Shown: piece after piece, positions 1 through 32,778 of the stretch
Layout of the letters: every line of letters starts with the position of its first letter
Numbering within the stretch: position 1 is the first letter of the stretch
Source of the DNA: Luteitalea sp.
Lineage (GTDB): Bacteria > Acidobacteriota > Vicinamibacteria > Vicinamibacterales > Vicinamibacteraceae
Assembly (NCBI GenBank): GCA_009377605.1
Contig: WHTT01000056.1
Span: 9,159 to 41,936 of the forward strand
Direction: 5' to 3'
Length of the DNA: 32,778 bases
Notes under the pieces: model-generated
What the model was told of the DNA's origin: nothing
The model's input: only the letters and a program-made list of their open reading frames with translations
The model's database searches: none
Position numbers and translations under genes: made by a program

Positions 1-601
1 GATTGGTCGCCGAGCCCAGGATAATCAGGTTCTCGAACACGCGCCCCGGAAGGCGGCTCTGCTGCTCGACCGTCTTCGGATCGCGGTCGAGGCCTTCGCG
101 CAGATCCACACGGCCGTCCTTGGCGAAGGACATGATCGCCTTGCCGGTCCGCGCGTCGATGGCCCGCAGGAAGTTGCGCGCGCTGAAGAGGAGGCGGCGA
201 TCCTTGCCGTCCTTGCTCTCCCAGTAGTTCACGCCGCGGAGCGCGAAGCCCTCGATGCCGTCGTGCACCCAGAGCTCCTTGCCCGTCGCTGCGTCCAGGG
301 CCACGAGCGCGGTGCCACGCGTCCGGCCGTAGATGACGCCGCGCACGACGAGGGGATTGAAGTCGGTATCGCCGGCCGGGTAGGTCCAGGCGACGTCGAG
401 CCGGCCCACGTTGGATCTGTCGATCTGCGTTGCCGCGACGAAGCGCGAGCTGTCGGGTCCGCCGGCGTAGTCACGCCATTCGCGCGGTGTCTGTCCCGCG
501 CCCGAGAGCCCCGTGACGCCGGCCATCACCGCCGCCGCGGCGGCTACTCCGAGCGCGCCTACCCATCGTCCTACCTTCGACCCATCTTGCGTAGCGAACA
601 T
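1..601 (-). CDS. PQQ-dependent dehydrogenase (quinoprotein), N-terminal part
   Basis: The minus strand stays open from an ATG at 601 to the window edge (200 codons), so the C-terminal part is missing. The product starts MFATQDGSK, followed by an Ala-rich hydrophobic stretch (about residues 13-35) ending near SGAGQTP, which fits a signal peptide for export. The mature part begins EWRDYAGGPDSSRF and includes VGRLDVAWTYPAGDTDF, ALVALDAATGKELWVHDG and FLRAIDARTGKAI. These are typical blades of the PQQ-dependent methanol/glucose dehydrogenase beta-propeller family, which oxidises alcohols or sugars in the periplasm. A good ribosome site (GAGGAGAAGG) lies just upstream of the ATG. The substrate cannot be told from this fragment, and the cofactor-binding residues lie beyond the edge. 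Confidence 0.85.
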   Translation of the reverse strand, partial: MFATQDGSKVGRWVGALGVAAAAAVMAGVTGLSGAGQTPREWRDYAGGPDSSRFVAATQIDRSNVGRLDVAWTYPAGDTDFNPLVVRGVIYGRTRGTALVALDAATGKELWVHDGIEGFALRGVNYWESKDGKDRRLLFSARNFLRAIDARTGKAIMSFAKDGRVDLREGLDRDPKTVEQQSRLPGRVFENLIILGSATN

Positions 602-775
602 CGACGCCTTCTCCTCTCGCAGGAAACCCGGTCAAGTCTATCGCGCGGACTGGACGTAGCAGGCGATCTACGACAATCGCCGCATGGACGTTCACCTCGT
701 CCGAATGCCGCCTCTTCGTTCGCCGGGTCGAAGGTTGATATCCTTCTGCGGCGTGATCTTTGGGACGTTCAGGAC

Positions 776-1297
776 ATGTCAATGCACGCAAACGAGGCCG
801 CAGCTACCGAACCGTACTTTGTCCGCAAGGCAACCTCCAACGATGTCAGCGCAGTTGCCCGGATCTGGCACATAGGGTGGGCCGACGGTCACCTCGGGCA
901 CGTTCCGCCGGAGCTCGTCCGCTATCGCGACCAGGAGCAGTTCGTATCCCGAGCGCGGGAACGGCTCGAATGCATGTGGGTGGCCGAGTCCCATGGCCAG
1001 ACCGTGGGATTCGTTGTCGTGAAGGGCGATGAGGTGGAGCAGATCTACGTCGACAGAGCAGCGCGCGGAACCGGTGTCGCGGCGATGCTTCTTCGCAAGG
1101 CCGAGGCCGAAATCCGCAGCGCAGGACATCGACAGGCGTGGCTCGCTGTCGTCGCTGGCAACCAGCGCGCCCGTTCGTTCTACTCGCGTCTCGGATGGCG
1201 CGATTCGGGCCCTATGTCGTACCTCGCCGAAACCGAAGTCGGCCGACTAGCGGTCCCGGCACATCGGTATGAAATCAACCTCCATGCTCGATCGTGA
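776..1297 (+). CDS. GNAT family N-acetyltransferase
   Basis: The product is 173 aa starting MSMHANEAAATEPYFVRKA. The frame is open far upstream to 263, but that part overlaps the dehydrogenase and looks non-coding, so the ATG at 776 (or 782) is chosen. The GNAT fold is visible: an N-terminal RKATSNDVSAVARIWHIGW, a central strand TVGFVVVKGDEVEQIYVD, and motif A RAARGTGVAAMLL, the acetyl-CoA pyrophosphate loop. The end includes AVVAGNQRARSFYSRLGW, typical of GNATs that acetylate small molecules or protein N-termini. The substrate is unknown. The gene lies just upstream of the hipBA operators in the same direction; whether it shares regulation is unclear. Confidence 0.85.
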   Translation: MSMHANEAAATEPYFVRKATSNDVSAVARIWHIGWADGHLGHVPPELVRYRDQEQFVSRARERLECMWVAESHGQTVGFVVVKGDEVEQIYVDRAARGTGVAAMLLRKAEAEIRSAGHRQAWLAVVAGNQRARSFYSRLGWRDSGPMSYLAETEVGRLAVPAHRYEINLHARS

Positions 1298-1352
1298 GTA
1301 ACAGCAGAGGTTAGCCTCATCCGTGAGGTTTCACAAGTCTGGCTCTCGCGAT

Positions 1353-1467
1353 TTCCCGATCGGGAATACACTAGGTGCACTTGGCCGTTCCAGGGCCAGG
1401 TTTTCCCGATCGGGAATTTCGCTGGACTTTGCCGGGCTGGTCGCGTAGAATTTTCCCGATCGGGAAA
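1353..1467 (+). promoter_or_regulatory. three-palindrome operator array upstream of hipBA
   Basis: The perfect palindrome TTCCCGATCGGGAA occurs at 1353-1366, 1403-1416 and 1453-1466, exactly 50 bp apart. The third copy extends one base on each side (1452-1467) and overlaps the predicted transcription start of hipB. HipB-type antitoxins bind as dimers to spaced palindromes in their own promoter, so these are probably HipB/HipBA operators. The last operator ends 8 bp before the hipB start codon, and its GGGA is the only Shine-Dalgarno-like sequence. Confidence 0.85.
1423..1451 (+). promoter_or_regulatory. predicted sigma70 promoter of hipBA
   Basis: TGGACT (1423-1428, 4/6 to the -35 consensus) and TAGAAT (1446-1451, 5/6 to the -10 consensus) are separated by 17 bp. 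The start would fall near 1458, inside the third palindrome, so the bound repressor would block RNA polymerase. The leader would be only about 17 nt. Operators 1 and 2 lie upstream of and near the -35. Confidence 0.55.
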
Positions 1468-1474
1468 TATCACT

Positions 1475-1699
1475 GTGACTGCTGAACAGATCGGCGCCGT
1501 CGTCCGCCAGGCTCGGCTTGCCCAAGGCCTCCGCCAGGATCAGCTGGCCGCCGCAGCCGGCGTTGGCGTTCGCTTCCTTGTCGAGCTGGAACGCGGGAAG
1601 CCCACCGTGCGCCTGGGCAAAGTTCTGGCGGTGCTGGACGCCCTTGGCTGCCGCCTGGAGGTCGCTGCGCCGCCCGGGGCTGCGGGGAACGGCTCGTGA
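1475..1699 (+). CDS. hipB: HipB-like antitoxin, XRE-family HTH repressor
   Basis: The product is 74 aa from a GTG start. The HTH is clear: IGAVVRQARLAQGLRQDQLA, then AAGVGVRFLVELERGKPTVR, then LGKVLAVLDALGCRLEV, the standard XRE/HipB layout with the recognition helix around residues 28-42. The family represses its own operon and neutralises the HipA kinase. The gene follows three palindromes and ends in a GTGA overlap with hipA, so the two proteins should be translationally coupled. There is no strong ribosome site; GGGA inside the last operator is the best candidate. The family is secure, the start less so. Confidence 0.88.
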   Translation: MTAEQIGAVVRQARLAQGLRQDQLAAAAGVGVRFLVELERGKPTVRLGKVLAVLDALGCRLEVAAPPGAAGNGS

Positions 1700-3045
1700 C
1701 GCGGATGCTCTCGGTCTGGTGGGAGGGAGCGGTCGTCGGCACGCTTCAGGTGAATCAGCACGGCGAGATGCGCTTTGCCTACGCGGCGGACTGGCTCGCT
1801 GATTCGTCCCGTCCTGCCATCTCGTTCTCCCTGCCGAAACGGCCGGAGCCCTTCAAGCAGCGTCAGTGCAGGCCGTTCTTCGCCGGTCTCCTCCCGGAGG
1901 AGTCGCAACGCGACGTGATTGCCGGCGCGCTGGGGATCTCGAAACGCAACGACTTTGCGTTTCTCGAAGCCCTGGGGGGCGATGTCGCGGGCGCCCTATC
2001 TCTTTGGCCTGAAGGCGACACACCGCCTGTGGCAGACCCAGGTGGAGCCCCGCAACCCCTCAGCGATGACGAGTTCGGACAACTGCTGGACACGTTGCCA
2101 ACGCGCCCCCTGCTAGCCGGGCGGGAAGGGCTGCGGCTCTCCCTTGCCGGCGCTCAGTCGAAGCTTCCGGTCGTACTCGTGGATGGTCGCGTGGCGTTGC
2201 CGGCACCTGGGCAGCCCACCACGCACATTCTGAAGCCGTCCATCGCGCGCTTCCCGCACACGACGGAGAACGAAGCGCTGGTGATGACGCTGGCTGCTGC
2301 CATCGGGCTGCCCGTCGCACCGGTAGCGGCTCGAACCGTCGCCGGACACCCGTACTTGCTCATCACCCGCTACGACCGTCGCGTCGACGAGAGTGGCCAG
2401 GCGCACCGCCTGCATCAGGAGGACTTCTGTCAGGCACTCGGTATTCCACCGGAGCACAAGTACGCATCGGAAGGTGGTCCGACCTTCAAGACCAGCTTCG
2501 ACCTGCTGCGTAGGGCGACCACGATTCCGGCGGTCGCGGTGCTGGCGTTCCTCGACGCGGCCATCCTCAACCTGATCGTCGGCAACGCCGATGCTCACGG
2601 AAAGAACTTCAGCCTCCTCTATCAGCAGGGCGGCGTGAGCCTCACGCCGCTCTACGACCTCCTGTTGACGGTCGCCTACCCGGACCTGTCGTCCAAGCTC
2701 GCCATGAAGATCGGCAAGCGGGCCACGCTCGAGGAGATCGGCCCAGCCACATGGCCGGCATTCGCTGAAGACATCGGCCTGGCCGGGCCCTTTGTCCGGC
2801 GACGGGTGACGGAGCTCGCCGAGGCTGCGATCGCTCAGGCGCCCTCGATCCCCGAGAGCCCAGCGCTCGCCGGCCTGGATGTCGACGCACTGGCGACGTA
2901 CTCGTCACTCATCGTGTCGCGCGCCGAGCGCGTGGCGCGAACCGGTGTCGCTCCATCTTCATCGCCAGAGGCGGTAGGGCCGACCGCGCCCGACCAGCCA
3001 GCGACAAAGTCCACGCCGCGAAAGCGGAAGGGAGGGGCCCGTTGA
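1696..3045 (+). CDS. hipA: HipA-family Ser/Thr kinase toxin
   Basis: The product is 449 aa and starts with GTG inside the hipB stop (GTGA, 4-nt overlap). The N-terminal HipA_N domain runs from LSVWWEGAVVGTLQ to about residue 105. The kinase part begins at the conserved LSLAGAQSK; Ser149 matches the Ser150 autophosphorylation site of E. coli HipA. THILK gives Lys180 for ATP, VGNADAHGKNFS gives the catalytic Asp299 and Asn304, and PLYD gives the metal-binding Asp321. All active-site residues seem intact, so the toxin is probably functional. E. coli HipA phosphorylates glutamyl-tRNA synthetase; the target here is unknown. The last 15-20 residues form a basic tail (PRKRKGGAR) that looks non-conserved. 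Integrase-like and GIY-YIG-like fragments follow directly. Confidence 0.92.
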   Translation: MTRMLSVWWEGAVVGTLQVNQHGEMRFAYAADWLADSSRPAISFSLPKRPEPFKQRQCRPFFAGLLPEESQRDVIAGALGISKRNDFAFLEALGGDVAGALSLWPEGDTPPVADPGGAPQPLSDDEFGQLLDTLPTRPLLAGREGLRLSLAGAQSKLPVVLVDGRVALPAPGQPTTHILKPSIARFPHTTENEALVMTLAAAIGLPVAPVAARTVAGHPYLLITRYDRRVDESGQAHRLHQEDFCQALGIPPEHKYASEGGPTFKTSFDLLRRATTIPAVAVLAFLDAAILNLIVGNADAHGKNFSLLYQQGGVSLTPLYDLLLTVAYPDLSSKLAMKIGKRATLEEIGPATWPAFAEDIGLAGPFVRRRVTELAEAAIAQAPSIPESPALAGLDVDALATYSSLIVSRAERVARTGVAPSSSPEAVGPTAPDQPATKSTPRKRKGGAR

Positions 3046-3051
3046 TAAACG

Positions 3052-3126
3052 AGGCTGCTGAAGGCGCCGAAGACGACGGCCGCGTTCTATGACTTCGACG
3101 CGTACGAACGGTTGCTCGAAGCAGCC
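3052..3126 (+). pseudogene. possible tyrosine-integrase remnant
   Basis: The frame reads RLLKAPKTTAAFYDFDAY then ERLLEAAR, which resembles the linker into the catalytic domain of phage-type tyrosine recombinases. The similarity stops at about 3126 and no start, arginine-histidine or tyrosine motifs follow. The piece is about 25 codons between hipA and a fragment on the opposite strand. The assignment rests on remembered family pattern only. Confidence 0.4.
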
Positions 3127-3174
3127 CGCATAGAGCGAGTTGTCGGCACAGCGCAGGATGTACACGTATCGCAT
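3124..3174 (-). pseudogene. GIY-YIG endonuclease N-terminal remnant
   Basis: From an ATG at 3174 the minus strand reads MRYVYILRCADNSLYAG, the first conserved strand pair (YVYILRC and LYAG) of GIY-YIG nucleases of the YhbQ type. After that the frame (CFEQPFVRVEV) loses all resemblance, so the gene is truncated. It abuts the integrase-like fragment, indicating a recombination scar. Confidence 0.5.
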
Positions 3175-3287
3175 CGCCAGATGCCATCGTCAACAAGCTC
3201 AATCAAGGTGCTATGTGTGGTTCGGCTGGAGTTCCGACCCGTGCTGGGGCCTCAGCGTACTTGGCTCGTCTCAGGGTTTCGAAGCAG

Positions 3288-3389
3288 CCCTTCGACTACG
3301 CTCGGGGTGACCCTGAGCCTGTCGAAGGGTCAGGGCATTCTCCCTGACACTGGCTCGCCGTTAGGCGAGCGGAAGGCGAGTCGAATGGA
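3288..3389. repeat. palindromic dispersed repeat next to ssrA (copy 1)
   Basis: It contains three consecutive hairpins: CCCTTCGAC/GTCGAAGGG (3288-3296 with 3321-3329), TCAGGG/CCCTGA (3330-3347) and GCTCGCC/GGCGAGC (3353-3370). Long blocks are shared with 8346-8555, including GGGTCAGGGCATTCTCCCTG and a 25-bp block that begins GCGAGCGGAAGGCGAGTCGA. The shared block reaches 3389, four bases into the tmRNA gene. The rest of the gap 3175-3287 shows nothing recognisable. Confidence 0.8.
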
Positions 3390-3738
3390 GGCGGCGGGAG
3401 TCGAACCCGCGTCCGAAGGCACATCCCCGCAGGAATCTACAATGCTTATCCCCTCTTGATTGTCTCGTCGCTGGTGCGAAAAGAGAGGCGAGAAACCACC
3501 AACGACCAGCCGCGGTGTGTCTCACGACCGCGCGCCGTGGCGCCGCGCGATCGCCAGCCCGCTAAATGGCGCTCATCCCCGGACCGCGGGCGATTCCAGG
3601 GTGAGCGTCGCTACGAGTTAGGCAGCGAGTGCAAGTTGCGTATCCGCACTTACATTGTGTTCCACTAGTTTTACGAGCGAAGTGGAGCTCGGCATGCATC
3701 CCGCGAATCCATACCCCCGTCGAAGCCGTGACGCCCCC
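3386..3738 (-). ncRNA. ssrA: transfer-messenger RNA (tmRNA)
   Basis: This 353-nt RNA rescues stalled ribosomes. The 5' end GGGGGCG pairs with the 3' end CGCCUCC to give a seven-pair acceptor stem (one G-U), followed by discriminator A at 3386; the CCA is not encoded. The T arm is GCGGG-TTCGACT-CCCGC. The 5' region carries the conserved GGCTTCGACGGGGGTATGG and GCATGCCGAG blocks. The tag frame is at 3618-3662 and ends LALAA, the usual protease-recognition tail. The middle region, presumably pseudoknots, was not folded in detail. A palindromic repeat abuts the 3' end, and the soluble lytic transglycosylase gene is divergent. Confidence 0.95.
3618..3662 (-). CDS. tmRNA-encoded proteolysis tag reading frame
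   Basis: Aligning the TAGTG just upstream with the E. coli TAGTC-GCA junction puts the resume codon at GAA (3662-3660). The frame then reads EHNVSADTQLALAA and stops at TAA (3620-3618). The tag is 14 aa with the usual LALAA C-terminus, long compared with the 10-residue E. coli tag. Confidence 0.8.
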   Translation of the reverse strand, partial: EHNVSADTQLALAA

Positions 3739-3801
3739 TCGAGGTGGAAACCGCGCGCCGGCCGCACAGTCTAAAGAGTGTGCCGCACGACCGAACAAGC
3801 C

Positions 3802-3830
3802 ATTATACCGCTCCCGCCCACGCCCCTCAA
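3802..3830 (-). promoter_or_regulatory. predicted ssrA promoter
   Basis: On the minus strand TTGAGG (3830-3825) and a perfect TATAAT (3807-3802) are 17 bp apart. Transcription would begin near 3795, giving a precursor with about 57 extra 5' nucleotides that RNase P would remove. The promoter lies inside the leader of the divergent lytic transglycosylase gene. Confidence 0.75.
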
Positions 3831-3854
3831 CTCGTTCACAATACTGCAGTTTCC

Positions 3855-6083
3855 ATGCGACCCCGTTTCCTGTCGGTGATCAGCGGCGGTTTGATGGCCG
3901 CTCTGGCGGGACCGCTGCTCCTTCAGGAGCTGCCTCCGCCACCGACCACGTTGCACTCGACAGTCCAGGGACCATTGCCCAGCACGCTGGCCCAGGCGTG
4001 GCTCGTCCCAGACGAGGCGGAACGCACGCGGTTGAAGAATCGAGCGGTCGCCAATCTTGCGAAGGCGGTCGACCGATTCCGCGACGGTAAGCATGCCGCG
4101 ACGCTCGCCCTGATCGACCAGGAGGCACTGGACTCGACGCCACTTGCCGGGTACGCGACCTACTATCGCGCCCGGGCCTGGCTGGAGCTCGGTCGCGTCG
4201 CGGAAGCGCGCGCCGCGTTGCGCGAGCTGCATGCACAAGAGCCGGGTGCCCTTGGCGCGGACGTGCTGATGGCGGAAGGCGAGGCGGCCATGTTGGACGA
4301 GGATTACGTCGCCGCGGCTGCCTTCTTCAAGCGGCGGGCGGAGCGTTCCCCGGTCGATCGGGACGTCGCCCTGGACAAGTGGGCGGAGGCCCTCGGCCGG
4401 AGCGGTGAAACCGACCTCGCGCGTGCGGCATGGCTGCGCCTTTATTACGAGCTTCCGACGAGCGCGCGTGCAGAAGCGGCGAAAAGGCATGCCGAGGCGC
4501 TTGGCCCGGCGCCAACGGGCGATGTCGAGGCGGCTAAACGACGGGACGCGGAGATCGGTCGTGTGGAACGGTTGTTTGCCGCACGCCGTTACCGGGCCGC
4601 ACTCGCCGGCTGCAAAGAGCTGCGCTCCAGCGTGACGGGCGGTGCGCGGGACTTGATTGAGCTGCGGGCCGGACAAGCCGAATATCATCTCGGCCGTCAC
4701 CAGCGCGCGATCGATGCCCTTGGCCCGTTGAGGAAGCGCGGCAGCCGTCAGGCGGAAGCACGGTTCTTCCACGCGCGGGCGCTCCGTGGCTTGAATCGCC
4801 ATCAGCAATACGTGGCGGCAATCCGAGAGCTCATGCAGTCCTTTCCCAGCAGCACCTGGGCCGAGGATGGCCTGAACAACCTCGGCACACACTACATTCT
4901 CCGGGACGAGGAGGAGCAAGCCGCCCGGACGTTTCGTGAGTTGTACTACTCGTATCCGACGGGTCGCCACGCCGCCCGCGCCGCGTGGAAGTACGGATGG
5001 TGGAGCTATCGACAGCGCGATTACGAGGAGGCGATCCGTGTCTTTGAACCTGCGGCGTCCGACTTCCCGCGCGCCAACCAGCGAGCGGCTTGGCTGTATT
5101 GGAGCGGCCGCGCGCGCGAGGCTCTGGGCCAAGGACGTGAGGCGCAGGCGCGCTACGAGCTGGTCGCCGTCGATTACTTGAACTCCTACTATGGCCAATT
5201 GGCCGCGCGGCGTTTGCGCGCGAGCGGTCTCACGCCCGGAAAGCTCACCTTGACATTGCCGACGAGCGTCAAGCCAATGTCGGCGCGACCTCGGATCGCC
5301 GTCCTACCAGAGGAAAGCGAAGAGGTGAAGATTGTGGGGCCCGGGGCCGAGGCTGCCCCTGGCGACCTGCCCCCGGCCTTGATAGAGCGGATTCGCTGGT
5401 TGCTCGCTGCGGAGCTGTACAGCGATGCAATCGACGAATTGTGGGATCTCGAGCGGACCTCGGGCGCCTCACCTCTGGTCGACGCCACGATCGCGTGGGC
5501 GCTGTTCCGGCAGGGACAGAACCTGCGTGGGGTCGTGCTGGCGAGACGCGCGTACCCACATCACATTGCGGTCGGTGGGGAGCGTCTGCCGCGCGAGGTG
5601 CTGGAGATGTTATTCCCCCTCGACTACTGGGAGCAGGTGCGGCGATACGCAAACGCGCACAAGATTGATCCCTACCTGGTGGCGGCCCTGATTAGCCAAG
5701 AGTCGGCGTTCGACCGGAATGCGCGTTCCCCAGCCAATGCCTATGGCTTGATGCAGGTCCGTCCGGGCACCGGGAGGCAGTTGGCGCGTCGGCTCGGCAT
5801 TCGCCCGTTCTCTACGCGCACCTTGAGGAACCCTACGGCGAACATCCGTCTCGGGACGCGGTACTTCGCGGACTTGGTGGAGAAGTACGGTGCCGATCAC
5901 CTGGTGCTGGCCGCGTACAACGCAGGACCGCGCCCGGTCTCGCGTTGGCTCGCAGAACGGTCCGAAGACGAGCTCGATACGGAAGAGTTCATCGACGACA
6001 TTCCGTATCCGGAGACGCGGCTCTACGTCAAACGAGTTCTCGGTCTCCGCGATGTGTATCGGGAGTTGTATGGGCAGAGTTAG
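3855..6083 (+). CDS. soluble lytic murein transglycosylase (Slt70-like)
   Basis: The product is 742 aa. The ATG at 3855 is chosen because it begins MRPRFLSVISGGLMAALAGP, a signal peptide; a longer open frame to 3744 would have no leader. Residues of about 40-480 are helical TPR-like repeats rich in Ala, Arg and Tyr (for example YYRARAWLELGRVAEARAAL). The C-terminal domain is the family-1 lytic transglycosylase: LISQESAF with catalytic Glu616, ANAYGLMQVRPGTG, and LVLAAYNAGP. It should cleave glycan strands in the periplasm, giving 1,6-anhydro ends. Its stop overlaps the stop of the convergent aminotransferase by four bases, with no terminator hairpin between. Confidence 0.93.
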   Translation: MRPRFLSVISGGLMAALAGPLLLQELPPPPTTLHSTVQGPLPSTLAQAWLVPDEAERTRLKNRAVANLAKAVDRFRDGKHAATLALIDQEALDSTPLAGYATYYRARAWLELGRVAEARAALRELHAQEPGALGADVLMAEGEAAMLDEDYVAAAAFFKRRAERSPVDRDVALDKWAEALGRSGETDLARAAWLRLYYELPTSARAEAAKRHAEALGPAPTGDVEAAKRRDAEIGRVERLFAARRYRAALAGCKELRSSVTGGARDLIELRAGQAEYHLGRHQRAIDALGPLRKRGSRQAEARFFHARALRGLNRHQQYVAAIRELMQSFPSSTWAEDGLNNLGTHYILRDEEEQAARTFRELYYSYPTGRHAARAAWKYGWWSYRQRDYEEAIRVFEPAASDFPRANQRAAWLYWSGRAREALGQGREAQARYELVAVDYLNSYYGQLAARRLRASGLTPGKLTLTLPTSVKPMSARPRIAVLPEESEEVKIVGPGAEAAPGDLPPALIERIRWLLAAELYSDAIDELWDLERTSGASPLVDATIAWALFRQGQNLRGVVLARRAYPHHIAVGGERLPREVLEMLFPLDYWEQVRRYANAHKIDPYLVAALISQESAFDRNARSPANAYGLMQVRPGTGRQLARRLGIRPFSTRTLRNPTANIRLGTRYFADLVEKYGADHLVLAAYNAGPRPVSRWLAERSEDELDTEEFIDDIPYPETRLYVKRVLGLRDVYRELYGQS

Positions 6084-7243
6084 GCACGCAAGCGCTCGAG
6101 CCGGCGTGCAGCCTCCAGGAGAGTGTCGTCCGTCTTGCAGAAGCAGAACCGCAGCCGTTGAGCGCCCAGGGCTGGGTCGCGATAGAAGCTACTACCGGGG
6201 ACCGTTGCGACGCCGATCTCGGACGTCAGGTAGCGCGCGAAGCTCGTATCGTCTGGAAATCGAAAGCCACTGATGTCGGTCATCACGTAGTAAGCCCCTT
6301 TGGGCGCGAAGACGCCAAAGCCACATCTCGCCAAGACATCCACCAAGAGGTCCCGCCGGCGCTGATACTCTCCCGCGAGCTCGGCGTAGTACGCATCCGG
6401 AAGGCCGAGCCCTGCGGCTCCGGCCTCTTGAAGTGGCGCCGGCGCGCCCACGGTGAGGAAGTCGTGCACCTTCCTGATGCCAGCCGCCAGCTGCGGCGGG
6501 GAGACCGCCCAACCGACGCGCCAGCCAGTCACGCTGAACGTCTTCGAGAGACTGCCGATCGAGACCGTGCGCTCCGCCATCCCTTCAATCGTGGCAAGCG
6601 GCACGTGACGCGCCTCGTCATAGACGATGTGCTCGTAGATTTCGTCGGTGATGGCCACCACATCCCAGCGGTGACACAGACGTGCGATTTCGGTGAGCTC
6701 CTCGACCGTGAAGACCTTTCCAGTTGGATTGTTCGGCGTATTGAGGATGATCGCTCGCGTGCGATCGCCAAAGACGGACGCGAGCTCCTCGAGGTCGACA
6801 TGCCAGTCCGGCTCGTGTAGCTGTACGTAGCGCGGAACCGCACCGGAGAGAATGGCGTCTGGACCGTAGTTCTCGTAGAACGGCTCGAATACGATCACCT
6901 CGTCGCCTGGATCGACGACGCCCAGGAGCGTGGCGATCATGGCCTCCGTTGATCCACAGCAGACGGTGACCTGTGTCTCCGGATCGACGGACAGGCCGTA
7001 GCGCTGTCCCCAATGGGCGGCGACGGCATCGCGCAAGCGCCGCGCACCCCAGGTGATGGCGTATTGATTGATGTCCGCGTCAATCGCACGGCACGCCGCC
7101 GTCTTGACCGGCTCGGGCGCGGGGAAGTCCGGGAAGCCCTGGGCGAGGTTGACCGCGTCGTGGCGCATCGCGAGCCGGGTCATCTCGCGAATGACCGATT
7201 CAGTGAAGCGCCGGGCTTTGTCGGACGTGCGTACCTTGGTCAT
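6080..7243 (-). CDS. class I PLP-dependent aminotransferase (methionine/kynurenine type)
   Basis: The product is 387 aa, the normal length for fold-type I aminotransferases. Visible signatures are NLAQGFPDFPAPE at the N-terminus, LNTPNNPTGKVF (168-178), AITDEIYEHIVYD (198-209) and SIGSLSKTFSVTGWRVGW with the PLP Schiff-base Lys234. The C-terminal RLRFCFCKTDD carries the Arg expected to bind the substrate carboxylate. The QGFPDFPAP motif matches the YbdL/kynurenine aminotransferase branch, which uses methionine, aromatic amino acids or kynurenine. Exact specificity cannot be assigned. It is downstream of the outer-membrane protein gene on the same strand (90-bp gap). Confidence 0.9.
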   Translation of the reverse strand: MTKVRTSDKARRFTESVIREMTRLAMRHDAVNLAQGFPDFPAPEPVKTAACRAIDADINQYAITWGARRLRDAVAAHWGQRYGLSVDPETQVTVCCGSTEAMIATLLGVVDPGDEVIVFEPFYENYGPDAILSGAVPRYVQLHEPDWHVDLEELASVFGDRTRAIILNTPNNPTGKVFTVEELTEIARLCHRWDVVAITDEIYEHIVYDEARHVPLATIEGMAERTVSIGSLSKTFSVTGWRVGWAVSPPQLAAGIRKVHDFLTVGAPAPLQEAGAAGLGLPDAYYAELAGEYQRRRDLLVDVLARCGFGVFAPKGAYYVMTDISGFRFPDDTSFARYLTSEIGVATVPGSSFYRDPALGAQRLRFCFCKTDDTLLEAARRLERLRA

Positions 7244-7333
7244 GGCCTCCAGAGATGCTCGATGGCAGGCTCATCCACAGATAGGCGGGGCGCGCTACCT
7301 GAGCTCATCCATGGAGGATCTCGGAGACCAGCA

Positions 7334-8155
7334 TTAGAACCGCACCACGCCTGCGAGGTAGACGCCTCGTAATTCCAGATCGCCAAAATCCTGGTCGATA
7401 TCGTAGCTGACATCGAGGCTGCGATAGCCGAATTGCGCCCCGACGCGGTCGGTGATGTTCACGGTGCCATAGATGTCGTAGTCGAAGTATCGACCGTTCC
7501 AGTCGCGGTCCTCGTCCTCTGGCAACCGAAAGCCGGTCGCTTCGCCGGTGATCGAGATGTTCGGCAGGACGTAGAAACGTGCGATGGCGCCCACAGCCGG
7601 TATGGGCGCGTTGGCCTCGGAGAACTCTGAGTTCACTGGGCTCTCGAGCTCCGCACGGACACGAGTGTAGCGCCCTTCGAGGAGAAGGCCGACGAACCCG
7701 CGATCGCGGTAGAGGAAGTCGTATTCGTAACCGAAGCGCACCGTGTGCCAATCGAGTGCGCTCTGCACCGGGAGGCCGACGTCGTATTGGATCCCGTTGA
7801 AGACGACCGTGCGGCGCAGGATACCGTCCGCATCGTATGAGCCTCGGAAGTACTGGAGTCGTAGCTTGTGCTTGCGTCCGGGACGGAGCACCACGCGCAG
7901 CTCAGGTAGCCGCTTCTTGGCGACACCGAGATCTTCGACGAAATCAATCTCGGTTCCCCCTATCCCAAATTGCTCGCTCGAGATCACGAAGGTCGGCGTC
8001 GGGTTCCAGAGCGCGGCCCCGATCTCGATAGTGTAGGTCTCTCCGGTCGCGACGTTGGATGGTTGCCCCCGATACTGTCCGGCTGCTGGCACTACCGTCG
8101 CAGCGAGTACAAGCGGCACCGCGCACAGCCACAGACGACCACGGCTGACGAACAT
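7334..8155 (-). CDS. outer-membrane beta-barrel protein, unknown function
   Basis: The product is 273 aa with a clear signal peptide (MFVSRGRLWLCAVPLVLAAT, cleavage probably after AAG before QYRG). The rest alternates hydrophobic and polar residues with many aromatic ends, as in KHKLRLQYFRGSYD, WHTVRFGYEYDFLY and GFVGLLLEGRYTRV. It ends GVYLAGVVRF with a C-terminal Phe, the Bam recognition signature of outer-membrane proteins. No enzymatic motif is seen and its role is unknown. A weak ribosome site (TTGAGG) precedes the ATG. Confidence 0.75.
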   Translation of the reverse strand: MFVSRGRLWLCAVPLVLAATVVPAAGQYRGQPSNVATGETYTIEIGAALWNPTPTFVISSEQFGIGGTEIDFVEDLGVAKKRLPELRVVLRPGRKHKLRLQYFRGSYDADGILRRTVVFNGIQYDVGLPVQSALDWHTVRFGYEYDFLYRDRGFVGLLLEGRYTRVRAELESPVNSEFSEANAPIPAVGAIARFYVLPNISITGEATGFRLPEDEDRDWNGRYFDYDIYGTVNITDRVGAQFGYRSLDVSYDIDQDFGDLELRGVYLAGVVRF

Positions 8156-8345
8156 GACCTCAACCCTTCACGCCCCGGATTTTGTGCTGTAGCACGCCGG
8201 AAATGGCGCGCTCGCCGCGATGAACGTTCGTCGAACGGGCAGGAAGACGAGGACCTGCAGCCGTGCAGTCCGCTGGGAACGAATGCAACGGCAGAATAGC
8301 ACGGGAGCCAGCTTGGAGGCTAGGGCGTCACGGGAATCGGGAAAC

Positions 8346-8555
8346 ACCCTTCGACTCGCTTCGCTCGCTTACCCCTCGACTGCGCTCGGGGTGACCCTGA
8401 GCCTGTCGCCTTTCGACGTCGCTCAAGGCGACCCCGAGCGTCGTCGAGGGGTCGAAGGGTCAGGGCATTCTCCCTGAAACTGGCTCCCTGAAACTGGCTT
8501 GCCATGAGCGAGCCTTCGGCTCGCCGCGAGGCGAGCGGAAGGCGAGTCGAATGGA
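8346..8555. repeat. palindromic dispersed repeat (copy 2), nested hairpins
   Basis: ACCCTTCGAC at 8346-8355 pairs with GTCGAAGGGT at 8451-8460, and ACCCCTCGAC at 8371-8380 pairs with GTCGAGGGGT at about 8443-8452, so the region can form one long nested hairpin. A 14-bp direct duplication (TCCCTGAAACTGGC at 8471-8484 and 8485-8498) follows. Blocks match the copy at 3288-3389, including the terminal GCGAGCGGAAGGCGAGTCGA. The preceding 8156-8345 between the divergent barrel and ABC genes holds nothing recognisable apart from their presumed promoters. Confidence 0.8.
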
Positions 8556-8613
8556 AGGTTATACTGGCCTGACCGGTCACTTTCACGTGGCCTTGGAGGT
8601 TTACTCGTCGGCA

Positions 8614-10395
8614 ATGTCCTCACCGTCTGCCCGCCTGTGGCCGTACATCCAACGTCACCGGCGCGACGTGCTGCGCGGGCTTGGTTGCGCAATCGGCGCG
8701 ACGGCCGTTTCCCTGGTCAGCCCGTGGATCTTGAAGTACGCGGTGGACGACCTGGCGCAGGGGGTCACCGCCGGCAAGTTGCGCCTCTACGCCGCGCTGC
8801 TCCTCGCCGTGGCGCTGGTTGGAGGCATCTTCCGCTTCCTGATGCGACGCATCGTCATCGGTGTGTCACGCGTCATCGAGTACGACCTGCGCAACGACTT
8901 CTTCGCGCACTTCGAACGCTGGGCGATGGCCGACTTCCAGCGCCATCGGACCGGCGACCTGATGTCGCGCGCGACCAACGATCTCAGCGCCGTGCGCATG
9001 ATGGTGGGGCCTGCCGTCATGTACGCTGCGTCGACGGTCTTTCTGTTCGTCGTCGCACTGGCGCTGATGTTTTCCTTGAGCGTCAAGCTGACGCTCATCG
9101 CGCTCATCCCGCTGCCATTCGTGAGCCTGGCGGTCAAGTACTTCGGTGATGCCATCCATCGGCGGTTCGAGCAAATCCAGGAGCAGCTCGCCGATATCAG
9201 CGCGATCGTCCAGGAGGCGCTGGCAGGGGTGCGCGTCGTCCGTGCCTACCGCCAAGAGCCTCACGAGCTCAGGCGGTTCCGAGAGGCAAACGACGAGTAC
9301 GTCGCACGTAACCGCCGGCTCGTGCAGCTTCAAGGGTTGCTCTACCCGAGCCTGACGTTCTTTCTTGGCATCGCCAGCCTGCTCGTCCTGTGGGTGGGAA
9401 GCCGGGAAGTCATTGCTGGACGACTCTCGATTGGGGAGTTCGTGGCATTCATGACGTATCTGACGATGCTGAGCTGGCCGATGATGGCCTTCGGTTGGGT
9501 GACGAACCTGCTGCAGCGCGGCACGGCGTCCTGGAAGCGCATGCTGGACCTACTCGACGTAACGCCCACGATCACGGACCAGGTGGGAGAGCCGCTCGAA
9601 TCCAACGTCATCCTGCGCGGCGCAATCGCGTTCGACCGGCTCACGTTCGCCTACGACACGGAGCCAGTCCTCGCAGACATCTCCTTCCGTGTGGATCCCG
9701 GTCAGACCGTCGCGGTGGTCGGGCCGACCGGGAGCGGCAAGTCGACGCTCCTGCAGCTCGTTGCCCGGCTGCACGATCCTCCGCCCGGCACGGTGTTCGT
9801 AGACGAGATCGATGTGCGCCGGCTGCCGCTCTTGACACTCCGCAGAGCCATCGGCTTCGTGCCGCAGGAGCCGTTTCTCTTTTCGGACACGCTGGCGGCA
9901 AATATTGCCTTCAGTGCAAGCGGTCCGCCTTCGCTCGGCTCCGCCGAGCTTCGGCGAGACGGGCCCACTGATCGCATTCGCTGGGCCGCGAGCGTCGCAC
10001 GGTTGGACGCGGATGTCGCGCAGTTCCCGCGCGGCTACGACAGCATGGTCGGCGAACGGGGAATCACTTTGTCGGGCGGACAGAAGCAGCGCACGGCCCT
10101 TGCGCGCGCGCTCATGGTCGATCCGCGCATCTTGATCCTGGACGATGCGCTGTCGGCAGTGGACACGTACACGGAAGAAGAAATCCTGCAGCGGTTGCGC
10201 GATGTGAGGCGACAGCGAACGGCGCTCGTTGTATCGCACCGCGTGTCGACGGTGCGTGATGCCGACCTGATCCTCGTGCTGGACCGTGGCCGCATCATCG
10301 AGCGCGGCACTCATACTGATCTCGTCGCGCACGGCGGCGCCTATGCGGAGCTGTATCGGAAGCAGCTTCTCGAGGAGGAGCTGGCAGCCTCTTGA
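8614..10395 (+). CDS. ABC exporter subunit with degenerate Walker B (MdlA-like)
   Basis: The product is 593 aa from the ATG at 8614 (MSSPSARLWPYIQRH). An earlier ATG at 8551 lies inside a repeat and is rejected; GGAGG at 8595-8599 is the likely ribosome site, somewhat far. The first 310 residues are the six-helix exporter membrane domain, the rest the nucleotide-binding domain: Walker A GPTGSGKST (370-378), signature LSGGQKQR (from 486), Walker B ILILDDALSAVD. Asp511 stands where the catalytic Glu should be, as in MdlA and other degenerate-site subunits. It should pair with the next gene as a heterodimer. Residues about 438-448 are encoded by a palindromic repeat. The substrate is unknown. 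Confidence 0.92.
   Translation: MSSPSARLWPYIQRHRRDVLRGLGCAIGATAVSLVSPWILKYAVDDLAQGVTAGKLRLYAALLLAVALVGGIFRFLMRRIVIGVSRVIEYDLRNDFFAHFERWAMADFQRHRTGDLMSRATNDLSAVRMMVGPAVMYAASTVFLFVVALALMFSLSVKLTLIALIPLPFVSLAVKYFGDAIHRRFEQIQEQLADISAIVQEALAGVRVVRAYRQEPHELRRFREANDEYVARNRRLVQLQGLLYPSLTFFLGIASLLVLWVGSREVIAGRLSIGEFVAFMTYLTMLSWPMMAFGWVTNLLQRGTASWKRMLDLLDVTPTITDQVGEPLESNVILRGAIAFDRLTFAYDTEPVLADISFRVDPGQTVAVVGPTGSGKSTLLQLVARLHDPPPGTVFVDEIDVRRLPLLTLRRAIGFVPQEPFLFSDTLAANIAFSASGPPSLGSAELRRDGPTDRIRWAASVARLDADVAQFPRGYDSMVGERGITLSGGQKQRTALARALMVDPRILILDDALSAVDTYTEEEILQRLRDVRRQRTALVVSHRVSTVRDADLILVLDRGRIIERGTHTDLVAHGGAYAELYRKQLLEEELAAS
9926..9956. repeat. palindromic element inside ABC exporter coding sequence
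   Basis: CGCCTTCGCTCGG (9926-9938) and CCGAGCTTCGGCG (9944-9956) form a hairpin with a five-base loop and a three-base internal mismatch. It translates as PPSLGSAELR, in a place where homologous exporters run from NIAFG directly into the helical subdomain. It resembles the larger element in the HAD gene at 22824-22912. Confidence 0.65.
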
Positions 10396-10398
10396 AAG

Positions 10399-10426
10399 TG
10401 GCCACTGACCACTGGCCACTGACCAC
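10399..10426. repeat. 14-bp tandem duplication between the two ABC genes
   Basis: TGGCCACTGACCAC is present twice in perfect tandem (10399-10412 and 10413-10426), filling most of the 40-bp gap between the exporter genes. It leaves no Shine-Dalgarno sequence in front of the second gene's ATG. Confidence 0.85.
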
Positions 10427-10435
10427 TACTCAAAA

Positions 10436-12286
10436 ATGCAGGAAGAAGAGGCCCTCGGCAAAGCGTACGACGCGCGGCTGATGAAGCGGCTGCTGCGCTA
10501 TCTGTGGCCATATCGTCGCTCAGCGGCGTTGGCGCTGGTAGCCATCATTGCATCGGCCGTTTTGCAGCTCGCCCAACCGTACCTGACCAAGCTCGCCATC
10601 GATCACTATATCGCCACCAGCGACGTCTCCGGGGTGAACCGCATCGCGCTGATCTTTCTCGCAGTGCTCATAGGGGGCTTCGCGCTGGAGTACCTCGAGA
10701 CCTGGACCCTGCAGATGATGGGGCAGCGGATCATGTACGATTTGCGCCTCGAAATCTACGAGCATCTCCAGCGCCTCGGCCTGAGGTTCTACGATCGCAA
10801 TCCGGTCGGCAGACTGATGACGCGGGTCACGACCGACGTCGACGTCCTGAATGATCTGTTCACCGCGGGCGTCATTGCGGTCTTTGGCGACGTCTTCACC
10901 TTGCTGGGCATCATGGTCGTGATGGTTGCCCTGGACTGGCGCCTGGCGCTCCTTGCCTTTTGCGTGCTGCCGTTGATTGCGTGGGTTACGGAATGGTTCC
11001 GTCGTCATGCGCGCGAATCGTACCGTGCCGTGCGGGTGCTGGTAGCGCGCATCAACGCGTTCCTCCAGGAGCACCTGACGGGCATGACGACGGTGCAGCT
11101 CTTCGGCCAAGAGGAGCGAATCTTCAACCGCTTCGACGACATCAACCGGCGCCACCGCGACGCGCACATCCGGTCCGTCTTCTACTATGCGGTCTTCTAT
11201 CCGGTGATCGAGATCATTGGCGCGCTGGCCGCTGCGCTCATCGTGTGGCAGGGCGGCAGCTGGGTCATGGAGGGAACCGTGACACTCGGCACGCTCGTCG
11301 CCTTTCTCCAGTACACGCGCCGGTTCTTTCAGCCGATCAGCGATCTGTCGGAGAAGTTCAACCTGCTCCAGTCGGCGATGGCCTCGTCCGAGCGGATCTT
11401 CGCGCTGCTCGACGAGCCAGAAGAAGAAAGCCGTCGAAACGTGCTGCGGCCGGCGGGAGAAGCAGCGGTGGCCAAGCCGCTCCACGAACCTTCATCAGGA
11501 GGGGATCCGCATCACCGCGGTGGGCCGCAGATCGAGCTCGACCACGTCTGGTTCGCCTACGACGGAGAAGAGTACGTCTTGCGGGACGTCTCGTTCGCCG
11601 TTGCAGCCGGCGAGCGCGTCGGCATTGTCGGCGCGACCGGCGCGGGGAAGTCGACGCTGATCAACCTGCTCATGCGGTTCTACGATGTCCGGCGAGGTCG
11701 CATCGTGATGGACGGAACGGACATCCGCGAGATGGTGCGGGAGCATCTGCGGTCGCGCTTTGGTCTCGTGCTCCAGGATGTGCACCTCTTCTCGGGCACG
11801 ATTGCCAGCAACATTCGCTTGGGGCACGACGATATCGCGGATGACGCGATCCACCGCGCGGCACGCGCGGTGCACGCCGATCGGTTCATCGAGCGTCTCC
11901 CATACGGCTACGACACGCCGGTCGCTGAACGTGGCGCCACATTGTCGGTCGGGCAGAAGCAGCTTCTCTCGTTTGCTCGTGCCTTGGCCTTCGACCCGCA
12001 AGTCTTGCTCTTGGACGAGGCCACCTCGAGCATCGATACCGAGACGGAGCTGCTGATCCGCGAAGCGCTGGCGGTGCTGATGAAAGGCCGAACGACGATC
12101 GCCATTGCGCATCGCCTATCGACCATTCAGGACATGGACAAGATTCTCGTGCTTCACAAGGGAGAGCTGCGGGAAGCGGGCACGCACCAAGAGTTGCTGG
12201 CTCGCCGCGGCATTTACTACAAGTTGTATCAGTTGCAGTACAAAGAACAGGAAGTGACAGCGGGCGTCGCGGAGAGCGGCGACTAG
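10436..12286 (+). CDS. ABC exporter subunit with catalytic ATPase site (MdlB-like)
   Basis: The product is 616 aa. After a short acidic start (MQEEEALGKAYDARLMKR) comes the six-helix membrane domain (about 30-320) and the nucleotide-binding domain: Walker A GATGAGKST (399-407), signature LSVGQKQLLSFARAL (from 503, Val505 replacing Gly), Walker B VLLLDEATSSID with catalytic Glu528. The LSVGQ signature and intact Glu are the pattern of MdlB-type partners. In a heterodimer the weak signature faces the Asp511 Walker B of the upstream subunit, making one degenerate site. A linker at about residues 330-365 (SSGGDPHHRGGP) is longer than usual. The stop overlaps the convergent 3D-domain gene by four bases. 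Confidence 0.93.
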   Translation: MQEEEALGKAYDARLMKRLLRYLWPYRRSAALALVAIIASAVLQLAQPYLTKLAIDHYIATSDVSGVNRIALIFLAVLIGGFALEYLETWTLQMMGQRIMYDLRLEIYEHLQRLGLRFYDRNPVGRLMTRVTTDVDVLNDLFTAGVIAVFGDVFTLLGIMVVMVALDWRLALLAFCVLPLIAWVTEWFRRHARESYRAVRVLVARINAFLQEHLTGMTTVQLFGQEERIFNRFDDINRRHRDAHIRSVFYYAVFYPVIEIIGALAAALIVWQGGSWVMEGTVTLGTLVAFLQYTRRFFQPISDLSEKFNLLQSAMASSERIFALLDEPEEESRRNVLRPAGEAAVAKPLHEPSSGGDPHHRGGPQIELDHVWFAYDGEEYVLRDVSFAVAAGERVGIVGATGAGKSTLINLLMRFYDVRRGRIVMDGTDIREMVREHLRSRFGLVLQDVHLFSGTIASNIRLGHDDIADDAIHRAARAVHADRFIERLPYGYDTPVAERGATLSVGQKQLLSFARALAFDPQVLLLDEATSSIDTETELLIREALAVLMKGRTTIAIAHRLSTIQDMDKILVLHKGELREAGTHQELLARRGIYYKLYQLQYKEQEVTAGVAESGD

Positions 12287-12810
12287 CTTTCGCGACCTCC
12301 GTGGTCCACCATCACCTTGCGCTCGCGGCGGTGAAAGAGCTCCTTGGCGCGCTCCGGGCCGCTCGTGCCAGGGCTCCACCCCAGCCGAAGCACCGTGAGC
12401 TTGATCGGCCGGCGCCCGAATCGAAGCGCTTCGTGGCAGCTCCACATGTAGAGGTCGACCGCTCGGCCCTGCACCTTGGGCCCTGTGTCCATGATGGTGT
12501 AGACGCCGTTGTAGCGCGGGATCGCGGCGTCGACCTGGATCACGGAGCCAACCGGCAAGAGGGCAGGATCTGCGGCGGCAATGCCTCTTCGAACCGTCGC
12601 GCCCGAGGCCGTCGTCCTCCCTTTGCAATAAGCGGTTGCGCTGAAGCGCAGGCGTGCGCCCATGGCAGGTGGGGCAGACAGCTCAGGTACTTCGACTTGC
12701 CTGGGTGCATAACGTGAATCGAGGATGGTCCCCTCATAGAGCAGGCAGAAGCCCAGGACGGCCCCAGCCGCGACCACGATGCGCCGTTGGAAGGAGCTCG
12801 CTAGAAGCAT
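12283..12810 (-). CDS. 3D-domain protein, putative exported cell-wall enzyme
   Basis: The product is about 175 aa from the ATG at 12810 (MLLASSFQRRIVVAAGAVLG), giving an N-terminal membrane anchor or signal. The 3D domain follows: LRFSATAYCKG, GIAAADPALLPVGSVIQV, YTIMDTGPKVQGRAVDLYM. The conserved Asp residues that name the domain are visible, in the double-psi barrel seen in MltA and resuscitation-promoting lytic enzymes. It probably acts on peptidoglycan, but no substrate can be named. The start lies 77 bp inside the upstream thiL gene in another frame; a start nearer 12734 has no obvious codon, and one at 12876 is possible. Confidence 0.78.
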   Translation of the reverse strand: MLLASSFQRRIVVAAGAVLGFCLLYEGTILDSRYAPRQVEVPELSAPPAMGARLRFSATAYCKGRTTASGATVRRGIAAADPALLPVGSVIQVDAAIPRYNGVYTIMDTGPKVQGRAVDLYMWSCHEALRFGRRPIKLTVLRLGWSPGTSGPERAKELFHRRERKVMVDHGGRES

Positions 12811-13930
12811 CAGCAAAATGCCGAAAGCCGCCCGGCAGCTGCTCGGTCCGCCCGTTTCGCACGAGATCGAGCACAACTGGCGGCAGCACGCGGCCGATCC
12901 GCGTCACCGGGACGCGTCCGGCGCCAGCGACGGTTGCGAGAAAGCGGCGTGTCGAGCGCTGGGAAACGGCGAACAGCAGCTCGTAATCCTCGCCGCCAGA
13001 GAGCGCCAACGTAAGAGGATCCGCGCCCAGTCGCGAGGCCACCTCGCGCGCGGAGGCATCGACCGGAATCGCCTCGGCGTCGATTTCGACGCCGATCCCA
13101 CTGGCCGAAGCCATCTGACGGAGGGCATCAGCGAGGCCGTCACTGAGATCTACGCACGCCCTTGCTGCGCGCGCCCGGCCAACGGATTGCCCAATGCGAC
13201 TCCGAACATCCGGCCTGAAGTAGCGTTGTAGCGCCGGAGCGACCGCCGGCTCCAGGTGCGTCAATGGCTCAGCTTGTAAGCCAGCTCGCCCTTCCGCCGG
13301 CGCAAAAGGTGATTCTACCCCGGCCAGCCAAGAATCCGTACGCTCGAGCGCGCTGGTCCGTTGCAACCAGAGTAAGCCGGCCGCGGCCCCACCCAGTGAG
13401 CCAGTGACGTACAGCGAATCCCCAACTCGCGCGCCATGGCGATAGAGCAGCTTGCGGCGCTTCGCCGCTCCAATGGCGGTGACGTCGACGAAGAGGGGCC
13501 CTGGGCTGAGACTGATGTTGCCACCCACGAGCCCCATGCGGTTCGCGCGCGCCACATCGATGAAGGCGGCGACGAGGGCGACGAGCGCAGCGACCGACAG
13601 CGTAGCCGGCAGACCAAGTGAAAGGAGAGCCGCGTGCGGTGTGGCGCCCATGGCCGCCAGATCACTGAGGTTGACGAGCAGCGCTTTGGCGCCGACATCG
13701 GATGGTGTGCTCCAGGGACGGCGGAAGTGCACCTCCTCGACCAGCGAGTCGGTCGTCACCACCGCGAGATGATTTTGCACACGATCGAGCACGGCCGCAT
13801 CGTCGCCAATCCCGGTGACGATCTCCGGTGGCGCGGGTGGGGCCACGCGCCGGATCCAGTCGATGATTGCTTGCTCGCCAACCTCAGCGACGGTTGCGTT
13901 GGCCGGGAGATCACAATCAGGTGTTGCCAT
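12734..13930 (-). CDS. thiL: thiamine-monophosphate kinase
   Basis: The product is 398 aa. ThiL phosphorylates thiamine monophosphate to the active diphosphate cofactor. Family motifs are clear: VTGIGDDAAVL, VVTTDSLVEEVHF, GAKALLVNLSDLAAMGA, SLYVTGSLGGAAAGL, ACVDLSDGLADAL and LALSGGEDYELLFAV. At about 398 residues it is longer than the usual 320-340: an extra segment follows GLLWLQRTS (about residues 190-225), and the C-terminal 40 residues look non-conserved and overlap the next gene. It starts with ATG (MATPDCDLP). It is downstream of zapA and 6S RNA on the same strand. Confidence 0.92.
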   Translation of the reverse strand: MATPDCDLPANATVAEVGEQAIIDWIRRVAPPAPPEIVTGIGDDAAVLDRVQNHLAVVTTDSLVEEVHFRRPWSTPSDVGAKALLVNLSDLAAMGATPHAALLSLGLPATLSVAALVALVAAFIDVARANRMGLVGGNISLSPGPLFVDVTAIGAAKRRKLLYRHGARVGDSLYVTGSLGGAAAGLLWLQRTSALERTDSWLAGVESPFAPAEGRAGLQAEPLTHLEPAVAPALQRYFRPDVRSRIGQSVGRARAARACVDLSDGLADALRQMASASGIGVEIDAEAIPVDASAREVASRLGADPLTLALSGGEDYELLFAVSQRSTRRFLATVAGAGRVPVTRIGRVLPPVVLDLVRNGRTEQLPGGFRHFADASSELLPTAHRGRGWGRPGLLPAL

Positions 13931-13993
13931 CAGGAACGGAATTCGTGCGTGAGGCTCGAAGCCGTCGCGTGGCGTTCGAGATTCAGAGGGTGG

Positions 13994-14171
13994 TACCCGC
14001 GATGCCGTGTGGGGACGTCGTTTGAACCTGCGATCGCAGGTGGAGCCGCTGTCTACAACCGCGTTTTAGGCTTCCTCTCACAGAGGCTTGCACACCACGC
14101 GGCGTCGCGGCTCACTTGTCAGAGAGTGTTGGCCCAAGACGACTGTCCATCCATCACCTGCACCGCAGGCA
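13994..14171 (-). ncRNA. ssrS: 6S RNA
   Basis: The minus strand directly after zapA, the classical ssrS position, has the 6S RNA plan. A closing stem joins TGCCTGCGGTGC (14171-14160) to GCATCGCGGGTA (14005-13994), 12 pairs with G-U. The conserved GAAGCCTAAAACGCGG (14074-14059) matches E. coli GAAGCCUUAAAACUGCG. A perfect hairpin CCTGCGATCGCAGG (14040-14027) is followed by GGTTCAAACGACG and CACGGCATC, as in E. coli. The length of 178 nt fits the 180-190 norm. 6S RNA mimics open promoter DNA and sequesters the housekeeping RNA polymerase. Ends are inferred from the stem. Confidence 0.88.
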
Positions 14172-14176
14172 ACCCC

Positions 14177-14182
14177 ATCTTA
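14177..14182 (-). promoter_or_regulatory. predicted -10 element of 6S RNA
   Basis: TAAGAT on the minus strand lies six bases before the start of the 12-bp closing stem of the 6S RNA, the correct distance for a -10. No convincing -35 was found 16-18 bp further upstream, inside the zapA 3' end. Confidence 0.45.
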
Positions 14183-14206
14183 CAACACAATGCAGGCCGT
14201 CGGTCC

Positions 14207-14512
14207 TCACTCTTTCAGCGCATCGTCGATGAGACGCTCGAGGTGCGCCGCACGCTGGAGGAGCTCGTTCGCGTTACTGTGGTCTTCCTCGCGGCTGCGG
14301 AAGAACTCGTCGGCGATATTGAGCGCTGCCACAACGGCAAGCTTGGTCGATTCGCCGATCGGTACTTGGTTGGCCGCGGCCTGCATCTTGCCGTCGACGT
14401 ACGCCGCCAGGCGGGCGACGTAGTCGTCCGACAAGTCGCTTTTCACGGGATAGCGAAGTCCCTGAATTTCGACAGACACGATTCGTGACGTGAATTCGCT
14501 AGGCTCACTCAT
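14207..14512 (-). CDS. zapA: cell division protein ZapA
   Basis: The product is 101 aa, starting MSEPSEFTSRIVSVEIQGLR. The ZapA N-terminal domain (VSVEIQGLRYPVKSDLSDDYV) and C-terminal coiled coil (STKLAVVAALNIADEFF followed by ANELLQRAAHLERLIDDAL) are visible. ZapA bundles FtsZ filaments at the division site. The frame is open to 14680, but the extra N-terminus is translated from an inverted repeat, so the ATG at 14512 is used. No Shine-Dalgarno sequence precedes it: the upstream bases are the pyrimidine-rich arm of a large hairpin. It is preceded by a ZapB-like gene and followed by 6S RNA. Confidence 0.88.
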   Translation of the reverse strand: MSEPSEFTSRIVSVEIQGLRYPVKSDLSDDYVARLAAYVDGKMQAAANQVPIGESTKLAVVAALNIADEFFRSREEDHSNANELLQRAAHLERLIDDALKE

Positions 14513-14513
14513 G

Positions 14514-14622
14514 GTGAAAAGGGGAGGAAGAAAACGGGGACAGTCCTCGTTTTCGATGTCATGACTTCGCCGACCCGTGCGAAAACGAGGGCTGTCCCCG
14601 TTTTCTTCCTCCCCTTTTTCAC
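14514..14622. repeat. long inverted repeat filling the zapB-zapA gap
   Basis: The left arm (14514-14555) begins GTGAAAAGGGGAGGAAGAAA and the right arm (14580-14622) is its reverse complement with one base difference and one extra base; the 24-base centre is unpaired. Both arms carry ACGGGGACAG(T/C)CCTCG, the core of a widespread dispersed repeat. The element begins at the ZapB-like stop codon and ends one base before the zapA ATG. Confidence 0.9.
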
Positions 14623-14903
14623 TACAGCTGTAGCGTTTCGAGCTGCTCGAGCATCTCCGAAACGCGGCTCCGAATAACATCGCGCTCTTCGCGCAGCGAC
14701 TTCATCTCGACGGCCACGTTCTCGGCTTCAGAGAGCCGCACGCGAAGGCCGTCGAGCTCGCGGTTCAGGTGTAGATTTTCCTCGGTCAGACGGGCTTGCT
14801 CCTGCCGAGACCGTTCCAAAACGCTAATAAGAAGCTTGATCTTCTCTTCCAGTCGATCGATGGGCCTCAGGTCGACGTTGACATCTTCGAGGGCCTTGGC
14901 CAT
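14622..14903 (-). CDS. ZapB-like cell division coiled-coil protein
   Basis: The product is 93 aa: MAKALEDVNVDLRPIDRLEE then a long amphipathic coiled coil (LISVLERSRQEQARLTEENL, LNRELDGLRVRLSEAENV and so on). Leu heptads and Glu/Arg at charged positions match the ZapB-like proteins coded just upstream of zapA in many bacteria, which bridge ZapA and the Z-ring. The assignment rests on location and coiled-coil form, as the sequence is low in specific motifs. GGAG about ten bases upstream of the ATG is a fair ribosome site. Confidence 0.65.
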   Translation of the reverse strand: MAKALEDVNVDLRPIDRLEEKIKLLISVLERSRQEQARLTEENLHLNRELDGLRVRLSEAENVAVEMKSLREERDVIRSRVSEMLEQLETLQL

Positions 14904-14984
14904 GTGCTCGTTCTCCGAATCCGAAATCCGCTCATGTGCGCCCGACCTGCGCCAGGTCTCGCCGTAGCGGACAGCCGGGTCTCC

Positions 14985-15014
14985 ATTTTACATTTCGTCG
15001 CGCGTTCGACCCAA
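14985..15014 (-). promoter_or_regulatory. candidate promoter for the zapB-zapA unit
   Basis: On the minus strand TTGGGT (15014-15009) and TAAAAT (14990-14985) are 18 bp apart, in the 139-bp gap between pheT and the zapB-like gene. The -10 is good (5/6), the -35 weak. Confidence 0.4.
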
Positions 15015-15042
15015 CCGCGATCTGGCTCGACGCCGAACGCTC

Positions 15043-17148
15043 CTATCGCAGTCGTGCGCCGTGCCGGTCGCGAAGCGCCGCCACGATCGATTCCATGGCT
15101 TCCTGCACTTCGACGTCGATCAGCGTACGGTCCGGCGCGCGAAACGTGAGCCTGAGCGACAAGCTGACGAAGCCCTCGGGGATGCCACGGCCGTGGTACC
15201 GGTCGAACTCCTGCAGAGCGGCAAGCGTTGCCGGCGCGACGGAACGAATGGTGCCACGAACAGACGCCGCGGGCAAGTCCGCTGGAAGAAGCATCGACAA
15301 ATCGCGCACGACGGACGGGTGCCGCGGCAACGGCTCCACGCGGACGACCGGATTGGCGTCGACGCCCGCGCCCAGTTGGTCCAGGTCGAGCTCGGCCACG
15401 AAGACTGGCTCGGCGGCCGGAAGGTCACGCGCCTCTGCAATCGAAGACGTGAGCTGGCCGATGACGCCGATCGATGTCGCCTGGCTCGGCGCGCCACGGC
15501 CGTTAGAAGCGGCGCCGCGGCGCTGCATGACGATGCGAGCAGCATGACCGGAGACCAGGTAGGGGACGTCCGCCGGCTCGCATAGGAGATCGAACCCGAA
15601 CCTTGCGCCGAGCGCGGACGTAACGCCCATGAGATCGAACAGATCCGCCTCGCGACCGGAGCCGCTCCAGTGTGCCGGTGACGCCGCGCCTGTCCAGACC
15701 AAGCCGAGGCCGCGCGTTTCGCCCACGCTCGCGCTGAACCGGGCGCCAATCTCGAAGAGGCGCACGTCACGCCGTTCCCGCCGCCGGTTGTGTGAGACGG
15801 CATCCACCAAGCCGGGCAGCAGCGACGGCCGCATGATGGCGAAGTGCTCGGACAGCGGGTTCGCGAGCGGCACCAGCTCACCAGCGTCCGCAAACGCCAG
15901 TGCCGCCGCGCGCTCGACGAACGAGAACGTCACGCACTCGGCGAAGCCAGCCGCGAGCGCCAGGTCGCGCGCCACACGCTGACGCTCCAGTCGCGCATCT
16001 GGCGGCGCAGGCGGTCGGTGCAGCGTGGGGAACGTAGAGGGTAGACGATCGTACCCAACGGAGCGCGCGACCTCCTCTATCACATCGATCTCGCGCGTCA
16101 CGTCGGGCCGCCACGTCGGCACGGTGACCTGCCAGACAGCGTTGCCGGTAGGTTCCACGCCAAAGCCAAGGCCGCGGAGGATCCGCTCGACGTCACGCGC
16201 TTCCACCGCACCCGCTCCCACCTCGAGCCCCGTGACGACAGCAACACGCGCGAGCCGGAGCGGCACGACACGTGGCTCGGGCGTCGACGGCCAGACGTCG
16301 GCAATGCCAGGCCGCAGACGGCCGGCGCCAAGCTGTTGCAGGAGATCACATGCGCGGATCAACGCATCGAGCGGGGCATTCGGGTCTGCCCCACGCTCGA
16401 ACCGATACGACGCTTCTGTCGATAGTCCAAGGCGCTTGCTGGTGCGGCGAATGCTCAGCGGCTGGAAGTAGGCGCTCTCGAGCGCGATCACCTGCGTGCC
16501 AAGCGACACTTCGGAGTCCCGTCCCCCTATGACGCCGGCCACGGCCTGTGCGCGATCACGGTCCGCTATCACGAGCATCCGCTCGTCGAGCGTCCGGGGC
16601 TGGCCGTCCAGCGTTGTCACTTCTTCGCCGTTACGTGCCGGTCGAATACGGAGCTCGCCGCCAGTCAGCTTCTCGAAGGCGAAGGCGTGGAGCGGATGTC
16701 CCAGCTCCACCAGCACGTAGTTGGTGACGTCGACGATGTTGTTGATCGCGCGAATGCCGGCAGCGGCGAGCCGATCGACCAACCAGTCGGGTGAGGCCCC
16801 GACGTGCACGTCGACGAGCGCGCCCACGTACCGCGGGCAGAGTGGCGGGGCCTCGATGGTGATCGGCAGCGCTGGTGCGCCCTCCCGGGGGGCAGAGAGC
16901 TTGGGCAACCGAAGCGGAACGTCGTAGAGCACCGACACCTCACGCGCGATGCCAGCGACGCTCAGACAGTCTGGACGGTTGGCCGTAATCTCGAAGTCGA
17001 TGACGGCATCATCCGCTCGGGCCTGCTGCGGCGGCCACGGCTCGACCGACGCGACCTCGAAGCCACGCAGGTGCAGATCGGCGGCGAGACGCTCGATGGT
17101 CACCGGCACGTCGACCAGATCGCGAAGCCATGAGACGAGAATTCTCAC
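15043..17148 (-). CDS. pheT: phenylalanyl-tRNA synthetase beta subunit, lacking B2 domain
   Basis: The product is 701 aa from a GTG start that overlaps the pheS stop (GTGA). With PheS it forms the alpha2-beta2 enzyme that charges tRNA-Phe. The N-terminus MRILVSWLRDLVDVPVTIER leads straight into ADDAVIDFEITANRPDCLSV. In usual bacterial PheT a roughly 110-residue EMAP-like tRNA-binding domain sits between, so it is missing and the protein is about 100 residues short of the usual 800. B3/B4 (FEKLTGGELRIRP, GVIGGRDSEVSLGT), B5 and the core catalytic-like domain follow, and the C-terminus has the FDX-ACB fold (PRHPSVVRDLSML, RLTFRAPDRTLIDVEVQ). Confidence 0.95.
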   Translation of the reverse strand: MRILVSWLRDLVDVPVTIERLAADLHLRGFEVASVEPWPPQQARADDAVIDFEITANRPDCLSVAGIAREVSVLYDVPLRLPKLSAPREGAPALPITIEAPPLCPRYVGALVDVHVGASPDWLVDRLAAAGIRAINNIVDVTNYVLVELGHPLHAFAFEKLTGGELRIRPARNGEEVTTLDGQPRTLDERMLVIADRDRAQAVAGVIGGRDSEVSLGTQVIALESAYFQPLSIRRTSKRLGLSTEASYRFERGADPNAPLDALIRACDLLQQLGAGRLRPGIADVWPSTPEPRVVPLRLARVAVVTGLEVGAGAVEARDVERILRGLGFGVEPTGNAVWQVTVPTWRPDVTREIDVIEEVARSVGYDRLPSTFPTLHRPPAPPDARLERQRVARDLALAAGFAECVTFSFVERAAALAFADAGELVPLANPLSEHFAIMRPSLLPGLVDAVSHNRRRERRDVRLFEIGARFSASVGETRGLGLVWTGAASPAHWSGSGREADLFDLMGVTSALGARFGFDLLCEPADVPYLVSGHAARIVMQRRGAASNGRGAPSQATSIGVIGQLTSSIAEARDLPAAEPVFVAELDLDQLGAGVDANPVVRVEPLPRHPSVVRDLSMLLPADLPAASVRGTIRSVAPATLAALQEFDRYHGRGIPEGFVSLSLRLTFRAPDRTLIDVEVQEAMESIVAALRDRHGARLR

Positions 17149-18290
17149 GACGGAAACTGCTCCAGGAAGCGCAGGTCGTTCTCGTAGAACAAGCGGATGT
17201 CGTCAACGCCGTGCAAGAGCATCGCGATGCGCTCGATTCCTGCACCAAAGGCGAAGCCGGTATAGCGCTCGGGGTCGTAGCCGACCGCCTCGAAGACGGC
17301 CGGATGCACCATGCCGCTTCCGAGCACCTCGAGCCAGCCGGTCTGCTTGCATACGCCGCAGCCGGCGCCGCGGCACGTGCAGCCAATGAAGATGTCAGCG
17401 CTCGGCTCCGTATACGGAAAGAAGCTCGGGCGGAACGTCACGGGCCGCTCTTCACCAAAGAGCTGGCGGAGAAAGCCAGTGAGCGTGCCCTTGAGATCAC
17501 CCATCGTGACGCCCTCGCCCACGACGAGCCCCTCCACTTGGTGGAACATCGGCGTGTGCGTCACGTCGAGGCTGTCGCGCCGGTAGACGCGGCCGGGTGC
17601 GATGATCCGCACCGGCGGCTGGTGCGTCTCCATGTATCGAATCTGCATCGACGACGTGTGCGTGCGGAGCACCGTTGCCAGTTGGGACGTTCGGTGTTCG
17701 GGCGTAGAGGCCGCTGCCGGCCCCGCCCCCTTCGAACCTCGAACCTCGAACCTCGAACCTCGAACCTCCGTGTACGCGGCGCGATCGTCCCGACGATCGA
17801 GCGGCTGCGCGAGATACAGGGTGTCCTGCATGTCTCGCGCGGGATGCTCCGGCGGCATGTTGAGCGCTTCGAAGTTGTGGTAATCGTCCTCGGCTTCCGG
17901 ACCGTCGAGAATCTCGTAGCCCATGCGCGCGAAGATCCGCTCGATACGCTCGAGCAGTGAGCTGAGCGGGTGACGAGCGCCGCGAACGTGCAGACGGCCG
18001 GGGAGGGTGAGATCGAGCGCGGGCGCGGAAGGCTTGTCCGCTGACAGCGTGCGGCGGCGCTCGCCGAGCGTCGCGTCGATGTGTGCCTTGAGCTCGTTGG
18101 CCAGTCGTCCGAGCTCGCGGCGGTCGTCCGGCGGAGCGCCGGCAATCTCGCGCCACAGCGCTGTGACGAGGCCCTGTTTTCGCCCGAGGAATCGGTCGCG
18201 TAGCGCCTGGAGGTCTGCGATCGTCGCGGCGCGCGCCAACTGATCCGAGTACGTCGCCCGCAGGTGCTCGATCGCCGCCCGGTCCACCAT
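17145..18290 (-). CDS. pheS: phenylalanyl-tRNA synthetase alpha subunit, with repeat-derived insertion
   Basis: The product is 381 aa against a usual 330-350. Family features are the N-terminal coiled coil (LRATYSDQLARAATI), GRLHVRGARHPLSS, and class II motif 2 (RPSFFPYTEPSADIF). Later come CTCRGAGCGVCKQTGWLEVL, a Cys-rich loop that may bind zinc, and motif 3 FGAGIERIAMLLHGVDD. Residues about 160-203, just before VLRTHTSSMQIR, are extra; part is EVRGSRFEVRGSKGAGPAAA translated from five tandem CGAACCT units. The frame stays open, so the protein is probably active. It sits 6 bp after rplT and overlaps pheT by 4 bp. Confidence 0.94.
   Translation of the reverse strand: MVDRAAIEHLRATYSDQLARAATIADLQALRDRFLGRKQGLVTALWREIAGAPPDDRRELGRLANELKAHIDATLGERRRTLSADKPSAPALDLTLPGRLHVRGARHPLSSLLERIERIFARMGYEILDGPEAEDDYHNFEALNMPPEHPARDMQDTLYLAQPLDRRDDRAAYTEVRGSRFEVRGSKGAGPAAASTPEHRTSQLATVLRTHTSSMQIRYMETHQPPVRIIAPGRVYRRDSLDVTHTPMFHQVEGLVVGEGVTMGDLKGTLTGFLRQLFGEERPVTFRPSFFPYTEPSADIFIGCTCRGAGCGVCKQTGWLEVLGSGMVHPAVFEAVGYDPERYTGFAFGAGIERIAMLLHGVDDIRLFYENDLRFLEQFPS
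17733..17767. repeat. 7-bp tandem repeat inside pheS
   Basis: Five perfect CGAACCT units (AGGTTCG on the coding strand) lie within the open frame of pheS. A degenerate run of the same unit occurs between the Hsp20 genes at 31942-31975. The 35-bp run is not a multiple of three, so the flanks must compensate to keep the frame. Confidence 0.9.
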
Positions 18291-18296
18291 CGCGAC

Positions 18297-18668
18297 CTAC
18301 GCGGAAGCTTCTGGAGCCCGAGGCGCCTGTTTGGCGAGGCTTGCGACCGCGGCAAACGCCTGCGGATCCTTGACTGCCAAGTCGGCGAGCACCTTGCGGT
18401 CGAGCGGCACGTTGGCGGACTTGAGACCGGCGATGAGCTGGCCGTAGCTGAGACCGTTCTCGCGCGCCGCGGCGTTGATGCGGATCACCCAGAGTCGGCG
18501 GAAGTCTCGCTTCTTGCGGCGGCGTCCGATGTAGGCAAACCGTCCCGCTCGCTCAACCGCCTCCTTCGCGTATCGATAGAGGCGGCTTTTTCCGCCGAAG
18601 TACCCCTTGGCCAGCGACAGCGTCTTCTTTCGCGTCTGGCGCCGGTGTGAGCCTCGCTTTACTCGCAT
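18297..18668 (-). CDS. rplT: ribosomal protein L20
   Basis: The product is 123 aa, near the normal 117-120. The N-terminus [20 protein letters not shown] and [20 protein letters not shown] are diagnostic, followed by [21 protein letters not shown]20 binds 23S rRNA during large-subunit assembly and in E. coli represses its own rpmI-rplT mRNA. It is separated from rpmI by 123 bp, much of it a palindromic repeat, and from pheS by only 6 bp. The last ten residues ([11 protein letters not shown]) are a non-conserved tail. Confidence 0.98.
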
Positions 18669-18697
18669 TGTCGTTCCTCGTGATGGCGATCAAAGCC

Positions 18698-18767
18698 GTA
18701 GCGCAGGCCTTTAGGCCTGCAGTGGCCTTGTCCGCGTGCTGCTGGCAGGCCTAAAGGCCTGCGCTAC
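18698..18767. repeat. inverted repeat between rpmI and rplT
   Basis: The 23-bp arm at 18698-18720 (beginning GTAGCGCAGGCCTTTAGGCC) has an exact reverse complement at 18745-18767, with a 24-bp loop. Each arm also holds the palindrome GCAGGCCTAAAGGCCTGC. A second copy with two arm mismatches lies at 21874-21953. Confidence 0.92.
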
Positions 18768-18791
18768 TACGGTCGCCTTTCAGACCCTCAT

Positions 18792-19007
18792 TTATTCGTA
18801 CGGCAACATGCGCTTGATGCGCGCGGCGTCAGACGGGGACACTTCGCGCGCGCCCCGCTGCTGCCGCTTCCGGTGCTGCGGCTTGCCGGTGAGGAGATGC
18901 CGATGGAACGCGGTGTTTCGCATGACCTTGCCGCGTGCCGATGTCTTGAATCGCTTGGCCGCCCCTCTGTGCGTCTTGAGCTTGGAGCGGCCCTTTGCCT
19001 TCTGCAT
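18792..19007 (-). CDS. rpmI: ribosomal protein L35
   Basis: The product is 71 aa. After MQKAKGRSKLKTHRGAAKRF come KTSARGKVMRNTAFHRHLL and RKRQQRGAREVSPSD, the standard L35 pattern of basic residues and the conserved HRGAAKRF. It sits between infC (36-bp gap) and rplT, as in most bacteria, and is translated as part of the infC-rpmI-rplT message. Confidence 0.96.
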   Translation of the reverse strand: MQKAKGRSKLKTHRGAAKRFKTSARGKVMRNTAFHRHLLTGKPQHRKRQQRGAREVSPSDAARIKRMLPYE

Positions 19008-19043
19008 GATCGCTCGTTCCTTCGCGTACGCGTTGGTGCGCGG

Positions 19044-19592
19044 TTATGACTCCGCCGACTTCCGCGCGGGAGCGCGCGGGCCGAGCAGCGCGTGCATCTG
19101 GTTGCCTTCCATCCGGGGCGCCGTCTCGATGACGGCAGTCTCGGCCAGCTCCTGAACCAGGCGCTCGAGGATTCGCCGGCCGATCTCGGGGTGGGCCATC
19201 TCCCGCCCGCGGAAGAAGATCGTGGCCTTGACCTTGTCGCCGTCGTGCAAGAAGCGCTCGACGTGCTTCTTCTTGAACTGATAGTCGTGCTCGCTCACCT
19301 TGGGACGGAACTTGATCTCCTTGATCTCGATCGTCTTCTGGTGTTGTCGCGCTTGGCGCTGTCGCTTCTGCTCGTTGTACTGATACTTGCCGTAATCGGT
19401 GATCCGGCAGACCGGTGGTGTGGCCGTCGCCGCGACCTCGACGAGGTCCAGCCCGCGCTGACGTGCAAGCGCGACGGCCTGTTGCGGCGGCATGATGCCG
19501 AGCTGCTGTCCATTCTCGTCAATGACGCGCACCTCACGTGTACGGATGCGCTCGTTTACCCTCGCGCGAGTGTCTCGCCGGGGTGCTCGCAT
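19044..19592 (-). CDS. infC: translation initiation factor IF-3
   Basis: The product is 182 aa. The N domain starts [20 protein letters not shown] and includes [15 protein letters not shown] and [18 protein letters not shown]; the C domain includes [18 protein letters not shown] and [20 protein letters not shown]-3 checks start codons and keeps free 30S subunits apart from 50S. The start is ATG ([10 protein letters not shown]), not the AUU used for autocontrol in E. coli, though an upstream non-standard start cannot be excluded. Place: after thrS with a 73-bp gap. Confidence 0.97.
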
Positions 19593-19665
19593 ACCAGGCC
19601 TGAACGCGATGGCGCTTCCTCCTCGGTGACGGCCGTCCTATTTCAGCGGCCCGTTTGCGTCTCGA

Positions 19666-21615
19666 TCAGCTCTGCACACTCGACAGTATGCGCTGACCCT
19701 TACTGGCGCTCTCCTCCCGAAGCTGTCCGACGAGCTCGTCGACGGAAAAGCTGCCGAGATCACCCTCGCTGCGGCTGCGGACCGCCACGGTGCGCTCCGC
19801 CGCCTCCCGGTTGCCGACGACGAGCATGTACGGCACCTTCTGGAGCTGCGCCTCCCTGATCTTGTACCCGATCTTCTCGGTTCGATCGTCGAGGCCCGCG
19901 CGGAGCTCCGCCCGTTCGAGCGTTGCATGAACCTGCCGCGCGTACTCGACGTGCTTGTCCGAGATAGGTAACACCAGGACCTGTACCGGCGCAAGCCACA
20001 GCGGGAAGGCCCCCGCATAGTGCTCGATGAGCAGCGCGATGAAACGCTCGAAGCTCCCCACGATCGCACGGTGGATCACCGCGGGGCGGTGCTCGGCGTT
20101 GTCGGCGCCGATGTACTTCAAGTCGAACCGGCGCGGCATCTCGTAATCGAGCTGGATCGTGGCGCACTGCCATTTGCGGCCGATCGCATCGGTGACGTCG
20201 ACGTCGATCTTGGGGCCGTAGAAGGCACCCTCACCCGCCGCACGCGTGAAGGGCTGTCCGGCCGCATCGAGCGCGTGGGCGAGCTGCTCCTGGGCGCGGT
20301 CCCACGAGCCAGCCTCACCGAGGAAGTCTTCGGGCCGCGTCGACAGCTTGACCGCATAGCTCAAGCCGAAGTCGCCGTACACGCGCTGGATGAGCCGCAG
20401 CAGCCGCTCGATCTCCTCGCGAATCTGCTCCTCGGTCAGGAAGCAATGCGCATCGTCCTGAGAGAACTGTCGAACGCGTGTCAATCCCGAGAGCACACCG
20501 GACGCCTCCTTGCGGTGGAGCGGCGTCTGCTCGTAGAAGCGCAGCGGCAGATCGCGGTAGCTCCGTCCCTCGCTGGCGAACACCAGGAAGTGGCCGGGGC
20601 AGTTCATCGGCTTGACGCTCATCTGCTCCTCTTCGGCCTCGATGAGGAACATGTTGTCGCGATAGTGGTCCCAGTGGCCAGACGTTTCCCAGAGCGCCTT
20701 GTTGAAGATGAGCGGCGTCTTGATCTCGATATAGCCCTCAGGGACGAGCACCTCACGCATGTACGCGGCGAGCAGATTGTAGAGCGTCGTCCCTTTCGCC
20801 AGCCAAAAGGCGGCGCCCGGCGCCCACGGATGAGACGTGAACAGCCCGAGCTCCTTGCCTAGCTTGCGATGGTCTCGCTTCTTGGCCTCTTCGAGCCGAT
20901 GCAGATGCGCGTCGAGCGCCGCGCGTGACGGGAACGCCGTCCCAGAGATGCGCTGCATGGGCTGGTTGCGCGCATCGCCTTTCCAGTACGCGTTCGAGGT
21001 CGAGAGCAGCTTGAACGCCTCGAGCCGGCCGGTCGACGGGACGTGCGGGCCCACGCAGAAGTCGACGAACGTCTGACGATCCTTGATCGGGTAGCAGGAG
21101 ACCTCGCGTTGTCCGGCCGTCTTCTCCTCGATCAGCTCCATTTTCAGTGGCTCGCCGCGAGCTCGAAAGAAGTCGATGGCTTCCTGGCGCGGCCACATCT
21201 GTCGCTCGAACGCGAGATCCTGAGCCGCGAGCTCACGCATCTTCGTCTCGATGTCCGCGAGGTCGGCAGGCACGAACGGCCGCGACACGACGAAATCGTA
21301 GAAGAACCCTTCGTCGGTGGCCGGGCCGATCCCACACTGCGCTTCGGGAAAGAGCGCGGTCACCGCGGCTGCGAGCAGGTGCGCCGTGCTGTGCCGATAC
21401 ACCATCAGCGCTTCGGGCTGATCTGGCGTGATGAAGCGAACCGTCGCGTCGGCCTCGAGCGGATACGTCAGATCCACGAGGCGGTCGTCGACCGACGCGA
21501 CGAGGGCGTCGGCAGCCAGTCGCGGTGAAATCGTGGCGGCGAGGTCGTGCACAACAGTACCGGAGGGCACGCTGCGGACGGAGCCATCGGGAAGCGTGAC
21601 GGTGAGGTGAGCCAT
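19666..21615 (-). CDS. thrS: threonyl-tRNA synthetase
   Basis: The product is 649 aa, the full length. Domains in order: TGS (residues 1-62, VTLPDGSVRSVPSG); the editing domain with HSTAHLLA (His75, His79) and CVGPHVPSTG (Cys187, His191), which removes mischarged serine; the class II core with PMNCPGHFLVF (zinc ligand Cys339) and LTRVRQFSQDDAHCF; and the anticodon-binding domain (APVQVLVLPISDKHVEYA). All catalytic motifs are present. It heads the translation run on the minus strand. No T-box or other leader element was recognised in the 21616-21731 gap, which instead holds a palindromic repeat and the tRNA-Val 3' end. Confidence 0.98.
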   Translation of the reverse strand: MAHLTVTLPDGSVRSVPSGTVVHDLAATISPRLAADALVASVDDRLVDLTYPLEADATVRFITPDQPEALMVYRHSTAHLLAAAVTALFPEAQCGIGPATDEGFFYDFVVSRPFVPADLADIETKMRELAAQDLAFERQMWPRQEAIDFFRARGEPLKMELIEEKTAGQREVSCYPIKDRQTFVDFCVGPHVPSTGRLEAFKLLSTSNAYWKGDARNQPMQRISGTAFPSRAALDAHLHRLEEAKKRDHRKLGKELGLFTSHPWAPGAAFWLAKGTTLYNLLAAYMREVLVPEGYIEIKTPLIFNKALWETSGHWDHYRDNMFLIEAEEEQMSVKPMNCPGHFLVFASEGRSYRDLPLRFYEQTPLHRKEASGVLSGLTRVRQFSQDDAHCFLTEEQIREEIERLLRLIQRVYGDFGLSYAVKLSTRPEDFLGEAGSWDRAQEQLAHALDAAGQPFTRAAGEGAFYGPKIDVDVTDAIGRKWQCATIQLDYEMPRRFDLKYIGADNAEHRPAVIHRAIVGSFERFIALLIEHYAGAFPLWLAPVQVLVLPISDKHVEYARQVHATLERAELRAGLDDRTEKIGYKIREAQLQKVPYMLVVGNREAAERTVAVRSRSEGDLGSFSVDELVGQLREESASKGQRILSSVQS

Positions 21616-21653
21616 GCGGTATTACGCGCGCCAAGATTCCTAGGGGCCGACGA

Positions 21654-21711
21654 CGCGTTCGGCGAACGCGCCCTCCCATCGCCGTGGTAGGGACGCCTCG
21701 CCGAGGCGTCC
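21654..21711. repeat. GGACGCC palindromic repeat downstream of tRNA-Val
   Basis: Two hairpins: GCGTTC-ggc-GAACGC (21654-21668) and GGACGCCTCG/CGAGGCGTCC (21691-21711, one unpaired centre base). The joining CCCTCCCATCG resembles CCCTACCATCG in the copy at 23340-23416. It starts 20 bp from the tRNA-Val 3' end and may act as an RNA-stabilising or terminator-like hairpin, but has no U tract. Confidence 0.75.
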
Positions 21712-21731
21712 GCGCCTGAGTATCAATGGAT

Positions 21732-21807
21732 TGGTAGGCACGGGCGGACTCGAACCGCCGACCTCCTGCGTGTCAAGCAGGCGCTCTAACCACTGAGCTA
21801 CGCGCCT
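21732..21807 (-). tRNA. tRNA-Val (GAC)
   Basis: The 76-nt cloverleaf on the minus strand has acceptor AGGCGCG/CGTGCCT (one G-U), D arm GCTC-AGTGGTTA-GAGC, anticodon arm CCTGC-TTGACAC-GCAGG with anticodon GAC, variable AGGTC, T arm GGCGG-TTCGAGT-CCGCC, discriminator A and encoded CCA. It reads valine codons GUC and GUU. Confidence 0.97.
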
Positions 21808-21841
21808 ACAGCTTGGAGTACAAGCCCTTGCGCGACCGCTC

Positions 21842-21871
21842 ATGATAACAGCCGGCCGCGAGGCGCGTCAA
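21842..21871 (-). promoter_or_regulatory. predicted promoter of tRNA-Val
   Basis: On the minus strand TTGACG (21871-21866, 5/6) and TATCAT (21847-21842, 5/6) are 18 bp apart. The start would be near 21835, 28 nt before the mature tRNA 5' end. The -35 abuts the inverted repeat that starts at 21874. Confidence 0.7.
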
Positions 21872-21873
21872 TT

Positions 21874-21953
21874 GTAGCGCGGGCCTTTAGGCCTGCCTGC
21901 GGCCGCACCATTACCATGCCTGTCCGATGGGCAGGCCTGAAGGCCTGCGCTAC
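21874..21953. repeat. inverted repeat, second copy of the rpmI-rplT element
   Basis: The 23-bp arms 21874-21896 (beginning GTAGCGCGGGCCTTTAGGCC) and 21931-21953 pair with two mismatches around a 34-bp loop. They match the copy at 18698-18767 in arm but not in loop sequence. The remainder of the HU-to-tRNA gap (21954-22131) shows nothing recognisable. Confidence 0.9.
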
Positions 21954-22131
21954 GTACGGAGACACCTGGTTAAGCTCTCTGGGTGCTGGGTGACGTGGGG
22001 AGGTCGGCAGAACCGGTTGCAGGGGCGCTGCCCGGCGCAGGTCGTCACGGTGGGAGCCGGGAGCGGCGCACCGCCTCGCCGGCTTGGCTCTCGGCCCCAC
22101 CATCTCGTTCGTCAGAGGCGCGCGCGGAATG

Positions 22132-22404
22132 TCAGTTGATCGCCGACTTCAACGCCTTGCCAGGCGTGAACCGCACGACGCGCCGCTTTGGAATCTTGAT
22201 GGTTGCTCCGGTCTGGGGGTTGCGCGCGGTCCGCGCTTTGCGCTGAGCGGTCTTGAACGTGCCGAAGCCGACGAACGTCACCGCGGTACCCTTCTTCAGC
22301 GACTTCTTGAGGCCCTCGAAGAAGGAGTCAAGGGCCGCTGCCGCAGCGGTCTTCGTAATGCCAGTGTCCTTCGCAATCTTGGCGATCAGATCCTGCTTGT
22401 TCAT
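22132..22404 (-). CDS. HU-family DNA-binding protein
   Basis: The product is 90 aa, exactly the HU/IHF size. It starts MNKQDLIAKIAKDTGITKTA and has the signature VGFGTFKTAQRKARTARNPQ followed by TGATIKIPKRRVVRFTPGKA, including the Arg/Pro beta arms that bend DNA. It is probably the chromosomal HU homodimer; an IHF subunit is less likely as the arms match HU. A perfect AAGGAGG lies 4-10 bp before the ATG and a near-consensus promoter is at 22463-22491, so expression should be high. Confidence 0.96.
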   Translation of the reverse strand: MNKQDLIAKIAKDTGITKTAAAAALDSFFEGLKKSLKKGTAVTFVGFGTFKTAQRKARTARNPQTGATIKIPKRRVVRFTPGKALKSAIN

Positions 22405-22462
22405 GGAGCCTCCTTGCGGTTTGTCTCACGCGCGCACGGCGCCACCGCAGTCGTGTCCATCG

Positions 22463-22491
22463 CTTATACGCGAGCGATCTCGGGCTGTCAA
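22463..22491 (-). promoter_or_regulatory. predicted strong promoter of the HU gene
   Basis: On the minus strand a perfect TTGACA (22491-22486) and TATAAG (22468-22463, 5/6) are 17 bp apart. The start would be near 22456, giving a leader of about 50 nt that includes AAGGAGG. Confidence 0.8.
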
Positions 22492-22622
22492 GCAGGAATC
22501 AGTCGTGAGAGGCCGAAAAATCGCGACATTTTGCAGGTGCGTGCGCATCGCATGGCGTGTGGAGCGCACGCGCGCGACCAGCGGCGATGAGCCCTCGCGC
22601 TGCGTCCGAGTAAGATGAGGCA

Positions 22623-23315
22623 ATGGTGAACGTCGATGCGCTCGTTCTCGACTACGGCGGCGTGCTCTGTTGCGACCAGCCCGCGACGATCGTCGAGACC
22701 ATGATGCGCTCCGTGTCGGCCACCGCCGAGCGCTGGCACGAGGCGTACTGGCGATACCGTCGTGACTACGACCTTGGGCTTCCGGCCGCGGTGTACTGGG
22801 AACGCGTCCTCCACGATCTCGCGCCGCCTTCGCTCGCCTCCGGCGAGCTTCCCCCCTCCGCTGTCTATTCGGCGAGGCCTCGCCGAAGCTCGCCATTGGC
22901 GAGCGAAGGCGGGGACGATGGGTTCGTCTCGCAGCTCGTCGAGCTGGACGTCCAGTCCTGGCTGGTCTACCGCGAAGAGGTGTGGGAGATCGCACGCAGG
23001 TTCCGAGCGCGCGGGAGACGCGTGGGGATGCTGTCGAACGGCATCCCAGAAGTCATGGCGCGCCTCCGCGCCGAGCGTGCGCTCGACGAATGGTTCGATA
23101 CCGTCGTCGTGTCGTATGAGCTCGGCATCGTGAAGCCGGATCCGGCGATCTACCAGGCGTGTCTGGACCGCCTGAACGTGGCGCCCGCGCGCGCCCTCTT
23201 CGTCGACGATCGCCGCGAGAACGTCGACGTGGCTGCCCAACTCGGCTGGCAGACGCTTCACTTCGCAGGGGAGGATGTGGTGGCACGACTGCGCGCGATG
23301 GTGGACGCGGAGTGA
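22623..23315 (+). CDS. HAD-superfamily hydrolase with repeat-derived insertion
   Basis: The product is 230 aa. The four HAD motifs are visible: VLDYGGVL (nucleophile Asp10, the DxGxV form used by YihX-like and epoxide-hydrolase N-domain-like phosphatases), MLSNG (Ser138), GIVKPDPAIY (Lys171) and ALFVDDRRENVD (Asp195/196). The Gly at the second Asp position does not fit a classical phosphatase acid/base. Residues 68-97 (APPSLASGELPPSAVYSARP and following) come from a palindromic element between the cap helices. The insert is Pro/Ser/Arg-rich and may be a surface loop. The substrate is unknown. The gene is divergent from HU. Confidence 0.85.
   Translation: MVNVDALVLDYGGVLCCDQPATIVETMMRSVSATAERWHEAYWRYRRDYDLGLPAAVYWERVLHDLAPPSLASGELPPSAVYSARPRRSSPLASEGGDDGFVSQLVELDVQSWLVYREEVWEIARRFRARGRRVGMLSNGIPEVMARLRAERALDEWFDTVVVSYELGIVKPDPAIYQACLDRLNVAPARALFVDDRRENVDVAAQLGWQTLHFAGEDVVARLRAMVDAE
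22824..22912. repeat. palindromic element inside HAD coding sequence
   Basis: The arms 22824-22851 and 22885-22912 are reverse complements at 25 of 28 positions (CCGCCTTCGCTCGCC outer part is exact). The centre includes a perfect 14-bp palindrome GGCGAGGCCTCGCC (22871-22884). It lies in the open frame. A related shorter element is at 9926-9956. Confidence 0.9.
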
Positions 23316-23339
23316 GCCGCGGGCACTAGGATTAGGTAA

Positions 23340-23416
23340 GGACGCTTCGCCGACGGCGTCCGTGACGGCGCGCTCGGCGAGCGCGCCCTACCATCGTGCC
23401 TCGGCGAGACGTCCTA
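23340..23416. repeat. GGACGC palindromic repeat overlapping the S41 peptidase 3' end
   Basis: GGACGC/GCGTCC (23340-23361) and GGCGCGCTC-ggc-GAGCGCGCC (23367-23387) are hairpins, followed by CTACCATCG and CTCGGCGAGACGTCC, as in the copy at 21654-21711. It fills the gap between the HAD stop and the S41 peptidase stop. Confidence 0.75.
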
Positions 23417-24589
23417 GGCCGCCCGCTTTTCCGTCTTCGACAGGTGCTCGAGCCCTTTCTCGAGAATCTGATCCTTGGTGGGCGCCTCCTGGCCGAACTC
23501 GACGTCCGGCTCGTCGACTTCGACCTGCGGCTCGAGCCCTTCACCGTGAATGGGCTTGCCAGCGGGATCGAGGAAGCGCGCATAGGTGAGCCAGAGGCCA
23601 CTGCCGTCTGGCAACGCGACGAGCTTTTGGAGGCCGGCGCGTCCCAGCGTGTGCTCGCCGATTAGCGTCGCGCGCTTGTTGCCCACCAGCGCCGCGGCAA
23701 ACGTCTCAGCCGCGCTCGATGACCCGTTCGTGGCGAGCAGCACCACCGGCCAGGTCACGCTTCCATCGCCCTCACGCGTGCTATAGGTGGTCTTGGGCTC
23801 GTTCCGCACCTCTTTGATGCCGAGCGTGCCGCTCTTCACGAACAGGCGCGCGACGTCGATGCCGGCCTCCGGCTCGCCCTCCGCCGTATGACGGACGTCG
23901 ACGATGAGCCGAGTCGCCCCCTGACCCTTGAGCTGTTCGATGCCCGCTGCGACCTCATCGGCTACCTGCGGTCCAAACGCTGCGATGCGCAGGTATCCAA
24001 CGCCTGGAGCTTGCATGCGTGCCGTCACTTCCACGGCTGGCTGCTTGGCCCGGGTCAGCGCGACGTCGTGCGGCTCTGCAGCGCTGCCGCGTAGAACCGT
24101 CAGCTTGACCGAGGAGCCGACCGCGCCGGCCAGCAGCTGCCGGCCCTCGAACACCGACATCGGGCGTGTCGATTTTCCATCGATGGCGCGGACGTAATCG
24201 CCGGTTCGGAGGCCCGCCTTCGCGGCCGGCGATCTATCGCGCACCGCCACGACACGCAGGTAGAACTGGCGCGTCAGCTCTATCCCGGTCGTGCCGTCTG
24301 GCGCCGCGTCGCCGTTCTCGAGCTGCCGCGCTTGCTCGGGCGTCAAGTAGGCGCAATCTGGATCGAGCCCCTCGGCGAGGCCGCGCATCGCACCGTCCAG
24401 GACCTCTTCGGTGTTCGCCTCCTCGAAGTAGTTGTTTACGATGAGGGAGACCACATCCTCGAACACCCGGAGATGCTGGAACGTATTTTCTCTCGCGGAG
24501 GCGTGACGTCCGAGCCAGCCGCCCACGACGGCAAACACCATCAGGGGCATCGAGAGGAGAACGATTGTCAGACGCGTGCGGGAAGACAT
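23414..24589 (-). CDS. S41-family peptidase (CtpA-like) with altered catalytic Lys
   Basis: The product is 391 aa. An N-terminal membrane anchor or signal (RLTIVLLSMPLMVFAVVGGW) is followed by an S41 N-terminal helix (VFEDVVSLIVNNYFEEANTE), a PDZ-like region (about 100-180, SPAAKAGLRTGDYVRAIDG) and the peptidase core. TNGSSSAAETFAAAL matches the Ser motif with Ser290 as nucleophile. The usual TFGKG is TLGRAG here, so the catalytic Lys is Arg317; Lys322 is nearby. Family members cleave periplasmic proteins at the C-terminus. It might be inactive or use another base. Ending EKRAA. Confidence 0.82.
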   Translation of the reverse strand: MSSRTRLTIVLLSMPLMVFAVVGGWLGRHASARENTFQHLRVFEDVVSLIVNNYFEEANTEEVLDGAMRGLAEGLDPDCAYLTPEQARQLENGDAAPDGTTGIELTRQFYLRVVAVRDRSPAAKAGLRTGDYVRAIDGKSTRPMSVFEGRQLLAGAVGSSVKLTVLRGSAAEPHDVALTRAKQPAVEVTARMQAPGVGYLRIAAFGPQVADEVAAGIEQLKGQGATRLIVDVRHTAEGEPEAGIDVARLFVKSGTLGIKEVRNEPKTTYSTREGDGSVTWPVVLLATNGSSSAAETFAAALVGNKRATLIGEHTLGRAGLQKLVALPDGSGLWLTYARFLDPAGKPIHGEGLEPQVEVDEPDVEFGQEAPTKDQILEKGLEHLSKTEKRAA

Positions 24590-24672
24590 AACAGCTCAGG
24601 TGCGCCACCGGGAAGTCGCCTTTACGCATTTGGCTGCCGTGGACGCTGCGCTCTATTGTACAAGAATCGGTG

Positions 24673-25095
24673 ATGATGAGAGTCCTCGGTCTGGACGTCG
24701 GGCAGAAGCGGACCGGAGTCGCCATTAGCGACCCGTCGGGGACCATTGCCCGGCCGCTCGTGGTCCTGCACGGGAACGCCCTCCCACAGGTCGTGGCGTT
24801 GGTCGCCCGCCTCATCGGTGAGGAGGAGGGTTTGACGACGATTGTCGTGGGGCTGCCGCTCCGTCTCAACGGCAGCCCGAACGACCAGACCGCGCGCGTG
24901 CTCAAGTTCGTCGCAGAGCTGCGGGGACAGGTCTCGGTGCCGATCGCGCTCTGTGGTGAGCGCCTCACGAGCGTCGAAGCCGAGAGTCTGCTGGCCCAGC
25001 GTGAGAAGGACTGGCGCCGTCGGAAGGCCCGGCTCGATGCGGCGGCGGCAGCCGTTATTCTCCAGGAGTACCTGGACCAACGGGCCGAGTCCTGA
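24673..25095 (+). CDS. ruvX: putative Holliday junction resolvase RuvX / YqgF
   Basis: The product is 140-141 aa. RNase-H-like motifs are LGLDVGQKRTGVAISD (first metal Asp), TIVVGLPLRLNGS, LCGERLTSVEAE and LDAAAAAVILQEYL. YqgF is essential in many bacteria and takes part in 16S rRNA 5' maturation. The start could be GTG 24670, ATG 24673 or ATG 24676; the last gives the usual MRVLGLDVG. No clear Shine-Dalgarno is present. It is followed by mltG (35-bp gap), the common ruvX-mltG order. Confidence 0.93.
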   Translation: MMRVLGLDVGQKRTGVAISDPSGTIARPLVVLHGNALPQVVALVARLIGEEEGLTTIVVGLPLRLNGSPNDQTARVLKFVAELRGQVSVPIALCGERLTSVEAESLLAQREKDWRRRKARLDAAAAAVILQEYLDQRAES

Positions 25096-25130
25096 GCCGC
25101 GGCCTGGCGTGCAGTGGGGAATGGAGATCG

Positions 25131-26159
25131 ATGCGTCGTTGGTTGTTGCTCACACTTCTCGTGTTTGCCGCGGTTGGCGTGCTGTTGGGTGTCATCGCCT
25201 ATCGTGTGGTGACGCCCTACAAGGGCTACGCTGCGGATGAGCAGTTCGTCGACATCCGGGCGGGCAGCTCACAGCGTGCCATCGGCGACCGCCTCGTCGA
25301 GAGTGGCGTGGTCCGCGATCGGATTGCCTTTCGTGTGGCGGTCCGGCTCGGCGCGCGCGGCCGGGCCCTCAAGGCAGGCGAATACCGCTTCGGTCGACCA
25401 GCCTCGATGCTGGAGGTCGTCGACAAGCTAGCGCGGGGGGACGTCTACCTGCGCCCGCTCACGATACCCGAAGGGCTGACGATTGCCGAGATGGCGACGC
25501 TTTTCAACGCGAAAGGCTTTGGGGCCGAACAGCACTTCCTGGAAGCGGCTTCTGATCCAACACCCATTCGCGATCTCGATCCTGACGCACGGGATCTCGA
25601 AGGCTACTTGTTTCCCGACACGTACAACCTGCCGCGGCGTGTCGATGCGCGAGAGCTCGTGAATCAGATGGTCGGACGGTTCAAGGCGGTGTTCGACGAT
25701 CGCATGCGCGCGCGGGTGAGCGGGAGCGGGCAGACCGTGCGTGAGCTGGTAACGCTGGCGTCGATGGTCGAGAAGGAGACCGGCCAGGATCACGAGCGTT
25801 CACTCGTCGCAGCCGTTTTTGCGAATCGACTCCAGAAAGGGATCGGTCTCTATTCCGACCCGACAATCATCTACGCGCTCACCAAGACCGGGCGTTACGA
25901 GGGCAATCTCTCACGAGCCGACTTGCGTCTCGACTCGCCGTATAACACCTACAAGTACCCGGGCTTGCCACCGGGGCCCATCGCAGCCCCCGGCCGCGCA
26001 TCACTGACCGCCGCGCTCGAACCCGCGTCTGTCGATTACCTGTACTTCGTCAGCCGGAACGACGGGTCCCATGTCTTCGCGCACACCCTCGATGAGCACA
26101 ACAAGAACGTCCGGGAGTACCAGGTTCGCTACTTCCGGGAACGCCGAGGGAAAGGCTAG
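25131..26159 (+). CDS. mltG: endolytic murein transglycosylase MltG
   Basis: The product is 342 aa, near the 340 norm. A single N-terminal membrane segment (RWLLLTLLVFAAVGVLLG) anchors it. A LysM-like region (RAIGDRLVESGVV) precedes the YceG core: EGYLFPDTY, LASMVEKETG with catalytic Glu214, and NTYKYPGLPPGPIAAPGRA, then FVSRNDGSHVFAHTLDEHNK. MltG cuts nascent glycan and sets strand length. GGAG lies about 9 bases before the ATG. The stop abuts the nadK stop on the other strand with no gap. Confidence 0.96.
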   Translation: MRRWLLLTLLVFAAVGVLLGVIAYRVVTPYKGYAADEQFVDIRAGSSQRAIGDRLVESGVVRDRIAFRVAVRLGARGRALKAGEYRFGRPASMLEVVDKLARGDVYLRPLTIPEGLTIAEMATLFNAKGFGAEQHFLEAASDPTPIRDLDPDARDLEGYLFPDTYNLPRRVDARELVNQMVGRFKAVFDDRMRARVSGSGQTVRELVTLASMVEKETGQDHERSLVAAVFANRLQKGIGLYSDPTIIYALTKTGRYEGNLSRADLRLDSPYNTYKYPGLPPGPIAAPGRASLTAALEPASVDYLYFVSRNDGSHVFAHTLDEHNKNVREYQVRYFRERRGKG

Positions 26160-27083
26160 CTACCGCTCCGCCCACTTCAGCTTTTCGCGGAGCACGTCGA
26201 AATAGGTGCGGGCCGTCGGCCGTAGGAGCCGCAGCAGCTTGGGCGCGGCGGTCACGGTCGCAACGCTGCCCGCTGGCAACGGCACACTGGTTTGCCCGTC
26301 GACGGTGACGTAGATGTCCGACCGAGCATCCGTCATCGACTCCTTGCGCCCCTGTACGCGGACCGTCGACCTTCCCGGTATCACGACGGGCCGGTTGGTC
26401 AGAGTGTGCGGCGCAATCGGCGTAAGCACGATCGCCGGCACCGACGGATGAACGATGGGACCGCCGGCCGAGAGGTTGTACGCCGTGGATCCAGTAGGCG
26501 ACGCAACGATGAGGCCGTCGGACTTGAAGCGCGCCACGGGTTGACCGTCGACCATGACGTCGAGGTCGATCATGCGAGGTAGGGCGCCGCGCGTGATCAC
26601 GATGTCGTTGAGGGCGATCCAAGGGCCACGATTGCCATCGGACGCCTCGATCCGTACTTCGAGCATGAGGCGCGGATCTTCGGCGGTCTGCCCGGCCAAT
26701 GCCAATTCGAGCGCCCCGTACAGCTCGCCCAAGGTGACCTCGGTCAGGAAGCCGAGACTGCCGAAGTTCACACCCAGAATGGGAATGTCCGCGTCGGCGC
26801 GCGCAATGCGGCTGGCTGTCGCGAGCAGTGTCCCGTCGCCGCCCAGGACCACGATGAGGTCTACCTCGTGAGGAAAGCGGTCGTCGTCGTCGACGACCCG
26901 CGTCGCGTGCACTGAACCGCATAGCGCCGCCGTCGGAGCGTCGAACAGGGCGCTCCAGCCGCGCGCCTCGAGCCAGTTGACGATGTCGGCGAGCACGCCA
27001 ATCGCCTCTTCCAGGTGAGGCTTGGCCACGAGGCCAACACGTTGGATCTTCCTCGGGCTCGTGGTGGTACCTGTCTCAGCCAT
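26160..27083 (-). CDS. nadK: NAD kinase
   Basis: The product is 307 aa from the ATG at 27083, 8 nt inside tlyA; an ATG at 27101 is also possible. It phosphorylates NAD to NADP. Motifs: VGLVAKPH, VVLGGDGTLL (GGDGT at 81-85), GVNFGSLGFLTE, ALNDIVITRG, SDGLIVASPTGSTAYNLSAG and VIPGRSTVRV, the standard order. N-terminal residues 1-12 (MAETGTTTSPRK) are probably a variable leader. It is the last gene of the ymdB-xseA-xseB-ispA-tlyA-nadK run. Confidence 0.95.
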   Translation of the reverse strand: MAETGTTTSPRKIQRVGLVAKPHLEEAIGVLADIVNWLEARGWSALFDAPTAALCGSVHATRVVDDDDRFPHEVDLIVVLGGDGTLLATASRIARADADIPILGVNFGSLGFLTEVTLGELYGALELALAGQTAEDPRLMLEVRIEASDGNRGPWIALNDIVITRGALPRMIDLDVMVDGQPVARFKSDGLIVASPTGSTAYNLSAGGPIVHPSVPAIVLTPIAPHTLTNRPVVIPGRSTVRVQGRKESMTDARSDIYVTVDGQTSVPLPAGSVATVTAAPKLLRLLRPTARTYFDVLREKLKWAER

Positions 27084-27846
27084 CACTTGCTGCCCTGTCA
27101 TTGGACCCCGCGCGCAGGTGAACGAAGATCTCGACATTGCCCTCGGCCCCCGTGATCGGCGAAGGCACGGTGCCGCATGTCCGCAGGCCGAGATCGGCTG
27201 CCGCGCGCGTGACCTCGTCGACCACCCGCAGCCGGATCGCCGGATCCCTCACGACGCCGCCGCTCCCAACCTCTGCACGTCCCGCCTCGAATTGCGGCTT
27301 GACGAGCGCGAGGACGTTTGCGCCGAGCCGGAGCAACGGAGGCACGACTGGCAGTATGTATCGGAGCGAGATGAAGGCTACATCAATTGTGACGATATCG
27401 AAGCTGCGACGATGGTCGGGAAGCTGGCCCGGCGTCAGCGCGCGGGCGTTCACGCCTTCGACGACGAAGACGCGCGGGTCGTTGCGCAGCCGCCAGTCGA
27501 GTTGGCCATGGCCGACGTCGAGCGCGACGACCGCCGTTGCGCCGCGACGTAGCAGAACATCTGTGAAACCGCCGGTGGATGCGCCGATATCCAGGGCCTC
27601 GCGTCCCTCGACGATCAGGCCGAGCGCATCGAGTGCGTGCGCGAGCTTGATACCGCCTCGGCTCACATACGGGTGATCGGGCCCGAGCAGCTCGATCTCC
27701 ACCTGCTCGTCGACCAACGCCCCCGGCTTCGGTTGCGGCAGCATTTTCACACGGACGCGCCCGGCGAGCACCATTGCCCGGGCCCGTTCTCGCGACGCCG
27801 CGAGCCCCCGGTTCACGAGGAGCGTGTCCAAGCGGAGTCTGGGCAT
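27076..27846 (-). CDS. tlyA: TlyA-family rRNA methyltransferase
   Basis: The product is 256 aa from ATG 27846 (MPRLRLDTLLVNRGLAASRE). An N-terminal S4 RNA-binding domain (residues 3-60) precedes the Rossmann fold: YVSRGGIKLAHALD, ALDIGASTGGFTDVLL for SAM, ALDVGHGQLDWRL, DIVTIDVAFISLRY and ALVKPQFEAGR. Known TlyA enzymes 2'-O-methylate 16S C1409 and 23S C1920, which sets capreomycin sensitivity. A start at 27861 would include residues coded by a tandem repeat and is rejected. Between ispA and nadK, overlapping nadK. Confidence 0.94.
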   Translation of the reverse strand: MPRLRLDTLLVNRGLAASRERARAMVLAGRVRVKMLPQPKPGALVDEQVEIELLGPDHPYVSRGGIKLAHALDALGLIVEGREALDIGASTGGFTDVLLRRGATAVVALDVGHGQLDWRLRNDPRVFVVEGVNARALTPGQLPDHRRSFDIVTIDVAFISLRYILPVVPPLLRLGANVLALVKPQFEAGRAEVGSGGVVRDPAIRLRVVDEVTRAAADLGLRTCGTVPSPITGAEGNVEIFVHLRAGSNDRAASDG

Positions 27847-27853
27847 AGACGTA

Positions 27854-27901
27854 GGGATCAAGGGATCAAGGGATCAAGGGATCAAGGGGTCAAGGGATCA
27901 A
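27854..27901. repeat. 8-bp tandem repeat (GGGATCAA)
   Basis: Six 8-bp units (27854-27901), five of them GGGATCAA and one GGGGTCAA, fill the ispA-tlyA gap next to the tlyA start. The units leave no ribosome site for tlyA in the usual place. Confidence 0.9.
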
Positions 27902-27912
27902 GGGGCCCCACT

Positions 27913-28857
27913 CTATTTCCGTCTTTCCCTGATCCACGTTGCCAAGGCGGGCAGGTGGCCAGCGAGGCCCTCCCGGGCGAGGGCGGCGTGCGCCTGCTCG
28001 ACGCAAGAGCGGGCGAGGCGCTTCGACTCCTCGAGGCCGTAGACGGCCGGATACGTCAGCTTGCCGGCGGCGGCGTCCTTCCCAGCCGTCTTGCCCAAAT
28101 CTTCCGCCGCCCCCTCGACATCCAACACATCGTCAACAATCTGGAAGCACAGGCCGAGCTGAGCGGCGTAGTCATCGATGGCGACGAGCTGCTCCTCGGC
28201 GGCACCGGCCATGAGCGCACCAGCACTGGCCGCTGCCCGGATGAGCGCGCCCGTCTTGCGCGCGTGCAGATCGCTGAGAAGTCCCGTCGCCTCGTCCGTT
28301 TGAGGCGGCCGCCCCTCGAGCTCGAGATCGAGCACCTGCCCCCCGACCATGCCGAGCGCCCCGGCGGCGGAGGCGATGAGCCCAATCGTGCGCAGCTTGC
28401 GCGTGTGGACGGCGGCGACGCCAACCGCCGGCTCGCGCGCGAGCAGCCCGAACGCTTCCGTCAGCAGGGCATCCCCCGCGAGGATGGCTAGCGCTTCCCC
28501 GTAGACCACATGTGCCGTCGGGCGACCGCGGCGCAGGGTGTCGTTGTCCATCGCCGGCAGGTCGTCGTGGATCAGCGAGTAGGTGTGGATCATCTCGAGC
28601 GCACACGCCGCCGGGAGCGCCAGCTGTCGTGCGTCATCGTAAGCGCTTGCCACAGCATCGGCAGCCGCCAAGGCGAGCACCGACCGGAACCGCTTGCCGC
28701 CGGCAAAGAGGCTATAGCGCATCGCCTCGACGACGCCTGGCGAGCTCGGCGCTCCAGACTGTGCGAGCCGCTCACGTGGGAGCCACTGATCGAGCGCCGC
28801 GTCCACCTCACGGCGCGCGCTCTCGATGAAGCCGTCGAGCGTCTCGGCCTCGCGCAT
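27913..28857 (-). CDS. ispA: polyprenyl diphosphate synthase, farnesyl/geranylgeranyl type
   Basis: The product is 314 aa from the ATG at 28857 (MREAETLDGFIESARREVDA), 7 nt after the xseB stop; a start at 28899 would overlap xseB by 35 nt. The first Asp-rich motif is LIHDDLPAMDND (DDxxxxD, 98-104), the second FQIVDDVLDVEG, with FAGGKRFR and GDALLTEAF, typical of IspA-type enzymes that build FPP from IPP and DMAPP. Chain length is inferred only. It lies between xseB and tlyA, as in many bacteria. Confidence 0.93.
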   Translation of the reverse strand: MREAETLDGFIESARREVDAALDQWLPRERLAQSGAPSSPGVVEAMRYSLFAGGKRFRSVLALAAADAVASAYDDARQLALPAACALEMIHTYSLIHDDLPAMDNDTLRRGRPTAHVVYGEALAILAGDALLTEAFGLLAREPAVGVAAVHTRKLRTIGLIASAAGALGMVGGQVLDLELEGRPPQTDEATGLLSDLHARKTGALIRAAASAGALMAGAAEEQLVAIDDYAAQLGLCFQIVDDVLDVEGAAEDLGKTAGKDAAAGKLTYPAVYGLEESKRLARSCVEQAHAALAREGLAGHLPALATWIRERRK

Positions 28858-28864
28858 CACCAGC

Positions 28865-29125
28865 TCACGTGCGGGACCCAGAGCGTGGACCGTCGGCATC
28901 CAGGCCCAGCGCGGGCGGTGCCTCGCGAAGCTCGCCGCGCTCGGTGAGGATCTCGATGCGTCGCTCCGCCTCCTCGAGGTGCTGGTGGCAATAACGCGAT
29001 AGCTGCACGCCGCGCTCGAAGAGCTGCAGTGACCGCTCGAGCGACAGGTCGCCCTCCTCGAGCGTCTTGACAATGCCCTCGAGCTCCGCGAGCGCCGTCT
29101 CGAAGTCCTTCACTTCGTCAGTCAT
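28865..29125 (-). CDS. xseB: exodeoxyribonuclease VII small subunit
   Basis: The product is 86 aa from the ATG at 29125 ([20 protein letters not shown]) with GGAG 7-10 bp upstream. The three-helix XseB pattern is clear: [20 protein letters not shown] then [19 protein letters not shown]. It wraps the large subunit of the ssDNA exonuclease. The C-terminal [15 protein letters not shown] is variable. It sits between xseA and ispA. Confidence 0.93.
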
Positions 29126-29201
29126 GGCGATCTCCAACCCGTGAGGTCTCTACATTTCCTGGTACGTACCCGTGGGGGTACGGCGTCCCTCGCGTGCTGC
29201 G

Positions 29202-30632
29202 CTACGCGGTTTCGTCCTCTCGATCATCGGGTTGACTCGTCTCCACGCGGCACGCCAACGCGCCGTGCTGCAACTGCACGTGAACCTCGTCGCCCGCCGT
29301 GACCGCGCGGGCATCGCGCAACAGGACGGAACGGTCCGCGCTCCAGCACAGCGCGAAGCCGCGTGCGAGCACGCTGAGCGGGCTCAGCGTGTCGAGTCTG
29401 CCAGCGGCCGTCCGGAGACGACCGTCGGCGCGCTGGCGACGAAGGTCGAGCGTGGCGCGCAGCTTCGTCTCGGCCACGTGCAGTCGGCGCCGCGCATGCG
29501 GGAGTCGCCGGCCGAGATCCTGCGCTTCGAGCCGCAAACGCAGCTCGTGGAGCGTCCCCCGCCGTTGCGAGAGATGGGCGCGCAGGACGTGGCGCAAGGC
29601 GTGCGCGGCCTCGCCGGCGCGCCGGGCCGAAGAGGCCAGGCGCGTCCGCACGCGCATGAACCCGCGCCGCGTCGCCACGTCGTACAGCGTCCGGTGACGC
29701 AGGTTGAGGCCCTGGTCCACGTGCGCGCGCATGCGCTCGACCAACCGGTCAATCCGCTGACAGAACTCGTCCTTTCGCGCAACGACGATCTCGGCGGCAT
29801 TGGAGGGCGTCGCCGCACGGACGTCCGCGACGAAGTCGGCGATCGTGTAGTCCACTTGATGGCCGACAGCGGAGATGACCGGCACCGGGCAGGCGGCGAT
29901 GGCGCGCGCGACAGCCTCTTCGTTGAATGCCCACAGATCCTCGATGGAACCGCCGCCGCGACCGACGATGATGGCGTCGACGTCGCCATGGCGTGCGAGC
30001 TGGCGCAGGCTGCGGGTGACCTCTTCTGCGGCGCCGGCGCCTTGCACACGCGCCGGCCTGATGACGACGCGTACGGCCGCATGTCGCTGTCGGAGCACCT
30101 TGAGCATGTCGCGCAGCGCGGCGCCGTCGAGCGAGGTCACGATTCCAATCTTGCGCGGCAGCAACGGTAAGGGGCGCTTGCGTGACGCGTCGAAGAGCCC
30201 CTCGGCTTCGAGCTTCTTCTTGAGTTGCTCGAAAGCCAGCTGCAGGGCGCCGACGCCTTTCGGCTCCATTTCCTCGACGATGAGCTGGTACTCGCCCCTG
30301 GGCTCGTAGACGCCGACGCCGGCGCGTACGAGCACGCGCATGCCGTCTCGTGGCTTGAATCGGAGAAACCGCACGGCCGTCCGGAACATGACGCCGCGAA
30401 CCTGCGCGTCATCATCCTTGAGCGTGAAGTAGAGGATCCCCGTCGTCCAGAGCCGGCAGTTGGAGAGCTCTCCTTCGACCCAGACGTCGCGAAACGCACC
30501 CTCCAGACGGACGCGAATCTGCTGGGTCAGCTCACGGACCGTCAGCACACGGCGGGTCCGCTGTTGTACCGGCGGCGGTGCCGCAGGCTCGCGCGGCTCG
30601 TCCTCGAATGGCAGATCGAACAGCGTGGTCAC
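29202..30632 (-). CDS. xseA: exodeoxyribonuclease VII large subunit
   Basis: The product is 476 aa. The GTG at 30632 overlaps the ymdB-like stop (GTGA) and begins VTTLFDLPFEDEPREP; the longer open frame to 31130 is rejected because it runs through the upstream gene. The OB fold is VWVEGELSNCRLWTTGILYF; the catalytic part has IGIVTSLDGAALRDML, DAIIVGRGGGSIEDLWAFNE and SAVGHQVDYTIADFVADVRA. A coiled coil and LSPLSVLARGFAL close it. It degrades single-stranded DNA with XseB. 76 bp separates it from xseB. Confidence 0.95.
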   Translation of the reverse strand: MTTLFDLPFEDEPREPAAPPPVQQRTRRVLTVRELTQQIRVRLEGAFRDVWVEGELSNCRLWTTGILYFTLKDDDAQVRGVMFRTAVRFLRFKPRDGMRVLVRAGVGVYEPRGEYQLIVEEMEPKGVGALQLAFEQLKKKLEAEGLFDASRKRPLPLLPRKIGIVTSLDGAALRDMLKVLRQRHAAVRVVIRPARVQGAGAAEEVTRSLRQLARHGDVDAIIVGRGGGSIEDLWAFNEEAVARAIAACPVPVISAVGHQVDYTIADFVADVRAATPSNAAEIVVARKDEFCQRIDRLVERMRAHVDQGLNLRHRTLYDVATRRGFMRVRTRLASSARRAGEAAHALRHVLRAHLSQRRGTLHELRLRLEAQDLGRRLPHARRRLHVAETKLRATLDLRRQRADGRLRTAAGRLDTLSPLSVLARGFALCWSADRSVLLRDARAVTAGDEVHVQLQHGALACRVETSQPDDREDETA

Positions 30633-31429
30633 GTCAGGCCGCCGATTTCTGCTTTGGTCAGGCTCAGGCGCTCGATCGTCAGCGCGCGTCCGGTCGCAGG
30701 CTCGGTGGTGACGATCACCGCGTGCAGCCGCGGATCGCCCGTGGCAGCGTCGAACCGTGCGGGCATCGCGTTGAGAAAACGGCCGAGCGCAGCCGACTTC
30801 TCGACACCAATGATCGAGTCGTGCGGCCCGGTCATCCCGACATCCGTGATGTACGCGGTTCCGCCGGGCAGGACGCGAGCGTCGGCGGTCTGCACATGCG
30901 TGTGTGTGCCGAGCACGGCCGTGCAGCGTCCATCCAGGTGCCAACCCATTGCAATCTTCTCGGATGTCGCTTCTGCATGGAAGTCGACGACGATGACCGA
31001 CGTCTCCGCTCGGAGGCGCTCGATCTCTGCGAGCGCTGCCTGAAAGGGGTCGTCGATGCTCAGCATGAACACGCGACCCATCAAGTTGAGCACGCCAACC
31101 GGGTCGCCACTCGGGGTGTGGACCACGCACGAGCCGAACCCCGGCACGCCGCGTGGATAGTTGGCGGGCCGAATCAATCGTTGCTCGATGCCGATGTACT
31201 GAATTGCCTCGCGCTTGTCCCAGACGTGGTTGCCGGATGTCATCACCGCCACGCCCGCCGCCAGAATCTCGGCGCCGGTCTCCGGCGTGATCCCGGAACC
31301 GCCCGCGGCGTTCTCGACGTTCGCGATAACCAGGTCGATCTCATGCTGCTGAACCAGTCGGGGGACCGCAGGCTTGAGGAGTTGGCGCCCCGGCTTGCCG
31401 AAAATGTCACCAATGAACAACAACCGCAT
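30629..31429 (-). CDS. YmdB-family metallophosphoesterase
   Basis: The product is 266 aa. The ATG at 31429 is chosen because it starts MRLLFIGDIFGKPGRQLLK, the family start, with AAGGGAA in front. Metal-ligand motifs are D8 (FIGDIFGKPGR), ANVENAAGGSG, TSGNHVWDK, VDFHAEATSEK and LGTHTHVQTAD. YmdB of Bacillus is a 2',3'-cyclic phosphodiesterase affecting biofilm and sporulation; here the role is unknown. It leads the xseA-xseB-ispA-tlyA-nadK unit, coupled by a GTGA overlap. Confidence 0.92.
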   Translation of the reverse strand: MRLLFIGDIFGKPGRQLLKPAVPRLVQQHEIDLVIANVENAAGGSGITPETGAEILAAGVAVMTSGNHVWDKREAIQYIGIEQRLIRPANYPRGVPGFGSCVVHTPSGDPVGVLNLMGRVFMLSIDDPFQAALAEIERLRAETSVIVVDFHAEATSEKIAMGWHLDGRCTAVLGTHTHVQTADARVLPGGTAYITDVGMTGPHDSIIGVEKSAALGRFLNAMPARFDAATGDPRLHAVIVTTEPATGRALTIERLSLTKAEIGGLT

Positions 31430-31479
31430 CCAGTTCCCTTGCCCTCCCTCGTCGCCCCTCGCCCTGTGCCCCTTGCCGC

Positions 31480-31926
31480 TTACCCCTTTTCTACGGGAAT
31501 GACGAACTCTTGGCCGCGTCGCTCCTCGAGCTTGGGAACCACGATTCGGACCTCGCCGGCCACGAGCGTGGCACGGCTCCGCCGGATGTCGATCGCCGTC
31601 GAGATACGCACCGCACGTGCGAAGCGCCCGTAGGCACGCTCGACCAGATGAAAGGTCGTGGCCGTCGGTTGCCCACCCGCTGGAGGGCGCTTGCAGCCAC
31701 AAACCACCAGCGTACCGGCCTTGAACAGGACGCGCACGTCTTCGACCGCGACGCCCGCCAAGTCGAGGTAGATCTCGATCGTGTCGTGGCGTTCGATGAC
31801 ATCCAGGGGAGGGGAGTAGACCCCAGCCGACGACCGCCAGGCGGCGGTGTGGGGCCGTTCCAGTTCGTCGAAGAGCCGCCGAACCTCCTCTGCGAGCTCA
31901 GTGACTTCAGGAAAGGGCAGCATCAC
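31480..31926 (-). CDS. Hsp20/alpha-crystallin family small heat-shock protein (1)
   Basis: The product is 148 aa, starting MMLPFPEVTELAEEVRRLFD (first or second ATG). The alpha-crystallin domain spans about residues 36-135: VYSPPLDVIERHDTIEIYLD, GTLVVCGCKRPP, and HLVERAYGRFARAVRI ending RIVVPKLEERRGQE. Such proteins hold unfolded clients in an ATP-independent way. The cysteine pair CGC in the core is unusual. It is divergent from a second Hsp20 gene, and is the first gene upstream (50-bp gap) of the ymdB-like operon. Confidence 0.88.
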   Translation of the reverse strand: MMLPFPEVTELAEEVRRLFDELERPHTAAWRSSAGVYSPPLDVIERHDTIEIYLDLAGVAVEDVRVLFKAGTLVVCGCKRPPAGGQPTATTFHLVERAYGRFARAVRISTAIDIRRSRATLVAGEVRIVVPKLEERRGQEFVIPVEKG

Positions 31927-31941
31927 GCCTAATCATACAGA

Positions 31942-31975
31942 GGGTTCGAGGTTCAGGGTTCGCGGTTCGAGGTTT
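31942..31975. repeat. degenerate 7-bp AGGTTCG tandem repeat
   Basis: Nearly five units (GGGTTCG, AGGTTCA, GGGTTCG, CGGTTCG, AGGTT) lie in the gap between the Hsp20 genes. The unit is the reverse complement of CGAACCT, present five times inside pheS at 17733-17767. Confidence 0.8.
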
Positions 31976-32045
31976 TAAAGGGCGAGGTTCGCGTGCGAGC
32001 GAACTGGTCCGACATATATGAGTGTAATCGACGCATATTGTATGC

Positions 32046-32073
32046 TTTACGTGGACTAATATTGTGCTATCAT
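32046..32073 (+). promoter_or_regulatory. candidate promoter of the second Hsp20 gene
   Basis: TTTACG (32046-32051, 4/6) and TATCAT (32068-32073, 5/6) are 16 bp apart, in an AT-rich island unusual for the window. GCATA-ttg-TATGC (32033-32045) just upstream is a small palindrome. The start would be near 32080, giving a 5' UTR of about 93 nt. Confidence 0.5.
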
Positions 32074-32172
32074 CTGAACTTGGAAAACGACCCGGCGCTC
32101 GCGCGGGCTTCGAGGCGCGAGAGATGCGGGTGCCCGGGACGCAGGTCCGTTCCGTGTAAAAGGAGGTCATAA

Positions 32173-32622
32173 ATGGCTATTGTGCGTTTCGATCCATTTC
32201 GCGAATTTGCAACGGTGCACGAACGGCTCAATCGCGTGTTCGACGACATCTCCGGACGGCGATCGGACGACGATGTGATGAGCCGTGGTGATTGGCTCCC
32301 GGCTGTGGACGTCTACGAGAACGATGATCAGAACGTCGTACTGAAGGCGGAGCTGCCCGGTGTAGCCAAGGAAGACATCACCTTGAGCATCGAGAACAAC
32401 ACGTTGACCCTGAAGGGGGAGCGGAAGCGCTCGCACGAGGTGAAGAACGGTCAGTACCATCGAATCGAGCGCGCGCACGGTGGATTCAGCCGTTCGTTCT
32501 CGCTGCCGTCGACGGTGAACTCCGAGAAGGTGGCCGCCGACTTCAGGGATGGCGTGTTGACCATCACCCTGCCGCGCAAGGATGAAGCCAAGCCTCGGCA
32601 GATCGATGTGAAAGTTTCCTGA
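32173..32622 (+). CDS. Hsp20/alpha-crystallin family small heat-shock protein (2)
   Basis: The product is 149 aa, MAIVRFDPFREFATVHERLN, with a perfect AAGGAGG 7-13 bp upstream. The alpha-crystallin domain (WLPAVDVYENDDQNVVLKAE, ELPGVAKEDITLSIENNTLT, LKGERKR, FRDGVLTITLPRKDEAKP) is a closer match to bacterial Hsp20 than its neighbour and has the usual IxI-like end (RQIDVKVS). It is an ATP-independent holdase. The leader contains a CTCGCGC/GCGCGAG hairpin (32098-32121), but no base pairing with the ribosome site was found. Confidence 0.94.
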   Translation: MAIVRFDPFREFATVHERLNRVFDDISGRRSDDDVMSRGDWLPAVDVYENDDQNVVLKAELPGVAKEDITLSIENNTLTLKGERKRSHEVKNGQYHRIERAHGGFSRSFSLPSTVNSEKVAADFRDGVLTITLPRKDEAKPRQIDVKVS

Positions 32623-32633
32623 GAAGGTAGGGC

Positions 32634-32778
32634 CGGGTGACGGGGTGACAGGGGTGACGGGGTGACGGGGTGACGGGGTGACAGGGTGACGGGGTGACAG
32701 GGTGACGGGGTGACGGGGTGACAGGGTGACAGGGTGACAGGGTGACAGGGTGACAGGGTGACAGGGTGACAGGGTGAC
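32634..32778. repeat. GTGACAGG/GTGACGGG minisatellite at window edge
   Basis: The 8-bp unit (TGACAGGG or TGACGGGG) repeats in near-perfect tandem at least 16 times from just after the Hsp20 stop to the edge, and presumably beyond. It does not contain spacers. Confidence 0.92.

Follow-up and report, generated by a model that had tools for sequence, protein, structure and literature searches.

A palindromic insert in a HAD hydrolase gene

The window, by which we mean the whole 32,778-nucleotide stretch analysed here, belongs to the draft assembly GCA_009377605.1 of Luteitalea sp. (G000; 6.79 Mb in 382 contigs). It carries a palindromic element in two protein-coding genes and, possibly, beside its tmRNA gene.

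22623..23315, plus strand: HAD-IA hydrolase gene, uninterrupted, with both flanks of the insert alignable to homologues
22823..22867, plus strand: first element copy in the HAD gene, long form (E 5.3e-9; the model includes this copy)
22868..22887, strandless: perfect 20-bp palindrome where the two HAD copies meet, read from the sequence
22869..22913, minus strand: second element copy in the HAD gene, inverted (E 2.4e-11; the model includes this copy)
9924..9968, plus strand: single element copy, in frame in an ABC exporter gene at 8551-10395 (E 3.1e-13; the model includes this copy)
3386-3738, minus strand: tmRNA gene
3344..3380, minus strand: possible degenerate element copy just 3' of the tmRNA CCA (weak, E 0.42)

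The HAD open reading frame encodes 230 amino acids and matches the Pfam family Hydrolase (E 1.1e-16). As a sequence-only reading of this DNA had reported, the intact gene contains, in frame, two inverted arms of 28 nt (22824-22851 and 22885-22912; 25 of 28 positions paired, 89% complementary, 33 nt spacing). That reading had also noticed a central palindrome, TTCGGCGAGGCCTCGCCGAA, which is indeed perfect but measures 20 bp rather than 14 bp. With a covariance model, the insert resolved into a 91-nt inverted dimer in which the plus-strand and minus-strand copies listed above meet at this palindrome. A 97-nt stretch here has a predicted folding energy of -40.2 kcal/mol, compared with a mean of -23 kcal/mol for shuffled sequences (s.d. 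2.86; z = -6.0; none of 200 shuffles equalled it). The left half (22826-22877) resembles a site on another contig of the same assembly (C35:1388-1439) over 52 nt at 88% identity (BLAST E 3.5e-12).

At the protein level, the insert adds residues 67-97 or thereabouts, PPSLASGELPPSAVYSARPRRSSPLASEGG, close to the roughly 30 residues (68-97) assigned to it from the sequence. In a structure prediction based on a three-sequence alignment (mean pLDDT 66), residues 74-115 scored below 50; predicted helices at 55-66 and 101-129 flank the low-confidence region, with a four-residue helix (69-72) between them. The insert has added a loop that is probably unstructured. Its earlier placement between cap-domain helices is consistent with the two flanking helices, although a three-sequence model falls short of proving it.

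Two related proteins delimit the insert. The orthologue in the sister species, Luteitalea sp. Dino_bin50 (G001; WHTZ01; Vicinamibacterales; also a draft), has 20 residues fewer at this position and near-identical upstream sequence. A homologue from the same order (G014) has 26 residues fewer; its GLDDGM matches up with the GDDGF directly behind the insert, which marks the right edge. A segment like residues 68-97 was found in none of the 25 aligned homologues, a comparison that could have overturned the proposed insertion; three distant homologues among them have longer loops at this position, unrelated in sequence. Judged from these comparisons, the HAD segment is an insertion. With the insert excluded, the flanks gave a dN of 0.15 and a dS of 0.62 (NG86) against the same-genus orthologue, and a dN/dS against the sister of approximately 0.24 (NG86) or 0.13 (maximum likelihood); the gene is therefore under selection.

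A dispersed repeat family in Vicinamibacterales

The element recurs throughout its own genome, which was the other point on which the earlier reading could have failed. BLAST against the assembly returned 77 matches, and the covariance model (R2), with which 150 of the 11,626 candidates from the first look were scored, returned 84 at E values of up to 10, including 64 with E below 0.01. A hairpin at 9926-9956 in the ABC exporter gene had been flagged as related, and it does belong to the same family: 9924-9968 is the best model match in the window. The alignment behind the model contains this copy and both HAD halves, and their matches are not independent of it. A search with a 29-nt pattern and up to three mismatches was too strict and found only five places.

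A gap-free alignment of 34 copies spans 45 columns, with a mean identity of 88%. The unit of approximately 45 nt, CCAGCC-TTC-GCTCGCC-loop-GGCGAGC-TAC-GGCTAGG-CAAGCC, is a hairpin with a conserved foot. An exact 29-nt core is common to nine of the 34 copies, and such near-identical dispersed copies suggest recent spread. Paired changes back both stem pairings, CCAGCC with GGCTAGG and GCTCGCC with GGCGAGC. Among 33 distinct copies, 93.9% of the cells were paired and covariation reached 0.114 versus 0.043 in shuffles (0 of 500 as high), with slid controls at 0.032 or less; coarser measures were weaker, with 14 of 500 shuffles as high for double-change pairs and 10 of 500 for pair types. The third base pair of the foot was A-U in 20 of these copies, C-G in six, G-C in two, U-G in one and unpaired in four. 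In a larger set of 99 distinct matches (of 102) from 54 chosen, mostly tRNA-linked loci, covariation was 0.208 versus 0.077 (slid controls at most 0.036), in an alignment that was fitted to the model.

When up to 150 candidates were scored per genome, 48 of the 60 genomes searched, own genome included, had a match at E 0.01. The 74 own-genome matches that are left after exclusion of the ten weakest (E >0.4) include only six inverted pairs, the others being single or in direct order; an inverted second match is also present at some tRNA loci, for example L067, L125 and L133. Arrays of TTCCTGA-type 7-mers are associated with the element: they adjoin 15 of the 74 matches versus 26 of 2,000 random places in the same loci. 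Within the arrays, where a target-site duplication of the MITE type was looked for, the unit sits between TTCC and TGATTCC, and its ends are ambiguous by 2 nt. By eye, the HAD and ABC copies lack such arrays.

We read the HAD insert as two inverted copies of a miniature, REP-like palindrome that is dispersed in Vicinamibacterales, with a probability of roughly 0.8. An integron attC site and a Rho-independent terminator were considered by eye as identities of the element and set aside.

The window holds further repeats. A second, GTAG-tagged palindromic family, GTAGCGCAGGCCTTTAGGCCTGC, forms inverted pairs at 18698-18767 and 21874-21953; members of this family also flank a Y1 transposase gene elsewhere in the genome (G000:C22:23312), an arrangement that resembles a RAYT gene accompanied by its own REPs. 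Inverted repeats at 14517-14618, 8371-8452 and 1351-1468 (39-nt arms at 97%; 32-nt arms at 84%; TTTCCCGATCGGGAA palindromes) look unrelated to the element by eye.

Junctions with tRNA and tmRNA ends

Outside its own genome, the element is often found directly at the end of an RNA gene. In 14 of the 20 best matches from other genomes, the CCA of such a gene (a tRNA in 13 cases, a tmRNA in one) doubles as the first three bases of the element; the remaining six lie away from any RNA gene. Matches that start at a tRNA or tmRNA CCA number six of 30 in the sister species and three of 74 in the own genome, where 0.0002 would be expected. The own genome has 41 distinct tRNA genes, 40 of them with an encoded CCA. 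Four run directly into an element start and, by eye, about four more are followed by a degenerate or 3-nt-shifted version. As 23 of the 34 copies behind the model are of the CCA type, the ranking of its matches is biased towards CCA, but having a CCA is not enough to position a copy at a tRNA.

We also searched for the exact succession of tRNA T-arm, CCA and element start in 396 sampled Acidobacteriota genomes. The pattern was present in 39: 33 of 42 genomes of Vicinamibacterales and six of 354 other Acidobacteriota. A reversed control pattern was found in none of the 396.

In-frame copies in other genes

For the coding analysis, the 74 own-genome matches were assessed with an ad hoc codon-usage score, and host genes were named by Pfam and NCBIfam. 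At least 15 matches lie in frame, in 13 recognisable genes: those for the HAD hydrolase (two copies), the ABC exporter, two 2-oxoacid dehydrogenase E2 subunits (in their linkers), GH95, DUF4175, a histidine kinase (two copies), TssF, TssG, TssH, MurE, an MFS protein and GlnD. Two of the calls are close: L005 was counted through its Pfam match despite a score of -0.03 on one side, and L022 (TssH) despite a score of 0.04 on one side. A match in tssE (C36:7576) was kept out of the coding count; it covers open reading frame residues 8-21 or so and precedes the conserved domain, which begins at residue 40. In total, 58 matches lie in no open reading frame accepted as coding, and one, in an unnamed frame (L097), was left uncounted. 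The coding share of bacterial genomes is usually far above 15 of 74, and so low a share is what the loss of most insertions that hit genes would produce.

Comparison with relatives indicated how these copies changed their hosts. Relative to 6raf_B, the ABC exporter has 12 more residues at the element; TssF has nine and eight more than two relatives, and MurE six more than three relatives. For the HAD, ABC (versus PDB), TssF and MurE genes, the added segment is absent from relatives outside the lineage. The net gains (12; 20-26; 9 or 8; and 6 residues) are unequal to the element length, which implies that flanking bases were also lost or changed. For GH95, set against two relatives of 48% identity, there is no clear net gain, nor is there one in the linker of the second E2 subunit; from these alignments, the two copies may have replaced existing sequence. 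The comparisons with relatives covered the HAD, ABC exporter, TssF, MurE, GH95, second E2 and histidine kinase genes. The histidine kinase insertion is common to both Luteitalea species, with two copies here and one in the sister.

Four of the six frames are open in the consensus unit and five of six in the HAD dimer. The encoded peptides fall into at least three frames, with sequences like PSLASGELRLG-, SPEASEGG- and AFARLRR. In the sister species, seven of 30 matches are in frame in open reading frames with Pfam matches, including those of MutS-family and Omp85-family proteins. That mobile palindromes create protein segments here, as the earlier reading proposed, is supported as far as the segments go, with 15 of the 74 matches in frame; the word mobile draws on dispersal, near-identical copies and shorter orthologues.

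Three observations concern individual hosts. In the sister MutS-family protein (L242, G001:C43:36339), the in-frame copy lies, by eye, shortly before an apparent Walker A loop. A type VI secretion cluster (L087 and L022; G000:C36:2453-9564) has five model matches in approximately 7 kb, with tssF, tssG and tssH hit in frame. Both E2 linkers contain TTCCTGA-type arrays, in frame, as GNQETG-like repeats.

Possible origin and spread of the element

The copies at RNA-gene ends allow an explanation that needs no transposition system. The tRNA hairpin would be a functional 3' trailer, involved in processing or termination, and the dispersed and coding copies would be by-products of recombination that started from the tRNA sites. 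We regard this as possible, though doubtful. It would account for the presence of the element at tRNA-Leu(tag) and tRNA-Arg(cct) in both Luteitalea species, and at tRNA-Ala(cgc) in the sister with a remnant here, and it fits both stem covariation that includes the CCA and the recurrence of the junction across the order. However, roughly 33 of the 41 own-genome tRNA genes lack the element (by eye), the tRNAs that carry it differ between genomes and no T-run was noticed after the copies inspected; the nine copies with an exact core also suggest recent spread.

Mobilisation of the element as an ordinary GTAG REP or REPIN by the genome's own Y1 transposase is unlikely, as judged by gene neighbourhood rather than activity. 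The inverted pairs are as in REPINs, and CTAC, which is GTAG on the other strand, stands beside the inner stem in about 20 of the 34 aligned copies. Yet this motif is neither conserved nor terminal, being internal and variable (GTA/GAA). The own genome does have one uninterrupted Y1_Tnp match, along with one that contains a stop, but the uninterrupted gene is flanked by the different family GTAGCGCAGGCCTTTAGGCCTGC, the one also seen in the window at 18698 and 21874. None of the 20 Y1_Tnp loci examined in five genomes (two loci overlap) carries a convincing element copy; the model gave just two weak matches there, a partial one at E 0.03 and another at E 0.09. Moreover, genomes with 55 and 38 element matches have no Y1_Tnp match at E 0.001.

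That the HAD segment is native coding sequence of its subfamily, palindromic by chance, is highly improbable and was rejected on the homologue alignment: loop length does differ among HAD homologues, but none of the 25 relatives has a similar segment, GDDGF on its 3' side aligns with the G014 edge, its left half recurs on another contig, its fold stands at z -6 and the existence of the repeat family already refutes the idea.

Returning to the reading of the insert as a dispersed REP-like palindrome, the most likely course of its spread can be outlined. Its starting point is a family widespread in the order, one subfamily of which sits at tRNA and tmRNA CCA ends with a foot complementary to CCA. 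A trans-acting activity, apparently not a Y1/RAYT enzyme, would copy single units or inverted pairs and place them next to short CC(A/C/G) motifs matching the foot. Some copies land in genes, as comparison with relatives indicates for HAD, ABC, TssF and MurE and as we infer for the other hosts. They would survive there because most frames are open and encode polar segments rich in Gly, Ser, Pro and Arg; presumably, selection passes only copies that keep the frame and lie in tolerant loops or linkers. The last step, an insert common to two species with a differing copy number, was seen once, in the histidine kinase gene.

IS200/IS605 elements choose their target by pairing between the foot of a hairpin and bases at the point of insertion. 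The likeness of our element to these is one of analogy alone; it has no transposase and no defined ends. We propose a REPIN-like unit that inserts at CCA- or CCC-type sites recognised by pairing: the CCA home site and the covariation would follow because the foot would pair with bases at the insertion point. The idea draws on covariation, and a function of the hairpin as RNA at tRNA ends would produce the same signal. In this analysis, we found no insertion event, no target-site duplication and no mobilising enzyme or transposase. As a tentative extension, 'tRNA-tail palindromes' might form a third REP-like class that is RAYT-independent and has a 3' foot pairing with CC(A/C/G). The CCA of tRNA and tmRNA genes would be its home site and long-term reservoir, and its lineages would repeatedly re-seed dispersed and coding copies.

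Relation to known palindromic elements

The best-known in-frame palindromes are those of intracellular alphaproteobacteria, Rickettsia among them; the Rickettsia palindromic elements (RPEs) were reportedly described by Ogata et al. in 2000 and 2002. The element shares with RPEs its position in frame in unrelated conserved genes and its many copies (84 model matches). The precedent cited in the earlier reading is sound in that RPEs do insert in frame, but it is not confined to Rickettsia. According to passages of PMC2229807, RPEs of 105-146 bp occur in unrelated conserved genes and also in the genes for tmRNA and for M1 RNA (of RNase P), and in-frame palindromes are found in Neisseria and enterobacteria as well; passages of PMC3733652 add Opitutus terrae, Thauera, Xanthomonas and others. 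Compared by description, the present element differs from RPEs in its unit of approximately 45 nt, or inverted pair of 91 nt, and in that its RNA-gene copies begin at the CCA end.

Intragenic GTAG/CGTC REPs and their dimers are a second point of comparison. Portions of Di Nocera et al. 2013 (PMC3733652) describe 20-40 bp hairpins with complementary stem changes, which also form inverted dimers; dimers in frame code for 20-30 residues. Our element is likewise a hairpin with inverted dimers, an in-frame dimer and complementary stem changes. Unlike these REPs, it has no terminal GTAG or CGTC tag, the latter being absent from the consensus on either strand, and in the loci examined it was not associated with a Y1 transposase. 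Among the passages of PMC3733652 examined for tRNA and CCA, none describes a junction of GTAG/CGTC REPs with tRNA gene ends.

For REPINs, sections of a 2011 PLoS Genet. paper (PMC3116915) propose the inverted pair as the mobile unit, with single copies as remnants, and tie REPINs to RAYTs. The HAD dimer is such an inverted pair at short spacing but, as far as gene neighbourhood shows, the element is not tied to a RAYT. A palindrome beside about half of the tRNA genes of an archaeal genome, approximately 10 bp from the gene end, is called specific to that genome in part of its report; our element, by contrast, is bacterial and lies directly at the CCA.

The element is thus placed as a new family among already known in-frame palindromes. 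A literature search returned no in-frame palindrome family in Vicinamibacteria and no REP-like family at tRNA CCA ends, a result that leaves absence from print unproven. The finding brings in-frame palindromes to a soil bacterium from a large-genome lineage of Acidobacteriota and to central genes, including murE, glnD and those for type VI secretion and E2 acyltransferases. The copies run to dozens, and there are a sister species and many relatives in the order to compare, so that one can count how often selfish DNA gives rise to protein segments. The exact junction with tRNA and tmRNA ends suggests that either a rule of target choice or a function of hairpins able to pair with the CCA of precursor tRNAs has gone unrecognised. 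If the notion of 'tRNA-tail palindromes' is true, tRNA gene ends would be a source of new protein loops.
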